Positions 1 through 42,128 of a DNA stretch of 42,128 nt are shown piece by piece (the first letter of the stretch is position 1; every line of letters starts with the position of its first letter). Location of the stretch: NCBI GenBank assembly GCA_016781845.1, contig JADDPP010000042.1:1-42128 (forward strand), in the 5' to 3' direction. The notes below the pieces were generated by a model that ran no database searches, was not told where the DNA came from, and saw only the letters and a program-made list of their open reading frames with translations. The DNA is from Rubrobacter sp. (GTDB lineage Bacteria; Chloroflexota; Chloroflexia; Thermobaculales; Thermobaculaceae). A program made the position numbers and the translations under genes.

Positions 1-803
1 GTCGCAGTCCCCTGCCTGGCCGCTGGAGTGAGCGCTCGTACTGAGAACCAATCTTGTGGCAGAACGTCACGGTCCATCCGCTCAATCACGTCGTACTGGA
101 ACAATCTCGTGCCATTCACTCCCGCCCTATCACGGGTCGTGTATTCTACGCCGATCACCTTCAGCGTGAGACCAGTAGCCTTGTCTATGTAGGCGCGGAA
201 CTTGACTTGGGAAGTATCCTTGGCAGGATCAGCGGCGACCTCGGGAGCTGCTACCAGGGCTGGCTTGCCGTCGATTGCTTCTTCCGCGACGGCCACCAGT
301 TTGGTCCCTGGATATCGGGCGGTCGCGGAGCCGTCCAGGGCCATCTTCTCGCTGAACATCTCCCCTACCGGCTTCGGCATCGCAGCCGGCCCGTTCTCGG
401 GGCTCTCGGTATGACTATTGACGTACTCCCTGTCCGGGAAGTATACGCTGTACGTCTGCCCTTCCCGAAGCAGTATTTGACGATCGGTCCCCGACACGTC
501 CCTCGCTTCGTACCGAGCATCACCGTTAGCGCGGTCGAACCAGAACTGCAGCTGATACCGCTCTACCTCTTCACCCTTCTCCGTTAACAGAACCTGGGTG
601 GCCTGGATGTGCAATACACCCGTCCCGCTCAGCAGGGGCGACGCTGGCGTCTCAGGCAGGTTGCCATGGGACGGAGGTACCGATGTGGGGGTGGCCTGGC
701 TGGCAGCGCCCGCCAGATTAGCCTGCCCTACCTGGCTGCTGCAGGCGGCGAGCACGGCCATCAGTAGGATAAGCACCATAGACGCTTGGATACAGTGCAG
801 CAT
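1..803 (-). CDS. Putative secreted lipoprotein, truncated by the window edge
   Basis: The frame opens at ATG 803-801 and stays open to base 1, so the 3' end lies outside the window (at least 267 residues). A strong Shine-Dalgarno (GGAGGTGG) sits 4 bases before the ATG. The N-terminus has a short hydrophobic signal and a lipobox ending LAAC (Cys near residue 21), followed by a Pro/Thr/Ser-rich linker, so the protein should be exported and lipidated. The rest is a soluble, beta-rich-looking region with stretches such as YQLQFWFD and KVKFRAYIDKATG-like text, reminiscent of outer-surface LolA/RseB-like folds that measure or carry lipid. That resemblance is weak and is only a guess. It lies 163 bases downstream of another lipoprotein gene on the same strand. 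Confidence 0.75.
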   Translation of the reverse strand, partial: MLHCIQASMVLILLMAVLAACSSQVGQANLAGAASQATPTSVPPSHGNLPETPASPLLSGTGVLHIQATQVLLTEKGEEVERYQLQFWFDRANGDARYEARDVSGTDRQILLREGQTYSVYFPDREYVNSHTESPENGPAAMPKPVGEMFSEKMALDGSATARYPGTKLVAVAEEAIDGKPALVAAPEVAADPAKDTSQVKFRAYIDKATGLTLKVIGVEYTTRDRAGVNGTRLFQYDVIERMDRDVLPQDWFSVRALTPAARQGTA

Positions 804-966
804 ATTTCCACCTCCACGGGTGGTCAAGGCCCCGCATAACTGACGCCCCCACCACTCGCGCTGGCTCAGGGAGGCTCTTAAACGAAGCGAAGGATCGGTG
901 GCGATAACCACGGACCCTTCATTGCGTTCAGAACGGCAGGGTTGCTGCCTTCGCGCGGAGTCCGTA

Positions 967-1536
967 TTACAGCAAGATGTCCCCGCTCGGCGTCCGACTT
1001 GTACCCTTCTCGCAGAACACCGCGCGGCCGTTTTTGTCGGTATGAACCTCGTACCTGTCGCCTCCGGTCTCGAAAACAACCAGGTAACCGGGGGTGATGA
1101 CCTGGGCGTACATCATGCCCGGCTCTGGGCAGCCGAGGGATGAGTCACTCCACTCCTGCTGCTCTATAGAGACGAAATGCAGGTCTTCCGCCTGCACGTT
1201 CCTCTCTTTGGCCAGCGCCCTGCGCGCCGCCATTACCGCTCGCCGCTCCTCGGGGTTCGTCACGGGTACCTCCGCGCTCTTTGTCGGCTCCGTTGTCGGG
1301 GCCTGCGTTGGCGTTGTCACGGGCGCCTGCGTCGGCGTTGTCACGGGCGCCTGCGTCGGCATCGCTGTTGGTGATTCGGTCGCTGCCTGCGTCGGCGATT
1401 CCGTAGGGCTGGTGGTAGGCGGGGTTGTCGGAAAGGCGGTGACGTTGCCGGCGCCGGGCACGTCCTGTTGGCCGCACGCGGCGGTGACGAGCAAGGCCCC
1501 TAGCAGGATAAGGTGTTGAAGGGCTAACTTGAGCAA
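967..1536 (-). CDS. Putative lipoprotein with Thr/Pro repeat linker and small C-terminal domain
   Basis: Start is TTG 1536-1534, chosen because GGAGGAG lies about 9 bases upstream and a signal peptide follows directly. The 189-residue product has a hydrophobic leader, a lipobox (VTAAC, Cys near residue 21) and a low-complexity Pro/Thr/Ser linker (about 35-90) with exact APVTTPTQ repeats. A compact C-terminal domain (about 95-180) follows, with conserved-looking features: Trp-x-Asp-x-Ser-Leu-Gly-Cys-Pro, a PGY turn, YEVHTD and a final Cys. This pattern resembles small secreted domains seen in cyanobacteria and Chloroflexota of unknown function (recollection, not checked). Two Cys residues could form a disulfide outside the cell. 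Function unknown. Confidence 0.8.
   Translation of the reverse strand: MLKLALQHLILLGALLVTAACGQQDVPGAGNVTAFPTTPPTTSPTESPTQAATESPTAMPTQAPVTTPTQAPVTTPTQAPTTEPTKSAEVPVTNPEERRAVMAARRALAKERNVQAEDLHFVSIEQQEWSDSSLGCPEPGMMYAQVITPGYLVVFETGGDRYEVHTDKNGRAVFCEKGTSRTPSGDILL
1302..1349 (+). repeat. Two 24-bp tandem repeats inside a lipoprotein linker
   Basis: Bases 1302-1325 and 1326-1349 are 24-bp copies differing at one position, and a third partial copy starts at 1350. On the minus strand each unit encodes eight residues of the Pro/Thr linker of the lipoprotein at 967-1536. Such in-frame repeats can change copy number by slippage and so alter linker length. Confidence 0.75.
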
Positions 1537-1692
1537 TGCAGGTCTCCTCCCGAAGCTTACTACGTGGTAGGGGGTCTGCTCTATAAACGCCGAGGCAGGG
1601 CTTTTGGTTCCAGCTCTCCTCGCCGCGGCGTAATCGCTGCCGATATGGGGCCGGTTTGGAGCGCTCAGATGGGTGGAGGTTGGACGCGGCTG

Positions 1693-1875
1693 CTAGGACA
1701 GGCGGCCGGGTGGCCAGGGGAAGATGCGGCGTATCCTGTTGAGCAGCTTGCGGCTCTCCTCATCCTGCCTGCGCAGCATCTCCTCCTGCTCAGGAGTCAA
1801 TACGATGCGGCCCTCTTCGACCGCGCGCTCGAGCGCCTCTCTGGCCTGCTTCTCGCTCACAAAGCCTGGCTTCAT
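1693..1875 (-). CDS. Small hypothetical protein, 60 residues
   Basis: ATG 1875-1873 is preceded by AGGAGAGG at a good distance, which supports translation. The product is highly charged and helical (about 10-48 rich in Glu, Arg and Lys, for example EEMLRRQDEESRKLLNRIRR), with a short Pro-rich tail. There is no signal peptide, membrane segment or metal motif. It starts 51 bases after the end of the folK-folE2 fusion gene on the same strand and may be co-transcribed with it. Function unknown; the coding call rests on the ribosome binding site and operon position. Confidence 0.55.
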   Translation of the reverse strand: MKPGFVSEKQAREALERAVEEGRIVLTPEQEEMLRRQDEESRKLLNRIRRIFPWPPGRLS

Positions 1876-1926
1876 GTTGGTACCTCTCCTGTCTCTTCTT
1901 TCCGTGTCCTGGGTATCCGTGACGCC

Positions 1927-3372
1927 CTAACCCAGCCACTTCTCAAGAGTGGTCGTCTGTTGGTGTGCTTCTTGGCGCAGTATCTGTCCTCGCATCTGGG
2001 TGAGGGTACCCCCGCCCTCAGCGTATGCGTCGTGCTTGTGGATGCTCTCAAAGCTCTTCACGCTCGCGAACAGGAAGTCCTCCCCCGGCAGGTTGACGTA
2101 CGTGTTCACTGCCGCGCGTAGCATCTCGCGCGCCACGTCCTCGACGAAGCGCGGCCTGCGATGCGCCTTGTGTACAACGAAAAACTCGTCGGGACGCTTG
2201 AGCAGGCCGTAGTTCTCGGAGCTCATAGATGACTCCGCTATCTCGACCAAGTCCTCTGCGCGGACCCGTGCCTGAGTACCGAGCAGCAGCGTGGCTCTGC
2301 TTCGCTGGCTGTGGGCGGCGGTTGGGACTGCCTCCAGAATCGCATCTATCTCCTCAGCCTGGAACCCTCTCTCCTCCAGCCGCTCGCGGGAGTGCTGGTC
2401 TATCATGTCCTGCGCGCACGGGCAAGCAGTCATCCCCTCGGCCTCGATGCCAACCATCCGGCGGGCGTGTTCGGGCCGGCATACCGCGATGCCCAGCAGC
2501 GTGTACATCTCGTCCGTGGGCAGGCCGGAGACCGGGGCGTAGCGGCGCAGGGAGAAGCCAGCACGGATGCGGACCTCGCTGCGGAGCGCCCCCTGGCTCT
2601 GCACAACCCTCTCCGCTATGCGAGCCGCGAGCGACTCCACGTCCGGCGCGTCTTCCTGCACAGCTTCCGCCACAGTGGTGTCTAGCGCGTGGCTGAAGCG
2701 CGACATGTGCAGCCCCTTCTGCCTCGCGCCTATGTCCGCGTACAGGCTTATTTCGGCCTGGAGGGAGTGTGGCCTCGCACGGCCCAGCCGGATGACCTTG
2801 CGCACGTCCGTGATTCCAACGCGGCTCAGGGCCACGCTCACCTCGGGCGCTTCTCCCTGCACGTCGCGCGCGAGGCGCATCGCGAGTCCGGCGCGAGTCC
2901 GGCGCACTCCCGACGTGTCCACACGAGCGAGCAACTCCGACACCGTCATGCCCAGCCGCGGGTGACACAGATTGGGCGCCAGTTCCGCGAGGGGTTCAAG
3001 AACGAACGCGCGCTCATGCAGCTGGGGGTGGGGGATGGTCAGCTCCGGAGCATCGAGCAGCGCGTCGCCGTGAAACAGGATGTCCATGTCAATAGGTCTT
3101 GGTGCGTTGCGAAAGTCCTGCTGGCGGCCCAGCCGGCGCTCGATGCCCTTAAGAAGGGTGAGCAGCTCATGAGGCTCCAGCTCGGTCTCGCCCTCGATGA
3201 CCGTGTTGAGAAAGCGGGGCTGCTCCGTGTAGCCGACCGGATCGGTATCGTACAGGGAGGCTACCCGGCGTATTGACACTTGTGACCGCAGCTGCTGTAG
3301 CGCCTCCGTAATATTGGCCTGCTTGTCACCCAGATTGGAGCCAATGCCTATGTATACTGTGTGTCTGCTCAA
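1927..3372 (-). CDS. folK-folE2: Bifunctional HPPK (FolK) - GTP cyclohydrolase FolE2/MptA-type fusion
   Basis: Two complete enzymes are fused in 481 residues. Residues 1-155 are 6-hydroxymethyl-7,8-dihydropterin pyrophosphokinase: GSNLGD at 11-16, the RPIDMDILFHG motif with Mg-binding Asp95 and Asp97 (same numbers as in the E. coli enzyme), and PHPQLHERAFVLEPL at 114-128. Residues from about 165 to the end match the COG1469-type GTP cyclohydrolase (FolE2 / archaeal MptA): HMSRF at 222-226, EAEGMTACPC with Cys317 and Cys319 as the probable active-site/metal Cys region, and HSQRS at 354-358. The first module acts late and the second opens the pterin branch, so the steps are not consecutive. Start is TTG 3372-3370, because the FolK sequence begins at once. 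No Shine-Dalgarno is visible, but a TAGAAT box lies only 9 bases upstream, suggesting a leaderless mRNA. Confidence 0.92.
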   Translation of the reverse strand: MSRHTVYIGIGSNLGDKQANITEALQQLRSQVSIRRVASLYDTDPVGYTEQPRFLNTVIEGETELEPHELLTLLKGIERRLGRQQDFRNAPRPIDMDILFHGDALLDAPELTIPHPQLHERAFVLEPLAELAPNLCHPRLGMTVSELLARVDTSGVRRTRAGLAMRLARDVQGEAPEVSVALSRVGITDVRKVIRLGRARPHSLQAEISLYADIGARQKGLHMSRFSHALDTTVAEAVQEDAPDVESLAARIAERVVQSQGALRSEVRIRAGFSLRRYAPVSGLPTDEMYTLLGIAVCRPEHARRMVGIEAEGMTACPCAQDMIDQHSRERLEERGFQAEEIDAILEAVPTAAHSQRSRATLLLGTQARVRAEDLVEIAESSMSSENYGLLKRPDEFFVVHKAHRRPRFVEDVAREMLRAAVNTYVNLPGEDFLFASVKSFESIHKHDAYAEGGGTLTQMRGQILRQEAHQQTTTLEKWLG

Positions 3373-3381
3373 GGTAGTCCG

Positions 3382-3387
3382 ATTCTA
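3382..3387 (-). promoter_or_regulatory. Candidate -10 box for the folK-folE2 fusion
   Basis: On the minus strand TAGAAT, preceded by TGC (extended -10 form), ends 9 bases before the TTG start codon. Transcription would begin 1-3 bases before the codon, which fits the missing Shine-Dalgarno. A TTGCCG lies upstream with a short 15-base spacer. Confidence 0.4.
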
Positions 3388-3451
3388 GCACACTACTTCT
3401 CGCGGCAAGCGACGAGGCAGGCCCGGATATTGGGGCAGGGCCTCGTTTTTC

Positions 3452-3481
3452 TTGCGTGTACCTCCGTTGATTTCATATCAT
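3452..3481 (+). promoter_or_regulatory. Candidate promoter for the NADH dehydrogenase gene
   Basis: TTGCGT (3452-3457), an 18-base spacer and TATCAT (3476-3481) lie 71 bases before the ATG at 3553, in the divergent intergenic space shared with the folK fusion. The -35 box resembles the TTGCGC seen before the tRNA-Lys gene. Confidence 0.3.
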
Positions 3482-3552
3482 AGCGAAAAGCAATCGCGCC
3501 GCTATGTGATGAGGCATGGGTAGAAGCCGCCGACAGGGAGGACACGGTCACG

Positions 3553-4896
3553 ATGAGGAAAGCACTCGTAGGGGTTGGACTGGTCGGGGCTGCGGGAGCC
3601 GCGGCCACGGTCGCGCGGTCGGCCGGCCGCGGTGTGCCGACGGAGGTATCGCCGAACGCCAAGCGCGCGGTAGTGCTGGGTGCTGGTTTCGGCGGGCTGG
3701 CGGCGGCCAGAACCCTGGCTTCGGAGAAGAACGGCGAGGACCTCGATGTCCTGCTTGTGGACCGACAGAACTACCATCTCTTCACGCCGATTCTGTACCA
3801 GGTTGCCACCGCGGGGGTGACGCCGGACAACATCGTGCATCCGGTGCGCTACATTGCCCGCGACCACGGCTTCCGCTTCCAGGAGAGCAACGTGGAGAGC
3901 ATAGACCTGGAGGGCCGGCAGGTCCACACGGACGACGGTCCGATTCCGTTCGATTACCTGGTTGTGGCGGTAGGTTCGACTACGAACTACTTTGGTATGA
4001 ATGCTGTCCAGGAACACTCGCTCGCGCTCAAGACGCTCGGCGACGGCATCTCGATCCGTAACCGCATCCTCGACGCGCTCGAGGCCGCGGAGGTGGAGAC
4101 TGACCCGGAGAAGCGCAAGGCTCTGTTGACCTTCATAGTGGTAGGCGCCGGCTATACGGGAGTTGAGCTCGTCACCTCGATGCAGGACCTCCTGCACAAG
4201 GTGCTGCTGAAGGACTACCCCGCCATCAAGCCCGAAGAGGTGCGTGTGATGGTCGTGGAGGCGATTGGTCAGGTGATGCTCGGCTTCGACCAGCGCCTGG
4301 CGGATGCGGCAGAGAAGACGATGCGCGAGAAGGGCGTCGAGGTGCTGCTGAACACCCCCGTGAACCGCGTGGAGCCGGAGGGTATATACACTGCCAGCGG
4401 CGACTTCATACCGAGCCGGACGGTGGTATGGGCAGCTGGAGTGCGGGCGAGCGAGCTGATAGGACAGCTACCCGGCAACAAGGGACGTGACGGCCGCGTA
4501 TCGGTCAACGACTCCATGCAGATCGAGGGGCACGACAACGTTTTCGTGGTCGGCGACGCCGCGGCGTACGTGCTGCCGGGCGAGGCGAGGCCGCTGCCGC
4601 CGAATGCCCCGGTAGCCATCGCGGAGGGCAAGACCGCCGCGAAGAACGTCCTGCACAGCCTCCGGGGCGAGCCGGTGGAACCGTTCAAGTACAAGCGCCA
4701 GGGGCAACTGGTAGCGCTGGGATACCTGGATGGCGTCGCAGAGCTGTACGGCAGGATCAGGCTTTCGGGCCTGCTCGGCTGGCTTGCGTGGCGCGGGGTC
4801 TACCTCTACAAGCTGACGGGTATGAAGAACCGGATGGGAGTGCTTGTGGACTGGGCGTTCGGCATCGCTAGAAAGCGCGAGACGAACCGGCTTTAA
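3553..4896 (+). CDS. ndh: Type II NADH dehydrogenase-like flavoprotein (NDH-2 family)
   Basis: This 447-residue protein should oxidise NADH with FAD and pass electrons to membrane quinone without pumping protons. Evidence: FAD dinucleotide fold GAGFGG at 43-48, YHLFTPILYQVA at 74-85, NAD-binding VVGAGYTGVE at 196-205, and FAD motif VFVVGDAA at 330-337, in NDH-2 order. The first 25 residues are a hydrophobic/basic anchor-like segment absent from short NDH-2 forms, and a C-terminal amphipathic stretch (about 405-440) also fits membrane attachment. The usual AQxAxQ quinone-site motif reads APVAIAE (352-358), with both Gln replaced, so the electron acceptor is less certain. GGGAGG lies 11 bases before the ATG. 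It could serve beside the aa3/ACIII chain encoded further right. Confidence 0.88.
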   Translation: MRKALVGVGLVGAAGAAATVARSAGRGVPTEVSPNAKRAVVLGAGFGGLAAARTLASEKNGEDLDVLLVDRQNYHLFTPILYQVATAGVTPDNIVHPVRYIARDHGFRFQESNVESIDLEGRQVHTDDGPIPFDYLVVAVGSTTNYFGMNAVQEHSLALKTLGDGISIRNRILDALEAAEVETDPEKRKALLTFIVVGAGYTGVELVTSMQDLLHKVLLKDYPAIKPEEVRVMVVEAIGQVMLGFDQRLADAAEKTMREKGVEVLLNTPVNRVEPEGIYTASGDFIPSRTVVWAAGVRASELIGQLPGNKGRDGRVSVNDSMQIEGHDNVFVVGDAAAYVLPGEARPLPPNAPVAIAEGKTAAKNVLHSLRGEPVEPFKYKRQGQLVALGYLDGVAELYGRIRLSGLLGWLAWRGVYLYKLTGMKNRMGVLVDWAFGIARKRETNRL

Positions 4897-4950
4897 CAGC
4901 GCCAGCCAAAGCCTCCTGGTTTTCAGTTGCTCTGGAAGGGCGGACATACT

Positions 4951-4988
4951 GGTCCCCCCCTGCATAAGCGCCTTCACGGGGGCGGACC
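4951..4988 (+). terminator. Terminator-like hairpin after ndh
   Basis: GGTCC-CCCCC (4951-4960) pairs with GGGGG-C-GGACC (4978-4988), giving ten base pairs with a single bulged C and a 17-base loop, 54 bases after the ndh stop. No T-run follows, so it may be a weak or factor-assisted terminator. Confidence 0.4.
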
Positions 4989-5047
4989 GGGTATCCTCGG
5001 GATGCTGTTCGCCCTTGTAGCGCCACTATCCTCTTTGCGCCAACTGC

Positions 5048-5053
5048 TATAAT
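5048..5053 (+). promoter_or_regulatory. Candidate -10 box for the ABC-F gene
   Basis: A perfect TATAAT lies 39 bases before the ATG at 5093. No convincing -35 hexamer is seen at the usual distance. Confidence 0.35.
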
Positions 5054-5092
5054 CTCGCGCGCCTCCCTACACGCAGTCAAGGAACTTTTCTA

Positions 5093-7423
5093 ATGTTGCA
5101 GCTTACGGACGTCCAGCTAGCATACGAGGGCGTCACCCTCTTCGGGGGCGTCACCTTCCACGTAGCACCAGGCGAGCGTGTCGCGTTGGTGGGGCCGAAC
5201 GGCGCGGGCAAGAGCTCGCTGCTCAAGATCATCTCTGGGCATCAGCGCCCTACAAGCGGGTCTGTCGCGCTGCTGTCGGGACGCACCGTTGCATACCTGC
5301 CGCAGGACAGCTACGTCGCCTCCAACCGCACCCTGCACGACGAGATGCTGTCCGTGTTTGCGGATGTACTCGCTACCGAGGAACGGCAGAGGGAGCTCGA
5401 ACAGCAGATGAGCGGGTTAGCGGGCGAGGAGCTCGCGCACGTTCTCGAAGAGTACGCGCGTGTGCAGTCGGATTTTGACCGTCTCGGTGGTTACACCATC
5501 GAGCGTGAGGTGGGCACGGTGCTCCACGGCCTCGGCTTCACACCGAACGATAATACCAGGCTCGTGTCCCATTTCTCTGGCGGGTGGCAGAGCCGAATCG
5601 CGCTCGGCAAGACCTTGCTGAAGCGTCCTGACCTGCTGCTGCTCGACGAGCCGACGAACCACCTCGACCTTGCGACCACGGAGTGGCTGGAGGAGTACCT
5701 GGGCAAGTACAGCGGCGCGTTCATGATAGTCTCTCACGACCGCTACTTCCTGGAGCGCGTTACCAACCGTACGCTCGAGATGGAGCGGGGTGGTGTGACG
5801 GACTATCCTGGCCGCTACAGTTGGTACGTCGAGGAGAAGCAGCGCCGGCGCGAGCAGCAGCAGGAGAGCCACGAGCGGCAGCAGCGCGAGATCGCGCGCC
5901 AGCAGGCGTTTGTTGACCGTTGGAAGGGGAAGCCCACCAAGACCTCGGCGGCCCAGAGCCGCGAGAAGATGATCGCGAAGATCGAGCGTATAGAGGCGCC
6001 ACCGCCGGAGTCTCGCACAGTAAAGTTCCGCTTCTCGTTCGCCGGCAACAGCGGGCGCGACGTGTTCAACCTGCGAAAGCTCGTGCGCGCTTATGGGGAC
6101 CGAACCGTCCTCAAAGGGTTGGACCTGACAGTGGAGCGCGGAGACAAGATAGCGGTGATCGGCCCGAATGGCAGCGGGAAGAGCACGCTGTTGAAGGTGC
6201 TCGCGGGCATAGATAAGCCAACGTCAGGCAGTCTCACAGTGGGGCACAACGTCCGGCGCTCGTACTTCGCGCAGCACCAGGCGGAGCTGCTCGAGAGCGG
6301 CCACACGGTGTACGAGGAGGTAATGCGTTCAGCGCCGAGGGGATGGACCGTCACGGACGTGCGAACGCTGCTCGGACGCTTCCTGTTCTCGGGGGAGGAC
6401 GTACACAAGCCGATAGAGGTGCTCAGTGGTGGGGAGCGCAGCAGGGTGGCGCTCGTGAAGATGCTCCTGGAGCCCGCGAACACGCTGCTTCTTGACGAGC
6501 CGACGAACCACCTCGATATTCCCACCCGCGATATGCTGGAGACCGCGATACGCGACTACGATGGCACGTGCATAGTCATCTCCCACGACCGCTACTTTCT
6601 GGACCGTTTCGCCACCAAGACGCTTGAGATCGAGGGTGGGGTGGCGACACTGTACCCGGGCAACTACACAGAGTACAGGGAGCGCAAGCTCGGCCTGCTC
6701 TCCGCGCCCGCACCTGCAGCAGCTATCCCGGCCAAGCCGGAGCCGCGCAAGCAGGCGGAGCAGCCACGCCCCTCCGACAGGGACCTGCGCAGGCTGCGAC
6801 AGGAGGTCGCAAAGCTCGAGACCGAGATCGAGCACACGGAACTGCGGCTCGACGAGGTGCAGCACGTGCTGGCGGACCCCCAGCTGTACGAGGACTTCGA
6901 GCGGTACAGTGGGCTGCTCGCGGAGTACGGCGAGTTGCAGGGGCGTGTGGAGGATCTGAACGCCAGGTGGGAGCACCGCGCCCGAGAGCTGGAGCGGCTG
7001 GAGCCTCCTCAGACGCGCCCCGAGCCCGCGAGCGGCCAGCGCGAGCGGCTGCTGGAGCGGCTGCGTGAGTTGGAGACGCTGCTCGAAGACCCGGCGGTGT
7101 ACGCGGACGACGACCGCAGCCGGTCGCTGATGGACGAGTACGCTGAGGTGTACGAGGCGCTCGCCGAAGTGCCTGGGGACGGTGCCAAGCCTGCAACCGC
7201 AGTTGTGTCGCGTCCGGCAGGTCGCGGAGGGCGAGTCCCCGTTCCCGCACCCGCCGAGGACGGAGAGGAAGAGCGGGTGCGCGCGCGGCTGGCGGAGGTC
7301 GAGCGCCTGCTATCGGACCCAGAGCTATTCCTGGATGAGTCGCGCTCCGGCCCTATTGTGGATGAGTACGGCTACCTGCAGGAGCGGCTGCAGAGCTTCG
7401 GGTCCGGCGCCCGCCGGAGGTAA
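5093..7423 (+). CDS. ABC-F family ATPase with triplicated C-terminal coiled-coil module
   Basis: Two ABC ATPase cassettes and no membrane segments mark an ABC-F protein (Uup/EttA/YheS-like), a class that acts on ribosomes. Cassette 1: Walker A GPNGAGKS (34-41), signature FSGGW (161-165), Walker B plus LLLLDEPTNH (181-190). The linker 245-300 is long, basic and helical like the ABC-F P-site interaction motif. Cassette 2: GPNGSGKST (357-365), LSGGERS (444-450), LLLDEPTNH (465-473). From about 560 to 770 there are three helical hairpin-like units, each with a DP-x-hydrophobic turn (LADPQLYED, LEDPAVYAD, LSDPELFLD) followed by an EY(G/A) helix. Uup-type proteins usually carry one coiled-coil C-terminal domain, so 776 residues is long. 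AAGGAA lies before the ATG. Confidence 0.93.
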   Translation: MLQLTDVQLAYEGVTLFGGVTFHVAPGERVALVGPNGAGKSSLLKIISGHQRPTSGSVALLSGRTVAYLPQDSYVASNRTLHDEMLSVFADVLATEERQRELEQQMSGLAGEELAHVLEEYARVQSDFDRLGGYTIEREVGTVLHGLGFTPNDNTRLVSHFSGGWQSRIALGKTLLKRPDLLLLDEPTNHLDLATTEWLEEYLGKYSGAFMIVSHDRYFLERVTNRTLEMERGGVTDYPGRYSWYVEEKQRRREQQQESHERQQREIARQQAFVDRWKGKPTKTSAAQSREKMIAKIERIEAPPPESRTVKFRFSFAGNSGRDVFNLRKLVRAYGDRTVLKGLDLTVERGDKIAVIGPNGSGKSTLLKVLAGIDKPTSGSLTVGHNVRRSYFAQHQAELLESGHTVYEEVMRSAPRGWTVTDVRTLLGRFLFSGEDVHKPIEVLSGGERSRVALVKMLLEPANTLLLDEPTNHLDIPTRDMLETAIRDYDGTCIVISHDRYFLDRFATKTLEIEGGVATLYPGNYTEYRERKLGLLSAPAPAAAIPAKPEPRKQAEQPRPSDRDLRRLRQEVAKLETEIEHTELRLDEVQHVLADPQLYEDFERYSGLLAEYGELQGRVEDLNARWEHRARELERLEPPQTRPEPASGQRERLLERLRELETLLEDPAVYADDDRSRSLMDEYAEVYEALAEVPGDGAKPATAVVSRPAGRGGRVPVPAPAEDGEEERVRARLAEVERLLSDPELFLDESRSGPIVDEYGYLQERLQSFGSGARRR

Positions 7424-7429
7424 CGGGGC

Positions 7430-7466
7430 ATGGTGCGATCTCCAGCGTCGAGCCTGATTGCACCAT
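7430..7466 (+). terminator. Terminator-like hairpin after the ABC-F gene
   Basis: ATGGTGCGATC (7430-7440) pairs with GATTGCACCAT (7456-7466) over 11 positions (one G-T), with a 15-base loop, starting 6 bases after the stop codon. No T-tract follows. Confidence 0.45.
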
Positions 7467-7623
7467 CAAGCCGGGGCGTGGAAGTGAGGAGCCTTTGCGG
7501 CGACAGGTGTCGCACTCTCTCCCGGCCCCGGTGTCGTACATGCTTCGCTTTCACAGTTGTAGGTACTCGACGCCGCACACAGACGGGGTCCAACGCCGCT
7601 GCAGTGGTTGGGCGCCTGCCTTG

Positions 7624-8322
7624 ATGCCTGATCGCCCTGCGTGGCGGCTAGGCGCGCTCGGCTACGCGCTCACTCTCGCCGGGTACTGGTGCGCAAAGCT
7701 TGCTCTGCCCGACCCGAGAGCATTTGGGTGCGGCGCCGAGCGCTCGTATCAGCCGGGCGAGCGGATAGACTTACTTGAGCCGTTCGTGGTGCGTGAGGGC
7801 GCCATCGGCGTGTACGGGGAATCCGTGGGCAGGCGTCCGGCCAGGCTGGGCACGATCGGAGAGGGCTGGACAGTGATGCCTGTAGGGACGTGGCAGACGC
7901 GGCCCGGCTTGCGGTTCGAGGCTGCGGGCACGGTTAGGGGCTTGCAGCTACAAAGCTCGGAAGTAGTCGAAGTGGCACTCCAAAACCCAGAGTCCGCCCG
8001 TATGTATACGCAGGGTCTCCAGACGGCGCTCGAGGCCCAGCACTGGGCGCTAAGGCTTTCCGCTGAGAAGACTCCACGGGCTCGGCTGGTGGCGCTGCTG
8101 GTGGCCATAGCGGAGGACGGCGGAGTGCAGCAGGAGAAGGGAGTATACCTCGCGGGCGCGCCGGAGGTGCGGGAGATGTCCGTCCTCGCCAGTGTTTCTC
8201 GTGAGAGCGCGGTTATCAACATCGAGTGGCTGGTCCATACGGGTGTCCTTCGGCGGGAAGGAGGCCGGCTGTGGGCGCCGGACCTCGACCGTCTGAGGGC
8301 TGCCGGAAAGGAGGAGACGTGA
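7624..8322 (+). CDS. Degenerate Crp/Fnr-like transcription regulator
   Basis: The C-terminal part (about 165-230) has a Crp-type winged helix: EMSVLASVSRESAVINIEWLVHTGVLRREGGRLW followed by a DLDRLR end, as in Crp/Fnr proteins. The N-terminal half has faint cyclic-nucleotide-domain features (RSYQPGERI, VREGAIGVY, IGEGWTV) but lacks the phosphate-binding cassette, so no cNMP or Fe-S ligand can be claimed; Fnr cysteines are absent. Start is uncertain: ATG 7624 has no clear ribosome site, while an in-frame TTG at 7495 has GAGGAG close before it but encodes an implausible extension. The gene overlaps the following methyltransferase by 4 bases, which implies one unit. Confidence 0.7.
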   Translation: MPDRPAWRLGALGYALTLAGYWCAKLALPDPRAFGCGAERSYQPGERIDLLEPFVVREGAIGVYGESVGRRPARLGTIGEGWTVMPVGTWQTRPGLRFEAAGTVRGLQLQSSEVVEVALQNPESARMYTQGLQTALEAQHWALRLSAEKTPRARLVALLVAIAEDGGVQQEKGVYLAGAPEVREMSVLASVSRESAVINIEWLVHTGVLRREGGRLWAPDLDRLRAAGKEET

Positions 8323-9116
8323 GCAACAACTCGTTCGACCGCGTTGCCGAAGAGTACGATGCAACCCGCCCAATTCCACGCGGAGCCTCCGAGGAGATCA
8401 CCGATACCATCCTGAGAGTAACGGGCGCGACACAGGCGACCGAGTTTCTGGAGGTAGGGGTGGGAACGGGCCGGATCGGAGCGCCGATAGTGGAGCGTGG
8501 GCACCGCTTCACCGGTGTGGACATATCGCGGAAGATGATGAACGAGATGCTCCGCAAGCTGCCCGGCGAGCGTCCTAACCTCACGTTAGTCGAGGCGGAT
8601 GCAACCGCGCTGCCGTTCGCCGACGCATCCTTCGATGTCGCGCTCACGGTGCACCTGTTGCATCTGGTGGCGCGTTGGCATGACGCGCTCGCCGAGATAC
8701 GGAGGGTGCTCAGGGAAGGCGGTGTGTTCCTTTACGGCTACGAGGAGCACTCCGCGGACGAAGCCTTGCGTGAGGTCTACACCCAGTGGGATACGATTCT
8801 GGCCGGTCGCGGAGTCCAGACTGGGCCGAGCGGGGGGAACCTGCAGGATGTGCTTGCCGAGTTGAAACACCAGGGCGCGCGGTTAGAGACCGTCATCGCT
8901 GCGAAATGGCGCGCGGAGATCACGGTGGGCGAGTTGATGGACCTTTATGAGCGTAGGGTCTACAGCCGGTTCTGGCGCCTGCCTGACGACGTTTTCTCAG
9001 ATGCGGTCGCGGACCTGAAGGAATGGAGCGCGCGGCGCTACCCGTCGGAAGGCTTCGCGCTGTCGGGGGAGTCGGTCTTCGTGCTGACCGTGGCACGCCA
9101 CTGGGCGTCCGTGTAG
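8319..9116 (+). CDS. Class I SAM-dependent methyltransferase
   Basis: The 265-residue product has the SAM-binding motif LEVGVGTGRIG (about 44-54), the acidic residue after strand 2 (GVDIS, 66-70), motif ADATALPF and the UbiE/methyltransferase-11-like stretch ARWHDALAEIRRVLREGG. Substrate cannot be inferred. GTG 8319 is chosen because AAGGAGGAG precedes it by 4-5 bases and it forms a GTGA overlap with the regulator stop; longer in-frame starts lie inside the regulator. The last 79 bases overlap the 3' end of the convergent sigma-region-4 fusion gene on the other strand. Confidence 0.88.
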   Translation: MSNNSFDRVAEEYDATRPIPRGASEEITDTILRVTGATQATEFLEVGVGTGRIGAPIVERGHRFTGVDISRKMMNEMLRKLPGERPNLTLVEADATALPFADASFDVALTVHLLHLVARWHDALAEIRRVLREGGVFLYGYEEHSADEALREVYTQWDTILAGRGVQTGPSGGNLQDVLAELKHQGARLETVIAAKWRAEITVGELMDLYERRVYSRFWRLPDDVFSDAVADLKEWSARRYPSEGFALSGESVFVLTVARHWASV

Positions 9117-11446
9117 AGCGCGTACGCAGGTTCCTCGTCCGGGCGGTGCTCGATGTACACGTGGTCCCCAGCCAGCACACCCTCAGAGCGCAGGAAACTG
9201 CCCAGCCCCGAGATATGCCCGTCGCCGCGATGCAGCCGGTGGGGCGCATTGGCTCGCTCCGATGCAGGCCAGGCGACGGGCAGGTTGCCCTCGACCGGGA
9301 AGAGTGTACGCAGGGGGGCGTTGAGCGCGAGAGCGCCGCTACGCAGTGTCGCGGGAGTGATCAGCACCCGCGCGCAGCGAGCCCCAGGATGCTTGCCGCA
9401 GGGCTCCAGCATCTCCGTAGTTCTGCGCCGTCGCGATGTAGCCGATCGAGCATAATCCTGTCCGGCTAGCTTGTAGTACCCGCGGCCAGCCGGGGAGAAC
9501 TCCGGACGTGTGATAAGGCACCGCTCTACGACCCTTTCCGGCAGCCCAAGCGCCCGTGCCAGCTCGCCCCGGTGTACCGGCTGGTCGGATGCGTGCAGTA
9601 TGTTCACAATAGCCCGCACTGCATCCGGCTCCGCGTCCTGCCACTCCGCCAGGGCGAACACTCCCCGGCCTACTCGGACGAAGGCCGCCTCGTTCAGCAT
9701 AAGATTATGGATTGCATCAACTGACACGGAGACCTCCCCACGCAGCCGCTCCTGTACCACCTTTGCCACCGTGCGATAATGTGAGGGCTTGCCGAGCTCG
9801 CGAAGCGCTTGTATGGAGTCGTCAAGCCGGGAGCGCGTCCACTCCTTAAGGGCTACGAGTCCGGAGGGGAGCACGTAAGTTAGCGGGTTCGCTCGGACGC
9901 GGGCCGGCAGCGAGAAGGAAGGGTACTCCTCAATGACTCTCGGGTAGGCGGTGCTCTTTGCTATCTCCGCGATGAGCTCCGGGACAGACACAGGCTCCAC
10001 CCGTTTGCGCAGGTAAGTGACCAGCGCATCGTCTATCTGTTCTACCTCGCGCACCGGCGCACCCTGGAGAGCGCAGCGCCTGCCGGGTAAGTGCTGGCAA
10101 TCGTCGGACAGGTCAAGGAGCAGGCGAGCAGCGCCAAGTACGTCGAGCTTCTCGATAGGGAAGAGCAGCGGCAACTGGTCGAGCATGTAACTGAACGGTG
10201 CGACACCTCCCACCGCCGCAAGCGCCTCACGGGGACCGCGCGCCAGGCTCTTGACCTCGTCGGCGTGCTGCCGTCGTATCCTCGCGAGCGCCAGCGACTC
10301 CAGCTGCCGTACCCGTTCACGGGACAGCCCGAGTTCCGCGCCAACCTCCTGCAGCGTCCGTATACGGCCGTCGAGCCCGTAGCGCCATCGCACCAGGTTG
10401 GAGAGGCGCTCTGAGGGAAGGCAGGCCAGCAGGTTGGAGAGCCTCTCGTCGAGTGTCGCGACCGGTGCATCCGCATGCACTTCGGTTACGGCCTCCGCCG
10501 CCGAAGGCGCCACCTCCTCAAGCGTCCCGAGAAGATATCGCTCCAGCTCTGAGCAGATGCGCGACACAGAGGCTTTCCCGATTCTTGGCACGCCACGCAG
10601 ACGGTCTTCGCCACCTGTGATGAGGTCGCCTACCGTGCGGATGTCCGCGGACTCCAGCCGCTGGAGCAGTGGTTCAGGCAGGTGTAGCTCTCGCACGCTC
10701 CGGCACGCCACATCTGGGCGTACGGATAGAGCCTCGGCCTGTACGGCGATTTCGGGTTCGGGTGAGGGGGGCTGGCCGATGTCCGGGGGTATGGCCGCCC
10801 GCAGCTCAGCCAGGCGGGAGGGGCCGAGCCCGCGCAGCTCGACCAACTCGGCGTCTGACATGCGTCTGAGCTGGTCAATCGTGAAGATCCCGGCGCGCCG
10901 CAACACTCCGAGGGTGCGCTGACTCAGGCGCAGGTCTCGCAGCATCGCGTCTCCCCCTGGCCATTGCTCCCCTTGTGGGTGTCGTGCCGTCCTGAGCAGT
11001 CGCAACAGGTGCTCCTCGACTTGCTGACGCAGGAGACTCTGCGTCCTTCCTCCCAGCCCTAGAGCGGTGCGAACGTAGAAGGTGCTGGACGCCGCGAGTT
11101 GGCCCAGCGTCGTGATGCCCCCGGCGAGGAGCGGGCGCTCGGCCCACGCCGGCAGACCGACGCTTGTGATGCCTGTCTGTGAGAGGTCTAACCCAGCCTC
11201 GAGCAGCTCCTGGAGGATAATCGGGCTGACGAATGGGTACCGGATGGCCCCGCTACGGAACAGGATGGCTTCACGCGCCATTTGCCCGCGCAGCGTCGCT
11301 AGCTCCTGAGCCGTGAGCTGGCAGGTCGAGAGCAGGTCCTCCTCGGTCAGGGAGGCCAGGGCGCCCAACCGACGGATACCGCACGCATGCAGCTTCTCCC
11401 ACAGAGCGGGCGAAAGGGGGCCTGTAGCATCGGATGCTGAGGACAT
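9038..11446 (-). CDS. Alpha-CTD repeats - sigma-70 region 4 - HARE-like fusion protein
   Basis: The 802-residue product combines parts of transcription machinery. Four helix-hairpin-helix units resemble the RNA polymerase alpha C-terminal domain (about 10-55, 95-148, 172-220, 254-304; clearest LRGLGPSRLAELRAAI and RGVPRIGKASVSRI). A sigma-70 region 4 follows (331-392: RTLQEVGAELGLSRERVRQLE). Two HARE-like winged helices (about 472-537 and 545-602, second ending VRVGRGVFALAEW), another winged helix (605-662), a basic RRRR segment and a beta-rich end (690-785, HISGLGSFLRSEGVLAGD) complete it. Sigma regions 2 and 3 are absent, so it cannot be a complete sigma factor. A role in transcription or DNA modification control is inference. 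ATG 11446 is preferred; an in-frame ATG at 11632 would add 62 unlikely residues that run through a repeat. Confidence 0.85.
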   Translation of the reverse strand: MSSASDATGPLSPALWEKLHACGIRRLGALASLTEEDLLSTCQLTAQELATLRGQMAREAILFRSGAIRYPFVSPIILQELLEAGLDLSQTGITSVGLPAWAERPLLAGGITTLGQLAASSTFYVRTALGLGGRTQSLLRQQVEEHLLRLLRTARHPQGEQWPGGDAMLRDLRLSQRTLGVLRRAGIFTIDQLRRMSDAELVELRGLGPSRLAELRAAIPPDIGQPPSPEPEIAVQAEALSVRPDVACRSVRELHLPEPLLQRLESADIRTVGDLITGGEDRLRGVPRIGKASVSRICSELERYLLGTLEEVAPSAAEAVTEVHADAPVATLDERLSNLLACLPSERLSNLVRWRYGLDGRIRTLQEVGAELGLSRERVRQLESLALARIRRQHADEVKSLARGPREALAAVGGVAPFSYMLDQLPLLFPIEKLDVLGAARLLLDLSDDCQHLPGRRCALQGAPVREVEQIDDALVTYLRKRVEPVSVPELIAEIAKSTAYPRVIEEYPSFSLPARVRANPLTYVLPSGLVALKEWTRSRLDDSIQALRELGKPSHYRTVAKVVQERLRGEVSVSVDAIHNLMLNEAAFVRVGRGVFALAEWQDAEPDAVRAIVNILHASDQPVHRGELARALGLPERVVERCLITRPEFSPAGRGYYKLAGQDYARSATSRRRRTTEMLEPCGKHPGARCARVLITPATLRSGALALNAPLRTLFPVEGNLPVAWPASERANAPHRLHRGDGHISGLGSFLRSEGVLAGDHVYIEHRPDEEPAYALYTDAQWRATVSTKTDSPDSAKPSDG

Positions 11447-11500
11447 AAGCGTTGTGATGCGGATGTGTGGAGTTTCGCGCGCGGCAGCGCGGGGGAGATA

Positions 11501-11522
11501 ATGGTATGGAGAAGTATACCAT
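11501..11522 (-). promoter_or_regulatory. Inverted repeat over a candidate -10 box of the fusion gene
   Basis: ATGGTAT (11501-11507) and ATACCAT (11516-11522) form a perfect 7-bp inverted repeat with an 8-base centre. On the minus strand the site contains TATACT, a plausible -10 box about 67 bases before the ATG at 11446. The arrangement fits an operator over the promoter, for example for autoregulation, but no binding protein is known. Confidence 0.4.
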
Positions 11523-11555
11523 GCGGCCGTTATGTTTTCGGGAACGTGGCGGGCA

Positions 11556-11712
11556 GAGCAGCCAGGGCGAGTTGAAAGTCGCGGTTGGTGGAGGTGGACA
11601 GGTTGCGGGGTGTTCGCAGACGTAGCGTGCAAGGTCTCTACGCGCTTAGATGAACGCCGAACATCGGCCAGTAGCGGGAGGGGTAGGCCTCCTGAGGTGA
11701 CTTCGCGATAGA
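11556..11712. repeat. Dispersed palindrome-centred intergenic repeat, copy A
   Basis: A degenerate core (AGACGTAGCGTGCAAGGTCT, 11618-11637) is followed by CTACGCGCTTAGATGAACGCC, GCCAGTAGCGGGAGGGGTAGG and GTGACTTCGCGAT, which match the right arms of the copies at 25.7, 27.9 and 41.9 kb. The left arm (CAGCCAGGGCGAGTTGAAAG, 11560-11579) matches the same arm end in inverted orientation. It fills most of the 305-base space between the fusion gene and the LysM gene. Confidence 0.7.
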
Positions 11713-11751
11713 TCTGGAAGGCAGGGGGGCGGGTAGAATCGAGCCTGCTGG

Positions 11752-13140
11752 TTACCGAGTTCCGATTTGCTGGGCGAGTATCCTGCCTGCGTCCTCCAGC
11801 GTCTCCCGCCCGTAGACCTCACTGGGCTGGTTTGCGTTATAGAACGCGAAGATGACGTTCTGTCCGTACACCTCCGCCATGCCTACCTGATGCACCAGCC
11901 ATCCACCCTCGCGCTGCAGCCATCCGCCCTTGAACGCGACGTAGCCGGAGGCGCCGAGCCCCTCCGGGACACCCCATCTCTGAGACTCAACCACACTGCC
12001 GAGGAGACCTACCGCTGTCTGACGCAGGGCAGGATTCAGCCGCTCACCGTAGTACAGGCTCCGCATCAGCAGCGCCATGTCGGGAGCCGTGGTCTCGCTC
12101 AATCCCCAGGCATTGACTGCTATGTCTGTCCGGGCGATGCCACGCGCCCGCAGCTCCGCCTCGATAGCACGCTTGCCGCCTACCTGGCGGAACAGCTCCG
12201 ACGCCACGTCGTTGTCGCCCACCGCGATCATCTGCGCGAGCAGGCCGTGTACGTCGCTCGACTCGGCGTCCCGGCTACGAGCGTACTCGCGGGAGAGTTG
12301 TGTGATCATGATCGGTACTTTCACGGTGCTGGCCGTGAGGTAGCGCGTGTTCGGATTGTGAGTGTAGAGCGTGTCGCTGTCAGGGAAGTAGACGGCTGCG
12401 GAGGAGGTGCCACTCCGAGACCGCAGGTACGAGACGAGATCGGGTGAGTACTGCGCCAGCGGGCGCTGCTTGGGCCGCTGAAGCTGCCTTCGCACGCCGG
12501 GCAGTTTGATGCCTATCGGAGCGGTACGGGTAGGTACGAGCAGGACCTGACCAACGTACACCTCGCTCTCCGTCGTGAGCCCATTGACGCGGGCAAGCGT
12601 CGCGAAAGGGACACCCGTGCTGAGACTAAGCCCATACAGTGTCTCGCCCCGCGCGACGGTGTGCAGGCGCCTCGCTGGCCCCGCCTTGCGCAGAGGCACA
12701 CGCGTCGGCTGGGGACGCTCCGCGACAATTGAGGTCGGCTTGGACGTTGCCGTGGCTTCCGGTACTGTCGTGCCTGCTGCTGTCGGGGCTGGCACGGGGG
12801 TCCCTGTGGCCTCAGCACGGGTGGTCGCCGCAGCTGTAGGTACTCCGCGGCTCGCCGTTGGGCTTGGGACATCCGTCGCCTGTGTCGTCGCTGTCGTCGT
12901 CGTGGCTGTCGCGACTGCTGGGCCTGATGTCGCCGTCGCCTCTGGCCCCCCGAAGCGCGAGGTAACGCCAGCGACCAGGGAACTGGGCCGCAGCGGCAGA
13001 CCCTCCAGTGAGAGCCGACCGGACGCATACAGCCCGGCAACTGTAGCCAACCCCACCAACAATACGAGCGCAAAGATTCGCCCGGCGCGCATCCTGCGCT
13101 GTCTTCTTCGCCTGTTATAGCCTCTGTAGTTGTAACTCAT
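11752..13140 (-). CDS. LysM and serine beta-lactamase-like cell-envelope protein
   Basis: Domains in order: a basic cytoplasmic start (RRRRQRR), one membrane segment (about 22-40), a Thr/Ala/Pro-rich linker (65-150), a LysM peptidoglycan-binding domain (about 158-203, RGETLYGLSLSTGV), and a class A beta-lactamase/transpeptidase-like domain (about 230-460). The latter shows S271-T-V-K274 (SxxK), GDN at 308-310 in place of SDN, and KGG at 404-406 in place of KTG. The catalytic serine and lysine are thus present, but the weakened second and third motifs suggest a murein-related or regulatory hydrolase, not a true antibiotic-resistance enzyme. It should face outward, anchored by the N-terminal helix. 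No strong ribosome site is seen before ATG 13140. Confidence 0.85.
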   Translation of the reverse strand: MSYNYRGYNRRRRQRRMRAGRIFALVLLVGLATVAGLYASGRLSLEGLPLRPSSLVAGVTSRFGGPEATATSGPAVATATTTTATTQATDVPSPTASRGVPTAAATTRAEATGTPVPAPTAAGTTVPEATATSKPTSIVAERPQPTRVPLRKAGPARRLHTVARGETLYGLSLSTGVPFATLARVNGLTTESEVYVGQVLLVPTRTAPIGIKLPGVRRQLQRPKQRPLAQYSPDLVSYLRSRSGTSSAAVYFPDSDTLYTHNPNTRYLTASTVKVPIMITQLSREYARSRDAESSDVHGLLAQMIAVGDNDVASELFRQVGGKRAIEAELRARGIARTDIAVNAWGLSETTAPDMALLMRSLYYGERLNPALRQTAVGLLGSVVESQRWGVPEGLGASGYVAFKGGWLQREGGWLVHQVGMAEVYGQNVIFAFYNANQPSEVYGRETLEDAGRILAQQIGTR

Positions 13141-13273
13141 GGTGCGCTACAAGCATACAGGCAGCAGGGGCGTTTTCACAAATGATCTTGCGCGGCCTCT
13201 TTACCAGAGGCGTTTTGTGCTACATGCACGAGGTTCTGAGATTCTACGCTCGGATTTCGTGCCACGCGTTTCG

Positions 13274-13279
13274 TATAAT
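13274..13279 (+). promoter_or_regulatory. Candidate -10 box for the purine permease
   Basis: A perfect TATAAT lies 108 bases before the permease GTG. No good -35 box is visible. Transcription from here would give a leader of about 100 bases starting just before the inverted repeat at 13288-13348. Confidence 0.4.
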
Positions 13280-13287
13280 GTTAGCGT

Positions 13288-13348
13288 CACACCGAAAACC
13301 TGGCGCGGCTGGGTCGCGGCGCTTCCAAGGGGCAGTCTCTGCGGTGTG
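13288..13348 (+). promoter_or_regulatory. Possible structured 5' leader of the purine permease
   Basis: CACACCG (13288-13294) pairs perfectly with CGGTGTG (13342-13348), enclosing a G/C-rich 47-base interior that can form small hairpins (CAG/CTG at 13333-13341; GCGC/GCGC at 13303-13322). The position between a TATAAT and the ribosome sites fits a cis-regulatory RNA. The conserved core of the known purine riboswitch is not present. Confidence 0.25.
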
Positions 13349-13366
13349 TTGTCAGGAGGTTCAGGG

Positions 13367-13390
13367 ATGATACAGGAGGTTGGTGGGTGA
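13367..13390 (+). CDS. Heptapeptide upstream ORF (MIQEVGG) overlapping the permease start
   Basis: ATG 13367 follows TCAGGAGGTTCAGGG, a good Shine-Dalgarno, and encodes seven codons ending at TGA 13388-13390, which overlaps the permease GTG (GTGA). Its codons contain the permease's own ribosome site (AGGAGGT). Ribosomes translating it would cover or reload at the permease start, so translational coupling is plausible. It may simply be chance duplication of the ribosome site. Confidence 0.35.
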   Translation: MIQEVGG

Positions 13391-14904
13391 CGATATCTTC
13401 CAGGGCGTCGACAGGTGTCCGGCCGACGCCGACTAGCGGGGGGCCGCTGGACCGGTTTTTCAAGCTCGCCGCGCACGGTACAAACGTGCGCACGGAGGTA
13501 ACCGCGGGCTTGACCACCTTTATGGTCATGGCTTACATCGTGTTCGTTAACCCGACCATTCTGGGCTTCACCGCCGTGCCCGACCTCCAGCCGCGAGGCC
13601 TGCCGTTCGGGGCCACGCTGACAGCCACAGCCCTGGTAGCAGGGGTGATGACCATCCTGATGGGACTCGTCACGAACCGTGCGTTCGCCATGGCGAGCGG
13701 CATGGGGCTCAATGCTTTCGTGGCGTTCACGCTGGTCGGGCAGCTGGGCCTAACCTTTCCCGAGGCTATGGGAGTCATAGTCATTGAGGGGGTGATTATC
13801 CTCATCCTTACACAGACCAACTTCCGCCAGGCGATAATGTACGCTTTCCCTACCGAACTCAAGCGGGCCATCGCTGTCGGCATCGGGCTGTTCATCGCCT
13901 TCATAGGGCTCGTCAACGCTGGCTTCGTTGCTCCGGGTCCTAATCCCAGCCAGCCGGTGCAATTGGGTAACCTCGCCGGCTTCCCGGTCCTGGTGTTCAT
14001 GTTCGGGTTGCTGGTGACTGTGTTGCTGCGTGCGGCGGGGCCCCGGCTCCATCCCATACTCGGCGCCGGATACCTGTTGATCGGAATACTTCTTACTACT
14101 CTGTTCGCCACCGCAATAAACTCTACTTTTGCCCAGAGCGCATTTCCCATCCCCGGTGTAGCAAGATGGCCCGAAAACCTCGTGGGGTTGCCGGACTTCA
14201 GCACTCTCTTTGATGTTGATCTGCTCGGCGTTTTCATCAAGCTGGGCGTAATTACGGCGGTCCTGACGATCTTCTCCGTAATGCTGAGTGACTTCTTTGA
14301 CACAATGGGCACCCTGGTCGGGGTCGGCAGCAAAGCCGGCTACCTGGACCGGCACGGGAACTTCCCTGACGTAAAGCGTCCTCTGCTCGTGGACTCTCTT
14401 GGTGCGATCGCGGGCGGTGCAGCTAGCGCGTCCAGCGCCACGACGTACATCGAGAGCGCGGCAGGAGTCGAGGCCGGGGGGCGCACGGGGCTGGCCTCCG
14501 TCGTCACTGGTATCTGTTTCCTGCTGATGATGTTCCTGTCGCCTATCGCGGGCGTTATTCCCGCCCAGGCGACCGCGCCAGCTCTCGTCCTGGTTGGATG
14601 GATGATGATGACGACGCTCGCGGAGTCCGAGGAGATGGCGGACCATACCGAGGGAACAGCGACTGCGCCGCGCGCGGGCATAGCGTTCTCCAACTTCGAG
14701 GTGGGCTTCCCAGCCGCGGCGACGATCCTCGTGATGCCGTTCACATACTCGATCACGAACGGCATAGGCGCGGGTGTGGTGCTATACACGCTCATCCAGC
14801 TGTTCGTGGGCAAGGGGCGCAGGGTGCATCCGATGCTGTACGTGGTGTCGGCAGCGTTCGTGCTCTACTTCCTCGAAGACTTCCTGCAGCCGTATATAAC
14901 CTAG
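13387..14904 (+). CDS. NCS2/AzgA-type purine (guanine/hypoxanthine/adenine) permease
   Basis: The 505-residue protein is a multi-spanning membrane transporter of the AzgA/PbuG branch: RTEVTAGLTTFMVMAYIVFVNP near residues 36-57, an Asn/Gly-rich helix (ASGMGLNAFVAFTLV), the DFFDTMGTLVGVG motif (about 305-317), and SSATTYIESAAGVEAGGRTGLASV (about 349-372). These are hallmark substrate-site and loop segments of purine:proton symporters. Exact base specificity cannot be read. GTG 13387 is chosen for its perfect AGGAGGT six bases upstream. It is divergent from the LysM protein gene. A hairpin follows the stop. Confidence 0.93.
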   Translation: MTISSRASTGVRPTPTSGGPLDRFFKLAAHGTNVRTEVTAGLTTFMVMAYIVFVNPTILGFTAVPDLQPRGLPFGATLTATALVAGVMTILMGLVTNRAFAMASGMGLNAFVAFTLVGQLGLTFPEAMGVIVIEGVIILILTQTNFRQAIMYAFPTELKRAIAVGIGLFIAFIGLVNAGFVAPGPNPSQPVQLGNLAGFPVLVFMFGLLVTVLLRAAGPRLHPILGAGYLLIGILLTTLFATAINSTFAQSAFPIPGVARWPENLVGLPDFSTLFDVDLLGVFIKLGVITAVLTIFSVMLSDFFDTMGTLVGVGSKAGYLDRHGNFPDVKRPLLVDSLGAIAGGAASASSATTYIESAAGVEAGGRTGLASVVTGICFLLMMFLSPIAGVIPAQATAPALVLVGWMMMTTLAESEEMADHTEGTATAPRAGIAFSNFEVGFPAAATILVMPFTYSITNGIGAGVVLYTLIQLFVGKGRRVHPMLYVVSAAFVLYFLEDFLQPYIT

Positions 14905-14920
14905 TCGCTTTGCCCTGGAA

Positions 14921-14959
14921 GATCCAGGCGGCAGTTTCGTTCGGACGGCTGCCTGGATC
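14921..14959 (+). terminator. Terminator-like hairpin after the permease
   Basis: GATCCAGGC (14921-14929) pairs perfectly with GCCTGGATC (14951-14959), beginning 17 bases after the stop codon. There is no T-run after the stem. Confidence 0.45.
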
Positions 14960-15001
14960 GCAACGCGTGAAGGCCACGGCGGCACTGAATGGGGCGCGTG
15001 C

Positions 15002-15007
15002 TATAAT
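15002..15007 (+). promoter_or_regulatory. Candidate -10 box for the zinc-ribbon gene cluster
   Basis: A perfect TATAAT lies 49 bases before the GTG at 15056. The -35 region (around 14979) is poor. Confidence 0.35.
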
Positions 15008-15055
15008 ACGTTCCAGGTAAGCGTACTCGTACGCAGGGGTGGGGCGGAGGAAGAC

Positions 15056-15229
15056 GTGGCCGAGACCATAACGGTGCGACATACGAGCTGTGGTCACGAG
15101 TTTCAGGTTGAGGGCGTACAGGCTCTTCCGCCTTCGGCTCGGGAAACCTCCGATCCGGCTATATACGATATATCTGAAGCTGTGGATTGTCCGGTATGCA
15201 ACCCGCCGGAGCAGATGCCGGACTACTAA
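15056..15229 (+). CDS. Tiny zinc-ribbon protein, 57 residues
   Basis: GTG 15056 has GGAGG five bases upstream and opens a 57-codon frame ending at TAA 15229. The product carries Cys12-Gly-His14 and Cys45-x-x-Cys48, a plausible four-ligand zinc site, with a central acidic stretch. The next gene begins 10 bases later with its own AAGGAGG, so the two form a unit. Function unknown; small zinc ribbons often mediate protein or RNA contacts. The coding call rests on the ribosome site, metal ligands and spacing. Confidence 0.6.
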   Translation: MAETITVRHTSCGHEFQVEGVQALPPSARETSDPAIYDISEAVDCPVCNPPEQMPDY

Positions 15230-15239
15230 GGAGGCGCAG

Positions 15240-15698
15240 ATGAAGCCGTGCAAAGAGTGCGGAAGGGTAAACCCGCCCGAAGCGGCGTACTGCATGACGT
15301 GCGCTACGCCCTTAACCGGCGAGAAGCCACGTGAAGAGGGTGGCTGGCGCGATTATCGTCGTGAGGAGCCGTTTTACAACACCGCCACCAGTTCGACGCG
15401 CACCGACAACAGTACGGCGAGCAGTACCTCGAAAGACACATCGTCCCGCACGGAGGATGGCCGATTCGAGAAGGTTGCGCCAGTAGTCGAGGACTTCGTG
15501 TTCGATATGGTGCGCGCGGGGGCAAGGCTGTACTTCGGTATGAGGGACCCCGAGGCCGCGCACGACCCGTATCGCCGAGGGGGGCAAAGCCCCACGAGCC
15601 GAGACAGGTTCGAGCGCCTCAAGGACGTCATCGCTGAGGCCCGGGTAGCTTACCGCAACCGCGGTCAGCAGCCGAATGGCGACAGGTCTCGCCGCTAA
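15240..15698 (+). CDS. Zinc-ribbon protein with Ser/Thr-rich linker, 152 residues
   Basis: ATG 15240 is preceded by AAGGAGG at 6 bases. The N-terminus is a zinc ribbon with Cys4, Cys7, Cys18 and Cys21, followed by a low-complexity Ser/Thr/Asp linker (about 48-75) and a helical C-terminal segment (85-152) with DFVFDMVRAGARLYFGMRDPE and a basic tail. There is no membrane segment. The gene is the second of three adjacent zinc-ribbon genes. Function unknown. Confidence 0.78.
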   Translation: MKPCKECGRVNPPEAAYCMTCATPLTGEKPREEGGWRDYRREEPFYNTATSSTRTDNSTASSTSKDTSSRTEDGRFEKVAPVVEDFVFDMVRAGARLYFGMRDPEAAHDPYRRGGQSPTSRDRFERLKDVIAEARVAYRNRGQQPNGDRSRR

Positions 15699-15705
15699 TC
15701 GCTTG

Positions 15706-16743
15706 ATGGTCTACTGCGAGAACTGCGGTCTGGCTAATCGCGAGGGCAGCAACTACTGCAACGCATGCGGGCAGTCTCTGGTCCTCACTAACAGCCAGGC
15801 AGACGAGCCGCTGCCCACCTGGCTGCGCGAGGCGACCGTTGCGGGATACCTGTGGAAGGGTGAGTTGCTCCTGCCCGACTGGCTTTCGAGCGTGAAGCCG
15901 TTCCGTGAGATATATGGCGGCAACGCCGTCGTGCTGCCGCCTCCGTACAGCGAGATCGAGGAAGCTCCGACCAGCGTCCGAGGGGCGGAAGTGACACCTG
16001 CCGATGCCGAGGAGATAAGCTTCCTCGATGTTGATGAGGAGGACGGTGCAGTCGAGGCGGACCTGCTGGTTCTCGATGATCTCGGCGCCACGCTATCCGC
16101 CGGTGAGAACGTCGCCAGTGTCGAGAACGAAGGTCTCGTCTCTGCTGAGAGCGCCGCACGGTCCGAGGCGGTCAACGACGACGTTCACCTTGATGATGAG
16201 AGTCCCCTGGTATCGGAGATGGTGCAGACGCCCGAGACTGTGCCCATACCTCTTCCATCTGGTGATCCGCTGCAGCCTGTCGAGGACCGCGAGGAGCTCA
16301 TCGTCGAGGTCATCGCCGAAACGCTCTCCGATACCGAGCCTGAACCCCTTCTGGACCTTGAAGGGCAGCCAGTACCTGTGCTACAGGTTGAGCCGCAGCC
16401 GGATGAGCAGCTTGTGGCGGTCGTTTCGGTCGAGCCAGAGGACGAGGCTCTGCTGTCAGGCGTCGTACCCTCAGAAGCTCCCGTGGCGGACAGTGCGGCC
16501 GAGGCAGCGCCCGCGGTGCAGGGAGTTGCGGATTCGGAAGCAGCCGAGGTGCTGCCCAACCCGCCAGCTGCTGACCTGCGGGCGGACGATCAGGCAGCCG
16601 CGGTTGCTGATGAGGGACCGACGCCAACCGCACCTTCGCCCGAAGCCGTATCTGCGAAATCGTCGAGGCGGTCTGAGCAGGGTGACGCGGCACGGGCTAA
16701 CCGAGGACGTGGGCGTGGACGCCGTAAAAAGAAGGGGAAGTAG
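15706..16743 (+). CDS. Zinc-ribbon protein with long acidic region and basic RGR/K tail
   Basis: Starting at ATG 15706, the product is about 345 residues: a zinc ribbon with Cys4, Cys7, Cys18, Cys21 (same spacing as the upstream gene), a short WLREATVAGYLW-type helical segment, then about 230 residues rich in Glu, Asp, Val, Pro and Ala that look disordered, and a strongly basic end with GRGRGRRKKKGK. The mix of acidic disorder and basic tail suggests a nucleic-acid or ribonucleoprotein-linked protein (inference). An in-frame ATG at 15676 would overlap the previous gene by 23 bases; neither start has a clear ribosome site. Confidence 0.7.
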   Translation: MVYCENCGLANREGSNYCNACGQSLVLTNSQADEPLPTWLREATVAGYLWKGELLLPDWLSSVKPFREIYGGNAVVLPPPYSEIEEAPTSVRGAEVTPADAEEISFLDVDEEDGAVEADLLVLDDLGATLSAGENVASVENEGLVSAESAARSEAVNDDVHLDDESPLVSEMVQTPETVPIPLPSGDPLQPVEDREELIVEVIAETLSDTEPEPLLDLEGQPVPVLQVEPQPDEQLVAVVSVEPEDEALLSGVVPSEAPVADSAAEAAPAVQGVADSEAAEVLPNPPAADLRADDQAAAVADEGPTPTAPSPEAVSAKSSRRSEQGDAARANRGRGRGRRKKKGK

Positions 16744-17001
16744 ACCACAAGGTCGCCTTGCCCGTGCCGAACATCCCGCGTCCTTCCTGCTCTCTTGTGT
16801 CTGAGCCCTCGCAGCGTCGGCTGATACACGTGCTGTACGGAGGCGGGTGGAAAGTTCGCGTACCCGAACGTTCTATGTCTACGACTGGCGCCGCGGGTAT
16901 TGCTATTCCTTTGCTTCGCTCAGGGAGAGCTCGGAGCGAGGCCACGACTCTGGACCGTTGTGCAAGACGTATGAGATTCCTCGCAAGCTCGGACTGACAG
17001 G
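16744..17001. other. Intergenic space before pabB, no gene seen
   Basis: This 258-base gap holds only a small hairpin just after the stop (CAAGG 16748-16752, CCTTG 16756-16760). No convincing -10/-35 pair, riboswitch core or coding frame with a ribosome site was found. Confidence 0.5.
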
Positions 17002-18480
17002 ATGTACAAGCCTTCGGCCCCTGACCGCGTATCGCGTGACCTGATGCAAGTTGTCGAAAAGGCTCCGCTCTGTGTCACACCCACTCTGTCGGTGGAGGTT
17101 GGTTGGACGCCTGTGGATGCGGCGGCCCAACTGCGTGCTCTCCCCGGTCTCGTACTGCTCGACAGCAGCCTCCCTGGGGGCGAGACAGGCCGCTACTCGT
17201 ACCTCACAGCTGACCCGTTCCTGACTCTCACCAGCCGTGGGCGCGAGATAGAGATAACGAGTACGCGAGGGAGACGAACACTCACAGGCAACCCCTGGAA
17301 CGTACTGCAGGACTTGCTTCAGCGGTACGGTCAGGAGCCGATACCCGGGCTGCCGCCGTTTCAGGGGGGCGTAGCTGGTTACTTCGGGTACGACCTCGGT
17401 CGCCACCTTGAGCGTGTCCCGGCGACCGCCGTGGACGACCTGCGCCTGCCCGATATCTGCGTCGGATTCTACGACTGGGTGCTCAGCTATGACCACGAGC
17501 TCGGCCGGGGCTGGCTGGTAACGACTGCGCTGGCGGAGGGTGGACTTGAGAAGGCGGTTATGCGCCGCGAGCAGGTGTTGCGGCTGCTGAACCAGCGGCC
17601 GAGGGAAGCAAGCGGGCGCGGAGTGCGGCCCGAGACAACAGCTCAGACTATTATGCGCTCGAACATCGGCCGAGACGCTTACATGGGCGCGGTGCGGAGC
17701 GCCAGAGAGTACATCGGCGCGGGGGAGATTTACCAGGCCAACCTCTCGCACCGTCTGGAAGGCATTTGGCAGGGAGACCCGTGGAGCCTCTACAAGCGGT
17801 TGCGGGAAGTATCGGCTGTGCCGTACGGCGCATACCTTTCCTTTGGAGGTCTGCGCGTCCTCAGCGCCTCTCCGGAGCGCTTCCTGCGGCTGGACGGGCG
17901 GCGAGTGGACACGCGTCCTATCAAGGGAACACGGCCGAGGGGACGGACGGCTGAGGAAGACCGGAACCTGTCGGGGCGCCTGCGTGCGAGCGAGAAGGAC
18001 CGGGCCGAGAACCTCATGATCGTTGACCTGCTGCGCAACGACCTGGGGAGGGTGTGCGAGGTCGGCTCGGTACATGTTCCCCGACTCTTCGGAATTGATG
18101 GGTACTCCCACGTATGGCAGATGGCGAGCACCGCGGTTGGCGATCTCCGGCCGGGCCTTGATGCGGTGGACCTGCTGCGGGCGAGCTTCCCCGGAGGCTC
18201 CGTAACAGGCTGCCCGAAGATTCGCTCTATGGAGGTGATCGAGGAGCTTGAGCCAGTGCGCCGCGGCCCGTACTGCGGCTCCATAGGCTATATCGGCTTC
18301 TCCGGCTCGATGGATACAAGCATCGTGATACGCACGCTAGTGCTCACGGGCGACCGTGTCTACCTCCAGGTCGGGGGCGCGGTCGTGGCAGATTCGGACC
18401 CGGAGGGCGAGTACGAGGAGACGCTTGCGAAGGCGAGACCGGGACTCGTGGCGTTGGATGCGGAGTTGCAGGAGTGGTGA
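17002..18480 (+). CDS. pabB: Aminodeoxychorismate synthase component I (PabB)
   Basis: The 492-residue protein belongs to the chorismate-using TrpE/PabB family and should convert chorismate to 4-amino-4-deoxychorismate for folate synthesis. The motif RPIKGTRPRGR has Lys308 where PabB enzymes carry the nucleophilic Lys and TrpE has Ala, which favours PabB. Further conserved blocks are AGEIYQANLSHR (about 237-248), SASPERFLRL, KDRAENLMIVDLLRNDLGR, FPGGSVTGCPK and QVGGAVVADSDPEGEYEETLAKA near the end. pabC follows with a 4-base or slightly larger overlap. A PabA glutaminase is not in the window. Start ATG 17002 has only a weak ribosome site (GACAGG); an ATG at 17044 is possible. Confidence 0.92.
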   Translation: MYKPSAPDRVSRDLMQVVEKAPLCVTPTLSVEVGWTPVDAAAQLRALPGLVLLDSSLPGGETGRYSYLTADPFLTLTSRGREIEITSTRGRRTLTGNPWNVLQDLLQRYGQEPIPGLPPFQGGVAGYFGYDLGRHLERVPATAVDDLRLPDICVGFYDWVLSYDHELGRGWLVTTALAEGGLEKAVMRREQVLRLLNQRPREASGRGVRPETTAQTIMRSNIGRDAYMGAVRSAREYIGAGEIYQANLSHRLEGIWQGDPWSLYKRLREVSAVPYGAYLSFGGLRVLSASPERFLRLDGRRVDTRPIKGTRPRGRTAEEDRNLSGRLRASEKDRAENLMIVDLLRNDLGRVCEVGSVHVPRLFGIDGYSHVWQMASTAVGDLRPGLDAVDLLRASFPGGSVTGCPKIRSMEVIEELEPVRRGPYCGSIGYIGFSGSMDTSIVIRTLVLTGDRVYLQVGGAVVADSDPEGEYEETLAKARPGLVALDAELQEW

Positions 18481-19379
18481 GCAGGCAAGCAACGGTCTGG
18501 GTCAACGGGGACCTTCTCCCCGTCGCGCGGCCTCACATCTCCATCCGCGACCGTGGCTTCACCCTCGGGGACGGTGTGTTCGAGACGGTGCGAGTGCGCG
18601 GGGAGCGCCCACTGAACTGGAACCGCCATCTCGCACGTCTGAGGTCCGGCGCGGCGATGCTGGACCTGACCCTTCCCCTGGAGGATGCCGGTCTGACATC
18701 GGCGGTGTTCGAGACTCTGAGGGCCAACGGGCTGACCGAGGCTGTCCTGCGCGTTTCCGTGAGCCGGGGGGTGGCCCGACAGCGTGGTCTCATCCCTGAC
18801 CCAGGCGCAAAGCCGGTGCTCGTGATTGATGCTCAGCCATACTCTGCGTACCCCATCGCCCTGTACGCGCGAGGCATGGCTGCCATCACCAGCTCTATTC
18901 GCCGCAACGAACACTCACCCCTCTCGCGGGCGAAGACGCTCAGCTACCTCGACAGCGTGCTCGCCCGGCGCGAGGCGGCGCTGCAGGAAGAGGATGAGGC
19001 TCTGTTGCTCAACTGCGCCGGAGAACTGGCCTGCGCGAGCGCAGCTAACCTTTTCCTCGTCGTAGCGGGCGCTCTGGTCACGCCCGATGTCGGGTCAGGG
19101 GCGTTGCCGGGGACCGTGCGAGGGCTCATCCTGGAGGATCTCGCGCCAAGACTCGGCCTCGCGTTCGAGGAGCGTCCTGTTGAGCCCGCCAAGCTGCGCA
19201 GAGCCACCGAGTCTTTCCTGACCAGCTCGCTGCTCGGCGTGATGCCACTGACACAGGTTGACGGGCAGCCGGTCGGCGCCGGCAGGCCGGGCCCTGTCAC
19301 CGTGCGCCTGGGCGCCGCGGTGGAGGCGGCGCTAGAGGAAACGGGGTCGCTCGTCCCTTCGGCTACGCAGCCCCAATAG
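18474..19379 (+). CDS. pabC: Class IV aminotransferase, probable 4-amino-4-deoxychorismate lyase (PabC)
   Basis: This fold-type IV PLP enzyme (301 residues) would split aminodeoxychorismate into p-aminobenzoate and pyruvate. Visible features: NGDLLP near the start, DRGFTLGDGVFETVR (26-40), PLP-binding Lys154 in SRAKTLSYLDSVLARREA, GELACASAANLF (183-194) with the conserved Glu, and the PLP-phosphate region LPGTVRG. Position directly after pabB supports PabC over a branched-chain or D-amino acid transaminase. GTG at 18474 or 18477 can start it, both overlapping the pabB stop and next to AGGAG. Its last 17 bases overlap the convergent isomerase gene. Confidence 0.88.
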   Translation: MVSRQATVWVNGDLLPVARPHISIRDRGFTLGDGVFETVRVRGERPLNWNRHLARLRSGAAMLDLTLPLEDAGLTSAVFETLRANGLTEAVLRVSVSRGVARQRGLIPDPGAKPVLVIDAQPYSAYPIALYARGMAAITSSIRRNEHSPLSRAKTLSYLDSVLARREAALQEEDEALLLNCAGELACASAANLFLVVAGALVTPDVGSGALPGTVRGLILEDLAPRLGLAFEERPVEPAKLRRATESFLTSSLLGVMPLTQVDGQPVGAGRPGPVTVRLGAAVEAALEETGSLVPSATQPQ

Positions 19380-20205
19380 CGCGGCGCAACCGGTCGAGCG
19401 CGGCGGGCACGTTCTCGAAAGGGAGGTGCTCCAGGATGATCAGGAGGTCGGGGCGGCGGTCGCGGAGGAAGTCGAGGTAAGGGGCATACTTGAAGACGCC
19501 GTGGCCGAACTCCGGAGTGGACACCTCCGCGCCCTCCGCTCCCACGTCCTTGAGATGCGCCAGGACCAACCTGTCCTCGAAGGTACGCAGGAACTCGCTC
19601 ACGATACGCTCCTGCACGGGGAGAAGCTCACGGGAGAGGTAGTTGAACGGGTCGCACACTACCCGCAGGTTATCCGAAGGGTAGCGCTCGAGGAGTCTGA
19701 GCAGTTGTTCGGGCGTGGCAAGTACGTTGTTGACGTAGCCTTCCAGCGCCAGCACCGAACCATGCTGTTCCGCGACGGGCAGCAGCTCCTCCAGCGCGGA
19801 GTAGAGCAGGGTCCAGGCTTTCTGGCTGCGGTTCTCAGGAGACGGCAGCCAGTCGCTGTTCGGGTTGAGAGTCCCGGTCTCCGTGGCGACGGGCACGCCC
19901 TCACCGAGGAGTGGGGCAACCTCCAGACACCTTTTCATGAAGTCGAGATTAGACCTGCGGATGGTCGGGTCGAGGGCAACCAGGTTGCGGTAGCCCGCGA
20001 GTCCGGCTATCGAGATGCCTTGATGTTCAAGCCGGTCACACATCAGATGCGCCGCGTGGTCATCTTCCAGCGCCTCGTCGAGCAGCGCGCCGCCGAGCTG
20101 GACTGCGGTCAGGCCGGAGCGAGCGAAGCCCTCAATCATACGGTCGAGCTCACCCTGGCGGAAGTCGTACGAGAAGTTTCCGAGGCGAGGCCATGCACCC
20201 CTCAC
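19363..20205 (-). CDS. Sugar phosphate isomerase/epimerase-like TIM-barrel protein
   Basis: The 280-residue product resembles AP-endonuclease-2/xylose-isomerase-like TIM barrels: a first strand LGNFSYDF, SIAGLAGYRN, VLALEGYVNNVLATPEQ with a probable metal-binding Glu, VVCDPFNYL, LVLAHLKDVG with His, and a final LLIILEHLPFE with Glu. These His/Glu/Asp residues fit the divalent metal site. GTG 20205 gives a 4-base GTGA overlap with the upstream Gfo/Idh/MocA gene and removes an unlikely 150-residue upstream extension. It ends the glcDEF-linked operon; the paired oxidoreductase and isomerase suggest conversion of a sugar or polyol acid. Substrate unknown. Confidence 0.85.
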   Translation of the reverse strand: MRGAWPRLGNFSYDFRQGELDRMIEGFARSGLTAVQLGGALLDEALEDDHAAHLMCDRLEHQGISIAGLAGYRNLVALDPTIRRSNLDFMKRCLEVAPLLGEGVPVATETGTLNPNSDWLPSPENRSQKAWTLLYSALEELLPVAEQHGSVLALEGYVNNVLATPEQLLRLLERYPSDNLRVVCDPFNYLSRELLPVQERIVSEFLRTFEDRLVLAHLKDVGAEGAEVSTPEFGHGVFKYAPYLDFLRDRRPDLLIILEHLPFENVPAALDRLRRAIGAA

Positions 20206-21251
20206 GACGGGTTCTCCCCTACAGGGATGGGCGCACCGTCCTGGTCCGACGAGCGGCAGGCAGCGAGGGTCAACTGCAGCGAGAGCAGGTTGTGCCGCGC
20301 GGAGTTGTACGGCTCGCGGTCCTCGGAGATCGCGCACAGTAGCTCGCCCATCGTTCCCGCGAAGCCGTCTGGGTACCACGCGCCCCGGAGATGCCATCGC
20401 TGCGTGATGCCGTCCTTCTCCAGCTCGACGTAATCCGCCCCGAGCGCACTTCCCCGGATGGTGCCTTCGCTGCCGTGTATCCAGAACGGGTGGCCGGGAG
20501 TCTCGGTGCGCGCGCATCCCACACTCCGGATGAGGGCGCTGGAACCGTCGGCGTACGCAATATCCGTCCACATTCCCCAGTGGGCCTGGGACTCCGGAGG
20601 CTGCACGGGGGTGTGGTACTCGCGCGCTCGCACTGCTGTCGGCGTCTTGCGCTCCAGCCAACAGCGGCTGATATCTATCCAGTGTACGGAGTAGTCATAG
20701 ATGTTCCAGTGCGGCACCTTGTCGAACTTCGTCTCTGTCACCCAACCGAAGTGGACATCGAAGAGGTGCGTGACGGCAAGCACGTCGCCTATCTCCCCCT
20801 GTTGCACGAGAAGTGTGGCTATTCTCCAGGGAGGCGACCAGCGTCCGTTCTGGTTCACTGCCAGCCTCAGTCCCCGTCGCTCCGCTTCCTCGACTACTCC
20901 CCGCGCGCTCTCCACATCAAGGGCCAGAGGCTTCTGTGCGAGCACGTGCTTGCCGGCCTGCAGTGCCCGGTGTATCAGCTCCACTCGCTCCGCAGGGTGC
21001 GTCGCGATGTCCACCACCTCGATCTCCGGGTGCTCCAATAACTCATTCAGGCTGGAGAATACGTTCCGAACGGCGAACCTCTCCTTCACGCCCCGCGTCG
21101 CCTCCTCCGAGACATCGTACGCACCAACGACGTTCAGATTGTGCTTGTTGTACGCGGGGAGGTGGGCGTGCTTGACGATGCCTCCGCAGCCGATGATCCC
21201 GATGCCCGGACGGTAATCGGCGGGGAACTTGGGCTCGTACTCTACCTTCAT
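20202..21251 (-). CDS. Gfo/Idh/MocA family NAD(P)-dependent oxidoreductase
   Basis: The 349-residue protein has an N-terminal Rossmann fold with GIIGCGGIVKHAHLPAY (17-33) and a C-terminal alpha/beta domain typical of the family. The usual EKP signature reads QKP (AQKPLALD, about 104-111), keeping the Lys that binds cofactor and substrate. Downstream WNIYDYSVHWIDISRCWL supplies the catalytic-type Asp/His pair. AGGAG precedes ATG 21251. It sits 28 bases after glcF and overlaps the next isomerase gene, so all are likely co-transcribed. Substrate cannot be read from sequence. Confidence 0.9.
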   Translation of the reverse strand: MKVEYEPKFPADYRPGIGIIGCGGIVKHAHLPAYNKHNLNVVGAYDVSEEATRGVKERFAVRNVFSSLNELLEHPEIEVVDIATHPAERVELIHRALQAGKHVLAQKPLALDVESARGVVEEAERRGLRLAVNQNGRWSPPWRIATLLVQQGEIGDVLAVTHLFDVHFGWVTETKFDKVPHWNIYDYSVHWIDISRCWLERKTPTAVRAREYHTPVQPPESQAHWGMWTDIAYADGSSALIRSVGCARTETPGHPFWIHGSEGTIRGSALGADYVELEKDGITQRWHLRGAWYPDGFAGTMGELLCAISEDREPYNSARHNLLSLQLTLAACRSSDQDGAPIPVGENPS

Positions 21252-21279
21252 GTGCAGAGCTCCTGTGTGTACGGGTTCA

Positions 21280-22776
21280 TCAACCGGCCTGGCGTGGACC
21301 CTTCCGGCGCAGCAGAGACTGGACCGACTCCCCGCGGATAGAGGCGTCTATTACCTCGATTGGGTGCGCCATTGGCAGGTCCTGGCCTGCGCGCTGCAGA
21401 CTTGCCGCTATCTGTACGGTGCAGCCGGGGTTGGAGGCAACGAGTAGGTCTGCCCCGGTAGCCAGGACGTGGCGCGCCTTGCGCTGGCCGAGCTCCGCCG
21501 CGGGCTGCGGCTCCACGAGGTTGTAGATGCCCGCTGAGCCGCAGCATATCTCCGACTCCCTTATCTCGCGCAGCTGCAGCCCAGGTATGGCCGCGAGACC
21601 GGCGCGGGGCTGCTTGCGTATTCCCTGGCCGTGTGCGAGGTGGCAGGCGTCGTGGTATGCGACCGTCACGGGCAGGGGATGGCGTGTAGCGATAGGTCCC
21701 ATCTCCTGGATGAACTCGTTGACATCGCGCACCTTTTTGACGAACTCCCGAGCGCGCTCGGCGTACTCGGGGTCGTCTCGCAGGAGGTAATCGTACTCCT
21801 TCATTGTGGAGCCGCAGCCTGCGGAGTTGAGTATCACATACTCCACGTCCGCAGCCTCGAAGGTGTCTATAGTCCTGCGGGCGAAACGTAGCGCCTCCTC
21901 CTCGCGCCCCGCGTGGACGGAGAGCGCGCCGCAACAGCCTTGAGCGGGCGGCGCGATGACCTCGCCACCCTCCGCGGCGAGCACGCGGACGGTGGCAGCG
22001 TTCACCTGTCCGAAGAAGGCGCGCTGCACACAGCCGGTGAGCATCCCCACCCGCGCGCGCCTGACACCCCGCGCAGGAGTCACTGGCGGTATGGGCTTGC
22101 GCCAGACCCCCAACTTCAGGTCCGGCATGAGAGCCTCCATCGCCTGAAGCGGGGCCGGGAGGAGGCGCAGTAGCCCGGACCGGTGCGCGACCCGGTTCAG
22201 CCGGTACTTCTGGTATGGTCCGAGCACGGAGGAAACCAGCCGCAAGCGCGAGGGGTATGGGAAGAGCGAGAAGATAAGGCCACGGAATAGCCTGTCGTGC
22301 CAGGCGCGCGGGTAGCGGCGCTCCACCTGCTGGCGCGTTGACTCCAGGAGCCTTCCATACTGCACGCCGCTCGGGCAGGCGGTGACGCAGGAGAGGCAGC
22401 CGAGGCAGAGGTCCCAGTGCCGCACCATCGAGTCGGTCAGCGGCTCGCCCTCCAGCGCCTCGTTCATCAGATAGACGCGGCCGCGGGGAGAGTCCATCTC
22501 CTCGCCCCAGAGGACGTACGTGGGGCACATGGGCAGGCAGAAGCCGCAGTGGACGCAGTCATCAACGAGTTCCTGGGCGGGCGGGTGGTGGCTATCGAAC
22601 GCCGGGAAGATACGGAAGCCGCTCTCCTCGTGGCCCTCTCCGACGGTTGCCATCGCCGCCTGCTCGCTCGCGACGCCCACGTCCTGGGCCAGCCCCTGGG
22701 TGTCGGTCCCGACCGCTGCGACGGCAGCGCGCGAGTGGGAGGGCTGCGCGGCCTCGTCAGTATTCTGTTTGGACAT
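21280..22776 (-). CDS. glcF: Glycolate oxidase iron-sulfur subunit GlcF
   Basis: The 498-residue subunit passes electrons from the flavin subunits of glycolate oxidase towards quinone. It has two 4Fe-4S motifs, CVHCGFCLPMCP (about 75-86) and CLGCLSCVTACP (about 124-135), and two CCG-type cysteine-rich domains, with GCCGALSVHAG and ICCGSAGIYNL, as in GlcF/LutA/HdrD relatives. The first 55 residues form a low-complexity extension not usual for GlcF. ATG 22776 lies 15 bases after the glcE stop, with AGAGAGG upstream. Gene order D-E-F supports the assignment; lactate or another 2-hydroxyacid is an alternative substrate. Confidence 0.92.
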   Translation of the reverse strand: MSKQNTDEAAQPSHSRAAVAAVGTDTQGLAQDVGVASEQAAMATVGEGHEESGFRIFPAFDSHHPPAQELVDDCVHCGFCLPMCPTYVLWGEEMDSPRGRVYLMNEALEGEPLTDSMVRHWDLCLGCLSCVTACPSGVQYGRLLESTRQQVERRYPRAWHDRLFRGLIFSLFPYPSRLRLVSSVLGPYQKYRLNRVAHRSGLLRLLPAPLQAMEALMPDLKLGVWRKPIPPVTPARGVRRARVGMLTGCVQRAFFGQVNAATVRVLAAEGGEVIAPPAQGCCGALSVHAGREEEALRFARRTIDTFEAADVEYVILNSAGCGSTMKEYDYLLRDDPEYAERAREFVKKVRDVNEFIQEMGPIATRHPLPVTVAYHDACHLAHGQGIRKQPRAGLAAIPGLQLREIRESEICCGSAGIYNLVEPQPAAELGQRKARHVLATGADLLVASNPGCTVQIAASLQRAGQDLPMAHPIEVIDASIRGESVQSLLRRKGPRQAG

Positions 22777-22791
22777 TAGCCTGGTTCCTCT

Positions 22792-24099
22792 CTAGATTCC
22801 GCCGACGAAGCGTCCGGGGTTCAGTGTCCTGTTTGGGTCGAAGCGCTCCTTGACGCGGCGCATCAAGGGGAGGGCGTCGCCGACTGGCCCCCATACGTCC
22901 ACCGCCCGTTTGAGTTCGGGGGGCGCGTGGAGGACGACGAGGCTGCCGCCGTGCTGCCCGGCAACCCGCCGAAGCTCTTCTATACGTGCTGCGAAGTCTG
23001 CTGGGGCGCCCGCCGCCATAACTGCGAGTATTACCCCTGTTGCCGCGCGTGCCCTCAGGTACAGGCATCGGTTCGAGCCGGTGCCGGTGAGCAAGGCATG
23101 TAACAGGCTTGGCACGGCTGTCGGGACGCAGGTGAGCTTGAGTCCGACACCTTCCGAGTGCTGCCACGGCAGTTCCCGCAACCGCCGCCAGATGTCGTCC
23201 TGAGCTTCCTCGGCCTCAACCGTATGGCATTCGCCGTACGTCTTTGCCAGCTGCATCGTCGCTTCCGCCTGCGCCTCCACGCCGGGGGCTATACCCTCGA
23301 AGCCCACGTACAGCGCTGCGGTTTCGGCGTTGTGAGCCCACTCCAGCTCAAGGGCGCTGGGTACGAGTGAGGACCTGCCGATGGCCCCCACAAACTCCCC
23401 GGCCTGCGCAGGCGTCCGCACGTTCAGGACGACCGTGCGCACGGCTTCGGGCAGGGGGTGGAGGCGGAAGGTGGCCTCGACGACTATCCCCAGGGTGCCG
23501 AAGGAGCCGGTGTACAGCTTGCCGAGGTCATATCCCGCGACGTTCTTGACGACCTTGCCGCCAGACTTCGCCACCGTGCCGTCCGCGAGCACGACGGTTA
23601 TACCGATGAGCAGGTCGCGAACGGTTCCGTACCGCAGGCGCAGCGGGCCGGAGGCGTCGGTCGCTATCACCCCGCCTATCGTGCAGGCATGCCCCGGTGG
23701 GTCCAGCGCGAGCATCTGTCCCGCTTTCGCGAGCTGGGCTTGCAAGTTGTCCAGGTTAATGCCCGCCTGCACGGTTGCCACGAGGTCACCCGCTGAGTGC
23801 TCGATTAGCCGGTTGAGGCGGGCAGTGCTCACGATGAGGTCGAGCGCCTCGGGCGGGTTGCCCCAGCCGAGCTTCGTACCCCCGCCTCGTGCGGCCACCT
23901 TGAGTCCGGCCTGGCTCGCCAGCTTCATCACCTCGCTGACCTCTTCGGTAGAGGCAGGCTCTACCACAAGTCGGGGCGTGACCCCGGCGATGGAATCTGC
24001 TGGCGCCCCCTCACGCGCGTGCCCCATGCCAACGAGTCGCTCTATGTCTGCTACGGAGACGTTGCGCGGAACATATGTACGTGGTGTGGTGGCGCTCAT
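22792..24099 (-). CDS. glcE: Glycolate oxidase FAD-binding subunit GlcE
   Basis: The 435-residue product is a PCMH-type FAD-binding protein. AARGGGTKLGWGNPP resembles the conserved (A/P)RGGGTKL segment, followed by LNRLIEHSAGDLVATVQAGINL, HACTIGGVIATDASGP and KSGGKVVKNVAGYDLGKLYTGSFGTLGIV, which read as GlcE. Start ATG 24099 overlaps the glcD stop by one base (TAATG), and the upstream extension lies inside glcD. A basic C-terminus ends FDPNRTLNPGRF, a family hallmark. It forms the oxidase with GlcD and GlcF. Confidence 0.93.
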   Translation of the reverse strand: MSATTPRTYVPRNVSVADIERLVGMGHAREGAPADSIAGVTPRLVVEPASTEEVSEVMKLASQAGLKVAARGGGTKLGWGNPPEALDLIVSTARLNRLIEHSAGDLVATVQAGINLDNLQAQLAKAGQMLALDPPGHACTIGGVIATDASGPLRLRYGTVRDLLIGITVVLADGTVAKSGGKVVKNVAGYDLGKLYTGSFGTLGIVVEATFRLHPLPEAVRTVVLNVRTPAQAGEFVGAIGRSSLVPSALELEWAHNAETAALYVGFEGIAPGVEAQAEATMQLAKTYGECHTVEAEEAQDDIWRRLRELPWQHSEGVGLKLTCVPTAVPSLLHALLTGTGSNRCLYLRARAATGVILAVMAAGAPADFAARIEELRRVAGQHGGSLVVLHAPPELKRAVDVWGPVGDALPLMRRVKERFDPNRTLNPGRFVGGI

Positions 24100-25550
24100 T
24101 AGAACACCTCTGCCAGGCCGGCCTGCTGTAGCGGGTGGAGGCGGGCGGGGCCTGGAACCTCGCCGCAGAGGCGAGGGGTGGGAAACACTTTGCCTGGGTT
24201 GCAGAAGCCGTGTGGGTCGAACGCGCATCGAAGGAGTTGCATCGTCTTCATATCATCCTCCGTGAACATCCTGGGCAGGTACTTCTTTTTGTCCTCTCCT
24301 ACGCCATGCTCGCCGGTGATGGAGCCGCCGTGTTTGAGGCAGATGAGGAGGATGTCGCCCGCCACGTCCTCGGCGCGTTCGGCCTCGCCCTCCACATCCC
24401 CGTTGTACAGCACGAGGGGGTGCAGGTTGCCGTCGCCCGCGTGAAAGACGTTCGCGACGCGCACGCCGCTTCGCTCGCCGAGGGCGGCTATCTCGCGCAG
24501 GACCTCGGGCAGGGCGGTGCGCGGGATGACGCCATCCTGTACGTAGTAATCCGGGCTGATGCGGCCCACGGCGGCGAACGCGGACTTACGGCCCTTCCAC
24601 ATCAGCACACGCTCCTCGTCGTCCACGGCTATCCGTATCTCTGTGGAGCCGCTCTCGTTGCAGAGCTGCTCGACTAGCTGGAACTGGTGCTCCACCTCGA
24701 CGGCGGGACCGTCCAGCTCCACGATGAGCAGAGCCGGGGCGTTCGGGTAGTTAGGGTGTACGGCGGCCTCTGCTGCCTCTATGGCAAGCGCGTCCATCAT
24801 CTCCACGGCAGCGGGAACTATCCCAGCGGCGATGATAGCGGAGACCGCTGAGCCCGCGTCGTCGGTGCTGTTGAAGGCGGCGAGCAGGGTGCGGACCGTT
24901 TCGGGCTTGCGTAGTATTCTGAGCGTTATCTTCGTGACTATCCCCAGGGTACCCTCGGAGCCGACGAACGCGCCCAGGAGGTCGTAGCCCGGCGAGTCAG
25001 GCGCCTTGCCTCCGAGGTGTACCATCTCCCCATCCGGCAGCACTACCTCCAGGCCCGTGACGTGGTTAGTGGTGAAGCCGTACTTCAGGCAGTGCGCCCC
25101 GCCGGAGTTTTCCGCGACGTTCCCTCCTATGGAGCAGACTAGCTGACTCGATGGGTCCGGCGCGAAGTAGTAGCCTTCCGGCGCTACCTCCTGTGTCACC
25201 CACAGGTTTATCACGCCCGGCTCGACGACTACCCGCTGGTTTGGAAGGTCAATCTCCAGGATACGCCGCATGCGGGAGAGGACGATGAGCACCCCTTCCT
25301 CAACGGGCAAGGCACCGCCAGAGAGCCCGGTGCCGGAGCCTCGGGCGACGAATGGAACACCCTGTTCGTGGCAGAGCCGGACAACCGCCTGCACCTGCTC
25401 GGCGTTCTCAGGGAGGACGACGAGGGCTGGGACGACCCGGTAGCCCGTCAGTCCGTCGCACTCGTACGTGCGAAGCTGCTCCCGCTCGGAGATCACACCC
25501 TGCCTGCCTACGATGGCGCGCATGGCTTGGGCGAGTTGGGTGATGTCCAT
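24099..25550 (-). CDS. glcD: Glycolate oxidase FAD-linked subunit GlcD
   Basis: The 483-residue subunit oxidises glycolate to glyoxylate (or a similar 2-hydroxyacid). Motifs include VPFVARGSGTGLSGGALP (about 65-82, FAD pyrophosphate region), SSQLVCSIGGNVAENSGGAHCLKYG (about 138-162), VGSEGTLGIVTKITL, NVFHAGDGNLHPL with the active-site His, and GSITGEHGVGEDKK near the C-terminus. These match the FAD-oxidase C family. A GGAGG lies 5 bases before ATG 25550. It is the first gene of the unit glcD-glcE-glcF-oxidoreductase-isomerase. Confidence 0.94.
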   Translation of the reverse strand: MDITQLAQAMRAIVGRQGVISEREQLRTYECDGLTGYRVVPALVVLPENAEQVQAVVRLCHEQGVPFVARGSGTGLSGGALPVEEGVLIVLSRMRRILEIDLPNQRVVVEPGVINLWVTQEVAPEGYYFAPDPSSQLVCSIGGNVAENSGGAHCLKYGFTTNHVTGLEVVLPDGEMVHLGGKAPDSPGYDLLGAFVGSEGTLGIVTKITLRILRKPETVRTLLAAFNSTDDAGSAVSAIIAAGIVPAAVEMMDALAIEAAEAAVHPNYPNAPALLIVELDGPAVEVEHQFQLVEQLCNESGSTEIRIAVDDEERVLMWKGRKSAFAAVGRISPDYYVQDGVIPRTALPEVLREIAALGERSGVRVANVFHAGDGNLHPLVLYNGDVEGEAERAEDVAGDILLICLKHGGSITGEHGVGEDKKKYLPRMFTEDDMKTMQLLRCAFDPHGFCNPGKVFPTPRLCGEVPGPARLHPLQQAGLAEVF

Positions 25551-25643
25551 GTGTCCTCCTTTACTCGTGCCAACCGACTGGCAAGGGGCACGAAGCTGCC
25601 GCCCCGCGGCATGCCAGGCGCATCGAAACTGGGAGCGGGCTTC

Positions 25644-25806
25644 TTATTCCAGGGCCATGTTAGAGTCGCCGTTGTTCGCCGCGCAGACGTTGCGTGCAAC
25701 GTCTCTACACCCAGTTTCCCTTCTATGCGCTGATGTAACCACCGTACACCTGGCGGAAACGGGAGGCGTTGGTCCCCGATGCTGACTTTGACATCGCCCT
25801 GCTCTT
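25644..25806. repeat. Dispersed palindrome-centred intergenic repeat, copy B
   Basis: The core AGACGTTGC-GT-GCAACGTCT (25685-25704) is followed by CTCTACACCCAGTTTCCCTT, CTATGCGCTGATGTAACC and GCTGACTTTGACATCGCCCTG. The right arm (25699-25804) aligns almost end to end with the reverse complement of the left half of the copy at 41.9 kb. It occupies most of the 349-base space before glcD; the rest of that space shows no gene. Confidence 0.85.
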
Positions 25807-25899
25807 ATTGTGGGCGGAGCTAAGAATGTCTGCTTCCAGGTTAGGGGGTGTTTACTTCGCTCCGAATGACAAAGAGCAGGCGTTCACTCTCGGCTATTC

Positions 25900-26796
25900 T
25901 CAGTCTCTTCCGCCTACGGTGTGCTGCGCCCAGTCCTCAATGAGGGTGAGCAGAGCGGAGTGGTCCTGAGCACCCATCCCTCGGGTTCTGAGGGCGTGCA
26001 GCATCTGGCCTACAATCGCGGTGACCGGCAGTGAGACCCCGTACTCCCCTCCCGCCGCGAGCGCGATGCCCAGGTCCTTGTGATGAAGGTCTACCTTGAA
26101 GCCGGGCGTAAAGTCGTGCTCAAGGAAGTTGCGCCCTCGCATCTCCATCACGCGGTTCGATGCCATGCCTCCTGACAGCACTTTGATGATGACCTCCGGG
26201 TCCACCCCTGCCTTTGAGCCGAGCACCAGGGCCTCGGACACGGCTTCGATGGTAAGAGCGACGACTATCTGGTTGCAAGCCTTGACTACCTGCCCCGCGC
26301 CACTGGAGCCGACGTGCGTGATCGTCTTGCCAAGCACCTTGAAGATTGGCTCGGCTCTGGCGAAGTCTTCCGCACTGCCTCCGGCCATTATGGAGAGCGT
26401 CGCTTGGCGCGCGCCGACGTCCCCGCCGCTTACCGGCGCGTCAAGCATACCGACTCCCCGACCGCGCGCCGCCTCGGCAAGTTCCCTGGCTACAACAGGG
26501 GAGATGGTGCTCATGTCTATCAAGAGCGACCCGGAAGGCGCGCCCTCGAGCACTCCGTTCTCTCCAGCGACTGCCTGACTCACGTCCGGCGAGTCGGGGA
26601 GCATTGTGATGATGACCTCGCTTCCATCCGCTACCTCGCGTGGCGAGTCGGCGGCGCGCGCGCCCATCTGGGTTAGCTCCTCTACTGGCCCTCGGCTGCG
26701 GCTGTGGACGGTCAGCTCGTAGCCCGCACGGAGCAGGTTCGCCGCCATCGGCTTGCCCATGATGCCCAGCCCAATCCAGCCTATCCTCTCCGCCAT
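25900..26796 (-). CDS. garR: 2-hydroxy-3-oxopropionate (tartronate semialdehyde) reductase
   Basis: A beta-hydroxyacid dehydrogenase of 298 residues that should reduce tartronate semialdehyde to D-glycerate with NAD(P)H. Motifs: IGWIGLGIMGKPMAANLL (5-22, Rossmann and family signature), LIDMSTISP, the substrate loop MLDAPVSGGDVGA, and GSSGAGQVVKACNQI with catalytic Lys, then DLHHKDLGIAL. Placement next to hydroxypyruvate isomerase and glycolate oxidase supports GarR/GlxR over 3-hydroxyisobutyrate dehydrogenase. It follows the hyi gene after 10 bases, so the two form an operon. Confidence 0.9.
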   Translation of the reverse strand: MAERIGWIGLGIMGKPMAANLLRAGYELTVHSRSRGPVEELTQMGARAADSPREVADGSEVIITMLPDSPDVSQAVAGENGVLEGAPSGSLLIDMSTISPVVARELAEAARGRGVGMLDAPVSGGDVGARQATLSIMAGGSAEDFARAEPIFKVLGKTITHVGSSGAGQVVKACNQIVVALTIEAVSEALVLGSKAGVDPEVIIKVLSGGMASNRVMEMRGRNFLEHDFTPGFKVDLHHKDLGIALAAGGEYGVSLPVTAIVGQMLHALRTRGMGAQDHSALLTLIEDWAQHTVGGRD

Positions 26797-26806
26797 ATAA
26801 CTCCCT

Positions 26807-27622
26807 TCACAATCGTAGCTGCGCTACGTCCACATCTGTGCCCCGCAGCTCGCGCGGGAGCCAGTGAAGGCTCTCCTCCGTCGCTGGCGTCGTCGGGTTA
26901 TACTCCAGCCCCACGTAGCCGTTGTAGCCGAGTCCATCTATGGCCCGCAGCACGTAGGGGTAGTTTATCTCACCCGTGCCCGGCTGCCCCCGGTCCGGGG
27001 AGTCGGCTATCTGTATGTGGCCGATCAGCGGCATGTATGTTCGCAGGTTTGCCGTCAGATTTCCTTCCATACGCTGCATGTGGTACGCATCGTACTGCAG
27101 TCTCACATTCGGGCGGCCTACTCTCTCTACGAAGGCCGCGGCGTCACGCGTAGTGTCGAGCAAGTAGCCCGGTGACTCTATAGTGTTCAGGGCTTCGATG
27201 ACAACGGTCATCCCTGCGTCCGCCGCCTTATCCGCGGTCCACGCCACGTTGTCGCGGGCGAGAAGCAACTGCTGCTCATGACCGACCCCATCCACGTGGA
27301 GGCCGACTAGCAGGTTCAGCTTGGGGCAGGAGAGGCGACGTGCGAGATCGAGCGCGACGGGAACGTTCTCACGGAACTTCTGCTGCGCGTTCGGGTCTGG
27401 GTTGCCTGCCAGACCGCGTTCGCCTGCCGCCATATTTCCAGCGTTGAAGTTGAAGAGAGCCACCTGCAGGCCGGATTCGCGGACGGCTGCCTCGACCTCG
27501 TCCAGGTCTTCCGCGGGCCACCAGAACTCCACGGCACGGAAGCCGGCGGCAGCTGCGCGCGCGAAGCGGTCCAGGAAAGGCACTTCCTTGAACAGTGTGG
27601 AGATGTTGGCGCTGAACCTCAT
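26807..27622 (-). CDS. hyi: Hydroxypyruvate isomerase
   Basis: The 271-residue TIM-barrel enzyme interconverts hydroxypyruvate and tartronate semialdehyde. Family features: MRFSANISTLFKEVPFLDRF at the start, AVEFWWP, LFNFNAGNMAAGERGLAGNP (typical Hyi loop), VVIEALNT with metal Glu, LQYDAYHMQRMEGNL, HIQIADSPDRGQPGTGEINY, and GYVGLEYNP with the second Glu. GGAGGGCGG lies directly before ATG 27622. It heads a two-gene unit with garR. Confidence 0.93.
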   Translation of the reverse strand: MRFSANISTLFKEVPFLDRFARAAAAGFRAVEFWWPAEDLDEVEAAVRESGLQVALFNFNAGNMAAGERGLAGNPDPNAQQKFRENVPVALDLARRLSCPKLNLLVGLHVDGVGHEQQLLLARDNVAWTADKAADAGMTVVIEALNTIESPGYLLDTTRDAAAFVERVGRPNVRLQYDAYHMQRMEGNLTANLRTYMPLIGHIQIADSPDRGQPGTGEINYPYVLRAIDGLGYNGYVGLEYNPTTPATEESLHWLPRELRGTDVDVAQLRL

Positions 27623-27870
27623 CCGCCCTCCGTCACACTAACTTGTCTGTCCAGTTCCGAGCTTGTGAGCAGTCCGTAAGTCGGGAGCACGGATTCCTCG
27701 CTGCGCTCCGAACGACTGTCCCCTGGCCTTTACCTCGACTCCGTATGAGGAGTCTTCTGCTCCACCCGGGCTGCCATAGTTGCGGTTCGCGGTCCGTGTC
27801 CAGCGGGCCCCGAGCACGGCTCTGGAGAGCGATTATACAAGAACGGTGGGCGGTTCGGGACGCAGGGGCT
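27623..27870 (-). other. Upstream region of hyi with a candidate -10 box
   Basis: No gene is seen here. On the minus strand TTGTATAAT (TATAAT at 27837-27832) could start a leader of about 200 bases. That leader contains stem-prone text around 27685-27750, but no riboswitch or T-box core was recognised. Confidence 0.3.
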
Positions 27871-27877
27871 GTGGCCT

Positions 27878-28027
27878 TCATGGGATTTCGATGTCACTGT
27901 TGGTGGGGGCGTACACGTTCGCAGACATTGCGTGCAGCGTCTCTACGCGCTGATGTAACCTTCAAGCAGATGCCAGAGGTGAGAGAACCAGCTTCTCCAT
28001 ACGGACTCTGTAGTCGCCCTGCTGTGG
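27878..28027. repeat. Dispersed palindrome-centred intergenic repeat, copy C
   Basis: TTCGCAGACATTGCGTGCAG followed by CGTCTCTACGCGCTGATGTA (27919-27958) is the core and right flank shared with copies A and B. Further along, GATGCCAGAGGTGAGAG and GTAGTCGCCCTGCTGTGG match the right arm seen at 41970-42033. The left arm (TTTCGATGTCACTGTTGGTG) matches in inverted orientation. It lies between coxD and hyi. Confidence 0.75.
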
Positions 28028-28098
28028 AGATGAGAAGGGGAGGGCCGCTCGGTGGCGCCATCCCCTAATACTTGCGTCTGTCGTTCCGTGCTGCGGCT

Positions 28099-28560
28099 CT
28101 ACCGGCCGGGATTCACAGTGCCTCGTGGCCGGACCTCGTCCTGGCCGACGGCCTGCGTGGGCTGCGGCCCGAGCGTGGGCTCGGTCACGGGTGGTGGAGC
28201 CTGCTCGACGGGCGCAACTATCTGGCGTGGCGGCGTGCTGCGCCAGTCGCGGCTCACGAAGTCGGCCATGGTAAAGAGGACCATGATGCCGAAGAAGATG
28301 AAGCCGGCCGCCACCACGAGCCTCAGAAGCGGCGTGCTGTAGCGCACGTGCATGAAGAAGAGGATCACGAGGGATGCCTTCATGGTGGCGATGCCGAGCG
28401 CGACGACCTCGTTCAGAAGGCCGCCGAACTGGAAGTTGGCAGCAAGCACGGTCAGGATGGTAAGCACCACGAGCAGGCCAAACACAATGACGTAGTTCCG
28501 TGGCGGGATGACGTGGTGCTCCTCGTGGTCGCGCTGTATAGGGTCGGTTATATGTGCCAA
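28099..28560 (-). CDS. coxD: Cytochrome c oxidase subunit IV, prokaryotic type
   Basis: The 153-residue protein has three predicted membrane helices (about 25-45, 53-73, 80-103, with MKASLVILFFMHVRYSTPLLRL typical of the prokaryotic COX IV/CyoD fold) and a Pro-rich soluble tail of about 45 residues. TTG 28560 is chosen because CGGGGGTG lies just upstream and the product then begins [15 protein letters not shown]; the start lies inside the end of coxC (13-base overlap). It is the last gene of the respiratory operon and probably stabilises the oxidase. Confidence 0.85.
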   Translation of the reverse strand: MAHITDPIQRDHEEHHVIPPRNYVIVFGLLVVLTILTVLAANFQFGGLLNEVVALGIATMKASLVILFFMHVRYSTPLLRLVVAAGFIFFGIMVLFTMADFVSRDWRSTPPRQIVAPVEQAPPPVTEPTLGPQPTQAVGQDEVRPRGTVNPGR

Positions 28561-29384
28561 TGCGCACCCCCGAGCAGGTACAGCAGCGGGAAGAGGAAGA
28601 TCCACACCAGGTCAACGAAGTGCCAGTAAAGGCCAGTCATCTCCACGGGTGTGTAGTAGTTCTCCGAGTACACCTTGCGCAGGTTGTTGATGAGCAGCGC
28701 TGAGAGGAGGACTATGCCTATGAGCACGTGGAAACCGTGAAGTCCGGTCATTGTCCAGTACAGGAAGAAGAATATCTTGGCGCGCCCCTGCTGAACAGTG
28801 CTGTCCAGATCAACCCGAGCCGCCTCCGGGTCCACTATCTCACCCGCAGGTCGCTCCATGTGGAAGTTCTGACTGCCGATCCAGAGGTTCTCCTCAATGT
28901 GGGTGGTGTACTCGATGGACTTGACGACGAGGAAGACGCACGCCAGGGCTATGGTGAATCCAAGGAACATGGTCAGCCGCCTGCGGTTGCCGGTCTGCGC
29001 GGCGTGTACCGCGAGCGCCATCGTGAGGCTGCTGAGGATGAGCGCGAACGTATTTATGGTCCCCCACGTGGCGCTCTGGTGCGGGCTGGCCAGCGCGAAC
29101 GTTTCTGGGTAGAGCGCCCGGTACACGATGTACGCGAGGAAGAATCCGCCGAACGTCATCACCTCCGTCGCGAGGAAGATCCACATCCCCAGATTGGAGG
29201 CGGCATACTGTTGCTGCGGTGTGTCGAACTGGTGCGCGCGGGCGTGCGCCCCGTGTGCGGTGCTGCCCGCGCTTACAGCGTACCCGGCTCCGAAATGGGT
29301 ATCCGAGCCCGACATTGCACTCGTCGGCGTTCCGGTCGTGGTCGTGCCCGAGGCTGCGGCTTGTGCCGCGTGTGTATCAGCCAA
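28548..29384 (-). CDS. coxC: Cytochrome c oxidase subunit III
   Basis: The 278-residue protein has seven membrane helices after a 60-residue Ala/Thr/Gly/His-rich N-terminal extension. Family motifs are [21 protein letters not shown] (about 65-85), [13 protein letters not shown] (about 212-224) and a C-terminal [18 protein letters not shown]. It belongs to the haem-copper oxidase core. Start is TTG 29384, preceded by the perfect AAGGAGGT that also encodes the end of coxA; the two genes overlap by 8 bases, implying coupled translation. Confidence 0.95.
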
Positions 29385-31026
29385 CAGTTACCTCCTTGCG
29401 GGTGTAGTGGTGGGGGCCATGAAGCACCACGGGCTGCTCCTCGAAGTTCTCGGGCGGCGGCGGCGTGGGCGACTGCCACTCCAGCCCGGCCGAGCCCCAC
29501 GGGTTATCCGGTGCCAGCTTGCCGAACTTCAGCGACCACGTCAAGTAAAACAGCGGGAGGATGAAGCCTACGCCGAGGATAGTGGACCCGGCGGTCGAGA
29601 GCACATTGTATATCTGGTACGAGGAGTCGTATGAGTAGTAGCGCCGGTTCATACCGAGCGCGCCGGCCACGAACTGGGGGAAGAACGTCAGGTTGAAACC
29701 GAGGAAGACGGTGATGGCCGCGAGCTTGCCCAGAAACTCGGGGTACATTCGTCCGGTCATCTTCGGCCACCAGTAGTGCAGGCCACCCAGGTAGGCCAGG
29801 AGCATCCCCCCGACCATCACGTAGTGGAAGTGCGCCACAACGAAGTACGTGTCGCTAAGTGCAACATCCGTCGCGAGTGCAGCGAGGAACAGCCCGGTGA
29901 GTCCGCCCACGACGAACAGCCCGATGAAACCGATCGCATATAGCATGGGGGTCTGCAGCCACACCGACGCCTTGTACAGCGTCGCGGTCCAGTTGAACAC
30001 CTTGATCGCGGATGGTATCGCGACGAAGAAGCTCAGCACCGAGAACACCATCGCTGAGTAGACAGACTGTCCGGCAACGAAGAGGTGGTGGCCCCACACG
30101 AGGAAGCCGTAGATTGCGATAGCGACGCTTGACGCCGCGACGAACCTGTAGCCGAACACGTTCCTGCGGGTGAACGCGCTGATCAGCTCGCTGATCACAC
30201 CCATGCCCGGCAGGATCATGATGTACACCGCTGGGTGCGAGTAGAACCAGAACATGTGCTGGAACAGTATCGGGTCGCCGCCGAGGGCGGGGTCGAAGAT
30301 GCCGACGCGCAGCGTGCGCTCGACCGCTACAAGGAGCAGCGTGATTGCGAGCACTGGCGTGGCGAGCACCTGGATCAGGCTCGTGGCGTACAGCGACCAC
30401 AGGAAGAGCTGCATCTTGAACCAGGTAAGGCCAGGCGCGCGCATCTTGTGGATCGTCACGAGGAAGTTCAGCCCCGTGAGGATGGACGAGAAGCCGACTA
30501 TGAGGATGCCCATCGCGGCCGGCACGACGTTCTGGGTGTAGTTGGTTGTGCTCAGTGGCGTGTAGAACGTCCAGCCCGTGTCGGTGCCGCCGAGCAGCAT
30601 CACCGCGAGGAGAAACAGCGCCCCAAGCATATACACGTACCAGCTGAGAAGGTTCAGGCGCGGGAAGGCTACGTCGCGGGCGCCGACCATCATCGGGATG
30701 AAGAAGTTTCCAAGCACCGCCGGGATGGACGGCACGAGGAAGAGGAAGATCATCGTGATGCCGTGCATCGTGAAAAGCTTGCTGTAGTTTTCGGCCTGTA
30801 CGAGATCGCCCGCGGGTGTCAGCAGCTCCAGGCGGATGAGCGTCGCCTCGATGCTACCTACCATGAACGCCACGGTAATCGTTATCAGATATAGCCAGGC
30901 GATCCGCTTGTGGTCGAGCGTAAAAAGCCAGGACCGCAGGCCGTACCCGTTGTTCAGGTAGGTGAGCCGAACCCGCCGCTCTGGTCTCCGGATTGGCTCG
31001 CCGATAGGTGTGCTTACAGTTGCCAT
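29377..31026 (-). CDS. coxA: Cytochrome c oxidase subunit I (A2-type haem-copper oxidase)
   Basis: The 549-residue catalytic subunit reduces oxygen and pumps protons. Ligands visible: His88 (TMHG, haem a), His264 and Tyr268 in YSHPAVY (CuB ligand and cross-linked Tyr), His313-His314 (CuB), His399 (haem a3) and His401 (haem a) in VAHFHYV. The helix VI motif is YSHP and not GHPE, so the usual D-channel Glu is missing and replaced by the Tyr-Ser pair typical of A2-type enzymes such as those of Thermus and Rhodothermus. About 12-14 membrane helices. AGGAAAGAGGG precedes ATG 31026. Confidence 0.96.
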
Positions 31027-31062
31027 GGAACCCTCTTTCCTCGCGCTAGACAGTGTCGTTGA

Positions 31063-32085
31063 TTACGGTTCATCCTGAGCACCGCCACCCGGTGCGCCCG
31101 AGTTTGGCTCAAGCCCCGGCGTAGCGTCCGTGCTTGGCACTGATGAGTCGCCGCCCGGCTGTTGCTGGTTCATCCCGCCCAGTGAGCGGATGTACGCGAT
31201 GATCTGTGCCAACTGTGTCTCGTCCAATTGGCCCTGATACGTGGGCATTATACTGGGACGCGCGTAGCCCGCAACTATCTTTCTCTGCGGATACAGTATA
31301 GACTCCCGGATGTACTCGTCGTCCACCGTCACGGTCTCGCCCGTGTCCAGCGTCTCCTGCGTGCCGTAGAGTCCTACCCAACTGGGCGCGCGGCGCCTGT
31401 TGTCGTCGCGGTGGCAGGTGGTGCAGCCCAGGTTCTGGGCGAGCCGCTGGCCAGTTGCGGCCGGAGACTCCATCTGGGTCGCGCCTGAGAGCCATGCCTG
31501 GTACTCGCGGGGCTCCATCACTGTGACCCGGCCCACCATGCCGGAGTGGAAAGCGCCGCAGAACTCCGAGCAGAATATGTTGTACACGCCCGGCCGCGTA
31601 GCCGTGAACGGGAGGGTGGTGTACCGTCCCGGCAACACGTCCTGCCTTACCCGGAACGCCGGTACCGCGAAGTTGTGTATCACATCAATCGAGGTCATGC
31701 TCAACTTGACGGGCTGGTTGACGGGTACGTGCAGTTCGTTGTTCTCCCACTGCCCGGTCGGGTGCTGCGCCTTCCACATCCACTGCCTGCCCTGTACGAA
31801 GATCTCGAGAGCGTCGTCCTCTGGGCGTGACATCTGCACGAACAGGATCGCCGCCCACACGAACGTGATGATCGAGAGGATGAGCGGGATGAACGTCCAC
31901 GTCAACTCGAGTCGCAGCGCGCCTTCGATCTGCACCGGCACCTCGTCGGGCGAGCGACGCCGGTACTTTATGGCAAAGGTAACGAGCGCGATCGCGATGC
32001 CGGCGGATATCAGCACCGACAGCATGGTCATCCACCAGAACAGGGAATCTACCCGGAACGCAACGCTGGAAGCACCTACCCCCAT
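31063..32085 (-). CDS. coxB: Cytochrome c oxidase subunit II with fused cytochrome c (caa3 type)
   Basis: Two membrane helices (about 15-38 and 62-85) lead into a cupredoxin domain with the CuA site: His137, Cys172, Glu174, Cys176, His180 and Met183. A cytochrome c domain follows, with Cys221-x-x-Cys224-His225 and Met280 as the likely sixth ligand, then a disordered Gly/Pro/Asp tail of 35 residues. The fused haem c marks a caa3 oxidase able to take electrons directly from the alternative complex III cytochromes. The gene starts 2 bases after the sco stop and is separated from coxA by 36 bases. Confidence 0.96.
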   Translation of the reverse strand: MGVGASSVAFRVDSLFWWMTMLSVLISAGIAIALVTFAIKYRRRSPDEVPVQIEGALRLELTWTFIPLILSIITFVWAAILFVQMSRPEDDALEIFVQGRQWMWKAQHPTGQWENNELHVPVNQPVKLSMTSIDVIHNFAVPAFRVRQDVLPGRYTTLPFTATRPGVYNIFCSEFCGAFHSGMVGRVTVMEPREYQAWLSGATQMESPAATGQRLAQNLGCTTCHRDDNRRRAPSWVGLYGTQETLDTGETVTVDDEYIRESILYPQRKIVAGYARPSIMPTYQGQLDETQLAQIIAYIRSLGGMNQQQPGGDSSVPSTDATPGLEPNSGAPGGGAQDEP

Positions 32086-32087
32086 CC

Positions 32088-32939
32088 TTAACCTACCCCT
32101 CCAGTTGGCATCTGTCCGCCTTGCTGTCGGCGTTCGCGTCTGAGCGCCGTGATTATGAACGTGCCCATCAGTCCCAGGGTCAGGAGCCCGCCGAGACGCA
32201 TGATGTTCAGAGCAATCGGGCTGTACTTACCAACCCGCGGGTCGAACTGGTAGCAGTTGAACATCACCTTATCCACTATCGAGCCGATCTTGTTCTGGGA
32301 CGCCTCCGAGAGCGCGAACTGCACGTCCTTGGGGTCGAAGTCAATACCGAACAGATAGCGCGCTATCTTGCGCTCTGGCGTCACGAACGTGATCGCGCTC
32401 GGGTGCGCGTACTGACCCAGCTTCGCATCGTAGTTGTACTTGAAGCCAACGGCCTTCGCGAGCTGGGCGATATTCGCTCCGCTGCCCGTCAGGAAGTGCC
32501 ATCCCTCCAAGGTCTCGCCCCGCCCATAACTCTGCGAGTAAGTCTTTCGCGCCTTCGCCGCCTGCTGCGGTGTCTCCCGCGGGTCAATGCTCACCGTGAC
32601 AACGTCGAACTCCTTGCCGACGTTGAACTTGACGGAGCGCAGCGAGTCGGACAGCCCCTTGAGCAGCAACGGGCAGAGCTGCGGGCACTCGAAGTAGTTC
32701 AGCGAGAGTATGACTGGCCTGTTGCCGAAGTACTGCCCGATCTGAACGGGTTTGCCCGCCTCGTCCTTGAAGGAGAGATCGCCGGGGATCTCCTTGTTCA
32801 GTCGCTGGTCAACGTCCACGTTCCGCAGCAGCGGGGGCGGCTCGTGCTCCGGGTGCCCCGCGTGCGCGAGCGCGCGCGTCGGCGCCGCGAGCACGGTGAA
32901 TATAAGTATCAGCGCCAGTTGGATGGATCGTAAAGTCAT
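32088..32939 (-). CDS. SCO1/SenC-type copper chaperone for the CuA site
   Basis: The 283-residue protein has an N-terminal signal/anchor (1-26), a thioredoxin-like domain with Cys85-x-x-x-Cys89 (YFECPQLCP) and His179, the three SCO copper ligands, and a C-terminal membrane helix (about 248-267), so it should face the outside. It would load copper into CoxB, encoded directly downstream. ATG 32939 overlaps the upstream gene by 4 bases (ATGA). Having a membrane helix at the C-terminus in addition to the leader is a less common layout. Confidence 0.93.
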   Translation of the reverse strand: MTLRSIQLALILIFTVLAAPTRALAHAGHPEHEPPPLLRNVDVDQRLNKEIPGDLSFKDEAGKPVQIGQYFGNRPVILSLNYFECPQLCPLLLKGLSDSLRSVKFNVGKEFDVVTVSIDPRETPQQAAKARKTYSQSYGRGETLEGWHFLTGSGANIAQLAKAVGFKYNYDAKLGQYAHPSAITFVTPERKIARYLFGIDFDPKDVQFALSEASQNKIGSIVDKVMFNCYQFDPRVGKYSPIALNIMRLGGLLTLGLMGTFIITALRRERRQQGGQMPTGGVG

Positions 32940-33439
32940 CTTCCGCTCTGTACGTCTTGTCCCGAGGTCCAGTCGGCGGCCTCAGGCTCAGCGAAGCCTT
33001 CCTTGTCGATCTCGAAGTCCTGACCACCCTGCCGCACGGGCAGGCCCCTCTCTACCAGTATATCCATAGCTCTGGTGATGGGAATGCGAGCGGTGCCGGC
33101 CTCCCTGTCAATGTATGCGTACTCTTCGAGCAGCCTGTACTGGGAATCCCGTACCACCTCCCAGTCGCCGTACTCGTCCGTGGACAGGCGTGGCTCCGGG
33201 GGCAACTGCGGAGTAGCCCTGGCGGTTGCCCGTGGGGCCTCGTCCTGACCTGTCAGGAACGTGTAGAGCCCCACCGGGATGGCGAAGCTGGCTAGAACCA
33301 GCAGAACGATCAGGAAGCCAAAGAAGAGGATGCGGCCGGCACGGACATCGCGGTCGCCGACCATATCGGCGAGGCTCTGGTCCAACTCGTCCTGCGAATG
33401 CTCCTCGTTCTCATCGTGGTTGTGTCTATTGTCCTGCAT
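32936..33439 (-). CDS. One-TM protein of the ACIII-oxidase operon, unknown function
   Basis: The 167-residue product has an acidic His/Asn/Glu-rich cytoplasmic start, one membrane helix (about 38-62), a Pro-rich segment and an outer domain with WEVVRDSQYRLLEEYAYIDR and IPITRAMDILVERGLPVR. Proteins with this DL-x-x-L..Y.W.D...IPI..AM....GLP pattern recur between ACIII and SCO/COX genes in other phyla (recollection, not checked). No haem or metal motif is present. It overlaps actF by 14 bases and sco by 4. A structural or assembly role in the ACIII-caa3 assembly is inferred. Confidence 0.8.
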   Translation of the reverse strand: MQDNRHNHDENEEHSQDELDQSLADMVGDRDVRAGRILFFGFLIVLLVLASFAIPVGLYTFLTGQDEAPRATARATPQLPPEPRLSTDEYGDWEVVRDSQYRLLEEYAYIDREAGTARIPITRAMDILVERGLPVRQGGQDFEIDKEGFAEPEAADWTSGQDVQSGR

Positions 33440-34655
33440 GTTGAGCCTCCGTGTAGGTGCGTGCGCGAGGGTGTCGCCGCGGTACCACGTGGAGCGGCAG
33501 CAGTGGCCTCGCGCGAAGTATCGCGGTGAACAGCATCAGGAATATCCCGCCGAAGGCTATCGGCGCAACGAGGTCCATCCAGCTCAGGTAGAACCCGTCG
33601 CGGTGCCAGTTAGGGACTGTCAGCCAGATGATGTTCACGTACTGCATCAGGAACGCGAGCAGGGCCACACGCACTAGCATTCGTGGGTCGCGCTTCAGCC
33701 CGCGGCTTAGGAGCAGCAGGAACGGAAGGATGAACTGGAATACCAGCAGGGCAAGCCCTACCCATTCCCATCCTCCCTGAAGCCTGGTGACGTACCACTG
33801 CGCCTCCGTTGGGAGGTTGCCCGAGTAGATGATAAGGAACTGGGAGAACGACAGGTACGTCCAGACTATCGTAAAGGCGAGGAGCAGCTTGCCAACGTCC
33901 AGGAAGTGCTCGCCGGAGACGACCTGGGATAGGGGGCCACGCACCGTCAGGAACGAGAGTATCACGATCATCAGGGCGAACGCCGCGAGGATCATGCTCA
34001 GGGTGACGAGCGGCCCCCACATCGTGGAGAAGAACTCCGCGTCGAGCGACAGCAGCACGTCCACGGTGAACAGTGTCATGGTGATCGCGTACAGTACCAT
34101 TCCAGGACCGCTCAATCTCGCCTGACGGGACGCATAGTCGTAGTCACCGGTGCGGTCCAGCCGCGATGACCACCTGTGCAACAGGACTGCGAGGACGGAC
34201 CAGATCACGAAGTAAGCGAGCATCCGAATCAGGAAGAACGGTGTGTTCAGATAGCCCGTCTTCTGGCTGAGAATCTCGGATTCGCGCATGAAGGCGGGAT
34301 CCGTCCACTCGTATACGTAAGGCAGGCCGAGCAGCGCGAGCGGTACGAAGAGGACGCCCATAACAGGGATGGTGAGCGCCGCCGCCTCGAGGAAGCGGCG
34401 GAGCGTAGCGCCCCATACGCCGCCCGAGAGGTGCTGGATCATCAGGACGCCCAGAGACCCAAGCGCGACCCCGGTCCAGTACGTCCAGCCCATGAGGTAC
34501 GAGCGCCAGAACTGCTCCGTACCACCAAGCAGCTCTTCCGGCAGGAACGCGCCGAGCAGCAGGAGCACAAGCCCTACGATACCCACTATGAGGGCGAGGG
34601 TCTGCGTCCGCAACAGCTCTCGCGGCGCGGAGTACTCGGTGTCTACCATTCGCAT
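33426..34655 (-). CDS. actF: Alternative complex III subunit F (quinol oxidase membrane subunit)
   Basis: The 409-residue, roughly ten-helix membrane protein has the ActF order. Recognisable parts are SYLMGWTYWTGVALGSLGVLMIQHLSGG (about 52-80), LLFTVDVLLSLDAEFFSTMWG-like text and FTIVWTYLSFSQFLIIYSGNLP, typical of ActF/NrfD-type helices. It sits next to actE and forms with ActC the membrane arms of the complex. ATG 34655 overlaps the actE stop by one base. Confidence 0.93.
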   Translation of the reverse strand: MRMVDTEYSAPRELLRTQTLALIVGIVGLVLLLLGAFLPEELLGGTEQFWRSYLMGWTYWTGVALGSLGVLMIQHLSGGVWGATLRRFLEAAALTIPVMGVLFVPLALLGLPYVYEWTDPAFMRESEILSQKTGYLNTPFFLIRMLAYFVIWSVLAVLLHRWSSRLDRTGDYDYASRQARLSGPGMVLYAITMTLFTVDVLLSLDAEFFSTMWGPLVTLSMILAAFALMIVILSFLTVRGPLSQVVSGEHFLDVGKLLLAFTIVWTYLSFSQFLIIYSGNLPTEAQWYVTRLQGGWEWVGLALLVFQFILPFLLLLSRGLKRDPRMLVRVALLAFLMQYVNIIWLTVPNWHRDGFYLSWMDLVAPIAFGGIFLMLFTAILRARPLLPLHVVPRRHPRARTYTEAQHAGQ

Positions 34656-35356
34656 CAGTGGCCGCCCTCCTCGCCTTCGCCTTCGTCACCTGCCGCTGGC
34701 GTGGGCGGGTGGTTGAGCAACTCCTGGTCTTCCGCCGGCAGGTCCCTGACGTTCGCGTTCTGGCTCAGCTGTAGCGCGCGGATGTACGCGATGATGGCCC
34801 AGCGGTCGCGCGGGTACACCTGGTCGGCGTAGCTGGGCATCGCACCGTATCCGTTCACGATGACATCGTAGTAGTGGCTGAGAGACTCGTTGCGCAGCCG
34901 CTCGTCGTGGTACGACGTAGGGCGGCTGTAGCCCCGGCGGACGATCATACCGTCGCCGTTGCCGGCGAAGCCGTGGCACGGAACGCAGTGGGCGTTGTAT
35001 TGCTGCTGACCTCGCTGGAGCACCTGAGCGGTAACCGGGAAGGGAAATGTGTTCACCGGTCGTCCGTTCGACGTTCCCTGGTACAGGTGCTCGTCCAGAC
35101 GCAGCTGGCCCTGGGGAACCGTGTTTGGCGGCAGCGGTCGGTCCGCCTTGCCGTCGGGGAAGAACGCGCTCGGGTCCTGTGCCTCGTAGTACGGCTGGTC
35201 GCGGTGGTTGCTGGCGCACGCGCTCACGAAGAGGAGCGCAACTGCCAGAACACCCACGGCGAGCCGGTTCAGACCGCCCCCGGTCTGGCGCGCGTCACGC
35301 TGACCTGTGCCGAACAGCTTCAGCCACAGGTCGTATGACCTGGATCTAATGCTCAA
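34655..35356 (-). CDS. actE: Alternative complex III subunit E, monohaem cytochrome c lipoprotein
   Basis: The 233-residue protein has an N-terminal hydrophobic segment ending in a lipobox (FVSAC, Cys47), so it should be lipid-anchored outside the cell. One cytochrome c domain shows Cys124-VP-Cys127-His128 and a likely axial Met in GYGAMPSYAD. It hands electrons to the caa3 oxidase. The tail is Glu/Gly-rich. TTG 35356 is chosen for GAGGT upstream and lies inside the end of actD (11-base overlap). Confidence 0.93.
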   Translation of the reverse strand: MSIRSRSYDLWLKLFGTGQRDARQTGGGLNRLAVGVLAVALLFVSACASNHRDQPYYEAQDPSAFFPDGKADRPLPPNTVPQGQLRLDEHLYQGTSNGRPVNTFPFPVTAQVLQRGQQQYNAHCVPCHGFAGNGDGMIVRRGYSRPTSYHDERLRNESLSHYYDVIVNGYGAMPSYADQVYPRDRWAIIAYIRALQLSQNANVRDLPAEDQELLNHPPTPAAGDEGEGEEGGH

Positions 35357-35891
35357 CGTCTGATACCTCTTTTGCTCCGAGACTTGCCAAGAATTGCCTT
35401 GTCTCTCCGTACTCGAACTTGGGGTCGCTTGCCTCGATAGAGAGGAACCAGCCGTCCGTGGTGGCTCTCTCGAATCTCTTCACGTTGAATACCGGGTGGT
35501 ACGGCTGCGGGAGTGAGTTGAGCAGGATCCAGCCGAAGACTGCGCCGAACGACGCGAAGAGGATGGTCATCTCGAACGCGGGCGGTATGAATGAAGGCCA
35601 GGCGGCGAGCGGCCGACCTGCTACGTTCAGCGGATACGCCTTTGCCATCGTCCAGTACTGCAGGAGCAACCCCGTGGTGCCGCCTATGAGCCCGCCGCAG
35701 AGCACTATCAGAGGCACACGACTGCGTGGCAGGCCGAGCGCTTCCGACAGGCCATGGACGGGGACGGGCGTGTACGCGTCTATCTTGCGGTAGCCCGCGT
35801 CTCGTACCTGTTCCGCGGCGTGCATCAACTCGTGCTCGCCGTCGAACTCCGCGAGCAGGCCGTAGATGGGTGTTTCTAGCTTCAATGTCAT
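35346..35891 (-). CDS. actD: Alternative complex III subunit D (DUF3341)
   Basis: The 181-residue protein has an N-terminal soluble domain (YGLLAEFDGEHELMHAAEQV, then DAYTPVPVHGL) and two membrane helices (about 59-80 and 100-125, GLIGGTTGLLLQYW and FEMTILFASFGAVFGW), matching ActD. ATG 35891 overlaps actC by 4 bases (ATGA), and the upstream in-frame text lies in actC. It has no cofactor motif. Confidence 0.93.
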   Translation of the reverse strand: MTLKLETPIYGLLAEFDGEHELMHAAEQVRDAGYRKIDAYTPVPVHGLSEALGLPRSRVPLIVLCGGLIGGTTGLLLQYWTMAKAYPLNVAGRPLAAWPSFIPPAFEMTILFASFGAVFGWILLNSLPQPYHPVFNVKRFERATTDGWFLSIEASDPKFEYGETRQFLASLGAKEVSDVEH

Positions 35892-37312
35892 GCCGGTGTC
35901 TCCGTCTGGCTCTGGTCCGGGTGGATCAGCTCTCGTGTCTCGAAGATCGCGATCGCGGGGAGCGCCCGGATAAACAGGAAGAACAGGAACAGGAAGAGCG
36001 CCATGGTGCCCAGGAAGAGCGACCAGTCCCAGAATGTACCTGCGTACTGTGCCCACGACGACGGCAGGTGACCTCGGTGCAGGCTGCCGACGATGATGAC
36101 GAAGCGCTCAAGCCACATCCCGATGTTCACGAACATCATCAGTAAGAAGACCGCCGGAAGGTTATGCCGAACACGCTTGCTCCACAGGAACTGCGGGGCT
36201 ATCACGTTGCACAGGATCAGCGCCCAGAACGACCAGGCGTAAGCCCCGGTAATGCGGTTCGTGATGAAGAACTTCTCGAAGTACTCCCCGCTGTAGTACG
36301 CGAAGAAGATTTCGGACAAGTAACCGTACGCCACGACGAGTCCGGTCACGAGCGTCACCTTCGCCATGTTGTCAATGTGGCGCATCGTGATGAGGTCGTG
36401 GAGCCGGTAGAACGCTCGGAGCGGGATCACTATCGTCAGCACCATCGCGAAGCCGGCGAAGATGGCCCCCGCCACGAAGTACGGCGGGAAGATCGTCGAG
36501 TGCCAGCCCGGCAGAATGGAGACCGCGAAGTCGAAGCTGACCACGCTATGCACCGAAACCACGAGCGGGGTCGAGAGACCCGCCAGCAGCAGGTACGCCA
36601 TCTGGTAGTTGTTCCAGTGCCGGGCGGAGCCGCGCCATCCGAGCGAGCCCATGCCGTACACGACGCGCAGGAAACGGTTCTTCGTGCGGTCGCGCATCGT
36701 CGCGAGGTCGGGTACCAGACCGGTGTACCAGAACAGCAGCGACACGGTCGCGTACGTGGAGACCGCGAACACGTCCCACACGAGTGGCGAGCGGAACTGC
36801 GGCCAGAGGTTCGTGGGAGACGGGTACGGCAGCAGCCAGTACGCAAGCCAGGGCCGCCCGAGGTGCAGAATAGGGTACATTCCCGCGCAGGCGACCGCGA
36901 ACAGAGTCATTGACTCCGCGATGCGGTTGATGGAGGTGCGCCATTCCTGATGCAGGAGCAGCAGGATCGCGGAGATCAGCGTGCCCGCGTGACCGATACC
37001 GATCCACCACACGAAGTTGATGATGTCGAAGCCCCAGGCGACGGGGATGTTGATACCCCAGATACCGACTCCCCTGGCGAAGAGGTAGCCCACCGACGCG
37101 GTAAACAGCATCATCCCGAGCCCGAGTATCGCCATTCCGATGTACCAGCCGCTCGGCGTCCTGTTGAACACCAGCGAGGTAATCTTTCGCGTGACCGTCT
37201 CATAGTTATGCGCCGGATGGAGCAGGGGGATCTTCGCGGGTGGGCCCGGGCGGGTGGGGCTCGGCTCGAGAATAAACCCGCCCTCTTCGCGTGTCCGTGT
37301 GATATCAGCCAT
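35888..37312 (-). CDS. actC: Alternative complex III subunit C (NrfD-like)
   Basis: The 474-residue NrfD/PsrC-type membrane protein has about ten helices. It should bind menaquinol and couple to the iron-sulfur subunit ActB. Typical parts: WWIGIGHAGTLISAILLLL, HSVVSFDFAVSILPGWHSTIFPPYFVAGAI, and FVNIGMWLERFVIIVGSLHRGHLPSSW. ATG 37312 follows GGAGGAAG and lies inside the last codons of actB (8-base overlap). Confidence 0.95.
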   Translation of the reverse strand: MADITRTREEGGFILEPSPTRPGPPAKIPLLHPAHNYETVTRKITSLVFNRTPSGWYIGMAILGLGMMLFTASVGYLFARGVGIWGINIPVAWGFDIINFVWWIGIGHAGTLISAILLLLHQEWRTSINRIAESMTLFAVACAGMYPILHLGRPWLAYWLLPYPSPTNLWPQFRSPLVWDVFAVSTYATVSLLFWYTGLVPDLATMRDRTKNRFLRVVYGMGSLGWRGSARHWNNYQMAYLLLAGLSTPLVVSVHSVVSFDFAVSILPGWHSTIFPPYFVAGAIFAGFAMVLTIVIPLRAFYRLHDLITMRHIDNMAKVTLVTGLVVAYGYLSEIFFAYYSGEYFEKFFITNRITGAYAWSFWALILCNVIAPQFLWSKRVRHNLPAVFLLMMFVNIGMWLERFVIIVGSLHRGHLPSSWAQYAGTFWDWSLFLGTMALFLFLFFLFIRALPAIAIFETRELIHPDQSQTETPA

Positions 37313-40300
37313 GGGGTTCTTCCTCCGTCTCGGTAGGCTCGGATGGGGCCAGAGCGTCAATGGGGTTGTTGAGCTTTGCCATGTACGCCGTTCGCGGCTG
37401 AGTGTTCAGCACCCCGAGCACGGAGTATGCCCGGTTCTCACGGTGCAGCCTGGCCACCTGGCTGTTTTCCTGGTTGAGGTCGCCGAAGATGATGGCCCCT
37501 GCAGGGCAAGCGGCCTGACACGCCGTCTTGATCTCATCGCCGCCGACCGCCCGGTCCTCGCGCTCCGCGTTGATGCGCGCCCTCGCGATGCGCTGCACGC
37601 AGTACGTACACTTCTCCATCACGCCTCGCTCCCGCACGGTCACGTCCGGGTTGCGCAGCAGTTTGAGGCTGGGAGTGGATACGTCGTTGTACTGCAGGAA
37701 GTTGAACCGCCGCACCTTGTACGGGCAGTTGTTGGAGCAGTACTTGGTGCCCACGCACCGGTTGTAGACCATGTCGTTGAGGCCCTCGTTGCTGTGTACC
37801 GTGGCCTCGACGGGGCACACCACCTCGCACGGCGCCTTCTCGCAGTGCTGACAGAGCATCGGCTGGAAGTAAGTCTCCGGGTTCGCCTCGTCGCCGGAGA
37901 AGTAGGCGTCTATGCGTAGCCAGTGCATTTCGCGCTGCATCAGCACCTCCCCCTTGCCGACGATGGGGATGTTGTTCTCCGCCTGGCACGCGACCACGCA
38001 CGCATTGCAGCCCACGCACGTGCTCATGTCTATCGCCATGCCCCACTTGTACGCATGCTTGTTTGCCACATGCGGATGGTCGTAATCGTACTCAGGGAAC
38101 ATCGAGACAGTTCCACCGTGGTGTTGCTGGTCGTGGATGACGTTCGGGTTCTGCCGCAGCTGCTGGTACGTGGCGTGCCGGATGATGTCTCGGTCCTCGT
38201 ACGCATCTATAAGGTTGTGAATCTGCGTCGTCGCCAGCCTGTAGCGCTCGTTGAGCGGTGTCAGGCGCAGACCGGTACCGATCCACGGCGCGTCGGATGT
38301 ACGCAGCGCATACGCATCGAAACCAATATTGTCACCGACCCTGCCGGCAGCCCCGCGTCCGTAGCCGAGGTGGATCGTCACGGTGCCCGCCGGCTGACCG
38401 ACGAGCTCGAACACGGGTGCGTTCACGCTACGGCCGTTGTACTCGACCCGGACCAGGTCCTCGCTCTTTACGCCCAGCTCGTGCGCCGTATCCTTGTTGA
38501 TGAGGACGGCGTTGTCCCACGTCAGCTTGGAGATGGGCTTTGGCAGCTCCTGGAGCCAGCCGTTGTTCGCGAACCGTCCGTCGTACAGGCTTGGGTCCGG
38601 ACGGAAGACGACCTCCAGCCCTTCCGCAGCCGGAGCGGGCGCCTGCGGCAGGCGCTGGGCCAGACCGGGCCGGACTCGGGCGTTCGTCGGCGAGTAGTGG
38701 GTGCCTTCGACGACGCCCTGATGCAGGGCGGTCCTGAACCATGTATCGAAGTCAGGGTTCGTCCTGCGCCGCCCCTGCCAGAACTCGCGGACGATCTCGT
38801 AGCCCGGGCTGTTTGTCTCGCCCGTGAAGAGACCCAGTATCTCGTGCGCGGTCCTGCCACCGTACAGCGGCTCGATAAGAGGCTGCACGAAGCTGACGGT
38901 GCCATCAAACGTGCGCGCGTCGCTCCACGACTCAAGGTAGTGTGCCTTGGGGAGATGCCACGTCGTGCGCTGCGATGTCTCGTTATTGAAGTACTCGCTC
39001 AGGTGGGCGCTGAAGGGCACCTTTTCCAGTGCCGCTCCAAAGTCCAGATCGGCGGGAGAGTTGAACACGGGGTTGCCGTCGAGGATGAGCAGCAGCTCTA
39101 CGCGCGCCTGGTTCATATCCCTGACGAGCTCCTGTAGAGAGCCGGTCTGGTTAGTTGGGAACGCCTCGACGGGCTGAGTATGGAACACGGTCTGGCCGAC
39201 GTTGCCAAGCGCCTCGTTCATTGCGTGCGCCAGGGCGTGTACCGCGGGGGGCTGGTGCAGACCCGCGATCACTATGCTCCTGCCCCTGTGTCCCTGCAGG
39301 TCCCCCAGGAGGCCGTCGAGGATCGCGGGGTTTACCTGGGGAACAGTGCCAGCGGCTGGCTCCACGCCCCCGACGCCGATGCGCGAGGCCACCTGTCGAG
39401 CGAAGCCCTCGACCTGGCGGGCGGTCATCGGCAGGCGATGGTCCGCCTTCGCGCCAGTGTTGGTGTGCGTGCTCTCCGCCTGGTAGAAGCGGCTCATGGA
39501 AGCGCCGTCTTCCGGCCGGCGCCGCTTCCACCAGTCCTGTATGTAGCGTATGTTGTGTGGGAAACCCGCCAGGAAGTCCGCGTCGAGCGAGAGTATCACG
39601 TCCGCCCTGTCAAACCTGTAGAGCGTGTTCAGGTAAGAACCGAAGGCGAGGCGGGAGCCCTCACGGGTGTTGTCCTCGCTGACCGGCTCGTACTGGTGCA
39701 GCCGTGCCTGTGGGAGCGCGCGGAGCATCTCCTGTATCTGCGAGGCCATAGTGGGACTTACCACGGTATCGGTAAGCACCCTGACGCCCCTGCCCCCGCG
39801 CAGTCGGTCGAGCTGGGAGCGCAACGCCACGATAAAATCATCCCACGTGCTGATGCGGCCCTGCTCGCGTACTACCTCGGAGCGGTCGGGGTCGTACAGG
39901 TCGAGAATTGTGGTCTGGGAGAAGACGTCCGTCGCGCCGAGGCTGTTCGGGTGGTTCGGGTTCCCCTCCACCTTGGTCGGTCGCCCATCGTGCTGCTCGA
40001 CGAGCTGCCCGATTGTAGCACCGCCGAGCGTCATCGCGGTGGCGTAGAAGAGGGGTCTGCCGGGGATAAGCACCTCCGGCTTCTCGACGTACGGCACAAT
40101 GCTGTCGGGCTGTCGGGAAGCGCAGCCGGAGACGCCCGCGAGCGCGAGTGATGCGCCCATCAGCTTGAGAAAGCGACGGCGGCTCATGGAGTCAATGAAC
40201 TCCGCCGCCCTCGACGGGAAGTTCTTGCGGATGATCTCGCGGAACTCCTTGGTGTCCGCGAGCTCCTCAAGGCTGCGCCAGTACTCCTTGCCCTTCTTGC

Positions 40301-40397
40301 CCTTTAGCCGCCGTGCGAGGACAGCATTCGCGATATTCTTCTCGCGCGTCCTGGGCTCGGTAAGCTCGTCCGGTGTATGTAGATCTATCGATGGCAT
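37305..40397 (-). CDS. actB: Alternative complex III subunit B (molybdopterin-like plus Fe-S ferredoxin)
   Basis: The 1030-residue fusion has a twin-arginine signal (SRRRFLKLMGASLALAG, 72-88) followed by a possible lipid-anchored Cys92, a molybdopterin-oxidoreductase-like domain (about 110-730) that in this family has lost the cofactor, and a ferredoxin-like domain (about 785-980) with four cysteine clusters: CVGCNACVVAC, CQHCEKAPCEVVC, CVGTKYCSNNC and CTYCV...CQAAC. These should hold three 4Fe-4S and one 3Fe-4S centre. It links the quinol subunits to the ActA haems. Start ATG 40397 is inside the actA end (13-base overlap). Confidence 0.95.
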   Translation of the reverse strand: MPSIDLHTPDELTEPRTREKNIANAVLARRLKGKKGKEYWRSLEELADTKEFREIIRKNFPSRAAEFIDSMSRRRFLKLMGASLALAGVSGCASRQPDSIVPYVEKPEVLIPGRPLFYATAMTLGGATIGQLVEQHDGRPTKVEGNPNHPNSLGATDVFSQTTILDLYDPDRSEVVREQGRISTWDDFIVALRSQLDRLRGGRGVRVLTDTVVSPTMASQIQEMLRALPQARLHQYEPVSEDNTREGSRLAFGSYLNTLYRFDRADVILSLDADFLAGFPHNIRYIQDWWKRRRPEDGASMSRFYQAESTHTNTGAKADHRLPMTARQVEGFARQVASRIGVGGVEPAAGTVPQVNPAILDGLLGDLQGHRGRSIVIAGLHQPPAVHALAHAMNEALGNVGQTVFHTQPVEAFPTNQTGSLQELVRDMNQARVELLLILDGNPVFNSPADLDFGAALEKVPFSAHLSEYFNNETSQRTTWHLPKAHYLESWSDARTFDGTVSFVQPLIEPLYGGRTAHEILGLFTGETNSPGYEIVREFWQGRRRTNPDFDTWFRTALHQGVVEGTHYSPTNARVRPGLAQRLPQAPAPAAEGLEVVFRPDPSLYDGRFANNGWLQELPKPISKLTWDNAVLINKDTAHELGVKSEDLVRVEYNGRSVNAPVFELVGQPAGTVTIHLGYGRGAAGRVGDNIGFDAYALRTSDAPWIGTGLRLTPLNERYRLATTQIHNLIDAYEDRDIIRHATYQQLRQNPNVIHDQQHHGGTVSMFPEYDYDHPHVANKHAYKWGMAIDMSTCVGCNACVVACQAENNIPIVGKGEVLMQREMHWLRIDAYFSGDEANPETYFQPMLCQHCEKAPCEVVCPVEATVHSNEGLNDMVYNRCVGTKYCSNNCPYKVRRFNFLQYNDVSTPSLKLLRNPDVTVRERGVMEKCTYCVQRIARARINAEREDRAVGGDEIKTACQAACPAGAIIFGDLNQENSQVARLHRENRAYSVLGVLNTQPRTAYMAKLNNPIDALAPSEPTETEEEPHG

Positions 40398-41035
40398 GTG
40401 TCGCAGTACACCTTCTTCTGAATGTCGTATTCATCCACGAGCCTCCGTCCCAGCTCGAGCTGGTTGGCGGGCGGCTGCCACTGCATGTTGTATATCTCCG
40501 ACCGTGGCCGCACGAAGCGCTCCGGCTGGCTGTGGCACTCGACGCACCAGCCCATGTTGAGCGGGGCCACCTGCCACGTCAGCTGCATTCGATTCACCTC
40601 GCCGTGGCAGGTGGAGCAGCCGACGCCCTTCTTTATATGAATACTGTGGTTGAAGTAGACGAAGTCCGGGAGGTCATGTACCTTCACCCACTGGATGGGC
40701 TGGCCCGTGCGCTCGCTCTCGCGGACGGGCCTGAGGTTCGGGCTGTTGAGCCAGATCTGCTTGTGGCAGTTGACGCAGGTCTCGGTAGGGGGCACGCCGG
40801 CCACCGCGGAGTACTCCGCTGACTGGTGGCAGTAACGGCAGTCGATGCCATCGCCCCCGGAGTGGTGCGCGTGGCTGAACGGCACCGGCTGCGCGGGGGG
40901 CACATGCTGGCCGGTGGCGAGGGGCGAGCGCGCGACGATGTAGACGATTGCGCCTATAAGCGCCGCCGTGACCGCCGCGCCGATAATGCTCAGGCGGGCG
41001 ATGGAGTTACTACTACGGTGGAAAACCTGTGGCAT
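40385..41035 (-). CDS. actA: Alternative complex III subunit A, pentahaem cytochrome c
   Basis: The 216-residue protein has one N-terminal membrane helix (about 15-37) and five CxxCH haem-binding motifs: 66-70, 87-91, 140-144, 164-168 and 211-215, the last one residue before the C-terminus. This is the usual ActA haem count. It should sit outside the cell and pass electrons from ActB to ActE or a soluble carrier. It is the first gene of the 12-gene operon; GGAGGACGGAGA precedes ATG 41035. Confidence 0.95.
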   Translation of the reverse strand: MPQVFHRSSNSIARLSIIGAAVTAALIGAIVYIVARSPLATGQHVPPAQPVPFSHAHHSGGDGIDCRYCHQSAEYSAVAGVPPTETCVNCHKQIWLNSPNLRPVRESERTGQPIQWVKVHDLPDFVYFNHSIHIKKGVGCSTCHGEVNRMQLTWQVAPLNMGWCVECHSQPERFVRPRSEIYNMQWQPPANQLELGRRLVDEYDIQKKVYCDTCHR

Positions 41036-41422
41036 GTGCGGTGTCTCCGTCCTCCATCTAATAGCTTGCGGTTCCGAGAGTCAAGGCTTGAGCTGAGTGT
41101 CCAGATGTATCGCCGTCGGAATGGCAGCCAGGGAACCGCGTTTCGTACGCAGCGTGCCCGTGCGGTGGGCATTATAACAGGATCGGTCGTCGAAGCACGC
41201 GGGAATTATACAGACTTTCGGCGGCGTTATGAGTTCTAAGGTGTGTTATGTCCTGACTAGGGCTGGCGAGTGTGCCCGCGTTGCAGAATCGGCACGTTCC
41301 GAAGTTTCTAGGACACTATACCAGTGTTCTTCCGCATTGCAACTGGCGTACCGGATTACCTCCAACCTCTGAATGGCGCACGGTCTCGCTCTTCCTGGAA
41401 GGCCGGATCTGCTCGGATTCCA
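41036..41422 (-). promoter_or_regulatory. Promoter island upstream of the ACIII-oxidase operon
   Basis: The 387-base gap has no gene. On the minus strand it shows three AT-rich -10 candidates in G/C-rich surroundings: TATAAT at 41176-41171, TATAAT at 41210-41205, and TATAGT around 41320. The last lies inside a short inverted repeat ACACT-ATACC-AGTGT (41313-41327). None has a good -35 box, which may mean activator-dependent transcription. Confidence 0.35.
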
Positions 41423-41719
41423 TCACAGTGGGAAGCTGGTAACGAGCGTAAAGATGGCAAGAACCAGGCCCGTGGCGCGGAGGGAAGCGGCGAGGTCGCG
41501 CTGGTTCGGTCGCAGCAGGTCTGCGCCGCCGACAGCGAGCAGCATCAGCGGCAGAGAGAGGTCGGAGAGGCGGTCGAACGGGCTGCCTCCGCGATCGCGC
41601 AGCGCTCCAGTGAGACTGAGAATGAGGGCGACGCAGCCGAGGAAGAACACGAGTCTGCCGGACCGTGGGTTCGGCTCGCGTCGCAGTGCCAGCATCAACG
41701 CGGTCCACAGCCTTGCCAT
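41423..41719 (-). CDS. Small membrane protein, 98 residues, unknown
   Basis: ATG 41719 has GGAAAGG about 8 bases upstream; an in-frame GTG at 41728 is an alternative. The product has two hydrophobic segments (about 20-40, LVFFLGCVALILSL, and 55-68, LSLPLMLLAVGGADLL) and a third weaker one at the C-terminus (GLVLAIFTLVTSFPL), with Arg/Asn loops. No family was recognised. It is on the same strand as the ACIII operon but 387 bases upstream of actA. Confidence 0.6.
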   Translation of the reverse strand: MARLWTALMLALRREPNPRSGRLVFFLGCVALILSLTGALRDRGGSPFDRLSDLSLPLMLLAVGGADLLRPNQRDLAASLRATGLVLAIFTLVTSFPL

Positions 41720-41811
41720 CTTCCACACCTTTCCGCCTGTCGAGCGCGCCTGTCGTTGTTGTGCGCCATACGATAGCAGACTTGCGCGGCGGCGCTCAAG
41801 CGATGGGGGCG

Positions 41812-42034
41812 TGCTCAGGGCGATTTCAGAGCCGGCACAGGAGCGCCACAGCTCCCACTTCCGCGACGTGTATAGCCGTTATATCAGAGCATAGAAGGGA
41901 AACTGGGCGTAGAGACGTTGCACGCAACGTCTCTACAGTCGTTGTCGCGCTCCATGTGCGGTTGTTACCGCCATACAGTTGCCAGAAGTGGGAGGCGTAT
42001 AGCTACCAGGGCTACTTTGACAGCGTCCTGTGGC
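41812..42034. repeat. Dispersed palindrome-centred intergenic repeat, copy D (symmetrical)
   Basis: The core GTAGAGACGTTGC-AC-GCAACGTCTCTAC (41909-41936) has perfect 13-bp arms. The left half, read in reverse complement, aligns with the right arm of copy B (CAGTTTCCCTTCTATGC, ATAAC, GGAAGTGGGAG, AAATCGCCCTG). The right half (GTTACCGCCATACAGTTGCC, AGAAGTGGGAGGCGTA, CTACTTTGACAGCGTCCTG) is a diverged version of the same arm. The copy is therefore a large imperfect inverted repeat of about 220 bases. It fills most of the space before the tRNA gene. Confidence 0.85.
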
Positions 42035-42048
42035 GTGCTTCGCTTCGG

Positions 42049-42077
42049 TTGCGCGGGGTGGTGGCAGGGCATATAAT
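42049..42077 (+). promoter_or_regulatory. Promoter of the tRNA-Lys gene
   Basis: TTGCGC (42049-42054), a 17-base spacer and a perfect TATAAT (42072-42077) lie 9 bases before the first tRNA base, leaving almost no 5' leader. Confidence 0.6.
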
Positions 42078-42086
42078 CAAGGGCGC

Positions 42087-42128
42087 GGGCCGCTAGCTCA
42101 ATCGGCAGAGCAACCGACTTTTAATCGG
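42087..42128 (+). tRNA. tRNA-Lys(TTT), truncated by the window edge
   Basis: From 42087: acceptor strand GGGCCGC, TA, D-arm GCTC/GAGC with loop AATCGGCA, position-26 A, anticodon stem ACCGA, loop CTTTTAA (anticodon TTT) and TCGG before the window ends. The T-arm and acceptor 3' strand lie outside. Confidence 0.9.

Follow-up and report, generated by a model that had tools for sequence, protein, structure and literature searches.

Region 4 of the sigma-70 factors is normally met within a whole sigma factor, and split arrangements are exemplified by SigO-RsoA and by gp55-gp33 of phage T4. In the C-terminal domain (CTD) of the E. coli RNA polymerase alpha subunit, R265 and N268 are the DNA determinants. 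PglW, the kinase of type 2 BREX, contains an alpha-CTD-like domain together with three winged helices (PMC12839542), and the HARE domain has been proposed to tell modified DNA apart (PMC10853773).

Here, we describe a gene of a Chloroflexota bacterium akin to Thermobaculum, whose product joins modules of these kinds in a single polypeptide. It lies in the window, meaning the whole stretch of 42,128 nucleotides that was analysed, and its open reading frame (9038-11446, minus strand) comprises an ATG start, 802 codons and a stop; the coordinates given in a sequence-only reading of this DNA were correct on translation. A TTG upstream, at 11632, could lengthen the frame, and the orthologue alignments begin at the ATG. 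The order of domains is four units resembling helix-hairpin-helix (HhH) domains, a sigma-70 region 4 (sigma 4), four winged helices and a B3-like C-terminus, located as follows.

9038..11446, minus strand: whole gene, 802 aa (translation; full-length orthologues in same-family genomes)
11261..11419, minus strand: helical HhH-like unit 1, residues 10-62, weak (Pfam SAM_EPH 1.1e-6 at 17-54; helices in the model)
10982..11173, minus strand: HhH-like unit 2, residues 92-155, with the motif STFYVR..LG.GGR (alignment to the host's own alpha CTD; 38% invariant columns)
10787..10951, minus strand: alpha-CTD-like unit 3, residues 166-220 (best RNA_pol_A_CTD stretch 169-217; alignment)
10529..10705, minus strand: HhH unit 4, residues 248-306, without an R265 equivalent (best HHH_5 stretch 262-302; alignment)
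10256..10456, minus strand: sigma-70 region 4, residues 331-397, with recognition helix SRERVRQLE at 375-383 (Pfam, PDB sequence matches, Foldseek probability 1.00 to sigma-A region 4)
10061..10255, minus strand: winged helix 1, residues 398-462 (collinear with a Patescibacteria homologue; model)
9833..10060, minus strand: winged helix 2, residues 463-538 (collinear with a Patescibacteria homologue; model)
9635..9832, minus strand: winged helix 3, HARE type, residues 539-604 (Pfam HARE-HTH 0.14 here, 6e-6 in one orthologue; significant in homologues)
9464..9634, minus strand: winged helix 4, residues 605-661 (collinear with a Patescibacteria homologue; model)
9092..9415, minus strand: predicted B3-like domain, residues 678-785 (AlphaFold pLDDT 80, pTM 0.73; Foldseek)

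No catalytic domain was recognised with Pfam, NCBIfam, the AlphaFold model or Foldseek, and the protein has a near-neutral overall charge (pI 7.3). The AlphaFold model, built from a six-sequence alignment, has a mean pLDDT of 73 and a pTM of 0.46, and is therefore informative about domains but not about their arrangement. In it, helical units extend to roughly residue 306 and are followed by the helices of sigma 4, by four segments as large as a winged helix and by an end rich in beta structure. When submitted to Foldseek, it returned sigma-A region 4, a 57-residue chain of an RNA polymerase complex that fits the alpha CTD, and B3 domains, at a probability of 1.00. The open-access literature and family databases yielded no characterised homologue, and sigma-70-type promoters sought near the gene were not found. 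At its 3′ end, the gene overlaps by 79 bases a Methyltransf_11 methyltransferase gene on the opposite strand (window 8226-9116), for which the same-family loci compared gave no match.

The clear sigma-70 region 4 claimed for residues 331-392 is borne out by Pfam (Sigma70_r4, residues 345-391, 1.1e-10), by sigma-A region 4 chains in the PDB (residues 334-393, 1.5e-9) and by Foldseek. The absence of sigma regions 2 and 3 is confirmed as well: neither has a Pfam match in the protein, and a genome-wide search with the region 2 model (PF04542) found no place on the contig carrying the gene. The recognition helix, R-E-R-x-R-Q, is intact. In the form R/K-E-R-x-R-Q, this part of region 4.2 is kept in all six orthologues, in the relatives from genomes G143 and G004, in an Abditibacteriota protein and in 20 of 21 Patescibacteria relatives, and the six RpoD-like sigma factors of the host genome share these recognition residues. 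In region 4.1, the orthologues deviate from genuine sigma factors, with RRLIRIL against EREQRVL. An intact recognition helix combined with missing regions 2 and 3 is consistent with the proposal, drawn from sequence, that the protein could read -35-like DNA without melting a promoter.

Four HhH units had been proposed for residues 10-304. Four helical units are indeed found. One is a clear alpha-CTD match, unit 1 is weakly supported, and unit 2, with its unusually conserved STFYVR..LG.GGR motif, is an atypical repeat of HhH-like kind. The Pfam model RNA_pol_A_CTD (PF03118) matches the protein at 9.4e-17 in two stretches, the best at 169-217, and HHH_5 matches at 4.1e-10, best at 262-302; both models, like Sigma70_r4, match all six orthologues. 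The alpha N-terminal assembly domain has no Pfam match in the protein, and the NCBIfam rpoA match covers the CTD only, far below its cut-off. Alignment to the host's own alpha CTD identifies R177 in unit 3, invariant in all six orthologues, as the equivalent of R265. Because this residue has a counterpart in unit 3 only, and N268 has none in any unit, the alpha-CTD-like units are poor candidates for readers of UP elements, and the suggested UP-element-like recognition is weakly supported.

The description of the following segment as HARE-like winged helices can be sharpened: the model contains four winged helices, of which the third alone can be called HARE by profile, and this through its relatives. 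In the protein itself, HARE scores far below the Pfam cut-off (13 versus 25.9 bits), and the matches reach 6e-6 in one orthologue and 1.1e-7 and 7.5e-12 in two homologues. Against the RNA polymerase delta model TIGR04567, whose curated cut-off is 42 bits, the HARE domain of a Patescibacteria homologue narrowly passes with 43. The C-terminal beta domain can be refined to a predicted B3-like fold. Of the 28 best Foldseek hits to a separate model of the C-terminus, almost all were B3 domains, with probabilities up to 1.00; since their E-values do not pass 1e-3, the strength of this model-based assignment would lie in consistency, not in statistics. The restriction-enzyme domains LlaJI.R1 and BfiI were also returned. 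The B3 domain is dispensable, because one orthologue (G002) stops after the fourth winged helix.

What we regard as the main new and unexpected result, as judged by sequence comparison, is a core family shared with Patescibacteria. Residues 333-660, comprising sigma 4 and the four winged helices, are collinear with a 383-aa Parcubacteria protein (BLASTP E 6e-26) that itself passes the Pfam cut-offs for Sigma70_r4 (8.6e-14) and HARE-HTH (7.5e-12). With a profile from the joint alignment, the core was detected at E <= 1e-25 in 138 of 240 Patescibacteria genomes taken evenly across the phylum, mostly in proteins of 340-400 aa. In all 21 loci read, the core gene directly precedes a membrane protein and a TrwB/VirD4-like ATPase, which are fused in some loci, and SecDF-like genes, named by reading, are present in 14. 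Some Patescibacteria genomes carry two sigma 4-HARE copies; example loci are L108 7299-8450 and L134-L153. A quick tree search of the core parts the Thermobaculum-type from the Patescibacteria proteins (SH-aLRT 98), with the placement of the long branches G143, G004 and Abditibacteriota unsure. The family is apparently unstudied: no description was found in the open-access literature on HARE, sigma 4 and Patescibacteria, nor in the family databases consulted.

Within Chloroflexota, five of the six genomes sampled from the same family contain orthologues, full-length or nearly so, with 38-53% identity, and the sixth (G004) has a diverged relative of 769 codons with alpha-CTD, sigma 4 and HARE matches. 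Outside the family, 54 sampled genomes of the same class gave sigma-4-level matches only. Across 400 sampled Chloroflexota, searched with profiles of the whole protein and of the part after sigma 4, strong matches beyond sigma 4 were limited to the gene's own family and one 1612-aa protein (G143), and six further genomes matched the HARE part alone. In addition to alpha-CTD, sigma 4 and winged helices, the 1612-aa protein (L086 6920-11758) has a related B3-like region and unannotated stretches at both termini; by eye only, its N-terminus resembles a sulfur-binding domain. The earlier reading looked to Chloroflexota for the architecture; the core itself belongs mainly to Patescibacteria. Scanned genome-wide for peptides, the 802-aa protein alone gave no match, and a GTDB genome scan with the post-sigma alignment recovered three orthologues and the 383-aa Parcubacteria protein. 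Among plasmid homologues, only the Abditibacteriota relative extends well past sigma 4. A viral origin was considered and rejected: matches in IMG/VR and phage records stayed at the level of sigma 4, and no viral fold matched convincingly over the full length.

Within the family, the locus occurs once per genome in a conserved gene order and seems to have been inherited vertically. An NDH2-like oxidoreductase, an ABC-F ATPase (named by reading) and a small regulator-like gene without a Pfam match are followed by the 802-aa gene in convergent orientation and by a xanthine/uracil permease, and this order is conserved as far as genome G003. Such conservation among same-family genomes marks the gene as a stable part of the chromosome rather than the cargo of an island. 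The conserved neighbourhood (NDH2, ABC-F, permease) contains neither BREX operon genes (PglX, PglZ, BrxC, BrxL) nor the pair of membrane protein and VirD4-like ATPase.

Connections to defence systems were also encountered. The PglW profile matches residues 251-419 at 3.7e-8, covering only profile positions 807-978 of 1403, and the G003 orthologue matches PglW at 2e-15 in PADLOC and at 9e-11 in NCBIfam (BREX_PglW). PglW-like proteins of the sampled Chloroflexota match the nuclease/kinase half and gave no convincing tail similarity in the compared, perhaps incomplete, stretches, so the PglW link comes from two curated profiles. The Abditibacteriota relative, which combines sigma 4 with a weak HARE match and is annotated as RpoD, opens a BREX-like operon on plasmid AP024153.1 (L110 13509-27866), in which BrxL (4.4e-107) accompanies a DrmMI/PglX-type methylase, a protein with DUF4007 and a weak match to PglZ. 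On a Rhizobium plasmid (L047 5785-8079), a sigma factor-like HTH protein lies in a cluster annotated as a CxC ATPase DNA modification system.

Our preferred reading, held tentatively and at somewhat less than even chances, is that the 802-aa protein is a non-enzymatic, multi-site DNA-binding regulator that acts on transcription through -35-like DNA, RNA polymerase or both. To the core of sigma 4 and four winged helices, HhH/alpha-CTD-like units would have been joined on the N-terminal side and a B3-like domain on the C-terminal side. The sigma 4 helix would most likely bind particular chromosomal sites, namely -35-like hexamers, aided by the HhH, winged-helix and B3 domains, and the bound protein could recruit or hinder RNA polymerase through sigma 4 on the beta flap, the HARE domain or both. 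Because sigma regions 2 and 3 are absent, it would be unable to open a promoter alone; members of the core family are probably DNA-bound transcription regulators that cannot start transcription by themselves. In favour of a regulator are the exclusive use of DNA-binding or polymerase-type modules among its recognisable domains, the maintenance of the region 4.2 recognition residues across orthologues and relatives, the collinear core together with a Patescibacteria HARE just above the delta cut-off, and a locus whose inheritance resembles that of a cellular regulator. However, the DNA target, the polymerase contact and the direction of the effect are parts that we infer, the recognition motif also belongs to the HTH fold, region 4.1 deviates, the key alpha-CTD residue is confined to one HhH unit, and the genes beside relatives serve DNA handling and defence, not transcription. 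A broader claim, that the unnamed sigma 4-HARE class, carried by more than half of the Patescibacteria sampled and elaborated in the Thermobaculum lineage, is a global or general RNA polymerase-associated factor occupying -35 elements without promoter opening, seems to us rather doubtful.

The main rival, unlikely on balance but a serious contender, is a reader of modified or foreign DNA in which HARE, B3 and HhH domains sense the state of DNA, that is, an orphan sensor related to the PglW tail and fixed in the chromosome. The PglW matches, the BREX-like operon headed by the Abditibacteriota relative with its methylase and BrxL, the B3 and HARE folds, the resemblance to LlaJI.R1 and BfiI and the HARE proposal (PMC10853773) lend circumstantial support to the DNA-modification sensor of the sequence-only reading, but the gene stands alone among conserved housekeeping neighbours down to G003, with no conserved methylase or nuclease partner and no sign of mobility. 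The Patescibacteria operons suggest an accessory DNA-binding protein for DNA transfer, segregation or translocation, which we consider improbable here: the ATPase homologue of the host genome lies on another contig (G000 C308:17385-18644), G001 and G003 gave no match among the three gene-bearing same-family genomes searched, and the operon may reflect co-regulation only. A nucleoid-type structural binder with no sequence-specific or polymerase role, quite improbable in our view, would explain the many DNA-binding domains and the lack of an enzyme, but not readily the near-neutral charge and the strongly conserved recognition helix. Least probable is a split sigma half, with region 4 given in trans to a region-2 sigma factor without region 4; the free-standing region 4 with its intact helix would suit this role, but no orphan region 2 was found in the host genome (97% complete assembly). 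The region-2-only candidates C8, C126, C67 and C239 were rejected as partners, each having its own C-terminal region-4-like segment on reading.

If the regulator reading is true, a widespread protein with a -35-reading helix but no melting parts would represent a different mode of promoter control; alternatively, promoter-reading parts may have been reused for DNA surveillance. The core is widespread among the Patescibacteria, a very large and poorly understood group, which makes its function worth testing; one member group, Saccharibacteria, can be genetically manipulated (PMC12857230).

Compared with known systems, the protein resembles RpoD/SigA in the sequence and predicted fold of region 4, but it lacks regions 1, 2 and 3. 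MzaA, the sigma-70-like protein of the MZA defence system, likewise holds a region 4 of the same type within a large protein, and its match is confined to that region. With PglW, it shares an alpha-CTD-like domain followed by HTH/winged helices and the profile match at 251-419, whereas the NERD nuclease, kinase and iSTAND domains and a BREX operon are absent. The HARE fold recalls the RNA polymerase delta subunit, although here it sits among sigma 4 and other winged helices, and the acidic delta tail was not seen. The predicted fold of residues 678-785 is like that of B3 domains (plant VRN1/TEM1/FUS3; BfiI, LlaJI.R1), despite 10-19% identity and an unrelated context. Finally, the Patescibacteria sigma 4-HARE protein of about 370 aa is without HhH/alpha-CTD units or B3 and belongs to an operon with a VirD4-like ATPase, but has in common with the 802-aa protein sigma 4, four collinear winged helices including HARE, and an intact recognition helix.
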